A stretch of 64,000 bases of DNA from Bacteroidia bacterium. Lineage in GTDB: Bacteria > Bacteroidota > Bacteroidia > Flavobacteriales > Schleiferiaceae. Where the stretch lies: contig JAUHWL010000014.1 of the NCBI GenBank assembly GCA_030424545.1, positions 1 through 64,000 on the forward strand, written 5' to 3'. Shown here piece by piece: positions 1-64,000 of the stretch (positions are counted from its first letter, which is position 1; the number at the start of each line of letters is the position of its first letter). A program made the translations under genes and the position numbers. The notes beneath the pieces were generated by a model. It worked only from the letters and a program-made list of their open reading frames with translations. It was not told the DNA's origin and ran no database searches.

Positions 1-242
1 CCAACCAAGATGGTGTAAATGAGTATTACAAAATAGAAAACCTGCCAGAAAATAGCAGTTTAGAAGTGTTTAACCGTTGGGGCAGCGTGGTGTTTAAACA
101 GCAGCCCTACCAAAACAACTGGCCGGGCAATGCCCCCAATGGGCAGCCACTTGCAGCTGGGGTGTACTTTGCTATTTTAACCTACCAAGATAGCCAAGGC
201 AAACTTGCGCGGCAAAAGCAAACGGTGCATTTGGCACTGTAA
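1..242 (+). CDS. C-terminus of a T9SS type B secreted protein (partial)
   Basis: The reading frame is already open at the left edge (first full codon at base 3) and ends at the TAA at 240-242, so only about 79 C-terminal residues are visible. They contain the pattern of the gliding-motility-associated C-terminal (CHU_C) domain: N-x-DGVNEYY near the start, then VFNRWGSVVF, a W with a G-rich turn, and AAGVYFAILTY. In Bacteroidota this domain directs export through the type IX secretion system, usually for large adhesins or surface proteins. The functional part of the protein lies outside the window, so its role cannot be named. A second protein with the same kind of domain lies at 50519-51973. 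Confidence 0.85.
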   Translation, partial: NQDGVNEYYKIENLPENSSLEVFNRWGSVVFKQQPYQNNWPGNAPNGQPLAAGVYFAILTYQDSQGKLARQKQTVHLAL

Positions 243-256
243 ACCCTCCCTATACC

Positions 257-2440
257 TTAAAACCAAAAGCCTAAATACAAATAAAACTTCCAAGTGGTGT
301 CGTCCCCATTTCTAGCTATAAAAACTTGCATTGGACCTAAACTAGATTTAAGGGCATAACCTCCACCAAACCCAGAAATAAACTCGTTGTTAAACGTTAG
401 TGTTTCTGCACTTAAATGTTGCGTAATTACTCCAAAGTTACCAATGGCTTTTAGGTAATGGTTGCCGCTAAAATTGTAGTGTACTTCTGCTTTTGCGGCA
501 TGCAAACCATCTGCAATAAGTTCCATGCGCTCATAACCAAAAAATGGTTTTATGTTCAGGGGATACGTTAAACCATAGCCTCCAATATTATAGCTGTATG
601 GCCCATCTAAATCTCTATTTAGCGAGTTGCCACTTTGCAAACCGTACACAAAGTTTACTACCCTACCTAATTTTATGGCCGAGTTAAAAGCTAGGTTATA
701 GAATACATAAGGATTGGTAAAATCCCCATTTTTTAAATCGGATGCTGAACTTATTGAGGCGTAAAAATCTACACCTTTCTCTGGGAAGTAGCTATTGCGA
801 TTATTGCTAAACTGATAAAATGCTTGTGCCGTTAAAAAACTAAAATTTACGGCCCCATCCGCTAAAAGTGTAAAGGCATCACCATCAAACTTGCTGCCGT
901 TATAAATGGCATTTACACCCCATATGGTGTTTACCCCTTGGTTTGTTTGCATGCCAAATTTGGCCGCAAAGTTTTTTAATGAATAGGTAGAAAATTGGTT
1001 GCCTTCTATATAAAGCGGTTGGCGGTAGTTAAAGTAGCTTACTTCTACTACGGGCAACATGCGGTGTTCTATGGCCGACCGATAATTTATTCTAAACACA
1101 GGAGACTCAGAAATTACCAGGTCTGTATTTAATCTGTAGCCCGGAATAAACAGGTTTCTATACATTACATTAAGCAGGAGTTGTGCCCCAAAATCGCTTG
1201 TATAGTTTAAACTTGCGCTGGCAGATAAGGGTTGCTTTTTGTCTTTTACTTTTACTGTAAATATTTTTCCTTGCCCTGTTCCATCGTCTCTAAGGGTATA
1301 TGCCACCTGATCAAAATCTCCTGTACCATAAAACTGTTCAAGCGCATTTAAATAGGTTTGAGGTGCTGTAAGACCTTCATAATGCTGGTTCATTGTGTTC
1401 TCCATTAACTTTTTATCAAAGTCGCTAAAGCCTTCTACCTCTACTTTGGTAATATTTACTTCGTTTACCGGCAGCGGATTGGGAATTTTTTTAGGCACCA
1501 TTTTTAAACTATCAGCCAGCCGTTTTAAATGTGGCAATTGCTTGCGGGCAGTTGCCTCGCCAATTCTAATAATGGTATCTGCCAAGTCATAATCAACCGA
1601 ACTGATAGAGCCAAGTTCAGGCACAATAAGCACATCGCAAAGGGCTCTATTTATTTCGTTATAGCGGGTATTTACATACGATCCCGATTCTACAAGCACA
1701 TCAATAAAGCTAAGTTCGGCATCTACATCATATTCTTGTTGCGGAAAATCTACACCAATAATAAAATCTACACCGCGCTCTTTCATCCGCTCTACCGGAA
1801 AATTATTTACCCACCCGCCATCAATTAAGATGCGGTTGTCTAGTTTTAAAGGTGTAAAGTAACTGGGTATGGATGAGCTTGCTCTTAAAGCATCTGGCAA
1901 ATAGCCATGGTCTAAAATTACTTCTTCGCCCGTATAATAATCGCACGCCACGCAATAAAAGGCTCTGGGAAATTTGCTGAAATCTTGTTCGTTGTGATAT
2001 TTTTCTGTGAGGTAAGTAAGTGCCAAATACACCTTTTGCCCGTTGTTTATGCCTGATGGAAACGTTGGTATGCCTTTTACCACAGGCAATGTAATTTGAT
2101 ACCTCTTGTTCTCTTCCCAACTTGCAAGCGGTTGTGTTTCGGGGGCAGGTGCTTGGTTCATTACTTCAGACCAATCTAGCTGACCTACCTGTTCTTCTAA
2201 CGTTTTGGCATCATAGCCAATGGCATACAAACCACCCACTACAGACCCCATACTTGTGCCCCCCACTATTTCTACTTCAAAACCTGCCTCTTCTAAAACT
2301 TTTATTACGCCAATATGGGCAAGGCCTTTAGCTCCTCCTCCAGCTAATACCAAACCTACCCTTGGCTTTTGTTGCTGGCCAAACGCCATAGAAAAGGCAA
2401 CAATGGCAAGAAGAAGACTTATTTTTTTAATGATAACCAA
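257..2440 (-). CDS. Patatin-like phospholipase with POTRA and Omp85 barrel
   Basis: The protein has about 727 residues counted from a TTG start at 2440. A signal peptide comes first, ending near residue 22. The patatin domain follows, with oxyanion loop AGGGAKG (about 33-39), nucleophile motif GTSMG (Ser63) and catalytic Asp in IDGGW (Asp207). A POTRA-like segment (about 325-400) leads into a C-terminal Omp85/BamA-type beta-barrel ending in aromatic residues. This is the layout of PlpD/FplA-like type Vd proteins, lipolytic enzymes attached to their own outer-membrane barrel. A GTG at 2524 would add 28 residues without family character; the -7 box at 2474-2481 lies between the two starts, so I prefer TTG 2440. 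Another start, ATG 2389, would remove most of the signal peptide. Substrate and whether the patatin domain faces the periplasm or the surface are unknown. Confidence 0.88.
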   Translation of the reverse strand: MVIIKKISLLLAIVAFSMAFGQQQKPRVGLVLAGGGAKGLAHIGVIKVLEEAGFEVEIVGGTSMGSVVGGLYAIGYDAKTLEEQVGQLDWSEVMNQAPAPETQPLASWEENKRYQITLPVVKGIPTFPSGINNGQKVYLALTYLTEKYHNEQDFSKFPRAFYCVACDYYTGEEVILDHGYLPDALRASSSIPSYFTPLKLDNRILIDGGWVNNFPVERMKERGVDFIIGVDFPQQEYDVDAELSFIDVLVESGSYVNTRYNEINRALCDVLIVPELGSISSVDYDLADTIIRIGEATARKQLPHLKRLADSLKMVPKKIPNPLPVNEVNITKVEVEGFSDFDKKLMENTMNQHYEGLTAPQTYLNALEQFYGTGDFDQVAYTLRDDGTGQGKIFTVKVKDKKQPLSASASLNYTSDFGAQLLLNVMYRNLFIPGYRLNTDLVISESPVFRINYRSAIEHRMLPVVEVSYFNYRQPLYIEGNQFSTYSLKNFAAKFGMQTNQGVNTIWGVNAIYNGSKFDGDAFTLLADGAVNFSFLTAQAFYQFSNNRNSYFPEKGVDFYASISSASDLKNGDFTNPYVFYNLAFNSAIKLGRVVNFVYGLQSGNSLNRDLDGPYSYNIGGYGLTYPLNIKPFFGYERMELIADGLHAAKAEVHYNFSGNHYLKAIGNFGVITQHLSAETLTFNNEFISGFGGGYALKSSLGPMQVFIARNGDDTTWKFYLYLGFWF

Positions 2441-2473
2441 GAAAACTGTGATTGACGTTTTAAACAATGCCAC

Positions 2474-2481
2474 CAAAGGTA
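2474..2481 (-). promoter_or_regulatory. -7 box for the patatin gene
   Basis: On the minus strand this reads TACCTTTG, an exact match to the Bacteroidota TAnnTTTG -7 element. It lies about 34 bases upstream of the TTG at 2440 and inside the longer reading frame that begins at 2524, which argues against the longer protein. No convincing -33 partner was found. Confidence 0.5.
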
Positions 2482-2555
2482 AATGATGGAATACAATTTT
2501 TTGATAGGCTTGTAAAAACAACACCTATTTTAGCACACTTAAAATTTGGATATAT

Positions 2556-3182
2556 ATGAAAAAGCTGATTTATATAGGGCTTGCAGCATTTGCCTTGACA
2601 AGTTGCAATCTGTACCCAGGGGGCGATACTCGCACCGAACAATTGGATGTGGTTGTTACGCAATACGACCTTAATGCCGATTTTTCTACCATGAAGACGT
2701 ATGCCGTTTCAGACTCAGTAAAACCTATATCAAGCGATCCAAACTCGCCACCTAGTTTTATTATAAGTGATGAAATGAGTAATGTGGTAATACAAACGGT
2801 AAAAGCAAACATGGCCGGCTATGGCTGGACTTTGGTTGATACAAGCATGAAACCAGACTTGGTAATAGACCTGAGTGCTACCGTTACCCGAAACACAAAT
2901 GTATATGGCTCATACCCGGGATACGGTTGGGGATATCCAGGTTATGGTTGGGGATATCCTTGGTACCCCTATTATACAACCGTTACTTCTTATGAGGTTG
3001 GTTCTTTTGTTTTGGTTGGCCTAGACTTTAAAAATATAGATCATACAAATCAAACCATTCCTGTATTGTGGCATGGTTTGGCACAAGGGCCTATCATTAA
3101 CAATGTTGATGATCCGCTGAGTAGAGTGCAAAGAGATATAGACCAAGTTTTTGAGCAATCACCTTATTTAAATGTTAATTAG
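2556..3182 (+). CDS. DUF4136 lipoprotein
   Basis: The 208-residue protein begins with a lipoprotein signal peptide: MKKL, a hydrophobic stretch, then the lipobox LTSC with Cys at about 16. The body fits DUF4136, a family of predicted cell-envelope lipoproteins of unknown function in Bacteroidota and Proteobacteria: an N-terminal YDLNADFSTMKTYAV segment, a central DLVIDLSATV strand, and a C-terminal part pairing LVGLDFKN with VLWHGLAQG. The middle holds a Tyr/Gly/Trp-rich stretch with two tandem YPGYGWG units. The gene is divergent from the patatin gene and the barrel protein starts 8 bases downstream, so the two are probably co-transcribed. Function is not known. Confidence 0.85.
   Translation: MKKLIYIGLAAFALTSCNLYPGGDTRTEQLDVVVTQYDLNADFSTMKTYAVSDSVKPISSDPNSPPSFIISDEMSNVVIQTVKANMAGYGWTLVDTSMKPDLVIDLSATVTRNTNVYGSYPGYGWGYPGYGWGYPWYPYYTTVTSYEVGSFVLVGLDFKNIDHTNQTIPVLWHGLAQGPIINNVDDPLSRVQRDIDQVFEQSPYLNVN
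2916..2957 (+). repeat. Two tandem 21-bp units coding PGYGWGY
   Basis: Two adjacent 21-base units encode PGYGWGY each, followed by a degenerate third (PWYPYY). They differ only at a few silent positions. The repeat is in frame in the DUF4136 lipoprotein gene, so slippage would add or remove whole heptads. Confidence 0.8.
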
Positions 3183-3190
3183 AATTGGCC

Positions 3191-3799
3191 ATGAAAAAAA
3201 TTACAATCTCCTTTGCTTTTATGCTTCTTTTTTGTTCCTCTATTCTGGCTCAAGGCAGCGAGTTTATTGCTTCTTGGCATATTGGCATCCCGTCTCAAGG
3301 CATTACAAATTACATTGCAAAAACATCTTTTCAAGGGTTTGGATTTGAATACAGATATGCCCTAAACCAACAGTTTACCGTAGGTGGTTCTATTTCTTGG
3401 AATGTGTTTAGCGAAGAAAAAGACATAAGCACTTGGACTTTTGACAACCTATCTGTAACCTCTCATAATTGGCGTTTTGGACATATGGTGCCTATTTTGG
3501 TAAACGCACATTTTAACCCTATGCGCAATACAGGTAATCCGCTGCAAATTTTTATGGGCGGAGGATTAGGCACAAGCTATGTAAACCAAGAAATATGGCC
3601 GGGAATGTACACCTATCGTCATGAAACTTGGTCTTTTGTGGCATACCCAGAAATAGGTTTGCGCTATGTAATGAGCAACGAAACAGCACTTTATTTTAGC
3701 ACGCAATACATGTTTTTGCCCAACGCAAATTATGACAACAACAACATTGGCTACTGGAATTTAAAACTAGGTTTTTCTTTTGGTGCCCACCGCTGGTAA
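3191..3799 (+). CDS. Outer-membrane beta-barrel protein
   Basis: The protein has about 202 residues from ATG 3191; a TTG two codons upstream is less likely. A signal peptide (MKKITISFAFMLLFCSSILA, cleaved before QGS) is followed by alternating polar/aromatic strands such as GFGFEYRYAL, FTVGGSISWNVF and LQIFMGGGLGTSYV, and it ends in LGFSFGAHRW. This is typical of small eight-strand OmpW/OmpA-like barrels that are often called porin-family proteins. No catalytic motif is visible. It follows the DUF4136 lipoprotein gene by 8 bases and may share its transcript. Exact function is unknown. Confidence 0.75.
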   Translation: MKKITISFAFMLLFCSSILAQGSEFIASWHIGIPSQGITNYIAKTSFQGFGFEYRYALNQQFTVGGSISWNVFSEEKDISTWTFDNLSVTSHNWRFGHMVPILVNAHFNPMRNTGNPLQIFMGGGLGTSYVNQEIWPGMYTYRHETWSFVAYPEIGLRYVMSNETALYFSTQYMFLPNANYDNNNIGYWNLKLGFSFGAHRW

Positions 3800-3869
3800 T
3801 CATTTTACCTGTTGATAATGTAAACGCATTTAAACTTATACACTAGTTAAACAAACAGAATGCATTGAT

Positions 3870-4703
3870 TTGGTATTTGTAAAAAATTTTAGCGTTTTAA
3901 AATTTATTGTACTTGGTGTAGTCTTCTTGCTTGCCATTTTTTCAGAGGCCAAAAACCCTGTGGTTGCAAAGCAAACTCAGGCCAACACAGACATTATTTA
4001 TTTTATTCCTGGTGCCCTTTACAGCGAAAACAAGCCGCAAATTTGGTCACGCTTCGGTAAGTTTAACACACACTTTATTGCCAAAGCAAAACAAATTTAT
4101 GGCGACAATTTTGTTGTTGTGAGAGGTGGCGTCCCAAAAATTCCGTTGTATCCGCTTCGGGTTATATGGAGTTCTAGATGGGCTGTTTTACACGGTTATG
4201 AAACCATAGATACAAATGCTTACAACAACGTAAAAAGGGTTATAGAAGAAATTTCAACTCATTATCAGCGTTTTGGCAAGGGAAAAAAAATTCACATAAT
4301 AGGCTCTAGCTATGGTAGTGTTTTAGCCGCGCAAGCAAGCCTGACTTTATTAGAACAAAATGGTGAAATCAAACAAATAGAAGATCTTATATTAAGTGCT
4401 TCTATGATTCATGAAAAATCTGAGCTAGGACTACATCTAAAAAAACTACACCAAGAAAGATTAATTAAACACCTTACCTACGACAATGACTCTACCGACA
4501 ATGTTGTGGGTATTTCTGGACGTTGTAAAGCTGACGCCAAAATGGGGTTATCGCAATTGATCTTTGGCAATCAAGATAATCCCAGTGTTTTTTTATGGAA
4601 TAAACACCAACATGTATTTGGCGCAAACAACACCAAGCGTACGTACATCATTTTAGATTTATTGCACACCAATCAACATTTACAGGGGGTTGTAAAACAT
4701 TAA
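3870..4703 (+). CDS. Alpha/beta-hydrolase-like protein
   Basis: The protein has 277 residues from TTG 3870; no in-frame ATG is available upstream (the ATG at 3860 meets a stop after two codons). An N-terminal hydrophobic segment (about 10-26) could be a signal peptide or anchor. The centre has the nucleophile-elbow pattern [10 protein letters not shown] (G-x-S-x-G) after a predicted strand and before an alanine-rich helix, as in alpha/beta hydrolases. An Asp (LDLLH) and His residues near the C-terminus could complete a triad, but I cannot assign them. I do not recognise a named family. The stop codon overlaps that of the convergent lysS gene (4700-4703). Confidence 0.6.
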
Positions 4704-6421
4704 TTCATCCAAGCCTCAACCTCATCTAGCTGTAAAGCAGGAATGTCCAGTTTGTTTTTCTTTCTAAAGCCATTTAGTTTTTGATGTACGGCTGTAGGTT
4801 TTGCTTCGCGAAGCTGCGCTACGGTGCCAAATCCTGCGGCAATAACATGTTCTGCCCAATCTTGCGGAACGCCAATTTTTACAAAGTCGGCTGGCTTTGG
4901 TGCGGCCTCAAATTTTTCGGGGCGCATCTGCGGGAAGAAAAGTACTTCCTGAATGCTGCTTTGATTGGTCAGCATCATGGTTAAACGGTCTATACCAATG
5001 CCCAAACCTGAGGTTGGAGGCATGCCGTATTCTAGTGCGCGCAAGAAATCTTGGTCAATAAACATCGCTTCGTCATCGCCTTTTTCGCTCAAGCGCAATT
5101 GCTCTTCAAATCGCTCGCGTTGGTCAATGGGGTCGTTTAATTCGCTGTAGGCATTAGCCACTTCTTTTCCGTTGATGAACAACTCAAAGCGCTCTGTTAA
5201 TCTATCGTCATCGCGGTGTTTTTTACACAACGGACTCATCTCTACCGGGTAATCTGTAATAAACGTTGGTTGGATGTAATTATGCTCGCATTTCTCGCCA
5301 AAAATTTCATCAACCAATTTACCGTAGCCCATGGTTTCGTCCACTTCAAGTCCAAGGCTGCGTGCAATTTCGCGGGTTTCGTCTTCGCCTTTGCCCAACA
5401 AATTGTGGCCAGTGTGTTCTTCAATTGCTTTTAAAATCGGCACGCGCGCATACGGTGCGGCAAAGTCAATTTCGTTTTCGCCCACCATCGTTTTGGTTTG
5501 ACCTTTTACTTGGTTAGCCACACGCTCTAGCATGTTTTCTACAAAGCGCATCATCCAGTTGTAATCTTTGTAGGCCACGTAAATTTCCATTACCGTAAAC
5601 TCGGGGTTGTGGGTGCGGTCCATGCCTTCGTTGCGGAAGTCTTTGGCAAATTCATACACGCCTTCAAATCCGCCAACAATTAGGCGTTTTAGGTAAAGTT
5701 CGTTTGCAACGCGCAAGTACAATGGCATATCTAATGCGTTGTGATGCGTCATAAACGGGCGGGCAGCAGCACCACCAGCAATAGGTTGCAAAATGGGGGT
5801 TTCTACTTCTAAGTAACCGGCTTCATCAAAAATGCTGCGCATGGTATTTATGATGCGCGTACGCTTGATGAAGGTATCTTTTACGTGATCATTAACCACC
5901 AAATCTACATAGCGTTGGCGGTAGCGCAATTCGGGATCAGAAAATGCATCGTGCACTTTACCACTATCATCTGTTTTTACAACAGGCAAGGGGCGCAGGG
6001 CTTTGCTTAAAAAAGTAAGCTCTTTTACGTTTACAGAAATTTCGCCTGTTTGGGTGCGAAAAACTTTTCCTTTAAGCCCAATAAAATCGCCAATATCTAG
6101 GAGTTTTTTAAACAAGCCGTTGTATAGCGTTTTGTCTTCGCCTGGGCAAAGTTCATCGCGGTTTACATAAATCTGAATTTTACCATGCGGATCGGCCAAA
6201 ACGCCAAAACTGGCCTTGCCCATAATGCGCTTGGTCATTAATCGTCCGGCCAAACAAACCTCAGCAAACGCCTCGGGGTTGTCATCAAAGTTGGTATTAA
6301 TTTGGGTGCTTTTGTGTGTTACCGGAAATTCGGCAGCCGGAAAAGGCTCAACTCCCATGGCACGCAAGCCTTTTAATGCATCGCGTCTTACTATTTCTTG
6401 TTCTGACAAAACTCTGGCCAT
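4700..6421 (-). CDS. lysS: Lysyl-tRNA synthetase, class II
   Basis: LysRS charges tRNA-Lys with lysine in the cytoplasm. The 573 residues show an N-terminal OB-fold anticodon-binding domain (about 50-150), class II motif 1 near the RYRQRYVDL segment, motif 2 with [15 protein letters not shown], and motif 3 [12 protein letters not shown]-like near residue 485. The [16 protein letters not shown] segment is typical of bacterial LysS. After the catalytic core (about residue 503) there is an extra tail of roughly 70 residues, lysine- and alanine-rich and probably helical, that the E. coli enzyme lacks and that I recall in Bacteroidota LysRS. The gene has its own -7 box upstream. The 3' end overlaps the convergent hydrolase-like gene by 4 bases. 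Confidence 0.97.
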
Positions 6422-6442
6422 TTCAATAAAATTTTAGGGCGG

Positions 6443-6450
6443 CAAAGATA
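6443..6450 (-). promoter_or_regulatory. -7 box for lysS
   Basis: The minus strand reads TATCTTTG followed by CCGCCCT, an exact TAnnTTTG element with the GC-rich downstream tract seen at other housekeeping promoters in this window. It lies 22 bases from the lysS ATG. Confidence 0.55.
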
Positions 6451-6650
6451 GTTTTTAAGTGGCCTTTTACAATGAGAATTAACCAAGACAAGCTATTAGA
6501 AAGCAAACTCTTCATTCAGATTCATCAGCTATTACTAATTTTTAAGAATGAATAATCAAAAGCAACAATTCCGTTTATGATTTTAAAAATGTAAAGATTC
6601 AATTCACCAACTTTACTCATATTTGTGCTCCAACAAAATCACCCCAAAAA

Positions 6651-7640
6651 ATGACGATGCTCCAGCTAATCGAAGGCTTTCCAGAACACCTTGTGCAAAG
6701 CTTGAATATTTGCAAAGACACTTCTTTAAAACCTGCCGAAACCAATTTTAGTAACGTTCTTATTACAGGTTTGGGCGGCAGCGGCATTGGCGGTACAATT
6801 GTAGCCGACCTTATTGCACACAAAAGCAAAGTGCCCATTGTTGTTAATAAAGACTATAACATTCCCGGTTTTGTTGGTTCAGAAACTTTGGTAATTGCGT
6901 GCAGCTACTCGGGCAACACAGAAGAAACTTTAATGGCCACAAACCAATGTTTAGAAGCTGGAGCTCATGTAGCCGTAATTACAAGCGGGGGTATTATTGC
7001 CAATATTGCAGATAAAAAAGCACTGAACAAAATTGTTGTGCCGGGCGGAAATCCTCCCAGAAGCATGCTAGGATTTAGCCTTGTAGCCCTTTTGTATTAC
7101 ATGGCACATTATAACATTGCCAACATTAATGCCGAGGCAGAAATACCCGCCATTGCCAAAATGTTGATGGCCGAGCAAGACAGCATGAAATTGCACAGCG
7201 CACAATTGGCCAAAAAATTAATCGATAAAGTTTTTGCAGTTTACGCAGCCGAAGGCATGGGTGGCGTGGCCACACGTTTGCGCCAGCAGCTTAACGAAAA
7301 TGCAAAAATGCCCGGTTGGGATGCCGTTGTACCCGAAATGAACCACAACGAATTGGTAGGTTGGGAAGGCGGAAACGCAAATTTGGCCGCCATCTTTTTA
7401 CGCAGCAATCATGATTTTGGCCGCAATGCGCACCGCATAGAAATTAACAAAGAACTGCTTTTGCAAAAAACACCACATGTGTACGAAATTGTGGCCAAGC
7501 ACGGAACTCCGCTTGCCGAGGCGCTTTATTTAATTTGCTGGGGCGATTGGCTTAGCTACTACTTAAGCGAGCTAAACAAAGTTGACATTATGGACATCAA
7601 GGCCATCGACTTTTTAAAAGGTGAGCTAAGCAAACTATGA
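6651..7640 (+). CDS. Bifunctional phosphoglucose/phosphomannose isomerase
   Basis: This SIS-fold enzyme interconverts glucose-6-P or mannose-6-P with fructose-6-P, serving glycolysis and sugar-nucleotide synthesis. The 329 residues carry two SIS domains. The first shows TGLGGSGIGG and the phosphosugar-binding SYSGNTEET. The C-terminal half has the family signature around MNHNELVGWEGG and the conserved HRIEINKE region. The length matches the archaeal/bacterial PGI/PMI family rather than the 450-550-residue classical PGI. A second ATG lies two codons in (6657). The stop overlaps the next start as ATGA, so translation is coupled to the barrel protein downstream. Confidence 0.9.
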   Translation: MTMLQLIEGFPEHLVQSLNICKDTSLKPAETNFSNVLITGLGGSGIGGTIVADLIAHKSKVPIVVNKDYNIPGFVGSETLVIACSYSGNTEETLMATNQCLEAGAHVAVITSGGIIANIADKKALNKIVVPGGNPPRSMLGFSLVALLYYMAHYNIANINAEAEIPAIAKMLMAEQDSMKLHSAQLAKKLIDKVFAVYAAEGMGGVATRLRQQLNENAKMPGWDAVVPEMNHNELVGWEGGNANLAAIFLRSNHDFGRNAHRIEINKELLLQKTPHVYEIVAKHGTPLAEALYLICWGDWLSYYLSELNKVDIMDIKAIDFLKGELSKL

Positions 7641-8221
7641 AAAAACTAATTGCCATTCTTTTTTTGGTTTGTGGTACACTAACAAGCCACGCACAAAAAG
7701 AACCTACCAACCAAATCCAAGCAGATGAAGAAGTATATCTGTACAAAGGCCTTTGGATGATTGGCGGAAATGGCCGCATTTACGTTGAAAAAATTGGCAC
7801 GCAAACCGGACGTTTAATTGCCATTATAGAACCACAAACCGGCTATTTTTTTACCCGCTATTTGGCAGCGGGTTTACGCTTGCCCATGAGTTTTAAAAGC
7901 ACCGAATACGAAGTTGCAACAACACCTTTTATTCGGTTTTACGCCCCAATACAAGGCAACATTATTCCGTTTGCCGAACTTAATGGCGGCTATAGCATAA
8001 GGGCTGTAAAGGATGTGAACGGAGACGAAAGCAAAACCAATTCTTACTTATACGGTGTCCGTACGGGAGCAGCTTTTTTTATAAAAAAGAATATTTCGCT
8101 AGATCTTTTTCTGTACTACTCAGGCAAAAAGAGTTCTACCAAATATCCAGACGGAAGCACTTCAGAACCCATTACAAACCAATTTATGGGCGTGGGTGCA
8201 GGATTTCAAATCTATCTTTAA
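7637..8221 (+). CDS. Outer-membrane beta-barrel protein
   Basis: The 194-residue protein has a signal peptide (MKKLIAILFLVCGTLTSHAQ) followed by amphipathic strands: TGRLIAIIEPQTGYFFTRYLAAGLRLP, then FIRFYAPIQGNIIPFAELNGGY, a KKNISLDLFLYYSG strand and a C-terminal GVGAGFQIYL. This is typical of small Bacteroidota outer-membrane barrels. Its start overlaps the isomerase stop by 4 bases, and lipB begins 32 bases downstream, so it sits inside a probable three-gene operon with housekeeping enzymes, a link I cannot explain functionally. Confidence 0.72.
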   Translation: MKKLIAILFLVCGTLTSHAQKEPTNQIQADEEVYLYKGLWMIGGNGRIYVEKIGTQTGRLIAIIEPQTGYFFTRYLAAGLRLPMSFKSTEYEVATTPFIRFYAPIQGNIIPFAELNGGYSIRAVKDVNGDESKTNSYLYGVRTGAAFFIKKNISLDLFLYYSGKKSSTKYPDGSTSEPITNQFMGVGAGFQIYL

Positions 8222-8253
8222 AAACAATTGGCGTAGTTAATAGTTGTGTAGAA

Positions 8254-8952
8254 ATGAATAATGTTGTTTTTAAAAACCTAGGTAACATGTCTTACAAACA
8301 AGCTTGGGATTACCAAGAAAAGCTCTTTAACCAAATTGTTGCGCAAAAAAGTGCCAACCGCAAATTACCCGAAGAAGAGCAAATAAAAACACAAGATTAC
8401 CTGCTGTTTGTTGAACATCCTCCTGTATTTACTTTGGGCAAAAGTGGCAACGAGTCGCATTTGCTTATAAACCACAAAAAGTTAGAAGAAGAAAATATAG
8501 ACTACTTTAAAATTAATCGTGGTGGCGATATTACCTACCACGGCCCCGGCCAATTGGTGGGTTACCCCATTTTTAATTTAGACCATTATTTTACCGATAT
8601 ACACAAATACTTACGCTTTTTAGAAGAAACCATTATTTTAACCATGGCTGAGTACGGCCTTGTTGGCGAACGCTCTCCAGGCGAAACCGGTGTTTGGCTT
8701 GATATTGGAAAACCAACCGCCCGTAAAATTTGCGCCATGGGTGTGCGCGCCAGCCGTTGGGTAACCATGCACGGATTTGCCTTTAACGTAAACACCAAAC
8801 TCACACATTTTGGCTACATAGTGCCCTGTGGAATAAAAGATAAAGCTGTTACCACATTGGCGTTAGAATTGGGTAGAGAAGTACCGCTAACCGAAGTTCA
8901 AGAAAAAGTTAAACACCATTTGGCTGCGTTGTTCCAATTTAAGTTTGCTTAG
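8254..8952 (+). CDS. lipB: Lipoyl(octanoyl) transferase
   Basis: LipB moves octanoate from acyl-carrier protein to lipoyl domains of the 2-oxoacid dehydrogenases and the glycine cleavage system, the first step of lipoate synthesis. The 232 residues show the family motifs HPPVFTLGKSG, RGGDITYHGPGQLVGYPIFNL, the catalytic Lys in ARKICAMGV (about Lys158) and the acyl-thioester Cys in VPCGIKDKAV (about Cys192). The length matches the family. It is the third gene of the pgi/pmi block. lipA is not in this window. Confidence 0.96.
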   Translation: MNNVVFKNLGNMSYKQAWDYQEKLFNQIVAQKSANRKLPEEEQIKTQDYLLFVEHPPVFTLGKSGNESHLLINHKKLEEENIDYFKINRGGDITYHGPGQLVGYPIFNLDHYFTDIHKYLRFLEETIILTMAEYGLVGERSPGETGVWLDIGKPTARKICAMGVRASRWVTMHGFAFNVNTKLTHFGYIVPCGIKDKAVTTLALELGREVPLTEVQEKVKHHLAALFQFKFA

Positions 8953-9003
8953 TTCTTTTTTTGGGATATTGTATAAACCACGCACTAGATTTTAGCCAAC
9001 GTT

Positions 9004-10185
9004 TTATTCCTCAAACATATTTACCCACATAAATGTATGGGCGCCCTTATTGCGCACGTGCACCGTTACCGGATTTTTCTTATCGGCAAAAATGTCTCTA
9101 ACCTCACAATATTTTTCGTGGTTAAACTCTACGCAATTCACATGGTTTACCTGCTCTATAACGTCATTAAAGGCAAAGCCCAATTCTGCGGCCAAACTAT
9201 TTTCTACTACGGCCCCAACAATTAGCGTATCGTTCTGGTACATGGCCGAAAAACCAAGCATTAACCGCTCTTGCGATGGGTTTTCTATGGGGTTTAATAC
9301 CGCTTGCTTTTTATCCCAATTTAATATTACGTTGTAGTTTTTAAAAAAATCGCCTCCTAAAAGTGATTTTCCTCTTTTGTTAGAAACAGAAAGCAATATT
9401 TCTGAGGTGGTCTCTTCATTCAATTTTACAGGATAAAATGTATATGTTGTACTATCTGTTGCAGACCCATAAATACCTGCACTATGGTATCCGTAAGAAG
9501 TAAGTTTGGGATACGGGTGATTTGTTAAATCAGGGGTACTGTTTTTAGAAACCGAAAGGCCCGACCCCGACCCCGTATCGAATGTTACATTTTTTAACCA
9601 AACAGAATCTAGCTGTAAATCTACCGTAGGTGTAAAGGTAGCCTTGGTTTCAAAATTCATTTCAATGGCATTTTCTGCAATCTCATATCCTTCGGGGTTA
9701 TTGGTAAAATATATTTTCTGGTTTTCGTAGTCAATTTTCCAAATGGCAAAACGCATTAAGTTAGCGCCAATAATACCATCTAGCTGCAAACAACGTAATA
9801 CTGCAGATTTATTTAAATCAACTGCGATGGCTGTTAAATTTTCAAACGAATGCCCTGCTATAGAAACCTTTTCTAGCTGAACATAATCTTGTTTGTTTCT
9901 TACCCCTTGAGAATCGGTTACATATTTTCTAGAAACCCGCTTGCATTGCAATTCGGCCTTTAGTTCTTCACTAATTACCATGGGCGCACCGGTATCAAAC
10001 AAAAACCTATAGGTTTTACCATTAATTTCTAACGGCATAATAATGATGTTGCTCACCAATTGTATGGGCATTTCGGCCGCATATGTTTCGGTTGGCGCAT
10101 TGCCTTTTAAAAATAATTTAGAGGAGCTGGCGCAGCTTGCTAAAAAAAGTGCTGCAAAGGCTAATAGAAAAGCTTTATTCTTCAT
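9004..10185 (-). CDS. Lipoprotein with two retropepsin-type motifs and a PDZ domain
   Basis: The 393-residue protein has a lipoprotein signal (MKNKAFLLAF..LASC, Cys18). Two aspartic-protease active-site motifs follow in one chain: FLFDTGAP (Asp64) and VTFDTGSGSG (Asp203), each beginning a roughly 130-residue half. A C-terminal PDZ-like domain (about 305-393) includes LGFAFNDVIEQVNHV. One chain with both aspartates could form a complete active site by itself, like pepsin, whereas retroviral proteases need a dimer. It starts 4 bases after the upstream DUF5686 gene and so is co-transcribed with it. Substrate is unknown; periplasmic location is inferred from the lipobox. Confidence 0.8.
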   Translation of the reverse strand: MKNKAFLLAFAALFLASCASSSKLFLKGNAPTETYAAEMPIQLVSNIIIMPLEINGKTYRFLFDTGAPMVISEELKAELQCKRVSRKYVTDSQGVRNKQDYVQLEKVSIAGHSFENLTAIAVDLNKSAVLRCLQLDGIIGANLMRFAIWKIDYENQKIYFTNNPEGYEIAENAIEMNFETKATFTPTVDLQLDSVWLKNVTFDTGSGSGLSVSKNSTPDLTNHPYPKLTSYGYHSAGIYGSATDSTTYTFYPVKLNEETTSEILLSVSNKRGKSLLGGDFFKNYNVILNWDKKQAVLNPIENPSQERLMLGFSAMYQNDTLIVGAVVENSLAAELGFAFNDVIEQVNHVNCVEFNHEKYCEVRDIFADKKNPVTVHVRNKGAHTFMWVNMFEE

Positions 10186-10189
10186 TTTA

Positions 10190-12784
10190 TTAATTGCTAA
10201 AATTTACAAGGCTAGAAACCCCAATGCGGATACCAAATTGGTTTGGGGTAAAATCGTTAAACGAGTGCACAAACTCTAGCCTAAACAGTCTAAATATTTG
10301 GTCTATGGTGTACCCAACCTCCCAATAGTTTGGCGAAAAATCTGTTTTTAAATAGTTAAAGAACAAATTCTCTTTTATACCACTAATGCGCACCAAAGCA
10401 ATTTGGGTAAACAAAAACTTTCTAAAACGTATGTGCGAAAACAACGAGGCATAACTGGTTTGCGTACTATACAAATAATAATCTAATAGCCTGTAATTGC
10501 CCGTTAGCGAGAGCGGAGCAATTTCTGTTTGGCCACCATAAAAGTGCTTGTAATCTACAAACTCAACATTGTTGTTGCTTAAAAATGTACCGGCTTCTGC
10601 ATTAAAATCTATACTGGCGCGAACGCCCAATTTAAATGCCATTTTGTAACCAATTTCTATTTGCTGAAAATCGCTAGTGCTTTCTAAAACCCCGTCCCAA
10701 CCAGCATTGTACCTCATTGTAATTTCTGGTGAACTACCTTGAATGGGATAGAGCTTGCCGTTTCTACGCTTGTATTTTAACCAGGGTTGTGCGTTAAAAA
10801 CAAGGCCCGTTTTAAAAACTCGCGTTTGATTAAAACCTGTGGCTGGAGTTTCTGCGTTTACGGGCTCGTTGGTTAAATACTCCCGATTGTTGGGTTTAAA
10901 AAAGCTATAATCCGTGTGATTTACCAATTCCATTCTTTCGGCAAATAGCACAGTACCTGTAACCTTATATTTATAGTTTAATTGTTTTGTATAGCCAACA
11001 TCAACAAAACTTTGTGCGTACAACTTCATGTAATTCCTGGCCAGAAAAAGTGTGTAGAGCGAATTAATTAATGGGTCTATAGAACCTTTGTAAAACTGAT
11101 AAATGTATTGGCCACCATTTATGTATAAAAAGTTTCTATGCGCAGCATCGCCAAAATTTAAACCTGTATTCATAGACCCATACAACCTAGTGCTAGAAAA
11201 GCCATATCTAACTCTGGGTGCAGCATAAAAATAAACGTTCGAATCAGATCTATGAGAGTAAGTGCCCGCAAAATCTAGGTTAAAACCTTCAACCGTATTA
11301 AATCTAAATTCTGGCAAAAAACCATTAAAGCTAATCTTGCCCTTTTCGCCAACTTTATAATTTCCGCCAAAAAACACATCGCCAAAGTCAAACCCAGATT
11401 TGCCTTGCTTTTTTAACGTGTCTGCCTGCGCTGCCACATAGGTGCTGTCATCTTTTTTGTAGCCTATTTTTTCTACTTCAGTTAGTGGTACAGGTCTTTT
11501 TTCTGCCCAATAAGCACTGTCTTTTTTGGTGGCAGTAGAATCTACTTCATACCATGTATTCGACACTACATTTTTCTCTTCTTCACTTTCAGCTTCTTCT
11601 TGTTTCTCATATTCATCAATCATTTTTACAAGCTGTTTGCGCGTGCGTTTTTTGTCTTCCTTTATTTCATCTTTAATCTCAGCCTTGGCAATTTTTTCGT
11701 TCTTAACCTCTTCGGGTACCTCTTCTATTTTTTCATCAATTACTTCTACATCTGGCGGTAAATCTGTATTTACTTCTACTTGGTAATTGCTTACCGAAGC
11801 CAAATAATTGTATTCTATTTCCGCGCCTAAAAAAGAACCTCTAAAATTATACTTCTGGGTTACGGGCATCCAAATTTCCCCCACTATTGGGCCATATATC
11901 TGCGAAACCTTTGTAGTAAACCCTTGATTTTCTGATGTTAACTCAAGACTATGAATATTCCAGAATTTTTCTCGGATGTAAATAATTCCATCAAAAACAT
12001 TTTCTCCTCGCGTACGCGGAGTAACCTTTATTTTGTTGATTTCGTAGCTCCTCTCTATAAAGCTACCTACATAATGAAAGCGATAATAGCTAAACGCACG
12101 AGGCGATAAGGGCGAAACAGCTCCAACTACTTCGGGCAAATAAAAGCTGCTATTGATGTATGCATTTGGGTTTGCATTTTTATCATCTTGCCCAGATACG
12201 CGCACCGAAATAATTTTTTCTTTAAAGGTATTGGGGCGTTCAAAGTAAATTTCGCTAATAGATTCTGACGTAAAGGCCCGGTTGGTATCTATACCTTCTT
12301 CTTTAGCCATGCCTCTAAAAGGCCACGGAATTTTGTGCAACTGTGCCGTTCCTTTGGTATAAACCTCAGCACTATAACTATTGGTTTGCAAGAGGTGATA
12401 TTTAGATTTGGCTATGGCCTTGCGCATAATGGTATAGGCAGGATCTTCGGCATCCTCTGTAACCGTTACGGTATTTAGCGTTATGCTCTGCGCTTTTAAA
12501 ACTACGTTTAGCTCTATAAACTCAGCTTTAACTTGAATTTGTTTTGTTTGTGCCGCGTAGCCAATAAACTGTATGGTAATGTGATAAGATCCAGAGGGTA
12601 ATTGCAACTGGTAGTTACCATCTACATTGGCCGAAGTACCAGTGCTGGCTTCCTTTACATAAATTGATGCAAAAGGTAATGGCTCTCCATTTTCATCTAT
12701 AATACTGCCTTTAATACCTTGTGCACTCACATAGCTCAACGCTGCAAAAAAGAAAATGATTACGTAATTTAATCGTTGATTCAT
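10190..12784 (-). CDS. DUF5686 outer-membrane protein with carboxypeptidase-regulatory-like domain
   Basis: The 864-residue protein has a signal peptide (residues 1-21, ending SAQ) and then an N-terminal CarboxypepD_reg-like beta-sandwich (about 23-110; GSIIDENGEPLPFASIYV), as at the start of SusC/TonB-dependent proteins. The long remainder fits DUF5686, predicted to be an outer-membrane barrel. Residues about 355-415 form a Lys/Glu-rich linker. There is no TonB plug domain, so it should not be called a TonB receptor. It is followed after 4 bases by the aspartic-protease-like lipoprotein, suggesting a functional pair at the outer membrane. Confidence 0.85.
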   Translation of the reverse strand: MNQRLNYVIIFFFAALSYVSAQGIKGSIIDENGEPLPFASIYVKEASTGTSANVDGNYQLQLPSGSYHITIQFIGYAAQTKQIQVKAEFIELNVVLKAQSITLNTVTVTEDAEDPAYTIMRKAIAKSKYHLLQTNSYSAEVYTKGTAQLHKIPWPFRGMAKEEGIDTNRAFTSESISEIYFERPNTFKEKIISVRVSGQDDKNANPNAYINSSFYLPEVVGAVSPLSPRAFSYYRFHYVGSFIERSYEINKIKVTPRTRGENVFDGIIYIREKFWNIHSLELTSENQGFTTKVSQIYGPIVGEIWMPVTQKYNFRGSFLGAEIEYNYLASVSNYQVEVNTDLPPDVEVIDEKIEEVPEEVKNEKIAKAEIKDEIKEDKKRTRKQLVKMIDEYEKQEEAESEEEKNVVSNTWYEVDSTATKKDSAYWAEKRPVPLTEVEKIGYKKDDSTYVAAQADTLKKQGKSGFDFGDVFFGGNYKVGEKGKISFNGFLPEFRFNTVEGFNLDFAGTYSHRSDSNVYFYAAPRVRYGFSSTRLYGSMNTGLNFGDAAHRNFLYINGGQYIYQFYKGSIDPLINSLYTLFLARNYMKLYAQSFVDVGYTKQLNYKYKVTGTVLFAERMELVNHTDYSFFKPNNREYLTNEPVNAETPATGFNQTRVFKTGLVFNAQPWLKYKRRNGKLYPIQGSSPEITMRYNAGWDGVLESTSDFQQIEIGYKMAFKLGVRASIDFNAEAGTFLSNNNVEFVDYKHFYGGQTEIAPLSLTGNYRLLDYYLYSTQTSYASLFSHIRFRKFLFTQIALVRISGIKENLFFNYLKTDFSPNYWEVGYTIDQIFRLFRLEFVHSFNDFTPNQFGIRIGVSSLVNFSN

Positions 12785-12890
12785 TTAACAAGCCCCATTT
12801 TTAAGAGCAAGCAAATTGCACTAATTAACCTAATGCGCCAAATTTGGTTGTTAATTATTAATTATTTGTAAATTCCTAAATAGTTTAAAA

Positions 12891-12898
12891 TATATTTG
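12891..12898 (+). promoter_or_regulatory. -7 box for the T9SS type A gene
   Basis: TATATTTG matches TAnnTTTG exactly, 32 bases before the ATG at 12930. A TTTG 22 bases upstream (12865-12868) could be the -33 element. Confidence 0.5.
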
Positions 12899-12929
12899 CC
12901 TTACTTATTAATCTTATATATAAAGTTTT

Positions 12930-13640
12930 ATGAAAAAATTCTTACTCTCTTTGGCAGTAGTTGCCACTTTAGGTGCAAGCGCTCAAGGCGATTTATCTGT
13001 ATCTATTACATCTCCAGGAAACGGATCTAGCATTACTGCAGGTACTGCGTTTGATTTTAACGGTACTGTTACAAACAACGGCACCATGGCTCACAATGGT
13101 TTTGCCGGTGGAGATACCATTGTTTATGCCCCATTATTTAATGGTAGTTTTTTAGGTACTAGCGGTGGTGGTGTAGTTGCCTGGTACATGACAGATATGA
13201 TTGGAGCTGGTGGAAATGCATCTTTCTCACAGTCTTTAAACATTCAAGGTGGTTCTTCTGGCCCAATTGAAATATGTGCTTACATAGAAGCTTTTGGAAC
13301 GTCATATACCGGTTTTATTCAAGATACTTCGGCCAATTGTGCTAACGTAACTTATGACAATGGTATGGCTATTGGTGAAATTAGATTGAAAGAAACGTTT
13401 GACAATTCTTTCTTCAGCAACGGAAAATACATTGTTCAAGTGAGCTCTAGAATAAACCTAATTAACCCAAGCATCGAGATTGTTGACATTAACGGTAGAG
13501 TTGTTTTCTTAACTGACCTTACTGCTAACGGTGGCGAAATTCGTGACGAATTAGATTTAAACACACTTGCTAATGGAATGTACATTGTACGTTTAAGAAC
13601 CGAACAAGGTCTTATCAGCATCAACAAAATAATGAAGTAA
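12930..13640 (+). CDS. Secreted protein with T9SS type A sorting domain
   Basis: The 236-residue protein has a signal peptide (MKKFLLSLAVVATLGASAQ) and an N-terminal beta-sandwich-like part (about 20-145) starting LSVSITSPGNGSSI that contains two Cys residues. The last 80 residues match the T9SS type A sorting domain: a strand IEIVDINGRVVF, then LDLNTLANGMYIVRL and the basic end INKIMK. It is therefore probably secreted and surface-anchored or released through the type IX system. The function of the N-terminal part is unknown. It stands alone between its own promoter and a strong terminator. Confidence 0.85.
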   Translation: MKKFLLSLAVVATLGASAQGDLSVSITSPGNGSSITAGTAFDFNGTVTNNGTMAHNGFAGGDTIVYAPLFNGSFLGTSGGGVVAWYMTDMIGAGGNASFSQSLNIQGGSSGPIEICAYIEAFGTSYTGFIQDTSANCANVTYDNGMAIGEIRLKETFDNSFFSNGKYIVQVSSRINLINPSIEIVDINGRVVFLTDLTANGGEIRDELDLNTLANGMYIVRLRTEQGLISINKIMK

Positions 13641-13667
13641 AAACAATTACTGTTTTAACCTTTTAAG

Positions 13668-13700
13668 AAAACCCTCTGATTTATTTCAGAGGGTTTTTTT
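13668..13700 (+). terminator. Rho-independent terminator after the T9SS type A gene
   Basis: Arms AAAACCCTCTGA (13668-13679) and TCAGAGGGTTTT (13686-13697) pair perfectly over 12 bp with a 6-base loop and run into a T tract. Confidence 0.9.
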
Positions 13701-13743
13701 CTGCACAAAAGTTTACTTTTAACCAAACAACCGTTCTAAGACA

Positions 13744-14487
13744 ATGCGTACAACACTTACCTTCAACAACAAAAATTACCAAACCAATCTAAACCAACCC
13801 ATAGACATTTCTTTGGCGGTAACCGATGTAACCCGCGCGTGGTACATCAATCCGCCCGTGTTTGAGCCCGTGCGTTTGGGTACCGATTTTATTGGCAGCG
13901 TTGCTGAGGGCGGCAGCGTAAATTTCAGAAATGTTACGTTTAATCCGCATGCACATGGCACCCATACCGAGTGTTTGGGCCATGTTACCAAAGAGGTGCA
14001 TTCGGTAAATAAAATAATAAAAGAGCATTGGTTTTTAGCGCAACTGGTAACCGTGCCGGTTCAAAAGTTTAAAGACGATGAAATTCTTACGGCCACTGCG
14101 CTTTCAGAAAAATGGCTGCCAGGCGAAGAAACCGCATTAATTTTACGTACATCACCAAACAACCCGGCCAAAGCCAACCAAAATGTAAGCAATAGCAATT
14201 GGCCATTTTTAGATGCCGAAGCTGCAAAACTCATCTGCGAACGCGGCATAAAACATTTATTAATAGACCAGCCCAGCGTAGATAAAGAAGAAGATGGCGG
14301 AGCCCTTTTAGCACATAAAGCTTTTTGGAATATCCCAGAAAATCCGCGCAAAGAAGCCACCATTACCGAACTGATTTACATACCCGATGAGGTAGAAGAC
14401 GGGTTGTATTTGCTAAACCTGCAAGTTGCTGCTATGGAAAATGATGCGGCACCCAGTAGACCGGTGATTTTTAAATGTAAAATTTAG
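13744..14487 (+). CDS. Cyclase-family metal-dependent hydrolase (kynurenine formamidase-like)
   Basis: The 247-residue protein belongs to the cyclase/KynB family of metal-dependent hydrolases. It shows the metal-binding motif H-x-HGTHTECLGH (the family form is HxGTHxDxPxH) and a LIDQPSVD segment near residue 180. The best-known members hydrolyse N-formylkynurenine to kynurenine, but the family is broad. No other kynurenine-pathway gene is nearby, so the substrate is open. Its own promoter is not obvious; the terminator at 13668-13700 isolates it from the upstream gene. Confidence 0.8.
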   Translation: MRTTLTFNNKNYQTNLNQPIDISLAVTDVTRAWYINPPVFEPVRLGTDFIGSVAEGGSVNFRNVTFNPHAHGTHTECLGHVTKEVHSVNKIIKEHWFLAQLVTVPVQKFKDDEILTATALSEKWLPGEETALILRTSPNNPAKANQNVSNSNWPFLDAEAAKLICERGIKHLLIDQPSVDKEEDGGALLAHKAFWNIPENPRKEATITELIYIPDEVEDGLYLLNLQVAAMENDAAPSRPVIFKCKI

Positions 14488-14510
14488 AAGTCTAAAAAAC
14501 AAAAAGGTTC

Positions 14511-15074
14511 TTACATTTTCTCTGCAACTAGTGGTTTAGGTAATTCATATTTAACTCCAATAGATATTCCAGAAAAAGCAACAACGTTTGCAGGGTACCT
14601 TAATAAATATAGTGTTCCAAATACCTCGAATCTCTTGGAAAACTTATACTCGTAAATAATTGGTACTACCAAAAAAACTCCAGTTTCTATTCGCGTATCT
14701 GATGAAGTACCACCCGGACCTCTAGATCCTCTTACTTCTTCAGATCCTAGATCACCAAACATAAAATGTATCCCTGTAGAAAACCTATGTCTTTCGCGAA
14801 CAATTGGCGATGTTTCAAATAAAAAACCAAATTGAACGGACTTATTTTTCTTAATCGTTTCATTCTTTTGAATGAAATACCATCCAAGATTTACAATAAT
14901 CCCAATGCGAGATCTTGTGTTAACCAAATCAAACGTAGGTTTTAATTCTAAATACGTTGACTGGATATTTGCTTCATCCTGTTTCCCTCTATTAACCTGA
15001 ATACCAACGCCAATATTCTGAGCAGAAAGCCCTGAGAATAAAAACGAAAAAAGTATGAGTAACCAAATACGCAT
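14511..15074 (-). CDS. Putative outer-membrane beta-barrel protein
   Basis: The 187-residue protein has a signal peptide (MRIWLLILFSFLFSGLSAQ) followed by alternating strand-like segments: NIGVGIQVNRG, RIGIIVNLGWYFIQ, KSVQFGFLFETS, RFSTGIHFMFGD and GISIGVKYELP. This is the profile of a small outer-membrane barrel. It has no recognised family motif. It is convergent with the cyclase gene (24 bases between stops) and divergent from gltX. Function unknown. Confidence 0.65.
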   Translation of the reverse strand: MRIWLLILFSFLFSGLSAQNIGVGIQVNRGKQDEANIQSTYLELKPTFDLVNTRSRIGIIVNLGWYFIQKNETIKKNKSVQFGFLFETSPIVRERHRFSTGIHFMFGDLGSEEVRGSRGPGGTSSDTRIETGVFLVVPIIYEYKFSKRFEVFGTLYLLRYPANVVAFSGISIGVKYELPKPLVAEKM

Positions 15075-15183
15075 GTATAATTAGGTTCTAACTATATAAA
15101 GATGCTGAATTTATAGGTGATAATCAACTACCAATCCTTCAACTTTTAACCTATCAACTTTCTAACTATTCAACGCTTTACCC

Positions 15184-15191
15184 TACATTTG
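15184..15191 (+). promoter_or_regulatory. -7 box for gltX
   Basis: TACATTTG is followed directly by CGCCCCT. The resulting TTTGCGCCCCT string recurs exactly at 30943 (rseP) and 37267 (tetR). It lies 26 bases before the gltX ATG. Confidence 0.6.
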
Positions 15192-15216
15192 CGCCCCTCA
15201 AAAAAAGAAGTTTCAA

Positions 15217-16740
15217 ATGTCTGAGAATAAACGCGTTCGCGTACGTTTTGCCCCAAGCCCAACAGGGCCATTGCACATGGGTGGCGTGCGCACAGCACTT
15301 TACAATTATTTGTTCGCCAAAAAACATGGTGGCGATTTTTTAATCAGAATTGAAGACACAGACCAAACGCGCTATGTAAAAGGTGCCGAAGATTATATTT
15401 TAGAGGCCCTAAAATGGTGCGGCATAACTCCTGATGAAGGCATTGGCGCTGATGGGCCACACGGACCATACCGCCAAAGTGAGCGCAAACACATGTACCG
15501 CCAATATGCCGAAATGCTTATTGAGAACGGCCACGCCTATTATGCTTTTGATACACCTGAAGATTTGGAAAGAATTCGCGAATTGGCCAAAGAAGCCGGT
15601 AACGTAAATTGGCAATACAACCAAGTTACTCGAGGCAGCATGAAAAACTCTATTACTCTCCCTAAAGAAGAAGTAGAAAAAAGACTGGCCGAAAACCAAG
15701 CTTACGTAGTGCGTATGAAAATGCCGCGCAACACAGAGGTAAAATTTGAAGATAGCATACGTGGTTGGGTAAGTGTAAACACGAACAATCTAGACGATAA
15801 AGTACTGTTTAAAAGCGATGGTATGCCTACCTACCATTTGGCCAATATTGTAGATGACCACTTGATGGAAATTACCCACGTAATTAGAGGCGAGGAATGG
15901 TTGCCAAGTGCCCCTTTACATGTTTTAATGTATGAAGCCTTTGGTTGGGAAAGTCCGCAATTTGCGCATTTACCCCTCTTACTTCGCCCAGATGGAAATG
16001 GAAAATTAAGCAAGCGCGATGGCGATAGACTAGGTTTCCCTGTTTTTCCAATTGATTGGAAAAACCAAGAAACGGGCGAAACAGCAAGCGGATATAGAGA
16101 AAAAGGTTTTTTTGCTCCGGCCTTTATAAACATGCTGGCCTTTTTAGGCTGGAATCCTGGCACTGAACAAGAAATATTTAGCTTAGAAGAACTTACACAA
16201 GCATTTACACTTAAAAAAGTAAGTAAAAGCGGTGCCCGTTTTGATTATGAAAAAGCAAAATGGTTCAACCAACAATATGTTAGAAATACTTCTAATACAG
16301 TTTTGGCAGAATTGATTAAGCCCTTGATTATTGAAGCTGGTTTAACGGTAAGCGATGAAAAACTGGTAAAAATTGTTGCCCTTGTAAAAGAGCGCGCAAT
16401 ATTTCCGGCAGATATTTTTACCGAAGGCCGTTTTTTACTAGAAGCTCCACAAACGTTTGACGAAAAATTAATCGCTAAAAAGTGGAATGCCGAAGGTGCG
16501 GGTTACGTAAAAGAATTGCGCGATATTTTTAACCGACTTTCTGATTTTTCTGCAGCCTCTACCGAAGGTGCCTTTAAAGATTTTTTGGCCGCCAAAGGCG
16601 TTGGCTTTGGTAAAGTTGGTCCGGCATTGCGCATTGCTGTAACGGGTTTGGGCATGGGTCCAAGCCTATTCGATATTTTTGAAATACTAGGTAAAGAAGA
16701 AGTTATACAGCGCATAGATAAGGCGTTGGAAACACTCTAA
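15217..16740 (+). CDS. gltX: Glutamyl-tRNA synthetase
   Basis: GluRS is a class I synthetase that attaches glutamate to tRNA-Glu. The 507 residues begin with RVRFAPSPTGPLHMGGVRTA (the HIGH-type motif appears as HMGG) and contain the KMSKS-type loop as GKLSKRDGDR near residue 265. The C-terminal helical anticodon-binding domain is present (about 330-507). The length is normal for a discriminating or non-discriminating bacterial GluRS, and I cannot tell which. An exact Bacteroidota promoter lies upstream and a strong terminator downstream, so this is a single-gene transcript. Confidence 0.97.
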   Translation: MSENKRVRVRFAPSPTGPLHMGGVRTALYNYLFAKKHGGDFLIRIEDTDQTRYVKGAEDYILEALKWCGITPDEGIGADGPHGPYRQSERKHMYRQYAEMLIENGHAYYAFDTPEDLERIRELAKEAGNVNWQYNQVTRGSMKNSITLPKEEVEKRLAENQAYVVRMKMPRNTEVKFEDSIRGWVSVNTNNLDDKVLFKSDGMPTYHLANIVDDHLMEITHVIRGEEWLPSAPLHVLMYEAFGWESPQFAHLPLLLRPDGNGKLSKRDGDRLGFPVFPIDWKNQETGETASGYREKGFFAPAFINMLAFLGWNPGTEQEIFSLEELTQAFTLKKVSKSGARFDYEKAKWFNQQYVRNTSNTVLAELIKPLIIEAGLTVSDEKLVKIVALVKERAIFPADIFTEGRFLLEAPQTFDEKLIAKKWNAEGAGYVKELRDIFNRLSDFSAASTEGAFKDFLAAKGVGFGKVGPALRIAVTGLGMGPSLFDIFEILGKEEVIQRIDKALETL

Positions 16741-16760
16741 TATCCAACTATGAATAGAAC

Positions 16761-16796
16761 AAAAAACCTCCGAAAAATAAATTTCGGAGGTTTTTT
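16761..16796 (+). terminator. Rho-independent terminator after gltX
   Basis: Arms AAAAAACCTCCGAAA (16761-16775) and TTTCGGAGGTTTTTT (16782-16796) form a perfect 15-bp stem with a 6-base loop and a T tract. Confidence 0.92.
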
Positions 16797-16930
16797 GTTT
16801 TAACACCATATTAGCACGGTATGTCCTTTGGCAAACAAGGTTTCCTTACTATTTTGCTCATCGTTTTTTTTACCAAATAATTGGTACAAAATTTGTCCGA
16901 TACGGCAACTTAATACAGCACATCAACATT

Positions 16931-18871
16931 TTGAAAATCGCGCATAATTTGAAAAACAACTTAAATAAAGGAATAAACATTTCGTGTTTTATTCTCCTTT
17001 TTTGTTCCTCGGCACTTTTTGCTCAGCAAAAAGATTTAACGTACTACGAAACGCATTTCCCAAAAGAGCATGCAATAAAAATTCTTGACGAAACCAATAT
17101 TGTAATCGACATTGAAGATGAGCAGCTAACCATTAGCCGACATTACCATGACGAAAAAATGCTCATTTCTACACAAGCAAATGCTTTTACAGAACGTCAG
17201 GTAAGCTTTAACTCTTTTTTTACCATCCCAGAAATTTCGGCATCGGCCTACATACCAAAATCTAGTAGAAGCTATACCAAAGAAAAAGTGCGTGATTTTA
17301 GAACGGAGAAAATAATGAGCGACAACGTTTTTCATGACGATGAAATGGCTATAAAATTTGAATACCCAAATTTGATAAAAGGCGCAAAAATTGACATTGA
17401 TTACACCGAAACGGTTAATAATCCGTTTTTTGTTTCGCCTGTATATTTTCAGGATGCGTACTTCGCAGAAAAAATTAGAGTTACCCTAAAAGTACCCGAA
17501 GCCGTTACCATTAAGATCAAAGAATTCAATATGGCGGGCAGCAATGTTTCGTACACATCATCAACCAAAAAAGGTGTAATAACTCATGTTTGGGAAGTTG
17601 ATAGTGTACCCGAATTTGATAGTGAAGGTGGTGCCCCAAACCCACGTTATTATGTTCCGCATATCTCCTTTATTATAGATAGCTATACGGTAAACGGCAA
17701 TAAAATTCCTGTTTTGCGCGGTGCACAAGATTTGTATGGATGGTACCGCGGGCTTTTAGACTCTGTAGACCACACCCTAACACCAGAAATAAAAGGCGTT
17801 GTAGATTCTATTGTGGCCAAAAACAAAGACCCTTTAAAACAAGCACAGCTCTTGTACGATTGGGTACGCAACAGCATTAAATATATAGCGGTAGAAGATG
17901 GTTTGGGCGGGTTCATTCCAGATGATCCCGCTGCCGTATCGCGCAAACGGTTTGGAGATTGCAAAGGCATGAGTTGCTTGTTGGCCACCATGATGCGCTA
18001 TGCCGGCTTAGATGCGCACGAATGTTGGATTGGCACCCGAGACATCCCCTACACCTATACAGAAAATTATACGCCTTTTGTAGATAACCACATGATTACG
18101 GCTTTTAAACACAACAACATTTGGTACTTTTTAGATGGTACAGATGGCTACATTCCGTTTGGTTATCCCAGCGCCTTTATACAAGGCAAAGAAGCTATGA
18201 TTGGCATAGACCGTGAAAATTTTGAACTTGCCGTTGTGCCTATTTTAAACGAAAGCAAAAGCATGTTTGAAAGCGTAGACACGTTACAATTGAAAGATGA
18301 ATTAATTTCCGCGAACGCAAAAATGACTTTAACGGGCTACGATGCCGCTTTTTATAAGCGCAAGCATAAATCTGACGATGATGCAAAGCGATTTTTTAAA
18401 TACTACTTGCAAACGGGGAATGATAAATTTGAATTAACCGATTTGCCTAATCAGCTAGAAAAAGACTCTGTTGTAACATTTACTTACAATTATACTTTAC
18501 CTGATTACTTGCGCAATTTCGACAACAAATACTTGATCAACTTAAATATGGATAGGCTGTTTGCCGATGCCACCTTTACAGATAGAAAACTACCCTTAGA
18601 GCGCGATTACAAACACACATACTCCATTACGCACTATTTAAAAGTACCGGATCAATTTTCAGTTTTATCAACACCAAAAAACAAGCAAATAAACACACCT
18701 TTTGCTGATGTAAACGTTACCTACACTATAGAAAACGGCTATGTTATTTACAACATGTCTGTAAAAATGAAAACACTTTTAATGCCGGCTAAAGAAGCCG
18801 AAGCTTGGAATGACATGGTAAAAGAATTAAGAAAGATATACAGAAACAATGTTGAACTTATTAAAAACTAA
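16931..18871 (+). CDS. DUF3857 protein with intact transglutaminase-like core
   Basis: The protein has 646 residues from a TTG start; no ATG is available in the signal-peptide region. A signal peptide (to about residue 31, ending FAQQ) is followed by a DUF3857 beta-sandwich (about 60-240) and a transglutaminase-like core (about 280-410) with the triad visible: Cys344 in FGDCKGM, His387 in DNHMITAF and Asp402 in FLDGTD. A C-terminal DUF2569/beta-type region follows. In this family the enzyme is predicted to act in the periplasm on proteins or peptides, possibly as a protease or amidase; no substrate is established. It overlaps the next gene, a paralogue lacking the triad, by 23 bases, and folB follows. 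Confidence 0.87.
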   Translation: MKIAHNLKNNLNKGINISCFILLFCSSALFAQQKDLTYYETHFPKEHAIKILDETNIVIDIEDEQLTISRHYHDEKMLISTQANAFTERQVSFNSFFTIPEISASAYIPKSSRSYTKEKVRDFRTEKIMSDNVFHDDEMAIKFEYPNLIKGAKIDIDYTETVNNPFFVSPVYFQDAYFAEKIRVTLKVPEAVTIKIKEFNMAGSNVSYTSSTKKGVITHVWEVDSVPEFDSEGGAPNPRYYVPHISFIIDSYTVNGNKIPVLRGAQDLYGWYRGLLDSVDHTLTPEIKGVVDSIVAKNKDPLKQAQLLYDWVRNSIKYIAVEDGLGGFIPDDPAAVSRKRFGDCKGMSCLLATMMRYAGLDAHECWIGTRDIPYTYTENYTPFVDNHMITAFKHNNIWYFLDGTDGYIPFGYPSAFIQGKEAMIGIDRENFELAVVPILNESKSMFESVDTLQLKDELISANAKMTLTGYDAAFYKRKHKSDDDAKRFFKYYLQTGNDKFELTDLPNQLEKDSVVTFTYNYTLPDYLRNFDNKYLINLNMDRLFADATFTDRKLPLERDYKHTYSITHYLKVPDQFSVLSTPKNKQINTPFADVNVTYTIENGYVIYNMSVKMKTLLMPAKEAEAWNDMVKELRKIYRNNVELIKN

Positions 18872-20846
18872 CAACTTGGCTAAACACATTTTCACTTGGT
18901 TTTGTCTCTTTTTTTGCAGCGTAAATCTAGCGGCAGAAGACGGAGTATGGGACATACAAGCATATGACTGGGAAGAAAAACCACAATTAGAAAACCGCGC
19001 ATACATCACTAAATTAGAAGAAGCTATTATTAAAAATACGCATCTTTTTCAGATTTTTTATGAAGGAGAAGATGCCGCCATGTACGAACTCTTGCACCGC
19101 AAAATTTGGGTGGGCAGCGAAAAAAGCATTCAGAGTTACAACAAACTTTATTTGCCCGTTGGCGATGATGAAAACGTAAAAATTTTAAAAGCACGTGTGT
19201 TGCTACCAAATGGCGAAATTTTTACACTAAACGATAAAGACGTACAAGAAGGCAAGGATGAAGAAGACAATACGTATAGATATTTTGCTCTAGATGGTGT
19301 ACAAAAAGGCAGTGTGGTAGAATACCTTTTTCTTACAAAAACTGACCCCAGCTATATGGGCACCCGTGTTACCCTGCAAAGAGATGTTCCGGTGTATGAT
19401 ATTACGTTTGAATTGGTGGTACCGAACAACTTAATTTTTAAATTAAAATCGTACAACCAATTAAATCAGCCCGAAAAAGATACCGTGTTGCGCTACCAAA
19501 ATAGGTATTACATCTACCAAGATTCTTTAGCAAAATTTAAAGAAGAACCTTCTTCATACAGCCGCGCCTACATGGGCTACGTAATATTTGCGTTAGAAAG
19601 AAACCTGTATTCTGGAGCCAAAAACATTAGTTCTTTTAGCAATTCTGCCGCAAATATTTATGCCAACATACACATTGAGGTTGATAAAAAAATGGCCAAA
19701 GAGTTTAAAAAAATAGTTGCTGAAAGCAAGATGAGTTTAGGCAAAACAGATCGTGAAAAAATTGCTTTGCTAGAAAATTATCTAAAAGAAAACTATTTTG
19801 TGTCCAACGTTGGCGGCAAAGAGTTGTACAACGTTTCTAGCATTTTACAATCTCGCGCCATGAATGAGTTTGGCGCCATGCGCCTGTATCACTCCATTTA
19901 CAACTATGCCAATTTTACCAACACCATTGTTTTTACCTCAGACAAAAGCAGCACCCCTTTTGACCCAGATTTTGAAAACAACCTGATGATTACCGAGGAG
20001 TTGCTTTACTTTCCGGAGCAAGATGTATACATGGCACCAACCGACATCACCTCTCGTCTAGGCTTTTTTGACGATAATTTACGCAACACAAAAGGCTTGT
20101 TTATAGAAGGCATTCAATCGGCAGATGGCATCTCTGTTGGTTTAGAAAAAGTTCGCCACATACCACCACTTAATGCCAAAGACAATTACTCTGAGCTAGA
20201 CATAGATTGGCAATTAGAAGGCGATGGAGACCTTGGAAAAATTAACGTTGCGCACACCATGTGGGGCTTGCAAACAGGATACCTGCAAACCATTAGCAAA
20301 TACGTACCCGAAGATGAAATGGATAATTACCGCAAAACAATTTTAGATAGCTACTATGGCGAATCTGAAATAAAAGACGTTGAAGTAGAAAACATAGAAG
20401 GCGTAAACTTCCCTACAAAACCTCTTGTGGTAAAAGCCCATTTTAATGACGAGGTATACACAGAGCCAAGCTCTACCAGCACCATTGTAAAAGTGGGGAT
20501 GATTATTGGTCCGCAAAGCGAAATGTACCTTACCGAAGGCGAACGAAAATTGCCCGTACACCACGGTTTTCCGAAGTGGTACAACCGCAAAATAAAAATT
20601 ACTGTACCCGAAGGTTATGTGCTAAAAAACCTCTCTTCATTGGTGATGAATGTAAAATCTGATGAAGATGAACCTTTAATGGGCTTTGTTAGCAACTACA
20701 CTTATAAAAACAATGTGCTAGAAATAGAGATTAATGAGTGGTATGAAAAAGGCGATTATCCGGCCACAGAATTTGAAAAGTACCGCGAAGTAATTAACGC
20801 TGCTGCAGATTTCAACAAAAAATATGTGGTACTAGAAAAACAATAA
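18849..20846 (+). CDS. DUF3857/transglutaminase-fold paralogue lacking catalytic residues
   Basis: The protein has 665 residues from ATG 18849. A signal peptide (about 13-32) precedes a DUF3857-like domain and a region aligning in order with the transglutaminase core of the upstream paralogue. Where the partner has GDCKG, this protein has SRAMNEFGAM (about 335-345). Where the partner has the His and Asp motifs, it has ENNLMITEELLYF and VYMAPTD. Neither Cys nor His is conserved, so it is probably catalytically inactive. The 23-base overlap with the active gene suggests coupled expression, perhaps as a binding partner. The alignment is by eye. Confidence 0.8.
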   Translation: MLNLLKTNNLAKHIFTWFCLFFCSVNLAAEDGVWDIQAYDWEEKPQLENRAYITKLEEAIIKNTHLFQIFYEGEDAAMYELLHRKIWVGSEKSIQSYNKLYLPVGDDENVKILKARVLLPNGEIFTLNDKDVQEGKDEEDNTYRYFALDGVQKGSVVEYLFLTKTDPSYMGTRVTLQRDVPVYDITFELVVPNNLIFKLKSYNQLNQPEKDTVLRYQNRYYIYQDSLAKFKEEPSSYSRAYMGYVIFALERNLYSGAKNISSFSNSAANIYANIHIEVDKKMAKEFKKIVAESKMSLGKTDREKIALLENYLKENYFVSNVGGKELYNVSSILQSRAMNEFGAMRLYHSIYNYANFTNTIVFTSDKSSTPFDPDFENNLMITEELLYFPEQDVYMAPTDITSRLGFFDDNLRNTKGLFIEGIQSADGISVGLEKVRHIPPLNAKDNYSELDIDWQLEGDGDLGKINVAHTMWGLQTGYLQTISKYVPEDEMDNYRKTILDSYYGESEIKDVEVENIEGVNFPTKPLVVKAHFNDEVYTEPSSTSTIVKVGMIIGPQSEMYLTEGERKLPVHHGFPKWYNRKIKITVPEGYVLKNLSSLVMNVKSDEDEPLMGFVSNYTYKNNVLEIEINEWYEKGDYPATEFEKYREVINAAADFNKKYVVLEKQ

Positions 20847-20850
20847 AACA

Positions 20851-21210
20851 ATGACGCATAAAATAAAAGTAAACGGAATTAAGCTTTTTGCCTATCACGG
20901 GTGCTTAGACGAGGAAGGCCGCATTGGTTCTGATTACGAAGTAAACCTTACGGTGTGGGCAGATTTGGCATACTCGGCACAAACAGACCAACTAAAAGAT
21001 ACGGTAGATTACGTTGCGCTAAACTTGGTTGTAAAAGAAGAAATGGCCATACGCGCTAAGCTTTTAGAAACCGTGGTAAAAAGAATTATAGATAGAATTT
21101 TTAAAAACCATGCAGCCGTAACAAAAGCCGAAGTAAGTGTAAGCAAACTAGGCCCACCCATAGAGGGCGATGTAGAGCGTGTAAGTGTAATCATGAAGCA
21201 AAAACGTTAG
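20851..21210 (+). CDS. folB: Dihydroneopterin aldolase
   Basis: FolB splits 7,8-dihydroneopterin into 6-hydroxymethyl-dihydropterin and glycolaldehyde in folate synthesis. The 119-residue length is normal for this small octameric enzyme. Conserved features are FAYHGCLDEEGRIG near the N-terminus, the Tyr of TVDYVAL and the Lys in SVSKLGPPIEG. The gene begins 4 bases after the second DUF3857 gene, so it is probably read from that operon. The stop overlaps that of the convergent gene at 21207. Confidence 0.95.
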   Translation: MTHKIKVNGIKLFAYHGCLDEEGRIGSDYEVNLTVWADLAYSAQTDQLKDTVDYVALNLVVKEEMAIRAKLLETVVKRIIDRIFKNHAAVTKAEVSVSKLGPPIEGDVERVSVIMKQKR

Positions 21211-22088
21211 CGCATAATCAAATACATTTCGCAGTACCCAACTTGGGTGTTCTGCCAAACAACATCATAAGTTTTGCCTGAAATTACATTTATGGTACCT
21301 ACCCCTTCCACTTGGCAGTTACCATTGTAACCACAGCTTATTGCGCCAGTAATGGTGTAATTAACCTCGCCAGTGGGTAAATTATCTACTCTTATTCTAT
21401 TAACGGTTGGGTAATATGTTTGGTCATGAATGGTTATGGCTAAGTCTAAAATACAACCCAATTGATCTCCTGTATATTCTAAAAAAACGAAAGCTTTCTT
21501 TTTTGTTTCTGCTGTGGTTTGCGAATCGTCTTCTGTTTGTTTTGTCTTTTTTACAATCGGTTCTGGTTTTATTTCTTCCTTATATTCAAGTTCAACTCTA
21601 AAGCTAGGTTTAGAATCGTCTTTAAAATTTACCGGCACCCACTTACGTGCTAATTTAAATGATGGATGTTTTAAAATCACTTCAAACCTATCTTCGCCAA
21701 TACCGTTTACAGGCAAATAAAGGTTTCCGTCAACATCGGTAGAACCAGAAATTTTATCATCAATTGCCAAATATCCTTTCACGGCCTGTATGGGTTTTCC
21801 GTTTACATCAACTACCAACCCCAATATGTCTTTGTTTTTTTCTAAAGATTTTGCTTTTTCTTTATCAGATTTCCAACTAGTAAATACCCATGCACCAATG
21901 CCTACAATGGCCACAAACAAAGCGCCTCTAATCATTAAGGTTATTATTCTAAAACTCTGTTCTTTAGTCATATTAGAAAAAATATTTTTCTGTATGATGC
22001 TTTTAAAAAGAGTCATTGTGGCAAAAATGGCCAAGCCCGCAAGCCCAGTATACTTTAAAATATTTTCTATTAAAGCTGGATCTGTCAT
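21207..22088 (-). CDS. Two-helix membrane protein with carboxypeptidase-regulatory-like domain
   Basis: The protein has 293 residues from ATG 22088; a TTG at 22139 would add 17 residues before a less natural start. Two transmembrane segments (about 12-28 and 50-68) are followed by a lysine-rich stretch and a CarboxypepD_reg-like beta-sandwich (about 88-165; VVDVNGKPIQAVKGYLAI). A charged Lys/Glu linker comes next, then a C-terminal beta-rich domain with four Cys residues in pairs around GCILD, SCGYNGNCQ and YCEM. I do not recognise the full architecture. The C-terminal domain probably lies outside the cytoplasm. It is divergent from tRNA-Cys and convergent with folB. Confidence 0.6.
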   Translation of the reverse strand: MTDPALIENILKYTGLAGLAIFATMTLFKSIIQKNIFSNMTKEQSFRIITLMIRGALFVAIVGIGAWVFTSWKSDKEKAKSLEKNKDILGLVVDVNGKPIQAVKGYLAIDDKISGSTDVDGNLYLPVNGIGEDRFEVILKHPSFKLARKWVPVNFKDDSKPSFRVELEYKEEIKPEPIVKKTKQTEDDSQTTAETKKKAFVFLEYTGDQLGCILDLAITIHDQTYYPTVNRIRVDNLPTGEVNYTITGAISCGYNGNCQVEGVGTINVISGKTYDVVWQNTQVGYCEMYLIMR

Positions 22089-22150
22089 AATAAAAAGATG
22101 AAGGTCTAAAATAGCAAAATCAATTCTTGCAATTGCCAACTTTAAATAAT

Positions 22151-22158
22151 TACTTTTG
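22151..22158 (+). promoter_or_regulatory. -7 box for tRNA-Cys
   Basis: TACTTTTG is an exact TAnnTTTG box followed by CGGCC, 17 bases before the first base of the tRNA. A TTG at 22133-22135 may be the -33 element. Confidence 0.6.
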
Positions 22159-22175
22159 CGGCCATCTGTAAAAAA

Positions 22176-22246
22176 GGTTCCATGGCCGAGCGGCTAGGCA
22201 CTGGTCTGCAAAACCAGCTACAGCGGTTCGAATCCGCTTGGAACCT
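22176..22246 (+). tRNA. tRNA-Cys (anticodon GCA)
   Basis: The 71-nt cloverleaf has acceptor arms GGTTCCA (22176-22182) and TGGAACC (22239-22245) with discriminator T, as expected for cysteine. The anticodon stem is CTGGT/ACCAG (22201-22205, 22213-22217) and the loop CTGCAAA places anticodon GCA at 22208-22210. The T-arm is GCGG-TTCGAAT-CCGC. CCA is not encoded. A promoter lies just upstream and a terminator just downstream, so it is a monocistronic tRNA gene. Confidence 0.97.
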
Positions 22247-22251
22247 CAACG

Positions 22252-22287
22252 AAAAAGCCTTGACGTATTCTCATCAAGGCTTTTTTT
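22252..22287 (+). terminator. Terminator after tRNA-Cys
   Basis: Arms AAAAAGCCTTGA (22252-22263) and TCAAGGCTTTTT (22274-22285) form a 12-bp stem with a 10-base loop and a T tract. Confidence 0.9.
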
Positions 22288-22320
22288 ATTTAATCCAATC
22301 ATAATTTTTACGCTTCACGC

Positions 22321-23388
22321 ATGAATTATAAATTGCAAAAAAAAATTATGAAGTCATCTATACTGTGTTTTGTATTTCTTTTTGTTGCTCTTACTGCTTC
22401 GGCTCAAAAAGACTCTTTAATTTTAAATAACGGCAACACCATTGTTGGTGAAATTAAAAAGATGGACAAAGGTGTTTTACAAATAGAAACGCCATATTCA
22501 GACAGCGATTTTCAAATAGAATTAGAAGGTATTAAAGAAATCTACTCTAAATCTCGCTTTATGTTTACCACTTCTGATGGCAATAGGTACACCGGTACTT
22601 TTTATTCTGGCACCGATGGCAACATTGTGATTGAAGATGAAAATACAGGCACTGTAACAGTGCTGCTTACTGATATTGTTTTTATAAATGGGCTTGATGA
22701 TGGTTTTCTGAGCCGGCTTTATGCCAATATAGATTTAGGTTATTCACTAACCAAGGCCAACAATCAACAACAGTTTAATTTTAACTTTAGAATGGGCTAT
22801 CTGGCCGATTTATGGTCATTAGACGGCTATTACAATTCTTTATTTTCTTCTCAAACAGATGTAGAAGATATCATAAGAAATGATGGAGGCGTTGGTTATA
22901 AGTACTATCTACCCAGAGATTGGTATTTGTCTGCAGATCTTACATTTTTATCTAACACAGAGCAGCAATTAGATTTAAGAACCAACAGCAAAATTGGGCT
23001 GGGTAAATACCTTATCCATTCTAATAGCGCTTATTGGGGATTTAGTGTAGGTGCGGCAAACAACAATGAAACATTTAGTTTAACCTCATCAGATGCTACT
23101 AGAGACTCGTTATACTCACGCAATTCTTGGGAGGGAGTTATAGGCACAGAACTTAACTTATATGATATAGGCGATTTAAACCTATATACTAACTTAATTG
23201 CTTACCCAAGTTTTACCGAGTCTGGCAGATGGCGTACAGACTTTAGGTTTGATGCAAAATATGACAATTTTTTGCTAAAAGATTTTTACCTCAGAGCAGG
23301 GTTTACACTTAACTATGACAACCAACCTGCAGAAGCTGGAAGAGAGGTTGATTATGTTTTTACAACCGGATTTGGATGGGAATGGTAA
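22321..23388 (+). CDS. DUF481 family outer-membrane protein
   Basis: The 355-residue protein has a signal peptide ending SAQ (about residue 29); the start may be ATG 22321 or the internal ATG at 22348. After it comes a small beta domain (about 30-110; LNNGNTIVGEIKKMDKGVLQIET), the kind found in front of DUF481 proteins. The remainder is a DUF481 barrel (about 130-355; LYANIDLGYSLTKANNQQQFNF to a terminal FTTGFGWEW). DUF481 proteins resemble the salt-stress-induced YdiY outer-membrane protein of E. coli; function is not established. It is transcribed alone between the tRNA terminator and a 160-base gap. Confidence 0.82.
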   Translation: MNYKLQKKIMKSSILCFVFLFVALTASAQKDSLILNNGNTIVGEIKKMDKGVLQIETPYSDSDFQIELEGIKEIYSKSRFMFTTSDGNRYTGTFYSGTDGNIVIEDENTGTVTVLLTDIVFINGLDDGFLSRLYANIDLGYSLTKANNQQQFNFNFRMGYLADLWSLDGYYNSLFSSQTDVEDIIRNDGGVGYKYYLPRDWYLSADLTFLSNTEQQLDLRTNSKIGLGKYLIHSNSAYWGFSVGAANNNETFSLTSSDATRDSLYSRNSWEGVIGTELNLYDIGDLNLYTNLIAYPSFTESGRWRTDFRFDAKYDNFLLKDFYLRAGFTLNYDNQPAEAGREVDYVFTTGFGWEW

Positions 23389-23533
23389 AATGCCTTTTCC
23401 CGTTTGCACTGCATCTGTTTTAAAGCGTTTAGCACTCTTGCTTCTTATCAAACAATAAATAAGGCATTTCTCCTTTTGCATCAACATATAAAAAGTTGGT
23501 CTGATAAAAAGAAGCTTGGCGTAACACTTTAAT

Positions 23534-23541
23534 TATATTTG
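23534..23541 (+). promoter_or_regulatory. -7 box for the DUF2752-TM2 pair
   Basis: TATATTTG is an exact match, ending only 7 bases before the ATG at 23549, so the transcript would have almost no leader. Confidence 0.5.
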
Positions 23542-23548
23542 ATGGATA

Positions 23549-23872
23549 ATGAAAAGCCTCCTTACCAATATCGTAAAAAAACCTGGGTTTTTAGAAGCAC
23601 TAATATGGCTTTTTGCACTCGCTTTTTTCGCAATTACAAAGCCTCAACCAGAACAACATTTTACCCTTTGTGTGCCCCATTGGTTGGGTCTAGAAAATTG
23701 TTTAGGTTGTGGCATAGGTCGCAGCATCTCTCACTTTTTACACGGAAATATTGTTGCATCTTGGCAAATGCATTTCTTTGGAATACCCGCTACTTTTATT
23801 TTACTTTATCGCATACTTACCCTATTTTTCAAGCAACTAAAAACCCATATTAAAAACACAAAATATGTCTAG
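23549..23872 (+). CDS. DUF2752 small membrane protein
   Basis: The 107-residue protein has two or three hydrophobic segments (about 16-30, 40-60, 72-92) and the family signature ENCLGCGIGRSISHFLHGN, the Cys/Gly/Arg motif of DUF2752. In Bacteroidota this family commonly neighbours TM2 proteins, as it does here with an 8-base overlap. The paired cysteines could bind metal or form a disulfide, but no activity is known. Confidence 0.85.
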   Translation: MKSLLTNIVKKPGFLEALIWLFALAFFAITKPQPEQHFTLCVPHWLGLENCLGCGIGRSISHFLHGNIVASWQMHFFGIPATFILLYRILTLFFKQLKTHIKNTKYV

Positions 23873-24206
23873 AGTTTTACAATATATACCCGAGGCTCAA
23901 GGAGAAGAATACATCAACCTAGAGCGGATAACAGAGCAAATGGATGAGGATCAACTCCGTGTTTTTTCAATTTCTTATAGAGAAAGAAGAAGGGATCCAC
24001 AGAATGTTTTACTCCTTACGTTGCTCAGCTTTCTAGGTTTTTCTGGGTTTCAACGTTTTTATGTTGGGCAAATTGGTATGGGTATTTTGTATCTATTAAC
24101 CAGCGGCCTTTGCTTTATCGGAACAATTATAGACCTTATTAACCATAAGGATATTGCAAAAGAATACAATGCTGATGTTGCATTAGATATTGCAAAAATG
24201 GTATAG
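23865..24206 (+). CDS. TM2 domain protein
   Basis: The 113-residue protein has a charged N-terminal half (1-45, rich in Glu and Arg) and then a TM2 domain: a first helix VLLLTLLSFLGFSGFQRFYVGQ joined by the typical G-x-x-RFYxG turn to a second helix MGILYLLTSGLCFIGTIIDL. TM2 domains are small membrane modules of uncertain function. Its start overlaps the DUF2752 gene, so the two are translated together. The N-terminal extension resembles Bacteroidota TM2 proteins I recall, which is weak support. Confidence 0.85.
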   Translation: MSRVLQYIPEAQGEEYINLERITEQMDEDQLRVFSISYRERRRDPQNVLLLTLLSFLGFSGFQRFYVGQIGMGILYLLTSGLCFIGTIIDLINHKDIAKEYNADVALDIAKMV

Positions 24207-24249
24207 GGCTTCAACCAAAATATTTAATATCTACTTTAAGAATTAATAC

Positions 24250-25029
24250 ATGTCAACTTTTATTACCACAAAAGCAAATGGTGGTGTTTTAACCATTACG
24301 CTTAACCGCGCAGATAAATACAACAGCTTTGTGCGCGAAATGGCACTGGCCTTACAAACAGAATTACACAAAGCCAATGACGACAAATCTGTAAGATGTA
24401 TTGTGCTTACTGGAGCCGGAAAAGCGTTTTGTGCCGGACAAGATTTGGCTGAAGCTATAGACCCTGATGGACCAGAATTAACCAAAATTGTTAGTGAACA
24501 TTACAACCCTATTATTAAACAAATTAGGCTAACTGCCAAACCCGTAGTGGCCGCCATAAACGGTGTGGCCGCTGGGGCTGGTGCAAATATTGCCTTAGCG
24601 TGCGATGTTGTGGTAGCAGCAGAATCAGCTAGCTTTATTCAGGCGTTTAGCAAAATTGGTTTAATCCCCGATAGTGGAGGCACATTTACGTTGCCACGTC
24701 TTATAGGTTTTCAAAAAGCATCGGCATTAATGATGTTGGGCGATAAAGTTTCTGCCACTGATGCAGAAAAAATGAACATGATTTATGCAGTTTTTCCTGA
24801 CCAAGAATTTGAAGCACAAGTAGAGAAGCTCGCACAAAAATTAGCCACCATGCCAACCAAAGGTTTGGCCTTAACAAAATGTGCACTAAACAGAACGTAC
24901 ATCAATAATTTAGACGAGCAATTGGCTTTGGAAGATGAATTGCAGTCTCAAGCAGGTGGAACTTATGATTACAATGAAGGCGTACAAGCCTTTTTAGAAA
25001 AACGCAAACCTGAATTTAAGGGCGAATAA
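24250..25029 (+). CDS. Enoyl-CoA hydratase/isomerase (PaaG-like)
   Basis: This 259-residue crotonase-fold protein shows the acyl-CoA oxyanion motif GAGKAFCAGQDLAE, the second loop INGVAAGAGANIALACD, and IGLIPDSGGTFTLPRLIG, where the Asp of PDSGG occupies the acid/base region. The pattern most resembles PaaG, the oxepin-CoA-forming isomerase of phenylacetate breakdown, and PaaG-like enzymes of beta-oxidation. Only a 3-hydroxyacyl-CoA dehydrogenase follows (34 bases downstream). With no other paa gene in the window, the substrate remains open. Confidence 0.85.
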   Translation: MSTFITTKANGGVLTITLNRADKYNSFVREMALALQTELHKANDDKSVRCIVLTGAGKAFCAGQDLAEAIDPDGPELTKIVSEHYNPIIKQIRLTAKPVVAAINGVAAGAGANIALACDVVVAAESASFIQAFSKIGLIPDSGGTFTLPRLIGFQKASALMMLGDKVSATDAEKMNMIYAVFPDQEFEAQVEKLAQKLATMPTKGLALTKCALNRTYINNLDEQLALEDELQSQAGGTYDYNEGVQAFLEKRKPEFKGE

Positions 25030-25063
25030 AATTACTACGCCAATTAAAAAATTATAACAAAAC

Positions 25064-26221
25064 ATGATTATAGGAATTATAGGTTCTGGCGCAATGGGTG
25101 CCGGAATTGCACAAGTTGCTGCACAAGCTGGACACCACGTATTGGTGTATGACACACAAGATGTTGCATTGCTTAGGGCACAATCTGGCTTAAAAAAAAT
25201 ATTTGATAGACTGGTAGAAAAACAAAAGTTTACCAGAGCTCAAGCCGATGAGATTATTAACCGCATTTCTTTTGAAGACAACCTTAAAAAATTTAGCAAT
25301 TGTGGCCTTGTGTTAGAAGCTATCATAGAAAAGTTAGAAGCAAAGAAATCTGTTTTTTCCACTTTAGAAGAGGTTGTTAACAATGATTGCATTCTGGCAA
25401 CAAACACATCGTCTTTAAGCGTAGCGGCTATTTCTGCCAACCTTAAACACCCCGAAAGATTGTTGGGCGTGCATTTTTTTAACCCAGCCCCATTAATGCC
25501 TTTGGTAGAAATAATACCCAGCTTACAAACATCTTCTGCCATTACAAAACAAACCGAAGAACTGATAAAAAGCTGGAAAAAAGTTACAGTACTTGCCAAA
25601 GACACCCCTGGATTTATTGTAAATAGAGTAGCAAGACCCTTTTATAGCGAAGCCATAAAAATGTACGAAGAAGGGTTTGCCAGTATGGAAACCATAGACT
25701 GGGCCATGAAAAACATTGGTGGCTTTAGAATGGGCCCTTTTGAGTTGATGGATTTAATTGGCCATGATGTAAATTATGTGGTTACGGAAACTGTTTGGAG
25801 CCAGTTTTATTATGACCCTCGTTTTAAACCAAGCATCACCCAAAAAAGATTGACCGAGGCTGGTTTATACGGCCGTAAAAGCGGAAGAGGATTTTATAAC
25901 TATGCTGAAAAAGCGGAAAAACCTACACCAAATGAAGACGCCAAACTAGGGCAAGAAATTGTAGACCGCATTTTAGCGCTATTGATTAATGAAGCCGCAG
26001 ATGCTGTGTTTTTAAACATTGGTTCTTGCCAAGATATAGATTTGGCTATGACCAAAGGTGTTAATTACCCTAATGGTTTGCTTGCATGGGCCAACCAAAT
26101 TGGCCTAGAAATCGTACTAAACCGTTTGCAAAAATTACAAGAATTTTACGGTGACGACCGATACCGCCCTTGCCCGCTGTTGCGAAAATTGGTGGCCGAC
26201 AATCAAGTATTTAAGCTTTAA
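25064..26221 (+). CDS. 3-hydroxyacyl-CoA dehydrogenase (PaaH/FadB-like)
   Basis: This NAD-dependent enzyme oxidises (S)-3-hydroxyacyl-CoA. The 385 residues start with a Rossmann motif IGIIGSGAMGAGIAQVAA. The catalytic His lies in LLGVHFFNPAPLMPLVEI, and TPGFIVNRVARPF with the C-terminal helical domain (about 185-290) completes the HAD fold. A second C-terminal dehydrogenase-like repeat follows, consistent with the longer PaaH-type form. It forms an operon with the isomerase before it, and a bestrophin gene begins 5 bases after it. Confidence 0.9.
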   Translation: MIIGIIGSGAMGAGIAQVAAQAGHHVLVYDTQDVALLRAQSGLKKIFDRLVEKQKFTRAQADEIINRISFEDNLKKFSNCGLVLEAIIEKLEAKKSVFSTLEEVVNNDCILATNTSSLSVAAISANLKHPERLLGVHFFNPAPLMPLVEIIPSLQTSSAITKQTEELIKSWKKVTVLAKDTPGFIVNRVARPFYSEAIKMYEEGFASMETIDWAMKNIGGFRMGPFELMDLIGHDVNYVVTETVWSQFYYDPRFKPSITQKRLTEAGLYGRKSGRGFYNYAEKAEKPTPNEDAKLGQEIVDRILALLINEAADAVFLNIGSCQDIDLAMTKGVNYPNGLLAWANQIGLEIVLNRLQKLQEFYGDDRYRPCPLLRKLVADNQVFKL

Positions 26222-26226
26222 TACAC

Positions 26227-27213
26227 ATGTATGTAAAAAGAAATTATGGTTTTTTAATGACCTTAAATTGGTCTAAAAAACCATTTATTATTGGGTTTAT
26301 TTATTCTGGCTTTATTTGTATGCTTAGTTATTTATTAAACATAACTATTGTATTGCCTTGGCAACCCATAAGTGTAGTAGGTATTGCCGTTGCATTTTAC
26401 TTAGGTTTTAAAAACAATAGTAGCTACGATAGAACTTGGGAGGCACGCAAAATTTGGGGTGGTATTGTAAATAGCAGCCGTTCTTTTGGGGCAGCTGTTA
26501 CATCTTTTGTAAACGGTCCGAATCAGGAAGCAATAAGACAAGAATTAATTTACAGACACCTTGCTTGGATTACGGCTTTGCGCTACCAATTAAGACTGAG
26601 CCGATCTTGGGAGCATACCGAAGAACGAATAAACACACTCTTTTCTGCTGAAGTTTGCGAAACGTATAATTCTAACTTAGACAAAGAATTAAGCAACTTT
26701 TTAAGTCCCGAAGAATTAGCAGAAATTGATCAAAAATCAAATAAAGCCACACAAATTTTAAAAATCCAATCTCAAAGGCTGCAAGAATTAAGAAACCAAG
26801 AGTATTTTGAAGACTTCCGACACATGGAGTTTCATCATCATGTTACCGAATTTTATACGGATCAAGGAAAAGCAGAACGCATAAAAAACTTTCCGTTTCC
26901 AAGACAGTATGCTTCTACCGCCTTGTGGCTAACCATGCTTTTTTGTGGACTTGTACCTTTTGGTATGATCGATGTGTTTAAAGATTATTCGCTTGTTCTT
27001 TTAATTATTTGCCCAATAATTTCGGCCATGGTTATTTGGATATTCTTTTTGATGGAAAAAATTGGCGATTATTCTGAAAACCCTTTTGAAGGAACCTACA
27101 ATGATGTACCTATTTCTTCTATTTCTCGCGGAATAGAAATTGATTTATTAGAAATGATAGATGATAAGAATATTCCTGAACCTGTAAAAGATATAAACGG
27201 ATTTTTACTGTAA
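26227..27213 (+). CDS. Bestrophin-family anion channel
   Basis: The 328-residue protein fits the bacterial bestrophin (RFP-TM/YneE) family, pentameric chloride or cation channels in the inner membrane. Visible features are an early hydrophobic pair (about 20-62), the conserved GFKNNSSYDRTWEARKIWGGIVN segment following it (pieces of which define the family), and a second hydrophobic pair near residues 235-280 that ends in a conserved ENPFEGTYNDVP. It follows the acyl-CoA enzymes by 5 bases and ends at a strong terminator. Ion selectivity cannot be read from the sequence. Confidence 0.88.
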   Translation: MYVKRNYGFLMTLNWSKKPFIIGFIYSGFICMLSYLLNITIVLPWQPISVVGIAVAFYLGFKNNSSYDRTWEARKIWGGIVNSSRSFGAAVTSFVNGPNQEAIRQELIYRHLAWITALRYQLRLSRSWEHTEERINTLFSAEVCETYNSNLDKELSNFLSPEELAEIDQKSNKATQILKIQSQRLQELRNQEYFEDFRHMEFHHHVTEFYTDQGKAERIKNFPFPRQYASTALWLTMLFCGLVPFGMIDVFKDYSLVLLIICPIISAMVIWIFFLMEKIGDYSENPFEGTYNDVPISSISRGIEIDLLEMIDDKNIPEPVKDINGFLL

Positions 27214-27234
27214 TAACATTCCTTATAACCTAAT

Positions 27235-27277
27235 AAAAAAATGCCCCGTAGTGTAAATACACTACGGGGCATTTTTA
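27235..27277. terminator. Bidirectional terminator between convergent genes
   Basis: A near-perfect 15-bp stem, ATGCCCCGTAGTGTA (27241-27255) with TACACTACGGGGCAT (27258-27272), is flanked by an A run on the left and a T run on the right. It can end both the bestrophin operon and the DUF4399 gene. Confidence 0.92.
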
Positions 27278-27295
27278 AATATGTATCCATTTAGT

Positions 27296-27808
27296 TTACT
27301 TCACGTAAACCGTAATAGTAGCACTCATTTGTTTGCCAAAACTTTGGTGAATACCATTAGCAAACTGCATAATTAATGTGTGCTTACCTGGTGTAAGTGT
27401 AATTTTAGCTTGTGTTTGACCACCACCATAATGAATATGCGTATCATCTGCTGGCACAGCCGTTCCTTGTGGAGTTGCTTCGCCATCTATAATGATGTGG
27501 TGATGCCCTGTACCTGGAACAATTTCGCCTGCTGGATTCACGGCCATCCCTTCTACGCCAAAATCAATCATAACCGGACTTGTTACCGTATCTCCATCAT
27601 TTAAATTGGCAAAGAACACATATGCGCCTTCTGGTGCTGTATAGGTTTCTGCATCTGCTCCAACCGTTCCATCGTGGTTGTGCCCTGCGTGATCATCAAC
27701 AACCGTTTCTTCTGCTGCATTTTCCTCTACATTTCCTTCTTCGGCATTGCCGCAAGCTACCATAGTTGTTGCCAAAACGGCTACCGTAAAAAATTTCTTA
27801 ATCATCAT
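27296..27808 (-). CDS. DUF4399 lipoprotein
   Basis: The 170-residue protein has a lipoprotein signal (MMIKKFFTVAVLATTMVAC). An acidic, histidine-containing linker (about 22-60, with DDHAGHNHDG) precedes a DUF4399 domain marked by YVFFANLNDGDTVTSPV, GTGHHHIIID and the C-terminal TLIMQFANGIHQSFG. The many His residues suggest metal binding, which is inference only. It begins 8 bases after the biotin-carrier gene and shares its direction, so the two are likely co-transcribed. Confidence 0.85.
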   Translation of the reverse strand: MMIKKFFTVAVLATTMVACGNAEEGNVEENAAEETVVDDHAGHNHDGTVGADAETYTAPEGAYVFFANLNDGDTVTSPVMIDFGVEGMAVNPAGEIVPGTGHHHIIIDGEATPQGTAVPADDTHIHYGGGQTQAKITLTPGKHTLIMQFANGIHQSFGKQMSATITVYVK

Positions 27809-27816
27809 TTTTTTAA

Positions 27817-28320
27817 TTATTCAAAAGTTAGTAATACGTGATTCTTTTCTACCGCCTGACCCTTCTCTATTAATATCTTTTTTACCGTGGCCGAGTCGGG
27901 AGATTTTAAAACATTTTCCATTTTCATGGCTTCTAATATGAGTAAGGGCGTGCCCTTTTCTACTTGTTGGCCTACTTCAACCATCACATCTAAAACCAAC
28001 CCAGGCATAGGTGCTTTTAGGTTGTTAAGCTTTTGTGTAGTCATGTTAGACATGCCCATTTCATCCAATAGCAAATCAAATTCATCTTGGGCCTTTAGCT
28101 CATAAATTTGCCCATTCACAGAGATTGAAAACTCCTTTGTATCAAAATTAGCCTTGGCAATATGTATGGTATATGATTTATCATTATGCAATAAATGCCA
28201 AGCCTGCCGACTTTGTTTTACAATGTCCACTTCAAATCCTTCGCCATTTACCGTGCCGCTGGTTCCTGTTTTTTCCATTTTCACTTCAAAAGTGCTTTGG
28301 CCGTTGCTAATCTTATACAT
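27817..28320 (-). CDS. Biotin carboxyl carrier (biotinyl-domain) protein
   Basis: The last 75 of 167 residues form a biotinyl/lipoyl domain with APMPGLV at its start and the biotinylation motif EAMKMEN, the modified Lys being residue 133. The N-terminal half (1-90) is a beta-rich region like that of the stand-alone carrier subunits of propionyl-CoA, methylcrotonyl-CoA or methylmalonyl-CoA carboxylases/decarboxylases. No biotin carboxylase or carboxyltransferase gene is in the window, so the partner is encoded elsewhere. It is divergent from the M1 peptidase gene with only 32 bases between them. Confidence 0.88.
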   Translation of the reverse strand: MYKISNGQSTFEVKMEKTGTSGTVNGEGFEVDIVKQSRQAWHLLHNDKSYTIHIAKANFDTKEFSISVNGQIYELKAQDEFDLLLDEMGMSNMTTQKLNNLKAPMPGLVLDVMVEVGQQVEKGTPLLILEAMKMENVLKSPDSATVKKILIEKGQAVEKNHVLLTFE

Positions 28321-28339
28321 GATTTATTTGTTATTTCGC

Positions 28340-28347
28340 CAAAATTA
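28340..28347 (-). promoter_or_regulatory. -7 box for the biotin-carrier gene
   Basis: The minus strand reads TAATTTTG, an exact TAnnTTTG element, 19 bases from the ATG at 28320. It sits in the 32-base gap shared with the divergent peptidase gene, so the two promoters must overlap. Confidence 0.5.
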
Positions 28348-28352
28348 GCAAT

Positions 28353-30878
28353 ATGGTTGTGGGTAACAGAAATCTGCTCTTAAGTTTTTTATTTTTTTTA
28401 CAATTATATGCGTTTGCACAACAGCAAATTACTTTGCCAGATGTCGTTATTCTTGGAGACAGCATTAAGAGTGCTCCGCAATATAGTGGTACAACAGCGC
28501 AACCCGTGCAATTGTTGCACATGGAACTAGAGATTTTTCCACGTTGGGAAAATCATTCTGTAGAAGGAAAAGCGCACGTTTATGCCAAGCCAACATTTAA
28601 CCCTATTGATACGCTAGAGTTAAACGCACAGAAGTTTGATTTGCACAAAGTTGCCGTTGTTGTTGGGGGTAGTAAAGAAAATGCCGCTTATACTTATAAC
28701 CAACAAATACTAAAAATTGCACTGCCCAAAACATATACAAAAGAAGATGTTGTGCATGTGTATATAGATTATACGGCAAACCCAGACTCTATAAAGAATT
28801 CAGGAGGTACAGCTGTAACTGATGATAAAGGTTTTTATTTTATAGACGACACAGAAGAGTTTGAAAAACACTTTTGGACACAAGGTGAAACCGAGAGCAA
28901 CTCGGCTTGGTTTCCAACCATAGACAAACCCAACCAGCGTTTTACCCACAAGATTGGCATTACCCTAGATACGGCTTGGAAAAGCTTAAGTAATGGCGAG
29001 CTTGAGTTTAGAACCTTAAACAATGATGGCACCAAAACAGATTATTGGGTGATGGACCAACCTCATGCCCCGTACTTGGTTATGGTGGCCGGAGGTAATT
29101 TTGACACCATTGGTTCGCGTTGGAAAAACATCCCCTTGCATTATTATGTAGAGCCAAAATGGGCACACATGGCGCCCGAGTTTTTTAAACACACACCCGA
29201 AATGCTAACCTTTTTTAGCACTACCCTCGGGGTAGATTATCCGTGGCAAAAGTATGACCAGATTGTTGTGCGCGACTATGTTAGTGGCGCCATGGAAAAC
29301 ACAACCGCCAGCGTGTTTGCCGAAAGTATGTACAAAAACTACCGCTCTTTAGCAGACGGAACAAAAGAAAGCACCATTGCCCATGAAATTATGCATCAAT
29401 GGTTTGGCGATTATGTAACCTGTAAAACGTGGGGAGACGCAACCCTAAATGAAGGGTTTGCCAGCTTTGCCGAATACATGTGGGAAGCGTATAAATATGG
29501 AACAGACGAAGGCGAGCTCTTTTTACAAACCGAACTAAAAGGCTATTTAAGAACCTATAGAAATAAAGGGCCGTTGCCATTAATACGCAACGAATACGAA
29601 AGCCCAGACCATATGTTTGATGGCTATTCATACAACAAAGGTGGGCTAACTTTATACATGCTTAAAACCATTGTTGGTGATGATGCATTTTATGCCTCGC
29701 TTAAAAAATACTTAACAACAAATGCATATTCGGCCGTAGAAATATATGATTTACGCAAAGCCTTTGAAGAAACAACAGGACAAGATTTACGCTGGTTTTT
29801 TAATCAATGGTTCTTGCAGCCCGGGCACCCTAACTTAAAAGTAAAAACTGGTTTTGATAGAGACAAAGGAGTAGCCACCCTGCGTGTAGAACAAGTGCAA
29901 AACACCAACGAACAGCCCATTTTTACCTTGCCCGTAGCGGTGGATGTTTACACCCAACTTGGCGTAAAACGTCATTTTATTACCATAACCAAACAAAAGC
30001 AAAACTTTGAGTTTCCGGTTTTGTCTCAGCCCTATTTAACAAAATTCGATGCCCAAAATTATTTGATTGCCGAAGTAGAAATAGAGCAAACCGATGCGAA
30101 TTGGTTAAGCCAACTCGGAAAATCTAAAAGTGCAGTAGACCGTGGTCTTGCCATAGATTACCTTATAAAAAATTCCAACAAAAATTTACTATCTACCGTA
30201 GCGGGCATTGCTATGGATGACAAGTTTTGGAACAACCAAATAAAGGGGTTACAAACCGCAGAACTTTGGGATGACGTTGGTAAGAAAAAATTAAAATCTA
30301 CCGTTAAGGGATTATTAAACAGCACAAACAACCGCGTGCGTGCCAAAGCAATTTCCGTTTGGGCTAACGTGTACAAAGAAAAAGATACCAAGCTTTATAA
30401 AGAAAATCTAGATTTCATTTCAACCCAAGTTAACAAAGCCGCGTTTGATGCTTTGGCCTTTAGCGATGCAAAATCTGCACTCAAGATAGCTCAAGACAGT
30501 TTGCAAAGCGAAAACACCGCATGGTTAAACATGAGCGCATCCGTAATTGCGCAAGAAGGCTCTATTGCCGAAATAGAAGCAGCAGCCGAACTCATAAAAA
30601 CGAAATCGGTTTCGTTGCGATTTAGGTTTTATATTGATTTGGTAAACAGCCTTGATAGATCTGTAGATGTTGGAAAAAAATGTGCCGATATATTAACCAT
30701 TGCGGCCATAGAAGACGAGAACAACGGCATACGTTATTACATACCCAAATTAATGGCCGAGAAGCAAGCCATTATGGATGAAGAACTCAAAATAATTACT
30801 CCTGCGCAAGCCAAAATAAACAAAGAAATGATTGACTACATCAAGCAAAAAATAACACAACTAGAAAGCAAAAAATAG
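28353..30878 (+). CDS. M1-family zinc aminopeptidase
   Basis: The 841-residue protein has a signal peptide (to about residue 23, ending FAQ). The M1 domain order is intact: substrate-binding GAMEN at about 314-318, zinc site HEIMH (His344, Glu345, His348) with the third ligand Glu367 in LNEGFASF (HExxHx18E), and a downstream Tyr in DGYSYNKGG. A HEAT-like C-terminal region (about 570-841) follows. M1 enzymes remove N-terminal residues from peptides; this exported form probably acts in the periplasm or outside the cell. It is monocistronic and divergent from the biotin-carrier gene. Confidence 0.93.
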   Translation: MVVGNRNLLLSFLFFLQLYAFAQQQITLPDVVILGDSIKSAPQYSGTTAQPVQLLHMELEIFPRWENHSVEGKAHVYAKPTFNPIDTLELNAQKFDLHKVAVVVGGSKENAAYTYNQQILKIALPKTYTKEDVVHVYIDYTANPDSIKNSGGTAVTDDKGFYFIDDTEEFEKHFWTQGETESNSAWFPTIDKPNQRFTHKIGITLDTAWKSLSNGELEFRTLNNDGTKTDYWVMDQPHAPYLVMVAGGNFDTIGSRWKNIPLHYYVEPKWAHMAPEFFKHTPEMLTFFSTTLGVDYPWQKYDQIVVRDYVSGAMENTTASVFAESMYKNYRSLADGTKESTIAHEIMHQWFGDYVTCKTWGDATLNEGFASFAEYMWEAYKYGTDEGELFLQTELKGYLRTYRNKGPLPLIRNEYESPDHMFDGYSYNKGGLTLYMLKTIVGDDAFYASLKKYLTTNAYSAVEIYDLRKAFEETTGQDLRWFFNQWFLQPGHPNLKVKTGFDRDKGVATLRVEQVQNTNEQPIFTLPVAVDVYTQLGVKRHFITITKQKQNFEFPVLSQPYLTKFDAQNYLIAEVEIEQTDANWLSQLGKSKSAVDRGLAIDYLIKNSNKNLLSTVAGIAMDDKFWNNQIKGLQTAELWDDVGKKKLKSTVKGLLNSTNNRVRAKAISVWANVYKEKDTKLYKENLDFISTQVNKAAFDALAFSDAKSALKIAQDSLQSENTAWLNMSASVIAQEGSIAEIEAAAELIKTKSVSLRFRFYIDLVNSLDRSVDVGKKCADILTIAAIEDENNGIRYYIPKLMAEKQAIMDEELKIITPAQAKINKEMIDYIKQKITQLESKK

Positions 30879-30938
30879 TTTTCACACAACTTTAACCCAA
30901 CGCTAAACATTGCCTTTTTCTGCTGTGTTTGAATAGGC

Positions 30939-30946
30939 TAAATTTG
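30939..30946 (+). promoter_or_regulatory. -7 box for rseP
   Basis: TAAATTTG followed by CGCCCCTT, the same extended element as at gltX and tetR. It lies 28 bases before the rseP ATG. Confidence 0.6.
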
Positions 30947-30974
30947 CGCCCCTTAAATAGACAAGAAAGAGATT

Positions 30975-32303
30975 ATGTGGATTAAACTTGCCCAACTTTT
31001 ACTAGGATTATCAATCTTAATTATTCTGCACGAAGCAGGACACTTTATACCTGCCAAGCTTTTTAAAACGAGGGTAGAAAAGTTCTATTTGTTTTTTGAT
31101 GCATGGGGCAAAAAACTATTTAGCTATAAATTTAGAGGTACAGAATATGGTATTGGCTGGCTACCCCTTGGTGGTTATGTAAAAATTTCGGGTATGGTTG
31201 ACGAAAGCATGGACAAAGATGCCATGAAAGAAGAACCAAAACCTTGGGAATTTAGAAGCAAACCAGCGTGGCAACGTTTAATCATATTAACAGGTGGTGT
31301 AATTGTAAATTTTGTGTTGGGTTACCTTATCTATGTTTTTGTATTGCTGGGCTATGGTGAGGATTTTTTGGCCAACAAAGAATTAAAATACGGCATCTGG
31401 ACAAATGAAGCTGGACAAATGATGGGCCTACAGAATGGCGATAAAATTGTAAGTGTTAACGGCAAAGAAATTGTAAACTATCGCGAAACCGCCTTAGAAA
31501 TTACTCTGGGCCAAGACGGAACCATTGTGGTAGACAGAAATGGCGAAATGGTTACCCTTAACATTACGGAAGAAGCAATTACCAAATTGGTAGAAACACG
31601 TGGCTATGCCTCTATTGTTGCACCTAGAATGCCATACATTATTCAAGGTTTTTCAGACACATCTGCGGCTAAAGATGCAGGGCTTTTACCCGAAGATAGC
31701 TTGGTTGCTTTTAACGGTCATCCTATGTCGTTTTTTGATCAGTATAAAGACTCTATACATACCTATGCCGGACAAGAAGTTACGTTAACAGCCGTTAGAA
31801 ATGGCCTGTCCAAAAATTTTACGGTGCGTGTTTCTAATCAAGGTTTAATAGGTGCTATGTTGGTACCTAACTTAGACCGCTTTTACAACCTAAGCCACAA
31901 AGAATACACATTTGGCGAGGCCATGGTTGGTGCGCTACACTCTACGTGGGATAAACTTAGCGGCTATGTGCGCCAATTTAAATTGCTCTTTAACACTAAC
32001 ACCGGTGCGTACAAAGAAGTGGGTGGTTTTTACACCATTCTACAACAATATCCAGATACGTGGGATTGGCAACGCTTTTGGGAGTTTACAGCGTTCTTGA
32101 GTTTGATGCTTGGGTTTTTAAACATCCTCCCAATACCAGCGCTAGATGGTGGCCATGTTATGTTTGTTTTGGTAGAAATGATTACCGGTCGCCAACCCAG
32201 CACAAAGTTTTTAGAGTACGCCCAAATGGTTGGATTCTTCTTGCTGCTTGCGCTGCTTGTATTTGCCAACGGGCAAGATTTAATTCGCGCGTTTAGCGAA
32301 TAA
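30975..32303 (+). CDS. rseP: Site-2 zinc metalloprotease RseP
   Basis: RseP is the inner-membrane protease that cuts transmembrane anti-sigma factors and leftover signal peptides. The 442 residues show the zinc motif HEAGH (His19-His23) in the first helix, two central PDZ-like domains (about 120-325), and the LDG motif NILPIPALDGGH carrying the third zinc ligand Asp391. The last helix is near the C-terminus. The architecture is the normal one for the RseP/MMP family. It has its own promoter and a terminator. No anti-sigma or ECF sigma gene is in the window. Confidence 0.95.
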   Translation: MWIKLAQLLLGLSILIILHEAGHFIPAKLFKTRVEKFYLFFDAWGKKLFSYKFRGTEYGIGWLPLGGYVKISGMVDESMDKDAMKEEPKPWEFRSKPAWQRLIILTGGVIVNFVLGYLIYVFVLLGYGEDFLANKELKYGIWTNEAGQMMGLQNGDKIVSVNGKEIVNYRETALEITLGQDGTIVVDRNGEMVTLNITEEAITKLVETRGYASIVAPRMPYIIQGFSDTSAAKDAGLLPEDSLVAFNGHPMSFFDQYKDSIHTYAGQEVTLTAVRNGLSKNFTVRVSNQGLIGAMLVPNLDRFYNLSHKEYTFGEAMVGALHSTWDKLSGYVRQFKLLFNTNTGAYKEVGGFYTILQQYPDTWDWQRFWEFTAFLSLMLGFLNILPIPALDGGHVMFVLVEMITGRQPSTKFLEYAQMVGFFLLLALLVFANGQDLIRAFSE

Positions 32304-32327
32304 GAGAAAATAATGATAAAATAGTAC

Positions 32328-32358
32328 AAAGCCCGATGCGAAAGTTTCGGGCTTTTTT
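32328..32358. terminator. Terminator after rseP
   Basis: Arms AAAGCCCGA (32328-32336) and TCGGGCTTT (32347-32355), then a T run. It also lies at the 3' end of the convergent peroxiredoxin-like gene. Confidence 0.85.
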
Positions 32359-33208
32359 AAGCGGTAGTATTGCAAAATCTTTGCAGCTCTTCTATAATTT
32401 GCTCGGTTGGCATGCGATCGCGATAATTATCTGTCACATCAAAAAAGCGCACAATGCCTTTTTTATCGGTGATGATGATGGCGGGATAAAGCACTTCTGT
32501 TTTGTAGTTTAATACTGTTAATCCCCACGGCAAACCAGCATCATCTTGCAAGCCCAGATTTTTTGAAAATGTACTGTTGGTATCTATAACAAAGTTTACG
32601 TCTACACCCAATTTATTGGCCAAGCTTTGTGTATGTATTTCATTCTGATTACTAACAAAGTTTATACTGTAACCCAATTCTGTAATCTGGTTGTATTGCC
32701 CAGCAACTTCTTCTACCTGGGCCACACAAAACGGGCACCAATTGCCGCGGAAGAAAATCCATACGCTTGGTTTTTCAAGTAACGTTGATGCTGAAACTAC
32801 ATCGCCATTAAGCAACACATTTCCTTTGGTTTTTAATTCTTTATCTACCAGAATATTAATGTCTCGCTCACCATAGACCGAATACCAGTTTAGGTATTTC
32901 TGCCACATAACCAAGTTTAGCGCGGCATACAATCCGGCAAAATATTGCACCGGTATAGGATTTTGATACAAACTGAACATTACAACAATTAGCCCTACAT
33001 AAACACCAAAACCATAATAGCTAGTTTTTGCAATGTTGTTAGATGATTTGCCAAACGTATAAATACCTAGAAAATAGAGCAGCCCAGAAACGGAACCTAT
33101 TAAAGCACCCAAATAGGCTAATGAAAAATGCGCCAAAACAAGGTAGCTCCACAAGAAAAAACCAAAGGCTATAAACCCTACAAATGCGCTAATAAAAATC
33201 CTTTTCAC
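32357..33208 (-). CDS. Membrane-anchored peroxiredoxin-like protein
   Basis: The protein has 283 residues from GTG 33208; an upstream GTG at 33241 would overlap the preceding gene by 37 bases, while GTG 33208 gives a tidy GTGA overlap. The N-terminal third holds about four hydrophobic helices (about 3-22, 28-47, 57-75, 80-98). The rest is a thioredoxin-fold AhpC/TSA-like domain (about 115-283) with the redox motif RGNWCPFC (CxxC), then VSNQNEIHTQSLANKLG and a VIDTN strand. It probably reduces peroxides or disulfides with its catalytic domain on one face of the membrane; orientation is not clear. Confidence 0.75.
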   Translation of the reverse strand: MKRIFISAFVGFIAFGFFLWSYLVLAHFSLAYLGALIGSVSGLLYFLGIYTFGKSSNNIAKTSYYGFGVYVGLIVVMFSLYQNPIPVQYFAGLYAALNLVMWQKYLNWYSVYGERDINILVDKELKTKGNVLLNGDVVSASTLLEKPSVWIFFRGNWCPFCVAQVEEVAGQYNQITELGYSINFVSNQNEIHTQSLANKLGVDVNFVIDTNSTFSKNLGLQDDAGLPWGLTVLNYKTEVLYPAIIITDKKGIVRFFDVTDNYRDRMPTEQIIEELQRFCNTTA

Positions 33209-33393
33209 TCTTTTTCTATTTCGCAATTTGCACTGGTACACTTTTTATTTAAAAAAATCTGGATGAGCAATACCATGCCGGCAATGCCAAACAAAACCGA
33301 CTGAGAATGCAATGCCTCGCCCAGAAGTGAAATGCCTATAACAAGGCGTATAATGTTTAAGGTTGTAATTCTGTTTTTAATCTCCAGTAGCAT
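33205..33393 (-). CDS. Small membrane protein coupled to the peroxiredoxin-like gene
   Basis: The 62-residue protein has an Arg/Lys-bearing N-terminus, two short hydrophobic segments (about 14-28 and 30-48) and a C-terminal tail with two Cys residues, KKCTSANCEIEKE. Its stop overlaps the next start as GTGA, which strongly suggests a real coupled gene. The layout (two helices, then a Cys-containing tail) resembles small Bacteroidota proteins near redox genes that I recall only vaguely, so no function is assigned. The two cysteines could be redox partners of the CxxC in the neighbour. Confidence 0.65.
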   Translation of the reverse strand: MLLEIKNRITTLNIIRLVIGISLLGEALHSQSVLFGIAGMVLLIQIFLNKKCTSANCEIEKE

Positions 33394-33459
33394 GCCGCGA
33401 AAGTAAGCACTCTGATTGAGGTATTTTTTGCGTTTAGTTATATCGCGTAGTTGAGCTCT

Positions 33460-33610
33460 ATATTTCCCCTCTTGAGAGGGGCTAGGGGTGTGTTATCTCG
33501 CAAAGTGCAGAAAAAAAAAACGCGAAGTTGTGCAAAGTTATTTCAGCTACAACTCCCCTCTTAGCTTGCCTTTGAAATGACGGGGTGTGGGCTAACGGTC
33601 TGTTATCACA
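33460..33610. repeat. Cluster of short intergenic repeat remnants
   Basis: This gene-free stretch holds CCCCTCTTGAGAGGGG (33466-33481, 7-bp arms) followed by GGGGTGTG and TGTTATC; a second, diverged copy (CTCCCCTCTTAG, CGGGGTGTG, TGTTATC) is at about 33552-33608. Between them lies a segment with CGCAAAGTGC, a 10-A run, CGCGAAGTTG and TGCAAAGTT. It looks like decayed copies of dispersed intergenic repeats of the kind seen in many Bacteroidota genomes. Confidence 0.55.
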
Positions 33611-33658
33611 CCTAATAAATTTAAAATCTCTCTAATTGATTGGAAAGAAAAAATACAC

Positions 33659-34000
33659 TTACCCAAAAAACTTAGTCTTCTTGTATCCGCGAAAAAAGTA
33701 ATCTGGTGATTCTTGTAAAATGGAAATAACATATCTGGCCATAAAGACCAGAAAAATCATTATTAGAACAGAAATTATAATTTGCTTAAAAACTCTTTTT
33801 CTACGCTCTGTTTTGTAGTACACCAGTTTTTCGCGAATGCGTTTTTGGTCTGCCACAGATGGGTTTTTAATTATGCGATTCTCAATACTTAATTTATATC
33901 GAGGTGCTTCTCTGTGAAAATTTTTACGCAACGAGGGTCTAGTCCGTCTGTTAGTACGAAGACTATCAATCATTGCCTGTACGCTACCGCCAAAACCCAT
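33659..34000 (-). CDS. Small basic membrane protein of unknown function
   Basis: The 113-residue protein starts MGFGGSVQAM and has a strongly basic first 70 residues rich in Arg, Lys and Asn, one hydrophobic helix (about 72-90; IIISVLIMIFLVFMARYVIS) and a short tail ending in KKTKFFG. I recognise no family, but the start, composition and flanking gaps look like a genuine gene, and similar small proteins are common in Flavobacteriales. The basic part is probably cytoplasmic. It is flanked on both sides by repeat-like non-coding DNA. Confidence 0.55.
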   Translation of the reverse strand: MGFGGSVQAMIDSLRTNRRTRPSLRKNFHREAPRYKLSIENRIIKNPSVADQKRIREKLVYYKTERRKRVFKQIIISVLIMIFLVFMARYVISILQESPDYFFRGYKKTKFFG

Positions 34001-34049
34001 TTTAATTTAATAAAAGTTGTTTTGCTAAGAAAGAAAATTTCTTGTTAGG

Positions 34050-34136
34050 CGGAGATGTTTCACAGAGGCACGCAGATAAAAACGCAGAGATTCTCAGAGA
34101 AAAATGATTTTACACCCCCCATTGGAGGTTGGAGGG
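34050..34136. repeat. Second intergenic repeat remnant (next to rpoN)
   Basis: The stretch contains TTTCACAGAGGCACGCAGAT, then AAAACGCAGAGATTCTCAGAG, built on recurring CAGAG/GCAGA words, followed by CCCCCCATTGGAGG and TTGGAGGGC, which resemble the GC-rich part of the 33.5-kb cluster. It runs to the rpoN stop codon. Confidence 0.5.
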
Positions 34137-35597
34137 CTACAACTCCTTACGCAACCTTGCTACAGGCAAACCAAGTTGCTCGCGGTATTTGGCAACGGTT
34201 CTGCGGGCAATGGGGTAGCCTTTTTCTTTTAGCAATTCGGCCAAATGTTGGTCGGTTAGTGGTTTGCGTTTTTCTTCATCGCCAATAGCCATTTCTAAAA
34301 TTTTCTTAATCTCTTTGGTGCTCACTTCTTCGCCATCGCTGTTAAGCATAGATTCTGAAAAGAATGTTTTTAACAGCTTTGTGCCATAGGGTGTTTGCAC
34401 ATATTTATTGCTGGTAACACGTGATATTGTTGAAATATCAAGATCTACTTCTTCGGCAATATCTTTTAAAATCATGGGGCGTAAGTCCCGCTCATCGCCA
34501 CTTAAAAAATAGGCTTCTTGGTACTTCATGATGCTGCCCATGGTTAGCAAAAGCGTTTGTTGGCGCTGCATAATAGCATCTATAAACCATCGTGCATTAT
34601 CTATTTTTTGCTTGATGAAACGCACCGCCTCTTTTTCGCTTTTAGTAGCCTTGTCTTTGGCTGCTTTTTGGTGCTCCAGCATTTCTCTATAATCTCTGCT
34701 GATGCGCAGTTCTGGGGCATTTCTGCTGTTTAGGCGCATTTCTAATTCTCCATCATTTATGGTGATGAAAAAATCTGGAATTACATTTTGCGCCCCTCTG
34801 CTACCTCCGCCAGATACATTGCCAGGCTTCGGGTTTAATTTTAATATTTCTTCTTGGGCTGCCTTTAGTTCTTCTTCGCTAATGTTTAAAGATTCCATCA
34901 TCTTTTTATAATGCTTTTTAATAAAGGCATCATAATATTTGGTGAGGATTTTTTGCGCAAGTTCTACATTGGGACTTTGTGGTTTACGCTTAAGTTGCAG
35001 GAGCAAGCACTCTTGTAAGTTACGTGCTCCTATGCCGGGCGGATCTAACTCTTGCACAATGCTAAGCACTTTTTCTACTTCTTCTTCGGTAACGTAAATA
35101 CTTCTATTAAACGCTAAATCGTCTACAATATCGCGCACTTCGCGTTCTAGCAAGCCGTCATCGCCAATGCTACCAATTACGTAATAGGCAATGTCTAATT
35201 CTTGCTCTGTTAAATCTCGCATACCAATTTGGGTCTGCAATCTTTCTATAAAACTATCTTGAAACGCAATGGGAATGGTGCGTTCTTCATCGTCTGATGA
35301 GTAGTTGTTTGCGTGGGTTTTGTATGCCGGAACCTCATCATCACTGAGGTACTCATCCCAGTTTACATCGTCTAAATTATCGCTATCAGCATTGTCTTGA
35401 TCGTCTTGATCCCACTCGTCTTGTTCTTTTTCTTCGTTTTCAGACCCCTCTTCTATGGCTGGGTTTTCTTGTATTTCTTGCTCAATGCGCTCTTCTAATT
35501 CTTGTGTAGGAATTTGAATTAGCTTCATAAGCTGAATTTGCTGGGGAGACAGTTTTTGGTCCAGCTTCAGTTTTTGTATTTGACGCATTGCAGCCAT
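34137..35597 (-). CDS. rpoN: RNA polymerase sigma-54 factor
   Basis: Sigma-54 directs RNA polymerase to -24/-12 promoters and needs an AAA+ activator. The 486 residues show the glutamine-rich region I (LDQKLSPQQIQLMKLIQIP), a long acidic region II (about 45-105, many Asp/Glu), a core-binding and helix-turn-helix region (ISTISRVTSNKYVQTPYG), and the RpoN box ARRTVAKYRE at about 464-473. The length is normal. It starts 14 bases after asnS and is probably co-transcribed with it. No sigma-54 activator is in the window. Confidence 0.97.
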   Translation of the reverse strand: MAAMRQIQKLKLDQKLSPQQIQLMKLIQIPTQELEERIEQEIQENPAIEEGSENEEKEQDEWDQDDQDNADSDNLDDVNWDEYLSDDEVPAYKTHANNYSSDDEERTIPIAFQDSFIERLQTQIGMRDLTEQELDIAYYVIGSIGDDGLLEREVRDIVDDLAFNRSIYVTEEEVEKVLSIVQELDPPGIGARNLQECLLLQLKRKPQSPNVELAQKILTKYYDAFIKKHYKKMMESLNISEEELKAAQEEILKLNPKPGNVSGGGSRGAQNVIPDFFITINDGELEMRLNSRNAPELRISRDYREMLEHQKAAKDKATKSEKEAVRFIKQKIDNARWFIDAIMQRQQTLLLTMGSIMKYQEAYFLSGDERDLRPMILKDIAEEVDLDISTISRVTSNKYVQTPYGTKLLKTFFSESMLNSDGEEVSTKEIKKILEMAIGDEEKRKPLTDQHLAELLKEKGYPIARRTVAKYREQLGLPVARLRKEL

Positions 35598-35611
35598 TGA
35601 GAAGGTTTTTT

Positions 35612-37045
35612 TTAAAATTCTGCTTTACCTGGAGTTCTTGGGAAAGGTATAACATCTCTAATATTTCCCATTCCAGTCACAAATTGTACCAAACGCTCAA
35701 ACCCGAGACCAAAACCGCTATGTACGCATGTTCCAAATTGTCTGGTTTCTAAATACCACCAAAGTTCTTCTTCGGCAATATCAAATTCTTTCATTTTTCT
35801 TTTTAGTACATCATGTCTTTCTTCGCGCTGGCTGCCGCCAATTATTTCGCCAATGCCTGGGAAGAGAACGTCCATAGCGCGTACTGTTTTGCCATCATCA
35901 TTTAGGCGCATATAAAATGCCTTGATATTTGCCGGGTAATCAAACAATATTACGGGGCTTTTAAAATGTTTTTCTACAAGAAAGCGTTCGTGCTCGCTTT
36001 GTAAATCTGTTCCCCAACCTTCAATCGGATATTTAAATTTTTTCTTTTTGTTGGGTGTGCTGTTTTTTAAGATATCAATAGCTTCAGTATAGCTTAAGCG
36101 CACAAAGTTGTTGTTTATTACAAAATTTAATTGCTCCAACAATCCTCTTTCGCTACGTTGTTGCTGCGGCTTGGCTTTTTCTTCGTCTGCAAAACGCTTG
36201 TCTAGAAACTCTAAATCATCGGCACAATGCTTAATGGCGTAGTTAATTACATATTTCAGAAAATCTTCAGACAGCATCATGTTGTCATCTAAATCATTAA
36301 ATGCAACTTCGGGTTCAATCATCCAAAACTCGGCCAAATGCCTGCTTGTGTTGCTATTTTCTGCCCTAAATGTTGGGCCAAATGTGTACACTTTGCTCAG
36401 TGCCAACGCCCCTAGTTCTGCCTCTAATTGGCCCGATACGGTAAGGTTGGTTTCTTTTTCAAAAAAATCTTCCTTAAAGTTTACCGTTCCGTCTTCGTTT
36501 TTTGGCGGATTGGCAGCATCTAATGCTGTAACGCGAAACATTTCACCGGCTCCTTCGGCATCGCTACCCGTAATAATTGGGGTATGCATGTAGTAAAAAC
36601 CGTTGTCGTTAAAATATTTATGTACGGCAAATGCCAAGGCATGCCTAACGCGCAATATTGCACTAAAGGTGCTAGTGCGGGGGCGTAAATGTGCGTTCTC
36701 TCTTAAAAACTCTAACGAGTGTTTTTTAGGTTGAAATGGATATTTTTCTGGATCGCTATCGCCAAGAATCTGCAAGGCGCTTACGTTTATTTCTACACTT
36801 TGTCCTTTGCCTAAACTAGTGGCTAAATCGCCAATAACTTCTATACAAGCTCCTGTTGTTATTCGTTTTAACAACTCAGGATCTGTTTGCTCAAAATTAA
36901 CTACTGCTTGAATATTGTGTATTGTGGTACCATCATTTATGGCAATAAATCTGTTGCTTCTAAATGTTCTCACCCATCCGCGCACACGAACTTCTAAACC
37001 AACTGCTGTTTGTGTTAAAGCTTGATTTACTGAAATGGTTATCAT
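35612..37045 (-). CDS. asnS: Asparaginyl-tRNA synthetase
   Basis: AsnRS charges tRNA-Asn directly. The 477 residues have an N-terminal OB-fold anticodon domain (about 15-110; [19 protein letters not shown]), the class IIb motif 2 region with [25 protein letters not shown], and motif 3 [18 protein letters not shown] near the end. The [11 protein letters not shown] form and the insertion around residues 190-215 favour AsnRS over AspRS. The gene is divergent from the efflux operon; rpoN follows 14 bases downstream. Confidence 0.96.
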
Positions 37046-37239
37046 GCTAAGTATTTCTTAATGAATTTGTGCTGCAAAAATGCATTTTTTTAATTGTTTT
37101 AAAGTGGCTTTTGAGGAGGAAACTAAAGCAAAATTTGATCTAGATATTCCTCAACAATGTTTTAACATCAACCAGAAAAGGCACTGCTATTGGGTTTATT
37201 TACAGAAACTAAAAAACTTTAGAAACTTTTTACACACAT

Positions 37240-37270
37240 AACGTTTCCGTTCGAAAAAAAATTACATTTG
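37240..37270 (+). promoter_or_regulatory. Promoter and possible TetR operator of the efflux operon
   Basis: TACATTTG (37263-37270) is an exact -7 box followed by CGCCCCT and the ATG at 37278, so the leader is only a few bases long. Just upstream, AACGTTTCCGTT (37240-37251) has AACG/CGTT arms and sits between the -33 and -7 positions, where a TetR-type operator would block transcription. The operator part is weak; no longer dyad is visible. Confidence 0.45.
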
Positions 37271-37277
37271 CGCCCCT

Positions 37278-37883
37278 ATGAGCGAGGTGTATCAAAGAAT
37301 AATTAATGACTCCATGGACTTATTCATGAAATATGGAATAAGGAGTGTAACTATGGATGATGTTGCCCGAGAATTGGGCGTATCTAAAAAGACATTGTAT
37401 AAACATGTATCTAATAAAGCGCAACTGATTGATGTTGGCGTCAAGAACATGTTTGAAAAAGTAACGTTAATGCTAAAGTCTTTTTCACAAAATACAGACA
37501 ATGCCATTGATGAGCTATTTGCCCTTGATGCCTACTTTGATGAAATGACCAAACAGAATCATCCGGCAATTATGTATCAACTCTCTAAGCATTACCCCAA
37601 CACGTTTAAGTGGTTAAATGATGCGAAGGCCAAATTTATTTACGAAACCACAAAAACTAATTTAGAGAAAGGTTTACGCCAAGAACTCTACAGAAAAGAA
37701 TTAAACATTAGTTACGTAAGCTACATCTATATGGCGCATACAGATTTATTAGAAGACAGCAATGTGCCGCAAGAAATTTGTGAATCTGCAGACTTTCATA
37801 AACACCACATGGAATATCATATTAGAGGAATTGCCTCTGAAAAAGGACTAAACTATTTAAACCAGAAACTAAACACAAAATGA
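37278..37883 (+). CDS. TetR-family regulator of the efflux operon
   Basis: The 201-residue protein has an N-terminal TetR helix-turn-helix (about 9-55: MKYGIRSVTMDDVARELGVSKK, then TLYKHVSNKAQLI) and a helical ligand-binding C-terminal domain. Its stop overlaps the TolC gene start as ATGA, so it is the first gene of the efflux operon it probably represses. The ligand is unknown; the pocket residues cannot be read from sequence. Confidence 0.92.
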   Translation: MSEVYQRIINDSMDLFMKYGIRSVTMDDVARELGVSKKTLYKHVSNKAQLIDVGVKNMFEKVTLMLKSFSQNTDNAIDELFALDAYFDEMTKQNHPAIMYQLSKHYPNTFKWLNDAKAKFIYETTKTNLEKGLRQELYRKELNISYVSYIYMAHTDLLEDSNVPQEICESADFHKHHMEYHIRGIASEKGLNYLNQKLNTK

Positions 37884-39220
37884 ACAAAGTAGTATTAACC
37901 TGTATTGGTTTATTATGGGCCATGCTTACAATGGCGCAAAGCAGCTCTAATTTTAGCTTGCAAGAAGCCCAAACATACGCCACAGAGCATGCTTATAGCG
38001 TACAAACCAACGTACTAGAATACGAGAAATCTAAAAAAGTATTGATGGAAAACATTGCCCGTGGTTTGCCTCAAGTATTTGCCAGTGCCAATTGGACAAA
38101 GAACATTAACCTGCAAAGTTTTGTGGTTTCTGGAGAGAATGGCGATTTACAAAAGCTTACCATTGGTACGCCTTATACCGCAAATGGCATTATTTCAGCC
38201 GAACAATTAATTTTTGACGGCTCTTATATAATTGCCGTTTTAGGGAGTGAGGTTTTAAAAGATAATGCCCTAAACGAAGTAGAAAAATCGAGTATTGATA
38301 TAAAAGAGCAAGTTGCAAACGCATATCACCTTGTACTTGTATCTGAGCGCACATTGCAGATTGTTAAAGACAACCTTGCCTTTATTACCACAAACTACAA
38401 CGAGTCTAAAAGAATGTTTGAAGTTGGTTTTATGGAAGAACAAGATGTTGATCAGCTTGAATTGATTAAATCTAATTTAGAGAACCAAATAGATTATTTA
38501 GAAAAACAGAATAACATTGCCTACATGCTCTTAAAATTTAACATGGGCATTGATGTTGAACAAACCATTACGCTAACAGATGATATAGAAAAGCTGATGC
38601 TTTTTTCGGAAGATGGAAACGCCATTTTAAACGAAAACTTTTCTGTAAGCCAACATATTGATTATAGAATATTAGAAACGCAAGAAAGAGGCCAATCATT
38701 AAACTTGAAAAATGAAAAAGTAGCCTTCTTACCCAAATTAAAGTTCAATTATTTTTATGGGCACAACATGTTTAGCTCTTCGGCCAAAATTTGGTCTGGT
38801 GTAGAAAATCTAGATTATGCCGGCAACATCCAACAATATATTGGATTAAATTTAACCGTGCCTATTATTACGGGCGGTAGCCGAGTTGCTCGTGTACAAC
38901 AGGCCAAAATAAACTTAGATCAAATTTCTATTTACAAAGAGCAGCTAAACGATAATTTAAAACTACAGTATGCTACAGCAAAAGCCGAGTATTCTTTTGC
39001 GCTAAATTCTTACAACATACAGCTTAAGAACACAAGCTTGGCTAAAAAAATTAGAGATACTAGCTCTAAAAAATTTACCGAAGGAATTATAAGCAGCCTT
39101 GAGTTTACACAAGCAGAAAATCAATACCAAGAAGCATTAAAATCTGCCATTGATGCAGCCAATAACGTACTAGACAAAAAGGTAAAACTTGAAAAAATTC
39201 TAGGCAAATACAACAACTAA
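37880..39220 (+). CDS. TolC-family outer-membrane efflux protein
   Basis: The 446-residue protein has a signal peptide (to about residue 20, MAQ) and two repeated halves, each with a long helical hairpin and barrel strands, as in TolC. Visible family features are the N-terminal SLQEAQTYATEHAYSVQ, the mid-protein repeat start ISQHIDYRILETQERGQSL-like segment, and the second-half LNLTVPIITGGSRVARVQQAK. It supplies the outer-membrane duct for the adaptor and RND pump encoded immediately downstream. Confidence 0.92.
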   Translation: MNKVVLTCIGLLWAMLTMAQSSSNFSLQEAQTYATEHAYSVQTNVLEYEKSKKVLMENIARGLPQVFASANWTKNINLQSFVVSGENGDLQKLTIGTPYTANGIISAEQLIFDGSYIIAVLGSEVLKDNALNEVEKSSIDIKEQVANAYHLVLVSERTLQIVKDNLAFITTNYNESKRMFEVGFMEEQDVDQLELIKSNLENQIDYLEKQNNIAYMLLKFNMGIDVEQTITLTDDIEKLMLFSEDGNAILNENFSVSQHIDYRILETQERGQSLNLKNEKVAFLPKLKFNYFYGHNMFSSSAKIWSGVENLDYAGNIQQYIGLNLTVPIITGGSRVARVQQAKINLDQISIYKEQLNDNLKLQYATAKAEYSFALNSYNIQLKNTSLAKKIRDTSSKKFTEGIISSLEFTQAENQYQEALKSAIDAANNVLDKKVKLEKILGKYNN

Positions 39221-39243
39221 AACCAAATAACACAAATCTTAAA

Positions 39244-40383
39244 ATGAAAAAATTATTTTATTACATCATACCTTTTGCCTTGTTAGCGGCATGCCAAACA
39301 GAGGAGGCAACCAGCTTAACAAAATTAAAAAGCCAAAAGGATTCTTTGGTGAGCATACAAAAAGAAGTTTCGGGGTTAATTAAAGAATTAGATGTGAAAA
39401 TAGCCCTAATAGACAGCTCTCAAAAGCTACATACCGTATCTGTTTTAAAACTAGAACCTAAAAATTTTAAACACTACTTTAAAGTTTATGGCCAAGTAGA
39501 ATCTAATAAAAGCATAAGCTTATACAGCGAAACATCGGGCCGTATAGAGAGTATTTTGGTAAAACGCGGGCAAAACGTGGCCAAAGGGCAACTATTAGCT
39601 ACCATAGATGCTAATGTTTTAAACCAAAATATTGCTGAAGTAAAAACAAGTTTAGAGCTTGCTAACGAGCTTTATAAAAAACAAAGCAAACTTTGGTTAG
39701 AAGATAAAATTGGTTCTGAGGTACAATACCTGGAGGCCAAAAACAGAAAGGAATCTTTAGAGCGAAAATTAGAAACGTTGCAAGCCCAACTTTCTATGAC
39801 TAAAGTGCGCGCTCCGTTTAATGGTGTTATTGATGATATTTTCCCGAAAAATGGTGAAATGGCATCTCCACAAACGCCCATGTTTAGACTTGTAAATCTT
39901 GGTGACGTGTATTTAACCGCATCTGTTTCTGAAGCTTATGTTGGAAAAATTATTTCGGGCACCAGAGCAACGGTAACCTTTGAGAGCTTAGGAGAAACGG
40001 TAGAAACAAGCGTAATTAGAGTCGGAAATTATATAAACCCAGACAATCGCACGTTTGATGTAAACATTGCCCTTAACAATAACTCTCTTTTTAAACCTAA
40101 CATGATGGGCTCTGTAAATTTAGAAGACTATTCTAAAGAAAATGCCATTGTGGTTCCTTCTCGCTTAATTATGGAAAACACAAAGGGAGACAGCTATGTA
40201 TATACGTTTAATGAAAAAGGTACTTCTGTAAGCACTGTAACTAAAACATTTGTTACCGTTGGGGTTTCTTACCAAGGAGAAACTGAAGTTTTAGAAGGTT
40301 TACATGGAGATGAAGTTTTAGTTGATAGAGGCTCTAGAAGTGTAAAAGACGGACAAAAAGTGAGACGAGTAACGCTTCAATAA
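39244..40383 (+). CDS. RND efflux periplasmic adaptor (membrane fusion protein)
   Basis: The 379-residue lipoprotein (lipobox LLAAC, Cys17) links the inner-membrane pump to the TolC duct. After a coiled-coil-like stretch (about 22-60) come the lipoyl half-motifs (SGRIESILVKRGQNVAKGQLLATID and VRAPFNGVIDDIFPKNGE) flanking an alpha-hairpin (about 120-180), then beta-barrel and membrane-proximal domains. It begins 24 bases after the TolC gene and ends 6 bases before the pump gene. Confidence 0.93.
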   Translation: MKKLFYYIIPFALLAACQTEEATSLTKLKSQKDSLVSIQKEVSGLIKELDVKIALIDSSQKLHTVSVLKLEPKNFKHYFKVYGQVESNKSISLYSETSGRIESILVKRGQNVAKGQLLATIDANVLNQNIAEVKTSLELANELYKKQSKLWLEDKIGSEVQYLEAKNRKESLERKLETLQAQLSMTKVRAPFNGVIDDIFPKNGEMASPQTPMFRLVNLGDVYLTASVSEAYVGKIISGTRATVTFESLGETVETSVIRVGNYINPDNRTFDVNIALNNNSLFKPNMMGSVNLEDYSKENAIVVPSRLIMENTKGDSYVYTFNEKGTSVSTVTKTFVTVGVSYQGETEVLEGLHGDEVLVDRGSRSVKDGQKVRRVTLQ

Positions 40384-40389
40384 TTTGCA

Positions 40390-43300
40390 ATGGAAGACAA
40401 TAAAAATCTAAATAATACAAACGATCAGGCAAAATACTTTGCCCCATCTACCTTTTCTGTAAATAACCAACTTACTGTGTTGGTGCTTACCGTAATTGTT
40501 TTCTTAAGCGGAATAATGGCGTATGTACAAATGCCATCAGAAGCTTTCCCAGAAATTGTTACACCAGAAATTTACATCGGCACACCCTACCCGGGCAATA
40601 GCCCGCTAGATATTGAGAAGCTTATTACTAGACCCATAGAAAAGGAGCTAAATAGCATCACTGGGGTTGATGAAATAATTTCTACCTCTGTAGAAGGTTA
40701 CTCCACCATAGATGTAAAATTTGATTTCGACATTACGCCAGAACAGGCGCTGCAAAAGGTAAAAGACAAAGTAGATGTTGCAAAATCAAAACCCGATTTT
40801 CCGACAGATTTACCCGCAGACCCGAACATATTTGAAATGAATATGTCGGAATTGATGCCCGTATTAAACATCAATTTATCTGGAGATTTTACAACCGACC
40901 AACTAAAAGAATATGCCGAATATCTTGAAGACGAAGTTGAAAACATACCAGGCGTATCAAAAGCAGAAATACGCGGGGTAGATGATAAAGAAGTTCGCAT
41001 TAGTGTGGATTTGCCAAAAATGGAGTCTTTAAACATCAGCTTTAATGATATTGCCCAAGCCGTATCTAACCGTAACCGGTCTATATCTGGTGGTAATTTA
41101 TTGGTAGATGGCGTGCGCAGAAACATCCGTGTGGTTGGTGATTTTAAAGAAGTACAAGAAATTGGCGAAGTCATCATTAAACATGAAAAAGGAAACATTG
41201 TATACCTTAGAGATATTGCCGAAATATCTTTTAGCGAAGTAGAAAAAGAAAGCTACGCACGTGAGTTTACCAAGCCTGTTGTAATGCTTGATGTGATGAA
41301 ACGTGCCGGAGAAAACTTAATTGAAGTATCTGCCGGAATACAAGCAGTTCTTGCCGAAGCTAGAGAAAATAAATTTCCAGAAAACTTAGAAATCTCTGTA
41401 ACCAATGATCAAAGTAATTCAACAAAAAGCATGTTGAATGAATTAATAAACAGCATCATTTTTGGGGTAATTCTAGTTGTGTTTGTTTTAACCATTTTCC
41501 TTGGTTTGCGCAATGCCCTTTTTGTGGGTATTGCCATCCCAATGTCTATGCTAATGTCTTTCTTTATACTAGACGCCATGGGCATTACATTAAATACCAT
41601 GACGCTTTTTTCGCTCATATTAGCCTTAGGTATGTTGGTTGATAATGGGATTGTTGTTGTAGAAAACATTTATCGTTTTGTAGACGAAGGGTACTCTCCT
41701 ACGGAAGCCGCAAAACGCGGGGCCGGAGAAGTTGCCATGGCCATAATTGCTTCTACCGCCACAACTTTAGCTGCATTTGTGCCTTTGATGTTATGGCCAG
41801 GAATGATGGGTGAGTTTATGGGCTACCTTCCATTAACCCTAATTATTGTGCTTTCTTCAAGTTTGTTTGTGGCACTAATTATTAACCCTGGGCTAACCGC
41901 CAGATACATGAAGGTTGAAGAAGAAAAAAGCAACCGAAAAAAGAACACCAAAATTAGCCTGATGGTAATTTTAGCAGGGATAATTATTGGTTACGTAATA
42001 AATGCCATGGTAGAAACCAACATATTATGGTTGGGTAACTTACTTATAATAGGGGGCTTATTGGTAATTGCACAAATGCACATTGGTAATGCAACCACAG
42101 AAAAATTTCAGGCCAATGTAATTCCTTGGCTAGAAAATAAATATGAAAAAATATTAACCTATGCGCTTGACAAAAAGCGACCATATCTATTTTTCTTTGG
42201 TACAGTTGGTTTGCTGTTATTTTCATTTGTCTTGCTTGGTTTCTTTCCTCCAAAAACACTTTTCTTTCCAGAAAATCAACCTAACCAAGCCATTGTTTAT
42301 ATAGAGCTCCCAATTGGTACAGACATTGCCGAAACCGATAAACTTACCAAAAAGTTAGAGCTCGAAGTAAATGAATTGGTAAACAATTATGTATATCAAA
42401 CCGATTCTGGTGCCTACAATTTTATGGTGGAATCTGTAATTGCACAGGTTGGGCAAGGAACAACTTCGCCTAACGATGGGCCCTCTATGGCACAAACGCC
42501 AAACCGCGCAAAAATCACGGTGGCCTTTCGCCAATTTTCTAAACGATTTGACCAAGACGGAAACAAGGTTTCTAGCGAATCTGTAAAAGACGAGATTCAA
42601 AAACACATCAGTAGTTTTCCGGGTGCACAAATTACCGTAGACAAAGATGAGAACGGACCGCCCACAGGTGCCGACATTAATATTGAAGTATCTGGTGAAG
42701 ATTATCAGCAAATCATGGATGTTGCAGAAGATATTAAGCTTTTTATAGACGAAAAAAGCATTGCTGGTATTGAAGAACTAAAAATGGATGTTAGTCAAGG
42801 AAAGCCCGAGTTATTGATCCAAATTGATTATGCCAAAGCCAAAACATTAGGTGTTTCTACAGCCCAAATTGGAGATGCACTTAGAACTGCACTGTATGGT
42901 AGAGAAATATCTAGATACAAAGAAGGTGAAGACGATTATGCAATTAACCTTAGGTATCTAGATAAATACCGTTACAATATTGACGATCTTTTAAATCAAA
43001 AAATTACGTTTAGAGATCAAAGCTCCGGAAAGATTAAGCAAATCCCTATTTCGGCTGTTGCTTCACCCAAAAAATCATCAACATTTAGCGCTGTAAAAAG
43101 GATTGATTTAGACCGTGTTATTACCATACAATCTAATGTGCTTGCCAATTACAACGCAACAGAGCTAAATGTTCAATTGCAAGAGTTATTAGAAGATTAT
43201 GACCTGCCACAAGGCATAAGCGTAAGTTTTACCGGAGAGCAAGAAAAGCAAGCCGAAGAAATGGAATTTTTATCTGGCGCATTGATGATTGCTATTTTCT

Positions 43301-43875
43301 TAATCTTTTTAATTCTAGTGGCCCAGTTCAATTCAGCTTCTAAACCTTTTATTATTCTTACTACGGTAGTTTTAAGTCTTATTGGGGTATTTCTTGGCCT
43401 TATTATATTCCGCATGGAGTTTGTCATTATGATGACCATGATTGGTATAATTTCTTTGGCTGGAATTGTTGTAAACAATGCCATTGTACTTATAGATTAC
43501 ACCAACTTACTTATAGAACGTAAAAAAGAAGATTTGGGATTAGACCAAAAAGAAAAGCTAGAACTAGGTATTATTAAAGAGTTGATTATTGAAGCCGGTA
43601 AAAAACGTTTGCGCCCTGTTTTACTAACCGCAATTACAACGGTTCTTGGACTAATACCGTTAGCTACTGGTTTTAACGTAGACTTCTTTACACTTTTATC
43701 AGAAAACAACCCAAACATCTTCTTTGGCGGAGATAACGTTGTATTCTGGGGACCCATGAGTTGGGCGGTTATTTATGGACTCTCTTTTGCCACATTTTTA
43801 ACTCTGGTAATTGTTCCTGTTATGTATTATTTGATGAATAAGGTACAATACCGCTTGTTTAAAAATGCGGTTTAA
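40390..43875 (+). CDS. RND efflux pump permease with extra transmembrane pair
   Basis: This 1161-residue proton-driven pump of the AcrB/HAE1 type shows the first helix, porter domain PTEIYIGTPYPGNSP-like segment, and TM4 with the proton-relay region GMLVDNGIVVVENI. Between TM6 and TM7 (about 520-575) there are two additional hydrophobic segments, SLMVILAGIIIGYVINAM and WLGNLLIIGGLLVIAQM, not found in AcrB (about 1050 residues), and a short insertion lies before the final helices. A 14-helix topology is therefore predicted. It is the last gene of the tetR-tolC-mfp-rnd operon, ending in a strong terminator. Substrate is unknown. Confidence 0.92.
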   Translation: MEDNKNLNNTNDQAKYFAPSTFSVNNQLTVLVLTVIVFLSGIMAYVQMPSEAFPEIVTPEIYIGTPYPGNSPLDIEKLITRPIEKELNSITGVDEIISTSVEGYSTIDVKFDFDITPEQALQKVKDKVDVAKSKPDFPTDLPADPNIFEMNMSELMPVLNINLSGDFTTDQLKEYAEYLEDEVENIPGVSKAEIRGVDDKEVRISVDLPKMESLNISFNDIAQAVSNRNRSISGGNLLVDGVRRNIRVVGDFKEVQEIGEVIIKHEKGNIVYLRDIAEISFSEVEKESYAREFTKPVVMLDVMKRAGENLIEVSAGIQAVLAEARENKFPENLEISVTNDQSNSTKSMLNELINSIIFGVILVVFVLTIFLGLRNALFVGIAIPMSMLMSFFILDAMGITLNTMTLFSLILALGMLVDNGIVVVENIYRFVDEGYSPTEAAKRGAGEVAMAIIASTATTLAAFVPLMLWPGMMGEFMGYLPLTLIIVLSSSLFVALIINPGLTARYMKVEEEKSNRKKNTKISLMVILAGIIIGYVINAMVETNILWLGNLLIIGGLLVIAQMHIGNATTEKFQANVIPWLENKYEKILTYALDKKRPYLFFFGTVGLLLFSFVLLGFFPPKTLFFPENQPNQAIVYIELPIGTDIAETDKLTKKLELEVNELVNNYVYQTDSGAYNFMVESVIAQVGQGTTSPNDGPSMAQTPNRAKITVAFRQFSKRFDQDGNKVSSESVKDEIQKHISSFPGAQITVDKDENGPPTGADINIEVSGEDYQQIMDVAEDIKLFIDEKSIAGIEELKMDVSQGKPELLIQIDYAKAKTLGVSTAQIGDALRTALYGREISRYKEGEDDYAINLRYLDKYRYNIDDLLNQKITFRDQSSGKIKQIPISAVASPKKSSTFSAVKRIDLDRVITIQSNVLANYNATELNVQLQELLEDYDLPQGISVSFTGEQEKQAEEMEFLSGALMIAIFLIFLILVAQFNSASKPFIILTTVVLSLIGVFLGLIIFRMEFVIMMTMIGIISLAGIVVNNAIVLIDYTNLLIERKKEDLGLDQKEKLELGIIKELIIEAGKKRLRPVLLTAITTVLGLIPLATGFNVDFFTLLSENNPNIFFGGDNVVFWGPMSWAVIYGLSFATFLTLVIVPVMYYLMNKVQYRLFKNAV

Positions 43876-43894
43876 GTAAAAACAACATTAGGGG

Positions 43895-43935
43895 ATTAGG
43901 GCATCTTGAACAATACAAGATGCCCTAATTTGTTT
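43895..43935 (+). terminator. Terminator of the efflux operon
   Basis: Arms ATTAGGGCATCTTG (43895-43908) and CAAGATGCCCTAAT (43916-43929) form a perfect 14-bp stem with a 7-base loop and a following T run. Confidence 0.92.
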
Positions 43936-44069
43936 TTTACATAATTGGCACGTACACTTTGGTATTTATGCTTCATGCGCCAATTATCATCACAGTTTTC
44001 TTTATTTGCCTTTTTATATTCCAAATAGATAATCATAAACTGAATTTATACAGAAAATCAAAATTCGCT

Positions 44070-45971
44070 ATGAACACGTTTTTTAAAATGCTACCCGGTT
44101 ACTTCAGGTTTTTGCTAGGGCACTATTTGTTGGGCGTGTTTTATTTGTTTTTGTTCCGGGTTATCCTGTTTTTTTCTCACAACATAGACCACCCCATTGC
44201 AGATAAAAGCTGGTCTTTAATCTCCAAAGCCTTTTTAATTGGGCTCCAGTTTGACACAACTGTAATGGGTTACATTTTAGCCTTGCCCATGCTCGTACTG
44301 GCCATTGCTTCCTTTTTTACCTATAATAATCGTATTGTAAAAGTTGTGCATGTCTATATTCTTTCACTCATTTCTTTAGCGTTTTTAATAGCTGCAGCAG
44401 ACATTCCCTATTTTAATTACAACTTCTCTAGGTTAACTGCTGTAATTTTTAAGTGGGCATCAGATTTCGGAATTGTGTCTACCATGATTTTACAAGAACC
44501 CACTTACCTCATTTATGCATTGGCATTTGTTGTGCTTTACATCAGCTATGTATTGTGGGCTAAAAAAATCTTAAAATCTCAGCAAAAACCAATGGCAAAA
44601 TCTAAGCTTTTTGGAAAAATTGGGTTTGCGATACTTGGGTTGTTTCTTATCCTCTTTGCCATGCGTGGCCGTGTAGATAGCCCAATACGTATTAATCACG
44701 CGTTTTTCTGCAACAATGCATTTTACAACCAGTTGGGGTTAAATGCTCCGTTTAGCCTTTTAAAAAGTTTAAAGCAATCTGGAGACATAAAAATCATTTC
44801 GGACGAAGAAGCAGTAGCCAACGTTAAGCAATATTTAAATTTAAATTCTACCGAAAAGCCAAATTGGCTCGCCAGAGAAATAGAACCGTCAGACACCATT
44901 TTAGAAAAAAATATTGTTTTGGTGTTGATGGAAAGTATGAGCGCCCAAAAGATGGCGCAGTTTGGAAACAAAGAAAACATCACGCCTTTTTTAGATAGCT
45001 TGGCCTCACAGTCTTTAAACTTTACGAATATATATTCGGCTGGTTACCATACGTGCAACGGAATTTTTTCAACGCTATATTCCTACCCCACGGTGCTTAG
45101 AGAAAGACCCATGAATGCGTTAAAAATTAATCATTACAACAGCGTGCCCGAAGTGCTTCAAAAAAATAATTATTACACTATTTATTTTACAACGCACAGC
45201 GAAACATTTGACAACGTGGGTGGTTTTTTACCCGCAAATAACTTTAACAAAATTGTTTCTCAAAAAGACTATGATCCCAATAAAGTGCAAAACGCTTTTG
45301 GAGTGCCCGATCACATTTTGTTTGAATATGCTTTGGATGAAATAAACACATTGGCTAAAAAAGACCAACCCTTTTTTGCCACAATTATGACGGTAAGTGA
45401 TCATGGCCCCTATATTATTCCTGAGGGCATAGCATTTAAACCCAAAACCAACGACATGAAAAAAATGATTGTTGAATATGCAGATTGGTCGTTGAAACAA
45501 TTTATGACAGGTGCAAAAAAAACAGAATGGTTTAAAAACACCCTCTTTGTTTTTGTAGCAGACCACGGGATGGTTGTTGGCGAAATTGTTTACGATCCGC
45601 CTTTGTCTTTACACCACATCCCATTAATTTTTTATAGCCCAGATAGCACGTTGGTACAACCAGAAACAAACCATAGCTTAGGCACACAGATGGACGTTTT
45701 GCCTACCACAATAGGCATGCTCGGTTTTGGCTACACAAACCAAACCTTTGGTGTTGATCTGTACAAAGAAAAAAGACCCTATTCATATTTTTCATCGGAT
45801 GACAAACTTGGATGTATAGACCATGAATACTACTATGTATATAGAGTAAATGGCCAAGAAGGCTTGTACAAATACAAAGAGTTTAATCCAGAAAACTTAA
45901 TTAGTTTGTACCCAGAAAAGGCGGCTGAGATGAAAAAATATGTAGTATCTATGACCCAAGCAGGAAAATAA
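44070..45971 (+). CDS. LtaS-like sulfatase-fold membrane enzyme
   Basis: The protein has about 633 residues from ATG 44070 (MNTFFKM); earlier in-frame starts at 43959 and 43968 would add a hydrophobic segment not typical of the family, but they cannot be ruled out. Five transmembrane helices (residues about 1-240) precede an extracytoplasmic sulfatase domain: NIVLVLMESMSAQKM (metal Glu), the catalytic Thr in YHTCNGIFSTL, and VADHGMVVG (Asp/His ligands). Relatives are lipoteichoic acid synthases and phosphoglycerol or phosphoethanolamine transferases. In a Gram-negative cell it more likely modifies an envelope glycan or lipid. A small gene follows 2 bases downstream. Confidence 0.87.
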   Translation: MNTFFKMLPGYFRFLLGHYLLGVFYLFLFRVILFFSHNIDHPIADKSWSLISKAFLIGLQFDTTVMGYILALPMLVLAIASFFTYNNRIVKVVHVYILSLISLAFLIAAADIPYFNYNFSRLTAVIFKWASDFGIVSTMILQEPTYLIYALAFVVLYISYVLWAKKILKSQQKPMAKSKLFGKIGFAILGLFLILFAMRGRVDSPIRINHAFFCNNAFYNQLGLNAPFSLLKSLKQSGDIKIISDEEAVANVKQYLNLNSTEKPNWLAREIEPSDTILEKNIVLVLMESMSAQKMAQFGNKENITPFLDSLASQSLNFTNIYSAGYHTCNGIFSTLYSYPTVLRERPMNALKINHYNSVPEVLQKNNYYTIYFTTHSETFDNVGGFLPANNFNKIVSQKDYDPNKVQNAFGVPDHILFEYALDEINTLAKKDQPFFATIMTVSDHGPYIIPEGIAFKPKTNDMKKMIVEYADWSLKQFMTGAKKTEWFKNTLFVFVADHGMVVGEIVYDPPLSLHHIPLIFYSPDSTLVQPETNHSLGTQMDVLPTTIGMLGFGYTNQTFGVDLYKEKRPYSYFSSDDKLGCIDHEYYYVYRVNGQEGLYKYKEFNPENLISLYPEKAAEMKKYVVSMTQAGK

Positions 45972-45973
45972 AA

Positions 45974-46165
45974 ATGATCAAATACCAAATATTTAAAACG
46001 TTAAGTACATTAAATAAAGCCCTACTTCCAAAGCTTTATAAAAAAACGGATCTGGCAAACCTTACCAAAACAGAAATGCTAATTGCCGGTTGGAAAAGGT
46101 GGGTAACATTTCGCTTTATTGATGCAAAAGACGCACGAGAAAACCAGAAAAGACAGAACCAATAA
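45974..46165 (+). CDS. Small basic conserved-looking protein (63 residues)
   Basis: The gene starts 2 bases after the LtaS-like stop, so it is almost certainly co-transcribed. The 63 residues are basic (many Lys and Arg) with no transmembrane segment. A pattern around LNKALLPKLYKKTDLANLTK and IAGWKRWVTFRFIDAKDA resembles short flavobacterial proteins that I recall being named only as hypothetical, so I give no function. Confidence 0.6.
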   Translation: MIKYQIFKTLSTLNKALLPKLYKKTDLANLTKTEMLIAGWKRWVTFRFIDAKDARENQKRQNQ

Positions 46166-46213
46166 AGTCATACAAGAATCACTTTTTTCTACGGTTTTCC
46201 CTATTTCAGCACC

Positions 46214-46221
46214 TATATTTG
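46214..46221 (+). promoter_or_regulatory. -7 box for the M28 peptidase gene
   Basis: TATATTTG is an exact TAnnTTTG match, ending 17 bases before the ATG at 46239. Confidence 0.55.
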
Positions 46222-46238
46222 CGATTTAATTTTTTGAA

Positions 46239-47912
46239 ATGAAAAAACATACAATTTTACTTTTTGCTTTTTTACTAAGCATTGCAACTTTTGCACAAGA
46301 GTGCTACCCTATAGATAAAAACCAAATAAAAAGCATAAAGACTGATGTAGAGTTCTTATCAAGCGATGCGCTTGAAGGACGTTCTCCCGGTACAAACGGA
46401 GAAATAATTGCAAGAGATTATATTTCTAAAAGGTTTCAGCAACTTGGGATAATCCCAATGGGTAACGAAGGATACTCTCAAATTTTTGAAATTGATGATG
46501 AAGTACACGTGAATAAAAACAAAACGGTACTTGTTATTAAAAAAGACACGTTACTACTAAATACGGATTTTTACCCCCTTGTTTATTCTTCAAATGGCAA
46601 TGTTGCGGGTAAAACCGTTTGGTTAAACTATGGTATATCTGCCCCAGAATTAAACCATGATGATTACAAAAAGGTTAAAAGCTTAGAAGGCAAAATTGCA
46701 GTAATAGATGTTTCTTCTCCAGATGGCATTCATCCACATTCTGAATATGCCAAGTATCACGATTTAAGTGGCCGCTTAGAAATGGCCAAAAGTAAAGGTG
46801 CCATTGGTGCCATTTTAGTAAACCTTGGCAACATGGCCAATGATCCTGAAAACAGGTTTAAAAAAATACGTTCAGTTAATATGCCCGTTGTTTTTGTTTC
46901 AGACAAAGCACACGCAAAAAGCCTAAAAAAATCCAAAGAAGTTGCCCTAGCCGTAAAACTGGCAGAACGTACGTTAGAAGCTTACAATGTGGTTGGTTTT
47001 GTAGACAATGGCAAAGAATCTACTGTTGTTATAGGCGCGCATTATGATCATTTGGGCTACGGAGATGCCGGCTCACTTTATGTAGGTGAACCCGCCATAC
47101 ACAACGGGGCTGATGATAACGCTTCTGGTACGGCAGCATTGTTGGCGCTGGCCGAGTTTGTTTCTAAAAAAACAGAGCTAACCGGACATAATTATTTATT
47201 CATCGCCTTTACGGCCGAAGAAAAAGGACTACTGGGATCTAACTATTATGTAAACAACCCAACCTACCCAATGGAAAAAGTAGCTTATATGATTAACATG
47301 GATATGGTGGGCCGCTTAAGAGAAAATCAATTGCAAATCTCGGGTACAGGAACATCAGAGAGTTGGAGTAACATAGAAGCCTTTTTAGCATGTGACGACA
47401 TTATCCTAAAACTAGACCCTTCTGGAATAGGCCCAAGCGATCACGCTTCTTTTTACAATATGCGCAAACCTGTACTTCATTTTTTTACAGGTAGTCATAG
47501 CGATTATCACAAACCAACTGATGATGCCGACTTAATCAACTACAAAGGAATTGCAACTGTGGTAAGTTTAATAAAAACAACCATGGCACATGTAGATAAA
47601 GACACGTACTTGGAGTTTATAGAAACACCTAATGACAATGCTAAAAACGCCCCCAAATTTTCTGTAACATTAGGCATCATGCCAGACTACATGTACCAAG
47701 ATGGTGGCGTTAAGATAGATGGTGTAACTCCCGAAAAACCCGCGGCAAATGCAGGATTACAAAAAGGAGATATTGTTGTGCAGCTAGGCGATTTTAAAAT
47801 TGAAGATATATACGCCTATATGGGTGCTTTGGCCGCCTTTAAAAAAGGTGATAAAGTTGCCGTTGCATTTATTAGAAACGGAGAACATAAAGAATCTGAA
47901 ATTCAGTTTTAA
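46239..47912 (+). CDS. M28-family metallopeptidase with PA and PDZ domains
   Basis: The 557-residue protein has a signal peptide (to about residue 19, FAQ). An N-terminal segment leads to a PA (protease-associated) insert (about 130-230), then the M28 di-zinc domain with ligands in VIGAHYDHLG, NGADDNASG, AFTAEEKGLLG (the Glu pair), NMDMVGRL and SHSDYHKPTDD, and a C-terminal PDZ domain (about 465-550; ANAGLQKGDIVVQLG). It is an exported aminopeptidase-type enzyme. Its stop overlaps the gpsA start by one base (TAATG). Confidence 0.9.
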   Translation: MKKHTILLFAFLLSIATFAQECYPIDKNQIKSIKTDVEFLSSDALEGRSPGTNGEIIARDYISKRFQQLGIIPMGNEGYSQIFEIDDEVHVNKNKTVLVIKKDTLLLNTDFYPLVYSSNGNVAGKTVWLNYGISAPELNHDDYKKVKSLEGKIAVIDVSSPDGIHPHSEYAKYHDLSGRLEMAKSKGAIGAILVNLGNMANDPENRFKKIRSVNMPVVFVSDKAHAKSLKKSKEVALAVKLAERTLEAYNVVGFVDNGKESTVVIGAHYDHLGYGDAGSLYVGEPAIHNGADDNASGTAALLALAEFVSKKTELTGHNYLFIAFTAEEKGLLGSNYYVNNPTYPMEKVAYMINMDMVGRLRENQLQISGTGTSESWSNIEAFLACDDIILKLDPSGIGPSDHASFYNMRKPVLHFFTGSHSDYHKPTDDADLINYKGIATVVSLIKTTMAHVDKDTYLEFIETPNDNAKNAPKFSVTLGIMPDYMYQDGGVKIDGVTPEKPAANAGLQKGDIVVQLGDFKIEDIYAYMGALAAFKKGDKVAVAFIRNGEHKESEIQF

Positions 47913-48922
47913 TGGTTGAAAAGGCAAATACAAAACCAGTAAAACTTGCCGTTGTTGGTGGTGGTAGTTGGGCAACCGCTATTGTAAAAATACTTACCGA
48001 AACCAACGAAAATGTAGGTTGGTGGATGCGTAACGCAGAAACCATAGCCCAAATTAAACTTACCCACGTTAACCCAAAATACCTTAGCGCGGCCGAATTG
48101 CCTGTAGAAAAAATAAACATGACTACAGACATCAACCAAATTGTGCGCAACGCTACGCACATCATTTTTGCTGTACCATCTGCTTTTTTAAAAGATGCAT
48201 TAAAAGGTCTTACAGAACCTTTGCACGATAAAATAATCTACTCGGCCATTAAGGGTATTGTGCCTGACGAAAACCTAATTGTTGGCGAATTTTTTAACGA
48301 AAAATACAACGTAGACATCAACACCATTGGTGTAATTACAGGTCCTTGCCATGCTGAGGAAGTTGCCTTAGAAAGACTTTCTTACTTAACCATAGCCTGC
48401 CAAACCAAAGAGCACGCACAGCTCATGGCAGAAAAAATGACGTGCCACTACATACGCACCAAAACTAGCGATGATATTTTTGGTACCGAATATGCCGCAG
48501 TGCTAAAAAACATCTACGCATTGGCTGCAGGCATGTATCATGGCCTTGGTTATGGCGATAATTTTCAGGCCGTGTTGGTGAGCAACGCCATTAGAGAAAT
48601 GAAAAAATTCATGAAAGTGGTACACCCCATTAAGCGCGACATTAACAACAGCGCATATTTGGGAGATCTTCTTGTAACGGCTTATTCTCAGTTTAGCCGC
48701 AACCGCCTTTTTGGTACCATGATTGGCAAAGGCTACACCGTAAATTCTGCCATCTTAGAAATGAATATGGTTGCCGAAGGATACTATGCCACCAAATTAA
48801 TTCGTTTAGTACGCAAAGAGCACGAAGTAAAAATGCCCATTGCAAATGCGGTTTACAAAGTGCTTTATGAAGGTAAGTCGCCTAAAAAAACGTTGGCCAA
48901 ACTAGCAGAAAAGCTAGATTAA
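47912..48922 (+). CDS. gpsA: Glycerol-3-phosphate dehydrogenase [NAD(P)+]
   Basis: GpsA reduces dihydroxyacetone phosphate to sn-glycerol 3-phosphate for phospholipid synthesis. The 336 residues start with a nucleotide-binding motif VKLAVVGGGSWATAI (GGGSWGTA in most members). The catalytic Lys sits in AVLKNIYALAAGMYHGLGYGDN, with GPCHAEEVA and SRNRLFGTMIGKG also conserved. Translation is coupled to the M28 peptidase gene by a TAATG overlap. A T9SS protein follows 17 bases downstream. Confidence 0.95.
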   Translation: MVEKANTKPVKLAVVGGGSWATAIVKILTETNENVGWWMRNAETIAQIKLTHVNPKYLSAAELPVEKINMTTDINQIVRNATHIIFAVPSAFLKDALKGLTEPLHDKIIYSAIKGIVPDENLIVGEFFNEKYNVDINTIGVITGPCHAEEVALERLSYLTIACQTKEHAQLMAEKMTCHYIRTKTSDDIFGTEYAAVLKNIYALAAGMYHGLGYGDNFQAVLVSNAIREMKKFMKVVHPIKRDINNSAYLGDLLVTAYSQFSRNRLFGTMIGKGYTVNSAILEMNMVAEGYYATKLIRLVRKEHEVKMPIANAVYKVLYEGKSPKKTLAKLAEKLD

Positions 48923-48939
48923 TTTAATTCTTTATCGGG

Positions 48940-49719
48940 ATGAAAAAGTTCATAATTGCGCTCGTTTTCGGAGCATTTTTTGTGCAAGCTAAGGCGCAAA
49001 TAGTGCTAGAACATACGTACGAGCCAATAGCTCAACCAACACTTAAACTGGTTAAGTTAAGCTTGTCTGGATATAAATATGCCTACTACAATGCGGGTAA
49101 CAAACAAGTTAAAATTTACAATCTAGACCACACGCTTTGGAAAACCATTTCGCTTGTTGCGCCCAGCGGTGCATATATTGCTGGCGACATTTATATTGCA
49201 GAAGAACTCTTTGATACTGATGCTTACGTAGAAGTAGCTTTTGTTGTGTATTATGGCAACACCAGCACAACCATTGTACGTTCTGAGTTGGGCAGCAACC
49301 TGATCTCCCTTTCGGGCCGTTCTAATTTGCACATTGTAAATACCGGAAATAACGACTGGAAGATGATTGTTGGCAATGCGGTAAACGGTAATTGGGAAGA
49401 AGAGGTTTACGGCCTACCAGGTACGGGCGTGCCCATGCGCATTGATTCTGAAACCATAGGTGTGCCTTCAGAAATTATGTTATCGGTTTTTCCTGTTCCG
49501 GCTACTTCTGCGCTACAGCTAAACTATAAAGTGCCTGCTCAACACAAAAATGTTTCGTGTATTGTTGTAAATAGTCTTGGCCAAGAAATTTTAAGTCAAG
49601 CATTAGATACTCATGCAGAAACTGCCACCGTAGATGTATCTAATTTGGCTAGCGGAAGTTACATCGTGCTTTTAAAATCACAAGGACAAATCTTGGTGAA
49701 TTCTAGCTTTGTAAAATAA
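48940..49719 (+). CDS. Secreted protein with T9SS type A sorting domain
   Basis: The 259-residue protein has a signal peptide (MKKFIIALVFGAFFVQAKAQ), a central beta-rich region (about 20-180) reminiscent of the sequence that often follows in secreted Bacteroidota proteins (YKYAYYNAGNKQVKIYNLDH), and a T9SS type A domain (about 185-259; SVFPVPATSALQLNY, VVNSLGQEI, LASGSYIVLLKS). It is exported and probably surface-anchored. The role of the central part is unknown. It follows gpsA closely. Confidence 0.85.
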   Translation: MKKFIIALVFGAFFVQAKAQIVLEHTYEPIAQPTLKLVKLSLSGYKYAYYNAGNKQVKIYNLDHTLWKTISLVAPSGAYIAGDIYIAEELFDTDAYVEVAFVVYYGNTSTTIVRSELGSNLISLSGRSNLHIVNTGNNDWKMIVGNAVNGNWEEEVYGLPGTGVPMRIDSETIGVPSEIMLSVFPVPATSALQLNYKVPAQHKNVSCIVVNSLGQEILSQALDTHAETATVDVSNLASGSYIVLLKSQGQILVNSSFVK

Positions 49720-49813
49720 TGCTATGTAATAGGCTTTCTTAGTCCAATTACTAAAACATAAAAGACCGGGTTAGCGGAAAGGTTGAATTAGAAAATTACA
49801 TGCATTTCCAGCT

Positions 49814-50219
49814 ATGAAAAATGTTACAGTATTCATTGCGGTTTTTTTAAGCCTTTTTATTCGTTCTCAAATTTTTGTGGATTCGGTACCCATGATTAAC
49901 CTGAACAATATCACTGCGGCTTATGAATTACACAACGGCAAATATTTTGTTGCCGGCACAGCCACAGACTTTATCGATGATTGGGGATATATTGGCGTTA
50001 CAAGCCTACAGTTACCCAATCCCCGTTTGCAATGAGCTTTACCTCGCCCATCCTGAAAGCTTTAAAACAAAATCTGGTTATTGGGTGATATATGACCTTT
50101 CAGGTTTGCCCAATTCGAGTGAAAGCTATTCAAAAAACCTGTCTTATATTGGTGTGAGCAACGTAGAACCTGGATTCTACCTCTTAAATTTAACAAACGA
50201 ACGGGAGCTCATACCCTGA
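49814..50219 (+). pseudogene. Decayed T9SS type A secreted protein gene
   Basis: Frame 1 (49814-50035) starts with a signal peptide (MKNVTVFIAVFLSLFIRSQ) and a segment YELHNGKYFVAGTATDF typical of the first repeat of secreted Bacteroidota proteins, then stops at TGA after DWGYIGVTSL. The overlapping second frame, open to 50219, holds YSYPIPVCNELYLAHPESF, which is the start of a T9SS sorting domain (usual form YPNPVxNxLYL), and ends VEPGFYLLNLTNERELIP. Together these suggest an N-terminus joined to a C-terminal sorting domain with most of the middle missing plus a frameshift. A sequencing error could explain the frameshift but not the missing centre. Confidence 0.65.
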
Positions 50220-50290
50220 TACGCTTTGCTAAACGTTAGAAAATTTGGTTTTGCGCAAAAATTGAATACAATATTTATAATGTAACGCGG

Positions 50291-50370
50291 GTCAGCATGG
50301 GCTGGCTTCAGTTACTCCCAGAATCCCCATAATTTATTACGGGGATTTTGCTTTTATGCTCAGCCCTGAC
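50291..50370 (+). other. Structured intergenic element
   Basis: This lies in the roughly 300-base gene-free stretch 50220-50518. An outer stem can form between GTCAG-CATG-GGCTG (50291-50304, CATG bulged) and CAGCCCTGAC (50361-50370). A 7-bp stem, AATCCCC (50322-50328) with GGGGATT (50341-50347), forms inside it, followed by a T-rich stretch. The inner stem alone could act as a terminator for the decayed gene. The rest of the gap has no further feature I recognise. Confidence 0.4.
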
Positions 50371-50518
50371 AGGGGAATGGTCTTCTATAAAACAAAAAGA
50401 TTATTTCACAAACACCTATTAAAACTTTGTCTAGGTATTCGAAAGCTCAATTGCGTTTTTTACATCACGCTGGTTTTTATACTATTGATGCAGCGTTAAA
50501 AAACAATTGTTTCACTTC

Positions 50519-51973
50519 ATGAGAAATTGTATTCTCTTTTTCTTTTTTATTTACTGCATTGGTGCAAAAGCCCAAAATTATACGCTGCAAGACAGCTTGA
50601 TGGGTCACTGGTTATTTAGCCAAAATATGCTAGATAGCAGCGGTAATTACTTTCATGCCGCTAATTTTGGAGCTACTTATACCACAGATAGATTTGGAAT
50701 ACCTAATCGTGCGTTGCACTTTGATGGCATTAATGACTCTGTAATTGTTGGCAACATCTTAGATGTGTCTAAACAAAAGGCTGTTTCTTTTAGCGCTTGG
50801 TTTAAACCAGAAACCATTATACCAACAGGCAACAGGCATGTGGGAATGGCCATTGGCCGTAAAACGCAAGGCGAAGTGGCCATGGGTGTTGATACAGAAA
50901 GTACGAAACTATTTTCTGCCAGACTTTACGGAGGAGCCAATCAGAGTGTAAACTCTAGCTCTTCTTATTGCCGCACAACATTCATGTTTAACTACAATGT
51001 TTGGTACCATCTTGTTGCCGTTTTTTCCGATTACAGTGTAACCTTTTATATAGATGGATATCTGGAAGATGGCAATTGCTCGCAAAACTTGGGGGGTGGT
51101 ATTTTAAATGCCGTTCAACCCAATGCCTTTTTGCGCTTTGGCAAAGCCTTTAATTCTTACGAAACCGAAAAACTTTTACACGGTGCACTAGACGATATTC
51201 GAGTTTATAACCGTGCTTTAGATTACTGCGAAGTACTTAAGCTATATGGCGACTCCTCCCTAATTACTGTAGCCCCAAATGATACAGCAATTTGCGCAGG
51301 AGAATCTGTTTTATTAACCGCAAAAAGTGGAGATCATTTTTTATGGAGTAATGGTAAAGCTGGTAAATCCATAACCGTTTCGCCCCTTGTGCCTACAAGG
51401 TATTATTTACAAGATAGCGTGCGAGGTTGTATAGATTCTGTATTTGTTGATGTTTACCCTTCGCCAACGGCACTTTTTACCGCAGATGTAAGTGCCGGCA
51501 TGGCGCCACTCACCGTTCATTTTACCAACCTTTCTGTAGGAGCAAACGCTTATTACTGGAATTTTGATGATGGTTCTGCCTCAACCACCCAACATGCTTC
51601 ACATACATTTTTACCAGGCAACTACAACGTAAGTCTAACGGTTACAAATGCATCTGGATGTACGGATGTTTTCTACTTTCCAATAATTGTTCATGGAGAC
51701 TTTAGCATTATTATTCCCAATACATTTTCTCCAAATAATGATGGCAACAACGATTTTTGGAAAGTAAAAATAAATGGATATGCCCAAAACATTACGTGCC
51801 AAATTTACAATCGTTGGGGCAGTTTAGTCTTTCAAAAAAATAGCTTACCCCTAAGTTGGGATGGAAAATTTAAAAATAAAAATGTGGCTGCTGGGGTTTA
51901 TTTTTATCTCATCACATTTTTAGACGCCAATCAAGAAACAAAGGTATACAAAGGAGAAATTCATCTTTTTTAA
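50519..51973 (+). CDS. LamG-PKD surface protein with T9SS type B domain
   Basis: The protein has about 484 residues from ATG 50519; a TTG four codons earlier is less likely. A signal peptide (MRNCILFFFFIYCIGAKAQ) is followed by a LamG/concanavalin-like lectin domain (about 45-245; LDGALDDIRVYNRALDYCEVL-like end), an Ig-like segment with VAPNDTAICAGESVLL, a PKD domain (about 315-395; FTNLSVGANAYYWNFDDGS) and a CHU_C sorting domain (about 400-484; NTFSPNNDGNNDFWKVKIN and NRWGSLVF). It is a predicted surface adhesin or glycan-binding protein exported by T9SS. Confidence 0.88.
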   Translation: MRNCILFFFFIYCIGAKAQNYTLQDSLMGHWLFSQNMLDSSGNYFHAANFGATYTTDRFGIPNRALHFDGINDSVIVGNILDVSKQKAVSFSAWFKPETIIPTGNRHVGMAIGRKTQGEVAMGVDTESTKLFSARLYGGANQSVNSSSSYCRTTFMFNYNVWYHLVAVFSDYSVTFYIDGYLEDGNCSQNLGGGILNAVQPNAFLRFGKAFNSYETEKLLHGALDDIRVYNRALDYCEVLKLYGDSSLITVAPNDTAICAGESVLLTAKSGDHFLWSNGKAGKSITVSPLVPTRYYLQDSVRGCIDSVFVDVYPSPTALFTADVSAGMAPLTVHFTNLSVGANAYYWNFDDGSASTTQHASHTFLPGNYNVSLTVTNASGCTDVFYFPIIVHGDFSIIIPNTFSPNNDGNNDFWKVKINGYAQNITCQIYNRWGSLVFQKNSLPLSWDGKFKNKNVAAGVYFYLITFLDANQETKVYKGEIHLF

Positions 51974-52044
51974 AACCTATTTGATTATTTCTGCTCCCTC
52001 GGCTACAACTTTATCTCCGTTCTTATGTTTACCTTTTCTACCTT

Positions 52045-53172
52045 ATGAAAGAAAAAAGTAAAAAAAGCGGATTTGTATTCCGTCAATATATTGCTCCTCA
52101 TCAAGAACCTTTTGAGAAGCTGATTGATATTTTTAAAGAGCTCATCACGCATACATCAGGAGATGTTGACGAGGCGTTAGACTGGTTAAAAGAACTAGAC
52201 AAAGAATACAACCTCACCGATGAAAATTATTCCCAAGACGATTTTATTGAAGACCTGAAAAAGAAAGGCTATTTGCAAGAAGAAATTGACGATACCGGGA
52301 ACGGTGGTGGACTTTCTATTACGGCAAAAACCGAACAGGCCATACGCCAACGTGCATTAGAACAAATTTTTGGGAAGCTAAAGAGAAGCAATTCCGGCAA
52401 CCACAAAACCACGCATATTGGCCCCGGAGATGAACAAACAGGAGAGTTCAGAGACTTCCGTTTTGGCGATTCTTTAGAAAACATTAGCATGACCGAAAGT
52501 CTGCGCAATGCACAAATAAATCATGGCATAGAGGGTTTTAAAATCACCGAGAATGATCTTGTTGTAGAAGAAACTCAATTTAAAGCACAGATGAGTACTG
52601 TACTTATGATTGACATAAGCCACAGCATGATTCTATATGGGGAGGACCGCATAACGCCAGCAAAAAAAGTAGCCATGGCTCTGGCCGAATTAATAACCAC
52701 ACGTTACCCAAAAGACACATTAGATATTCTGGTTTTTGGCAATGATGCATGGCCTATTGCCATAAAAGATTTGCCATACTTAAAAGTTGGGCCGTACCAT
52801 ACCAATACCGTGGCTGGTTTAAAGTTGGCGCTAGATTTATTGCGCAGAAAAAGAAACACCAACAAACAGATCTTTATGATTACAGATGGCAAACCCAGTT
52901 GCCTAAAGGAGCGAGATGGTTCTTATTATAAAAACAGTTTTGGTTTAGACCCCTACATTGTTAGTAAATGCTATACAATGGCCGCACAAGCACGAAAGCT
53001 ACATGTGCCCATTACTACGTTTATGATTGCACAAGACCAATATTTAAAACAATTTGTGCGTGAATTTACCCAAGCCAATAAAGGCAAAGCTTTTTATACC
53101 GGGTTAAAAGGTCTTGGCGAAATGATTTTTGAAGATTACGAACAAAACAGAAGAAAACGCATTAGAGGATGA
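52045..53172 (+). CDS. VWA-domain protein partnering an AAA+ ATPase
   Basis: The 375-residue protein has no signal peptide. A roughly 180-residue N-terminal part is charged and helical, with a short Gly-rich linker near residue 90. The von Willebrand A domain follows (about 182-350) with the MIDAS metal site DISHS (Asp190), the Thr of HTNTVAGL and the Asp of ITDGKPS. Its stop overlaps the ATPase start as ATGA. VWA proteins encoded next to MoxR/ChlI-like ATPases typically act together in inserting metals or remodelling protein complexes. The target is unknown. Confidence 0.87.
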   Translation: MKEKSKKSGFVFRQYIAPHQEPFEKLIDIFKELITHTSGDVDEALDWLKELDKEYNLTDENYSQDDFIEDLKKKGYLQEEIDDTGNGGGLSITAKTEQAIRQRALEQIFGKLKRSNSGNHKTTHIGPGDEQTGEFRDFRFGDSLENISMTESLRNAQINHGIEGFKITENDLVVEETQFKAQMSTVLMIDISHSMILYGEDRITPAKKVAMALAELITTRYPKDTLDILVFGNDAWPIAIKDLPYLKVGPYHTNTVAGLKLALDLLRRKRNTNKQIFMITDGKPSCLKERDGSYYKNSFGLDPYIVSKCYTMAAQARKLHVPITTFMIAQDQYLKQFVREFTQANKGKAFYTGLKGLGEMIFEDYEQNRRKRIRG

Positions 53173-54650
53173 AAATCAACCATACAGCAATAAACACTTT
53201 AGGTGAGTTAAAAAGTGTTGGCTACCAATCTCGGTCTATAAAAGATGAGTTACGAGAAAACTTAATTGAAAAGATTAAGCAAAACCAAGATACATTTTAC
53301 GGCATTTGGGGATATGAAGACACTGTAATTCCCGAATTAGAAAGAGCCATCTTATCTCGCCACAACATTAATTTATTGGGATTGCGCGGGCAAGCAAAAA
53401 CAAGGTTAGCGCGCCTCATGGTAAACCTACTAGACGAGTGGATGCCCATAGTAGCAGGCAGCGAAGTGCATGATGACCCTTTTCATCCCTTATCACGTAC
53501 AGCAAAATTATTGATTGAAGACAAAGGTGATGAAACACCGATTGAGTGGGTGCATAGAAACGATCGTTTTTATGAAAAACTGGCAACACCAGATGTTACC
53601 GTGGCCGACCTTATTGGTGATATTGATCCCATAAAAGCAGCCAATTTGAAATTAAATTATGCCGATGATCGTGTAATACATTTTGGCATGATTCCCAGAG
53701 CCAACCGCTGCATATTTGTGATTAATGAGCTGCCTGATTTACAAGCGCGCATACAAGTAGCACTCTTTAATATTTTACAAGAAGGCGATATTCAAATAAG
53801 AGGATTTAAGCTTCGCTTGCCCTTAGACATTCAGTTTGTGTTTACCGCAAACCCCGAAGATTATACCAATAGAGGGAGCATTGTTACCCCTTTAAAAGAT
53901 AGAATTGGTTCCCAGATTATTACCCACTACCCAGAAAACATTGCCATTGCCAGCAAAATAACCTTGCAGGAGGCCAAGCTAAAAGAAGAACAAAAAGAGA
54001 TTGTACATATACCAAACTTGGCCAAGGATTTAATTGAGCAAATAAGCTTTGAAGCCCGCAATAGCGAGTTTATTGATGAAAAAAGTGGTGTGAGCGCAAG
54101 GATGAGCATAACAGCTCTAGAAAATTTGGTTAGCACCGCAGAACATAGAGCGCTAAAAAGCGAACAAAGCAAAACACAAGTGCGCATGAGCGATTTTATA
54201 GGCATTATTCCTGCCATTACAGGAAAGGTTGAATTGGTTTATGAAGGCGAGCAAGAAGGTGCTGTTATTGTTGCAGAAAACCTAATTGGCGATGCCATTC
54301 GCACTTTATTTGTACAGTATTTACCAAAAATTGAAAAGCTTAAAAAAAGTACAGAAGCCGGCCCATATGATGAGCTTATACAATGGTTTGCTCGTGGTAA
54401 TGAATTTGAATTGCTTAACAATAGTACCGATAAAGAGTATGCTACAGCTTTACGGTCTATAAAAGAGTTAAATGCGTTGATAGAAAAAAACCATCCGAAA
54501 TTAGGCGAAACAGACAAGCTTTTTTTAATGGAGTTTGCCCTTTGGGGACTTACAGAATACAGCAAAATAAACAAAGAGCAAATTCCATCTGGTTTTCAGT
54601 TTTCTGATTTGTTTAATAGCTATTTAAGCAATACCCTTAGAGGTGAATAA
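53169..54650 (+). CDS. ChlI/MoxR-like AAA+ ATPase
   Basis: The 493-residue cytoplasmic ATPase shows Walker A GLRGQAKT (about 71-78), Walker B CIFVINELPDL, sensor 1 VFTANPEDYTNRG and an arginine-finger candidate in LKDRIGSQI. The layout matches the magnesium-chelatase ChlI/MoxR branch, with a C-terminal helical lid and a long helical tail (about 330-493). It lacks the GAFTGA loop of sigma-54 activators. It is translated by ATGA coupling from the VWA gene and has no third partner in the window. Confidence 0.88.
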   Translation: MKINHTAINTLGELKSVGYQSRSIKDELRENLIEKIKQNQDTFYGIWGYEDTVIPELERAILSRHNINLLGLRGQAKTRLARLMVNLLDEWMPIVAGSEVHDDPFHPLSRTAKLLIEDKGDETPIEWVHRNDRFYEKLATPDVTVADLIGDIDPIKAANLKLNYADDRVIHFGMIPRANRCIFVINELPDLQARIQVALFNILQEGDIQIRGFKLRLPLDIQFVFTANPEDYTNRGSIVTPLKDRIGSQIITHYPENIAIASKITLQEAKLKEEQKEIVHIPNLAKDLIEQISFEARNSEFIDEKSGVSARMSITALENLVSTAEHRALKSEQSKTQVRMSDFIGIIPAITGKVELVYEGEQEGAVIVAENLIGDAIRTLFVQYLPKIEKLKKSTEAGPYDELIQWFARGNEFELLNNSTDKEYATALRSIKELNALIEKNHPKLGETDKLFLMEFALWGLTEYSKINKEQIPSGFQFSDLFNSYLSNTLRGE

Positions 54651-54700
54651 AATCTTAAAACAAGGTCTGATGGGACAAATACTGTCTTAAATAATATTCA

Positions 54701-56134
54701 TTAATATTCAATCATTACGGCAATGGCTATGAAAATAGCCGAAACAGCCATCAGCCATCCAAACAATGGAAGCATAAACTTGAGCCAATCTTTAAAAGGT
54801 ATTCCTGCAATGCCCAACATGGCCATTAATATTCCCGATGTGGGAATTACGGTATTGGCAAAACCATCGCCACATGTAAAGGCAAAAATGGCCGTTTGCC
54901 TTGTAATACCTAGCAAATCTGCCAATGGTGCCATAAGCGGTATGGTGGTTGCCGCTTGGCCAGAACCAGAAGGAATAAAAAAGTTTAGCACCGTTTGAAA
55001 CACCAACATCCCTTCTGCGGCCAATACCTTGGGTAAGTATTGCAAAGTGCTAGAAGCGTAATAAATAACCGAATCCATAATTTGTCCTTCTACCAAAACC
55101 ACCTGTATACCTTTGGCAAAACCAACTACTAAGGCGCCAACCAGCATTTCTTCCATGCCGCTTACAAAAGCTTTGGTGGCATTATTCAAAGAGAGTCTGC
55201 CCAATATGGCAGCTACAATACCAATGGCCAAAAAGCCTCCGCCCATTTCTGCCATCCACCAACCTTGGGTTTGTACGGCCCATAAAATGCCTACAAAAAG
55301 TAGCGCACAAACAACCAATATTCGTTTGTGATTTCCGGTTAGCGCAAAGGTTTCTTGCTCTCCTTCTTCAACATACTCGTTGCCAGCACTTAAATAAGAA
55401 TTGGCCGGATTTAAAGACAACTTTTTTGCATAACGCAGCATATACAACACAGCTGTTGTTAAAATAACCACATAAAAAATTAGTCGAAACCCAATGCCGC
55501 TGCCCAACGGAACTTGTGCTATGCCTTGGGCAATTTGCACATTAAACGGGTTTGTGGTTGCTGTGGCAAAGCCAATTTCGGCTGATACAAAAACCAGTGC
55601 CAAACCATATATTTTATCGTAACCTAGCTTATGCGAAATGTATAAAAACACCGGTACCAGCGGAATAAATTCTTCGGCCATGCCCAGAGTAGAGCCGCCC
55701 GCAGAAATAACCAGCATAATTAAAATGGTAAGCACGGCCCCGTTTTTATTAAACCGATTGATGAGAAACTGAATAGAAGCCGTGATGGTGCCTGTGCTCT
55801 TTACAATACCAAAAACACCGCCAATCAAAAAAATAAAAAAGATGATGTCTGCCGTTTGTTCTAGCCCTTTGGGGATGGCCGTTAAAAACCCCATCACCCC
55901 AACAGGCGTGGCTTTTCCCTCCACTTCATCGCCTAAAAAAACGCCTTTTAGCGAATAGTGTTTCGGTATTGGCTGATAAGAACCCGGAACTACAACGGTG
56001 CGTTTCATTGTTCCAATGCTTATTTCTTCGCGCTCAAAACTACCCGAAGGCACAATGTAACTCAGCAATCCGGCCACCAAAATTACCATGGCCAATAAGG
56101 CAAAAACATGCGGAATCTTTATTTTGCTAAGCAT
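54701..56134 (-). CDS. YfcC-family membrane transporter
   Basis: The 477-residue protein has about 12 hydrophobic helices. It begins KIKIPHVFALLAMVILVAGLLSYIVPSGSFER and contains AGGSTLGMAEEFIPLVPVFL and SGSGQAATTIPLMAPLADLLG, pairs of re-entrant-loop-like motifs found in YfcC/DcuC-type and AbgT-related carriers. Members are proposed to carry C4-dicarboxylates, amino acids or basic peptides; the substrate is not predictable here. It starts 19 bases after the stop of the RluA-type gene and may be co-transcribed with it. Confidence 0.82.
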   Translation of the reverse strand: MLSKIKIPHVFALLAMVILVAGLLSYIVPSGSFEREEISIGTMKRTVVVPGSYQPIPKHYSLKGVFLGDEVEGKATPVGVMGFLTAIPKGLEQTADIIFFIFLIGGVFGIVKSTGTITASIQFLINRFNKNGAVLTILIMLVISAGGSTLGMAEEFIPLVPVFLYISHKLGYDKIYGLALVFVSAEIGFATATTNPFNVQIAQGIAQVPLGSGIGFRLIFYVVILTTAVLYMLRYAKKLSLNPANSYLSAGNEYVEEGEQETFALTGNHKRILVVCALLFVGILWAVQTQGWWMAEMGGGFLAIGIVAAILGRLSLNNATKAFVSGMEEMLVGALVVGFAKGIQVVLVEGQIMDSVIYYASSTLQYLPKVLAAEGMLVFQTVLNFFIPSGSGQAATTIPLMAPLADLLGITRQTAIFAFTCGDGFANTVIPTSGILMAMLGIAGIPFKDWLKFMLPLFGWLMAVSAIFIAIAVMIEY

Positions 56135-56152
56135 ATACGTATTCTTTATCTG

Positions 56153-57850
56153 TTAAAAATCAGCTTTTGCTGTAAGGCGCATTTTATGTCCTGTAACGGG
56201 ATGTTCAAATTGTAAATATTCTGCATGCAAAAACATTCGTTCTGCTTTTTTGCCATAAAGCGCATCGCCAACAATGGCCGCATTTAGCCCCAATGGGTGG
56301 GCCATGTGCATGCGCAGTTGATGCGTGCGACCCGTATGCGGAAACAGGTTTATTCGCGTTTTTCCGTTTGCTTTTTCAATTACCTCGTAGCGTGTAACGG
56401 CAAGTTTGCCGTGCTCAAAACAAACAAGTTGGCTTGGGCGGTTGTCCAAATCTACACGAAGTGGCAATTTTATAATTCCCGAATCTTGTTCAATTTCCGA
56501 CTCTAAAAGCGCCACATATCGCTTTTTAATGGTACGATTTGTAAACTGAGCCTGCAGGTTTTTATGCACCTCCAACGATTTTGCAATAAGCAACAATCCC
56601 GAAGTTGCCATATCTAACCGATGCACCACCAACGGCCCTGTAGCCTCGGTATACTTGGCTTTCATGCGCGTGGCTACAGAATCTTTAATCTCCTTTCCGG
56701 GCACCGATAGCAAACCTTCCGGTTTATTAACCGCCAACATATACTCGTCTTCGTATACGATTTTTAGTTTTTTGGTTTGCGCATTATCCATCAACATTGG
56801 GTTTGGATCTAAGTCCATTCCGCCCAACATGTGCGCTAATATTGGCTCACATTTATTTTTACAAGCGGGATAAAAATGGCCGTGCTTACGTATGGTTGTT
56901 GTTGGCGAAACGCCCCACCAAAACTCCGCCATAGCAATGGGCTTCATGTTGTTTTTAAATGCAAAATGCAACAGCTTTGGGGCGGCACAATCTCCGGCTC
57001 CCGCGGGAGGTTGAATGATGCTTCGCTCATTAAAAATAGATTCTAAAGATTTTTTCTCGCCCGCACTATTTAAGAATTGATACGAATTAAACAACTTTTT
57101 TTGCAGCGTTGCCGAATGTGCCGCACGTTTTTCAACTTGCTTTTTAAGTTGATTTTTAAATGCATAAAACACATCTTTTTTGGCGTTGATTTCCGCTTCG
57201 CATCGCGCAACGAGCAATTTTAATTCGTGCTGATAATGGTAACTTTCTTTAACCAAGCTATCTTTAAGCAGCGCAAAACCATCTGCCGAAATCTTGTTTT
57301 CTAGCGCTGTACGCAAACGTTGGCGCTGCATTTTGCGTTGGCGCATAAACGCTCTAAAACTTTCAATTTCTGCAGCGCATTGTTGTTTTGTGTTTTCGTA
57401 TTCGCTTTGTGCTGCGGTCATTTCTACCGATGTTTCTAACGCGCGTATTTCATCGCCCAGCACATTTATTTCGCGCATGCCGCGATTAAAAAAATTGTCG
57501 CCTTCGGGCAAATTGTTGATGGAAGGCACAAAGTTTTTTGGCCAAGGCGTATCGTTTAACTTTCCTGAAAACGCACGCAAATAACCTATTTCTCCACTCT
57601 GATTCTGCACCACCAAAACGCCAAACATTTTGCCTCCCTCGGCCACTTTATTGTTCGGATCGAAACCAAAATTATGCTGCCAATGGGTTTGTTCTTTAAT
57701 GAATGCTTGTAACTCGTTTGCGGCTATAATGCACAACGGATACGGCTCGTAATAAAACGGGAACGTGAATTTATCTGGCAGCGGAATGTGCCCTATTTCA
57801 GTTTTAAAGGGTGTAAATATCTCTTGTAATTCGCTTCTAACATCACCCAT
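56153..57850 (-). CDS. RluA-family pseudouridine synthase with long N-terminal region
   Basis: The catalytic domain occupies about residues 370-565 and has the RluA motif HRLDMATSG with catalytic Asp about 413, the second-motif region RTHQLRMHMAHPLGLN, and a strand KRYVALLE. Such enzymes isomerise uridine to pseudouridine in tRNA or 23S rRNA. The first 365 residues are unusual: a helical, partly coiled-coil region (about 105-250) rich in Lys, Glu and Gln, with a GDC-rich stretch before the catalytic part. The domain resembles the longer RluA-like enzymes of some Gammaproteobacteria and Bacteroidota. The start is ATG 57850. Confidence 0.88.
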   Translation of the reverse strand: MGDVRSELQEIFTPFKTEIGHIPLPDKFTFPFYYEPYPLCIIAANELQAFIKEQTHWQHNFGFDPNNKVAEGGKMFGVLVVQNQSGEIGYLRAFSGKLNDTPWPKNFVPSINNLPEGDNFFNRGMREINVLGDEIRALETSVEMTAAQSEYENTKQQCAAEIESFRAFMRQRKMQRQRLRTALENKISADGFALLKDSLVKESYHYQHELKLLVARCEAEINAKKDVFYAFKNQLKKQVEKRAAHSATLQKKLFNSYQFLNSAGEKKSLESIFNERSIIQPPAGAGDCAAPKLLHFAFKNNMKPIAMAEFWWGVSPTTTIRKHGHFYPACKNKCEPILAHMLGGMDLDPNPMLMDNAQTKKLKIVYEDEYMLAVNKPEGLLSVPGKEIKDSVATRMKAKYTEATGPLVVHRLDMATSGLLLIAKSLEVHKNLQAQFTNRTIKKRYVALLESEIEQDSGIIKLPLRVDLDNRPSQLVCFEHGKLAVTRYEVIEKANGKTRINLFPHTGRTHQLRMHMAHPLGLNAAIVGDALYGKKAERMFLHAEYLQFEHPVTGHKMRLTAKADF

Positions 57851-57901
57851 TTAAAACCTATTTGCCTTTTTAAAATTGTTGCGAAAATAGTACGTTGGGG
57901 G

Positions 57902-59194
57902 TTATGCTTTCTCCTTGATGGATTTTCGTTTGTAAATCATTTCGGCAAGAAAGCAGAAACCAAAAATTCCCAGCGCAATTAAAATGCCTGATAAATTATC
58001 TTGAGCCTGCTGTACCACCAAAATTGCAAAGGCGGCAAAACACAAAATTGCGCCCAAAAGCGACACGATTTTTTTTGCTTTTATAACGGTTGCTTTTTTA
58101 TACGCCACCACATTTACCATCCCAAATATGAGTAAGAATCCTACGCTACCCGAAGTAGAAATACTTTCTAAATCTACCGCGTTGGCGAGGATAAGCGCCA
58201 TAACAGCAATGATGGCCAGCCCAATGGGTTTGCCCCAAAATTGGTGCGTGAAAGAAGGTGGAAGTTCATTGTCTTCGGCCACTTCGTAGTTTACACGACT
58301 GCCTCCTAAAAGCGTGGCGTTAATGGCCGAGAAGGTAGAAATCATAGCGGCCACAGCAATAATGGTAAAACCTACTTGCCCAAATTTGGGTTTGGCAGCT
58401 TCGGCCAGGGCATAATCTTGGGCGCTGGCAATGTCTGCAAAAGCCAGCGATCCCACGGTTACCACGGCAATGGCGAGGTAAAGTAAAATCACAAATACCA
58501 CAGAAATGTAATAGGCTTTCGGAATGTTTTTGTTAGGATTTTTAATGTCGGGTGCCGAGTTGGCGATGAGCTCAAAACCTTCGTAGGCCACAAAAATAAC
58601 CATGCCGGCCGCCACCAATTGCAGCCCACTTTCCCAGTTTTCTGGGTTGAGCTGCTCAAAATTTACGTTGGATGACAATCCCCAAAAACCCGCCCCCACA
58701 AAGGCCAAAAGAATTAAAAGTTTAATGACCACCGCGGCAGATTCTACCTCGCCCACAATTTTTATACTGTAATAATTTATGGCAGTAGAAAACACCAAAA
58801 TGGCCGAAATAAAAATGTGGGTGTCTATATTTTCATTCCCCGTTAGGGAAAATAAACTGGCGGCATAACTGCCAAATGCGCTTGCATACAGCGCCAGCAT
58901 GATGATGTAACTCACCCACATCATATTGTTGAGGCCACCACTAAAAACGCTCCGCCCAAAACCTTCGTTGATGAAACGCACGGTGCCGCCTTCATCAGGA
59001 AAAGCCACCGAAAGTTTGGCGTACGAATAGGCGGTGAGCAGTGCAATAACGCCCGCAACCAAAAAAGAAATGGGTACTCCGCCTTTTGCCAAACTTACCG
59101 AAAGGCCTAGCACGGCAAAGATGCCGCCTCCCACCATGCCACCAATGCCAATAGAAATAGCGTTGCTTAAACTTATTTTAGAATCGTTACCCAT
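57902..59194 (-). CDS. APC-superfamily amino acid permease
   Basis: The 430-residue protein has about 12 transmembrane helices. The N-terminal GIGGMVGGGIFAVLGLSVSLA has the GxGxGIF glycine motif of APC permeases (substrate-binding TM1), and TM6-like FVAYEGFELIANSAPDIKNPNKNIPKA carries the conserved turn. It probably imports an amino acid; the substrate cannot be inferred. It is upstream of the RluA-type gene with 51 bases between. Confidence 0.87.
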   Translation of the reverse strand: MGNDSKISLSNAISIGIGGMVGGGIFAVLGLSVSLAKGGVPISFLVAGVIALLTAYSYAKLSVAFPDEGGTVRFINEGFGRSVFSGGLNNMMWVSYIIMLALYASAFGSYAASLFSLTGNENIDTHIFISAILVFSTAINYYSIKIVGEVESAAVVIKLLILLAFVGAGFWGLSSNVNFEQLNPENWESGLQLVAAGMVIFVAYEGFELIANSAPDIKNPNKNIPKAYYISVVFVILLYLAIAVVTVGSLAFADIASAQDYALAEAAKPKFGQVGFTIIAVAAMISTFSAINATLLGGSRVNYEVAEDNELPPSFTHQFWGKPIGLAIIAVMALILANAVDLESISTSGSVGFLLIFGMVNVVAYKKATVIKAKKIVSLLGAILCFAAFAILVVQQAQDNLSGILIALGIFGFCFLAEMIYKRKSIKEKA

Positions 59195-59210
59195 GGGTTT
59201 CTGTTTGTGC

Positions 59211-59218
59211 CAAAACTA
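59211..59218 (-). promoter_or_regulatory. -7 box for the APC permease gene
   Basis: The minus strand reads TAGTTTTG, an exact TAnnTTTG element, 16 bases before the ATG at 59194. Confidence 0.5.
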
Positions 59219-59293
59219 AAAAGTTTGGGTAAAAAAGAAAGTTGCTCAATCAGATCATCATTTTTATAGACTAATGACCCGGTTTCACTTCAA

Positions 59294-61489
59294 TCATAAA
59301 TTGGTAAAAGCGATTTTACCCGAAGCAGCTAGTTTCAGCATTTTATCGCTTAAAGAATATAACCACTGCAATTGTTCCCAAATCAAATGTGCTTCTTGAA
59401 ACTCAATAGCTTTGTCCTTGTTTTGAAAAGACTTTTTCTGATTTTTTAAAAAATTTAATGTCGGCACTTGTTTTGCAAATAGAGCATCGTTTTTTAGCGT
59501 TGATTTTATTTGGGAGCGTTTACCTCGTAAACTTTGAAGCACTGCCTCCAGATTTTGCTCTATCAATTTTGTTGCAACTTTAAATTGCTTTGTAGCCTTG
59601 CTGGTTTCATGGTGCTGGATAAATGTACTTAGTGAAGCCAATGAAGCTAAAAACGTGTGATTTAATACAACCAATTCATAAATAATATCGGCACCTTTTT
59701 GTTGGGCCTTGGGCTCTTGCGCCATGCGCTGAAAGGCCGAGTTTAGATTTGATGTTTCTAAAAATGCTTCTTTACGCGCAACATTGTATGCCGTTGGCAC
59801 TTGGCCTTTCTCCTTGTAAAACTCAATAATTTGATGAAAAAAGTCTCTGTTAACCTCTACACTTTTCTCTATGCTCTCTCTTATTTCTACTGCCTCCCAA
59901 GTAGGCCACAGCCACAACATGGCCAAATAAGACAAACTCGCACCCACAAACGTATCTAAAACACGGAATTTTATGACGGTTAAAATATCGGGGCTAAGCA
60001 TCGCATAGATAAAAATTACACTTAGCGTAATAAAAGTGGCCGATGCCCGAGAGTTTTTTTGAATTAATGCAAATGCTATTACCAAAGAAGCTACGCCTAA
60101 AGCCCCAAAAACATATAAGTCTTGTATGAGAAAAACCATACCGTAGGCAATTACACCTCCGATTAGTGTACCAATAATACGGTCTTTGGCTCTGCTTTTT
60201 GTTAGGCCATAGCTGGGCCTCATGATAACAATTATGGTTAGTAAAATCCAGTAGGGGTTTTGTATTGGGAAGATAGAACCTAATGTATAACCCACCATAA
60301 CCGCAACTGCTAGCCGCAAAGAGTGCCTAAAAATGGTAGACTTAAAACTAAAATTCCTAACTAAAAGATTGGGATCAAAATCTTGCGCTGCAATAAAGTC
60401 TTTGGCAACATTTCTATCAATAAAATCAATTTCCATTGCCCCTGTGTCACCCAATAGGAGCTTTATTCTCTTTAGCTTTTTGAATTGCTTTTCTTGATAT
60501 TCAAACAAATTCTGGAGCATAAGAAAGTCTTCATAATCAAGTGCTTTTCGTTTTGAGGCGATTTCAAGGCTCACTTTTTCAAAACATTCTTGTAAAGCAT
60601 CATTATTGGGTAGGTTTTTACGGCTGTTACCTGCCTCTGAAATTTGGCGCAACTGAAGCGCCATTTTAAAAATAAGATCCTGAAATAAATTAATGTATTG
60701 AGGATGATCGTTGAAGAGCACGTCCATTCGGTTATAATTTACCGGGTTGGCCAATGCCGTTTCTAACATTTCTACCAGTTGCACAAAAACCAACAAGCGC
60801 TTATCTTGATAATTAGACCAACCTGAGGTCTTTCTTGAAAGAATGAGAATTTCCCTTAAGGTCTCGTGGTTTTCTGTTAGATCGCTTTGTAGTTTGAGTA
60901 ATTTGGACTGTAATTTTTCACGATTTTGATGAGGGCCAATTAATTTCCTTCGTGTATCTAAAAACTCTGCGGTTAACAAATATGTTTCAGATAGCAGCTC
61001 TTCGGTCTCTGCCTTTGGGTTGATGAGATACCAAATCTTAGCTAAAGAAAAATACCAAAGGCCGCCTGCTCCTACCAACAATGCGTACTGATAAATTTCT
61101 AGTTCTTCAGAATCGTGGGCAAAACTCAATACTAAAGCCAAAAGACCAGAAAAGCTAATAAGCGAAGCCCGAAACCCATAGACAGATATATACGAAATAC
61201 TAAAGCAAAGAATACCTAAAATGGGAAGAGAAAGCCACGTTTGGAAATGAAGATACCCGCCTATAAAACTAACCACCATGACCAATGCCGCAGATATAAG
61301 GATACCTATTTTTTTATGTTGAAAACTACCACTTACATCGCTAGGCGAACTCCAAAAGGCACCAAAACAAAGAGCCAAACCAATTTCAAAATGCCCGAAA
61401 TGCAAGCCCAATATTATGGGCAGCGTTACACCAATACCAACAAGAACAGCTCTTGAAAAGCTTGTACTTTTCAAGAGCTGTTTAAGCAT
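59294..61489 (-). CDS. FUSC-family inner-membrane protein (YccS/YhfK-like)
   Basis: The protein has 731 residues from ATG 61489; TTG 61528 would add 13 unremarkable residues. Two blocks of membrane helices (about 10-150 and 385-510) surround a roughly 230-residue soluble helical region, and a second soluble region makes up the C-terminus (about 540-731). The second block carries FUSC-type motifs such as NPYWILLTIIVIMRPSYGLTKSRAKDRIIGTLIGG. The family includes YccS and AaeB-like aromatic-acid exporters; the exact substrate is unknown. Codons 2-14 form an exceptionally strong hairpin on the mRNA (61445-61482), discussed separately. Confidence 0.87.
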   Translation of the reverse strand: MLKQLLKSTSFSRAVLVGIGVTLPIILGLHFGHFEIGLALCFGAFWSSPSDVSGSFQHKKIGILISAALVMVVSFIGGYLHFQTWLSLPILGILCFSISYISVYGFRASLISFSGLLALVLSFAHDSEELEIYQYALLVGAGGLWYFSLAKIWYLINPKAETEELLSETYLLTAEFLDTRRKLIGPHQNREKLQSKLLKLQSDLTENHETLREILILSRKTSGWSNYQDKRLLVFVQLVEMLETALANPVNYNRMDVLFNDHPQYINLFQDLIFKMALQLRQISEAGNSRKNLPNNDALQECFEKVSLEIASKRKALDYEDFLMLQNLFEYQEKQFKKLKRIKLLLGDTGAMEIDFIDRNVAKDFIAAQDFDPNLLVRNFSFKSTIFRHSLRLAVAVMVGYTLGSIFPIQNPYWILLTIIVIMRPSYGLTKSRAKDRIIGTLIGGVIAYGMVFLIQDLYVFGALGVASLVIAFALIQKNSRASATFITLSVIFIYAMLSPDILTVIKFRVLDTFVGASLSYLAMLWLWPTWEAVEIRESIEKSVEVNRDFFHQIIEFYKEKGQVPTAYNVARKEAFLETSNLNSAFQRMAQEPKAQQKGADIIYELVVLNHTFLASLASLSTFIQHHETSKATKQFKVATKLIEQNLEAVLQSLRGKRSQIKSTLKNDALFAKQVPTLNFLKNQKKSFQNKDKAIEFQEAHLIWEQLQWLYSLSDKMLKLAASGKIAFTNL
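61445..61482 (-). promoter_or_regulatory. 16-bp perfect hairpin over the first codons of the FUSC gene
   Basis: Arms AACAGCTCTTGAAAAG (61445-61460) and CTTTTCAAGAGCTGTT (61467-61482) are exact reverse complements with a 6-base loop. They lie entirely inside the coding sequence, 6 to 44 bases after the A of the ATG, so the mRNA start would be folded away unless opened. No T run follows, so it is not a simple terminator. It may limit translation or bind a regulator; neither has been shown. Confidence 0.65.
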
Positions 61490-61605
61490 CTTATAATTAT
61501 TTGAAATAAGGGGCGATACAGTATTCAAAACAATTGAGTATTGCTACAAGGTAAAGGTTTATTGAAATACCGTTTCTATTTTTGAAAATTAAAACGAGCA
61601 TTTGC

Positions 61606-61656
61606 TAAACCAAAATCAACCTCTTTGGTTTACCTCCAAACCGTTCTCAACGGTTT
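61606..61656 (-). terminator. Two consecutive hairpins after the USP gene
   Basis: AAACCGTT/AACGGTTT (61638-61645, 61649-61656; 3-base loop) overlaps the stop codon of the USP gene, and TAAACCAAA/TTTGGTTTA (61606-61614, 61624-61632; 9-base loop) follows it on the minus strand. They separate USP from the FUSC gene. Neither is followed by a strong T run, so termination would be partial. Confidence 0.45.
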
Positions 61657-62783
61657 ATTTGTTGGCGTACCTCTTGTTCAATCTTCATGTTTTCTATTCG
61701 CTCAAGAATCCTGTTGGCCATTGAGTTGTGTTTTATAGCATTTTCCGAGTCGCCAACCTTTTGGTAAGCCTTTGCAATGCCCATTAATGCCGGTACGTGC
61801 ATGATATTGAGATTGAGGCATACTTTGTATTGTTGGATAGATTCCTCATAAAATCCTTTACTAAAAAGCTTCTGCGCTAGGTCATAATGGTTCTCAATGT
61901 CTTGGATTTTAGACTCCAATTCAAAGGCAACCACATCTTCATTTTTTACCGTAATAAAAGAGCAGGGAACTTCTCTAACCACTTTTTCGGTAACGCTACC
62001 CATCAATATTTTACTAATTCCAGACTTTCCGGTGGTGCCCATTATCAGCAAATCTGCGTTTTCCTTTTTAATCAATTTCAGAATTTCTTCAGAAGGTTTT
62101 CCACCCAGAATATGCTGATCATAATCTAAATCAATTAGATTAAAACCCTCCATATACTTTTTAAACTCCTGCCTGTACTCCTTTTGCCTTAGTTCGTTTA
62201 TTTCGGCCATATTAAATTCAATGCTATCATACCTAAAAGGCGGATATACACTGAGGACAGTTAATTTGGCACCAACCATGCGTGCGATGATAATGGCACT
62301 GTTTAATGCACGGCTAGATTCTTTAGAGAAATCTACCGGGCAAACTATATTTTTTAACGATAGTGTATCTCCGTTTTTTATAACAAATACAGGTTGGTTG
62401 CTTTTTCTAATCATTTTTTCCGCGGTACTTCCCAATTGAAAAGCATCGCCCGCCAACTTATTGCCAGAACCAATCATGATTAGGTTAGCTCCAATTTTTT
62501 CTGAGGTACGCACAATTTTATCGCAATGATTTCCGTGCTCTAAAATGGGAGGTCCGGCTTCAAGGCCTTCTTTAACAATGCGTTCATTTAACGCATTTAG
62601 TTTTGTATTTACCGTTTTTTCTAGCAGATCACTCACTTTTTTATTGTTGATATCATCTGGCAAAACATGAATGAGTGTTATTCTAGATTTAAACGTTTTT
62701 GCAAAACGAATTGAATTCTTCAAAACATTGTCTGAAGAATCCGTGAAGTCAACGGCAACTAATATGCTCTTAAGTAATTTCAT
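61647..62783 (-). CDS. Tandem universal stress protein with C-terminal TPR
   Basis: The 378-residue protein has two USP domains. The first (about 1-145) has the ATP-type motif GSGNKLAGDAFQLGST and ends PVFVIK. The second (about 146-282) has the canonical GTTGKSGISKILMGSVTEKVV and ends CSFITVK. The last 90 residues contain TPR-like helices (LAQKLFSKGFYEESIQQYKVCL, AKAYQKVGDSENAIKHNS). Double USPs usually bind ATP and respond to stress or starvation; the TPR suggests a protein partner. Dps lies 90 bases upstream in the same direction. Confidence 0.88.
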   Translation of the reverse strand: MKLLKSILVAVDFTDSSDNVLKNSIRFAKTFKSRITLIHVLPDDINNKKVSDLLEKTVNTKLNALNERIVKEGLEAGPPILEHGNHCDKIVRTSEKIGANLIMIGSGNKLAGDAFQLGSTAEKMIRKSNQPVFVIKNGDTLSLKNIVCPVDFSKESSRALNSAIIIARMVGAKLTVLSVYPPFRYDSIEFNMAEINELRQKEYRQEFKKYMEGFNLIDLDYDQHILGGKPSEEILKLIKKENADLLIMGTTGKSGISKILMGSVTEKVVREVPCSFITVKNEDVVAFELESKIQDIENHYDLAQKLFSKGFYEESIQQYKVCLNLNIMHVPALMGIAKAYQKVGDSENAIKHNSMANRILERIENMKIEQEVRQQINR

Positions 62784-62873
62784 GATGTCTAAATTTATCT
62801 AATTCAACAATCTCGGTTTTCCCGAAAAAAAAACTCACAACCTACATTTTATGCCTTGTTAGATCTGAAATTA

Positions 62874-63341
62874 TTATTTCAAATATGAGTTAAGCATCCA
62901 AAGCGTTTTTTCGGTTTCAGAGATGTAATCACTCATCAAGCTCAAGGTACCTTCATCTTCTGCATCTGCTGCAAGCGATAGAATAAGACGCTCTTTTACG
63001 ATTAACGTGGAGAAGTTCTTAACGACAATTTCTACACATTTTTCTCCATCTGTAACACTTTTTGCTTCTTTAATTTCTGTAGCTTTTAGGTAGTCTGTAT
63101 ATGTATGCAATGGTTCACCTTCTAGCGTTAAGATACGTTCTGCTATTTCGTCAATTTTCACAAACGCATCGTTGTATAATTCTTCAAATTTTCCGTGCAA
63201 TTCAAAAAATTCTTTTCCTTTAATATTCCAATGGAATCCTCTTAAATTCTGATAGAATATTTCATAATCAGCTAATAAAACATTTAGTTCAACTACTAGT
63301 TTTTCAGCTTTTTCTCTTTCAATTCCAACTAAGTTTTTCAT
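62874..63341 (-). CDS. Dps-family ferritin-like protein
   Basis: Dps forms a 12-subunit shell that oxidises and stores iron and shields DNA during starvation and peroxide stress. The 155 residues give the four-helix bundle length and show the ferroxidase signature FHWNIKGKEFFELHGKFEELYNDAFVKIDEIAERI (His in FHWN, His and Asp/Glu later). A DGEKCVEIVVKNFS segment and a C-terminal helix SDYISETEKTLWMLNSYL follow. The upstream leader (63342-63503) is AT-rich with no exact -7 box that I can identify. Confidence 0.95.
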   Translation of the reverse strand: MKNLVGIEREKAEKLVVELNVLLADYEIFYQNLRGFHWNIKGKEFFELHGKFEELYNDAFVKIDEIAERILTLEGEPLHTYTDYLKATEIKEAKSVTDGEKCVEIVVKNFSTLIVKERLILSLAADAEDEGTLSLMSDYISETEKTLWMLNSYLK

Positions 63342-63503
63342 AACTTTTTTTGTTTTTATTTAATTATTAATATAGTTTCATTTCGCTTAAAAAAATGCTT
63401 ATTCTTTCCGCTGATAATACGAATTTTATTCTGTTTAACCGCCTTATTTTCGCACTATATTTAAGTTAGAATAAGGTGCAATGTCTTCATCATCGTCTTC
63501 GTT

Positions 63504-64000
63504 TTAAGTTTTATAATTTATATCAACTACCTCAAAAACTCTGCGTTCTTTGGCCAAGTTTAAGGTTGCCAATTCGCCAACAGTCTTGTTCATTAATATT
63601 CTAGCTATTGGCGAAATGAAGGAGATTTTTCCTTTCGATATATCCGCTTCATCAACACCCACAATTTGATAGCGTTGAAGCCTTTTACCCGCACCAACTT
63701 TAAGGGTTACTAAGGCCCCAAACCTTATTTCATTCTTGGGTTGTGTGCTCACGTCTATCTTTTTTGCTGAGGCAATGCGGCCGTTGAGCAAGCTTAGCTT
63801 AGCGTTAATAAAGTTTACAGCGATACGCTTTTCATTTTCGTTTGTTGTTTCGAGTTTGCCTATGCTTGCAATGAGTGCCTGTTTTTCTTCCAACAATAAA
63901 TTCAAGCCTGTTTGCGTAACATAATTTGTTACACCCTCTGGTAAATCTGCTCTGGGTGGTACAATGGGAATTTCTTCCTGATCTTCTTCTCTAACAAATC
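63504..64000 (-). CDS. GreA/GreB-family transcription factor (partial)
   Basis: The frame runs from the stop at 63504 to the right window edge without a start, so the N-terminus is cut off; about 165 residues are visible. The most upstream visible residues, with an EEIPIVPPRADLPEGV segment, precede NYVTQTGLNLLLEEKQALIASIGKLE, the beginning of the helical hairpin that enters the RNA polymerase channel. The C-terminal half has a small beta domain (VTLKVGAGKRLQRYQIVGVDEAD, ISPIARILMNKTVGE) characteristic of Gre factors. A shorter start at 63905 is only an internal TTG. Gre factors restart backtracked polymerase. Confidence 0.87.
   Translation of the reverse strand, partial: FVREEDQEEIPIVPPRADLPEGVTNYVTQTGLNLLLEEKQALIASIGKLETTNENEKRIAVNFINAKLSLLNGRIASAKKIDVSTQPKNEIRFGALVTLKVGAGKRLQRYQIVGVDEADISKGKISFISPIARILMNKTVGELATLNLAKERRVFEVVDINYKT

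Follow-up and report, generated by a model that had tools for sequence, protein, structure and literature searches.

A perfect hairpin early in the coding sequence of a FUSC/YccS-like transporter gene from a bacterium of the Schleiferiaceae and its partial presence in related genes

Why does a gene for a putative membrane transporter contain a perfect hairpin in its early coding region, and is this structure an element on which selection has acted or a by-product of the encoded protein? The hairpin was noticed in a window of 64,000 nucleotides (the whole stretch of DNA analysed here) from a genome assigned to the Schleiferiaceae. As described in the initial annotation, it consists of two arms, AACAGCTCTTGAAAAG and CTTTTCAAGAGCTGTT, which are exactly complementary at 16 of 16 positions and lie six nucleotides apart (61445-61482). 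The transporter gene is encoded on the minus strand, and the mRNA consequently reads from 61482 down to 61445. Inverted-repeat comparison and folding placed the 5' arm of the mRNA, CTTTTCAAGAGCTGTT, at 61467-61482 and the 3' arm, AACAGCTCTTGAAAAG, at 61445-61460 of this strand; in the 6-nt spacer between them (61461-61466, minus strand) a 4-nt loop closed by one extra pair is predicted. The mRNA strand is predicted to fold into this hairpin (z of -6.9 for the 161-nt region in comparison to dinucleotide shuffles), and the predicted folding energy of the 51-nt hairpin stretch alone is -25.1 kcal/mol.

The 16-bp stem exceeds what chance would provide. Among the 50 ORFs of the window (58.9 kb) this hairpin is the only perfect stem of more than 10 bp with a loop of 3-12 nt, and the longest perfect stem obtained over 60 synonymous-codon shuffles of the same ORFs comprised 13 bp. 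If the protein and the local codon usage were kept fixed, all 16 positions were paired (G·U allowed) in a fraction of 1.75e-5 of 400,000 draws. The window contains two further long perfect repeats, at 27237-27276 (its sequence was inspected) and at 43895-43929; both are located between ORFs and look like ordinary terminators. With up to three mismatches allowed, the hairpin was found a single time in the 3.38-Mb genome. A covariance model of the stretch, with 150 of 3964-6527 first-look candidates scored per genome, gave one strong match in each of six genomes, which was the transporter gene; the next-best matches were the same hairpin on the opposite strand (E 0.03), followed by matches with E 0.2 or worse. 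An interpretation as a repeat element was dropped, as the own genome has a single copy.

Read from a TTG start, the gene covers 59294..61528 on the minus strand and comprises 744 codons, whereas the reading started at an ATG covers 59294-61489. The ATG-started protein matched Pfam family PF12805 with 105.5 bits (cut-off 22.1), and the scores for PF13515 and PF04632 were also above the cut-off. By these domains the gene product is a predicted FUSC/YccS-like membrane transporter; the name of the YccS subfamily itself is not earned, because the NCBIfam model YCCS_YHFK scored 245.7 bits and thereby below its cut-off of 467.8 bits.

In the initial annotation, the in-frame ATG at 61487-61489 was taken as the start, and the hairpin was described as lying just after the start codon. 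This ATG is probably a misplaced start and the real one is probably the TTG at 61526-61528 (minus strand), for which reason the description is probably wrong in this point. The codon aligned to the ATG is an ATG in 0 of 33 relatives. In close relatives, the frame runs on upstream with similar residues as far as an in-frame TTG, and in the window five codons lie between the TTG and an in-frame stop codon upstream of it. The TTG column encodes Leu in 22 of 34 genes (own gene included), in all 22 of them by the codon TTG, and ranks second of 430 scored columns with regard to codon conservation. Some genes deviate from this pattern. An in-frame stop between the TTG column and the stem rules out a start at this column in three of the 34 genes (L027, L028 and L030), and L030 has a possible ATG start six codons upstream of the conserved block. 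The TTG sits one codon later in L048, L054 and L056, and L063 possesses an ATG one codon ahead of the column. In L023, L026, L027 and L057, the frame has no ATG, GTG or TTG from the preceding stop codon to the conserved block; in these four genes ATT or ATA might be used as start codon.

The analysis points to TTG as the corrected start, which is widely shared and follows a short leader. The sequence TANNTTTG, described as the -7 element of Bacteroidota promoters (PMC6847099, PMC9723704), occurs exactly in 19 of the 34 genes, with the start of the box 23-31 nt upstream of the TTG column, in comparison to 26 of 1576 control stretches inside genes. The window's own promoter-like box at the matching position is TACCTTGT (61553-61546, minus strand); it does not match TANNTTTG and fits TAnnTTGY, a box described for the alternative motif SM5 in Flavobacterium psychrophilum (PMC9723704). 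With this box at -12 to -5, the transcript is predicted to start near 61541 and to have a leader of about 13 nt, and the hairpin would lie approximately 60 nt from this transcript start.

Conservation of the stem was analysed in an alignment of 66 loci, 53 of which are gap-free over the stretch; the 13 gapped loci (L005, L006, L013, L020, L031, L036, L042, L046, L059, L061, L062, L064 and L065) were set aside. From the gap-free genes 34 were used, namely the own gene, 11 close relatives with 67-74% protein identity (set A) and 22 distant relatives with 52-64% (set B). Genes that duplicate the stretch of another one (L021 that of L019, L067 that of L012, L055 that of L016), L060 (55% identity, an exclusion that is hard to justify) and 15 genes with less than 52% identity were left out. 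None of the excluded loci inspected for the 12 inner pairs has the full set (L059, L061 and L062, 11 pairs; L064, 9; L060, 8; L065, 7). L013 has 13 of 16 positions paired (P 0.034) with no surplus stability (z 0.19). In the search for closer relatives, the genus returned the own genome alone, and the family of genome G1073 (79 genomes) gave no new match at E 1e-230.

In roughly half of the close relatives a shortened stem is retained, above the prediction from synonymous codons. The complete core of 12 inner pairs (G·U allowed) occurs in 6 of the 11 genes of set A, with 0.11 expected from codon usage, and 10 of the 11 exceed their own codon-usage expectation for pairing (shared ancestry ignored in both cases). 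In set B, the full 12-pair core was detected in 2 of 22 genes (0.40 expected) and 11 of 22 lie above their own expectation, shared ancestry again being ignored. The full core is absent from 5 of the 11 genes in set A and from 20 of the 22 in set B.

As a control for structure, 51-nt windows along the gene were folded and compared to synonymous permutations. In the 11 close relatives without the own gene, the hairpin window showed a mean z of -1.98 (sd of window means 0.47) and rank 2 of 362; rank 1 was occupied by a window overlapping the hairpin (mean z -2.13). In 42 control windows inside the gene, in which one of 12 sequences showed z ≤ -2.5, the other 11 had a mean of -0.34 (sd 0.44, minimum -1.28). 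The surplus structure of the hairpin is greater than in all 42 of these windows, which share its ancestry. In set B, the hairpin ranked first of 237 windows, although barely (-0.88; runner-up -0.86), which is a weak structure signal at most in the more distant relatives. By these comparisons, the stretch agrees with a conserved structured RNA element in so far as its structure goes beyond the synonymous expectation, which applies to the close set only.

Single codons point in the same direction. Gln is encoded by CAG in 10 of 11 cases in the close set including the own gene (35% usage), and CAG gives a G-C pair beyond the wobble pairs; Ser codon 25 is TCA in 23 of 32 genes (23% expected), which favours the stem. 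On the tree, the fully paired state requires 6 changes for nine genes in comparison to 8.2 with shuffled labels (22 of 500 as low), and it thereby appears mildly clustered, having been gained and lost.

Our tentative reading is that of a clade-limited mRNA hairpin in the early coding region, which was inherited and probably selected, became perfected in the own lineage and possibly acts on early elongation. The 12-pair core (G·U included) would be an inherited feature of the transporter gene in one clade of Bacteroidota genes, and it would have been expanded to 16 perfect pairs in the lineage of the window. An obstacle for early elongation seems to be the most economical role for the helix, which might act on translating ribosomes. 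According to the dimensions of the ribosome, the P site would be near codon 11-12 when a ribosome coming from the weak TTG start reaches the base of the helix; this point precedes a stretch that appears hydrophobic by eye. A pause at the helix might restrict further initiation or allow time for targeting to the membrane. Stable helices can, however, be unwound by ribosomes during elongation (PMC7829197), which counts against a pausing role.

A hairpin early in the coding region behind a non-AUG start is also known from eukaryotic mRNAs, in which downstream hairpins of the AUG_hairpin type are described to raise the recognition of weak or non-AUG start codons (PMC2001202). Unlike these, the hairpin described here is bacterial and its stem begins at +47, whereas higher pairing is reported there at coding positions 13-17. 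Flavobacterium johnsoniae belongs to the same phylum and is likewise described as having no Shine-Dalgarno sequences and a translation for which mRNA structure matters (PMC6847099); its structure-poor zone, however, extends from -20 to +20, and the present hairpin lies outside that zone. An early-coding hairpin in a FUSC gene of the Bacteroidota was not found in the titles and abstract openings among the literature matches listed, which leaves its absence unproven. If the helix is functional, the gene would offer a clean single-gene test of early coding structure versus translation in a phylum without Shine-Dalgarno pairing.

A role of the helix in holding the start region open was also considered and dropped, as shuffled hairpin codons had no consistent effect (mean z -0.24, 12 genes). 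In the own gene, the openness of the start region (0.64) is above the mean of its shuffles (0.53), yet 20% of the shuffles reach this value.

Possible, although doubtful, is an origin of the hairpin as a functionless by-product. In that case, a short inverted repeat would result from the conserved residues (F)LKS-x-x-FSR together with AT-rich codons, and a mutation by template switching or a small number of chance changes would have perfected it in the own lineage. Several pairs are indeed fixed by the protein or by the purine or pyrimidine in the third base. Only the own gene has Leu (CTC) where the other 33 of 34 genes have Phe, by which a U·G is replaced by a C-G pair, and with GTT as its Val codon it gains one or two pairs over most close relatives, which have Ile codons there. 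The perfect version could have arisen through selection for pairing as well as through template-directed mutation. The Leu codon found in the own gene only is the change that arm homogenisation would make, and template switching is reported to make the arms of repeats in coding DNA alike, amino acids being replaced in the process (PMC8604942), and to create or perfect stems (PMC8794818). The hairpin shares with the template-switch hairpins of these studies the perfect inverted repeat in coding DNA and the amino-acid difference that perfects pairing (PMC8794818, PMC8604942). Unlike in those cases (PMC8794818, PMC8604942), an arm homogenisation is not traceable to a branch here, and inversion of the spacer, the other mark of template switching, was not found (TACAAG vs. 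CACAAG in L011, one base apart). The maintenance of the core in relatives, which is far above codon usage and also above in-gene control windows of the same ancestry, argues against a by-product as well. If the hairpin is nevertheless a perfected by-product, it would caution that an intragenic hairpin, however striking and perfect, can be confined to one lineage, with a modest conserved part.

The pattern of substitutions speaks in favour of such a by-product. Following the proposal of the initial annotation, the relatives were inspected for compensating silent changes that keep the stem, and no covariation was found; double (compensatory) changes occur at chance level. This test has low power. 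The codon positions in the stem are paired 1:1, 2:3 and 3:2, third positions thereby facing second ones, and compensation therefore usually needs an amino-acid change. The arms of set A and the own gene did not pair better with their own partner than with swapped ones (12.83 vs. 12.90 pairs). A slight opposite tendency was observed in sets A and B without the own gene, where the mean energy was -7.71 for own and -7.09 for swapped arms (P 0.044).

Relatives that encode the same residues without the stem had been named beforehand as evidence against selection, and the sister genes L018 and L049 (support 100/99), which share 17 identical residues, provide a divided answer. L049 has lost the full stem and forms 10 of 12 inner pairs (-8.9 kcal/mol), while L018 keeps the core with 12 of 12 (-16.5 kcal/mol). 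The Phe at codon 18 is encoded by TTC in 20 of 33 genes (22% expected); it is also TTC in 13 of 22 genes with a Lys (AAR) partner, although the pair is thereby broken. Some of the codon conservation therefore has another cause. The codon conservation of the hairpin region ranks 2 of 566 in sets A and B together, 35-63 of 507 in set B alone and 186-215 of 700 in set A alone, and by this ranking it is unremarkable in the close set alone.

It is rather unlikely that codons 16-28, in combination with the conserved TTG start and the very short leader, contain a gene-specific RNA control element, in which the stable helix, reached by the first ribosome shortly after a weak start without Shine-Dalgarno sequence, would set output or membrane targeting, perhaps via a protein or a small RNA that reads the conserved arm CAGTTCTTGAAAAGC.

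Still less probable is a function at the DNA level, with the dyad TTGAAAA-N8-TTTTCAA as an operator, about 67 bp beyond the predicted start of the transcript, at which a putative dimeric regulator blocks or modulates transcription of the gene. The core of the dyad is exact in the window and in L003, L008, L009, L011 and L018; in the distant set, this holds for L024 and L056. The own genome and genome G027 each contain the exact pattern a single time, in both cases inside the transporter gene, and the conservation of the arm codons does not follow pairing in distant genes, which would be in accordance with an operator. Operators often recur near the regulator gene or in a regulon, but no second exact site was found in the own genome or in G027, and the pattern was found at one place outside this gene in G603 and nowhere in G1073. 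Furthermore, relatives have G·T in the outer pairs; this disrupts the symmetry of the DNA, while the RNA helix holds.

An occlusion of the start at ATG 61489 or an early end of transcription at an intragenic terminator is highly improbable: with the ATG as start the stem would begin at +8, and a loose scan flags a terminator-like site on the minus strand, but the ATG is missing from 33 of 33 aligned relatives, the TTG is common to most close ones, no U run follows the stem (tail CTTGTTGGTA on the minus and TAAGCATCTT on the plus strand), and no Rfam family reached its cut-off (601 bases on both strands; two matches with 15.1 and 13.7 bits at cut-offs of 70 and 100). Correspondingly, the assumption of the initial annotation that the stem would hinder translation initiation could not be upheld. 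Occlusion of the start is unlikely and not supported, because the first base of the shared TTG (61526-61528) is located 46 nt ahead of the stem. Counted from this TTG, the hairpin extends from +47 to +84 and is thereby beyond the initiation region; it would fall within about -20 to +20 only with the ATG at 61489 as start codon. The stem codons also had no consistent effect on the predicted accessibility of the start region. The statement that a T run is missing is correct in so far as none follows the stem at once, as an intrinsic terminator would have it; the tail CTTGTTGGTA on the minus strand is, however, sufficiently rich in T to be flagged by the loose terminator scan.

Three relatives with 71-74% identity of the FUSC protein (L008, L010 and L012) originate from MAGs named Saprospiraceae, Cyclobacteriaceae and Ignavibacteriae. 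In the tree, their neighbours are genes from Flavobacteriaceae and from the window's own family, for which either horizontal transfer or misbinning might be an explanation.

In the window, the transporter gene belongs to a run of genes on the minus strand (56153-63998), which encode a GreA/GreB-like factor, a Dps-like ferritin, a double universal stress protein, the FUSC transporter, an amino-acid permease and a pseudouridine synthase. Dps-like or GreA-like genes were also present, in varying order, in the fetched flanks of 6 of 13 relatives (L003, L008, L009, L011, L013 and L017). The Dps-like protein encoded in the window (62874-63341) is 93.5% identical to that of L003 (793-1257), while the FUSC proteins nearby share 72% identity.
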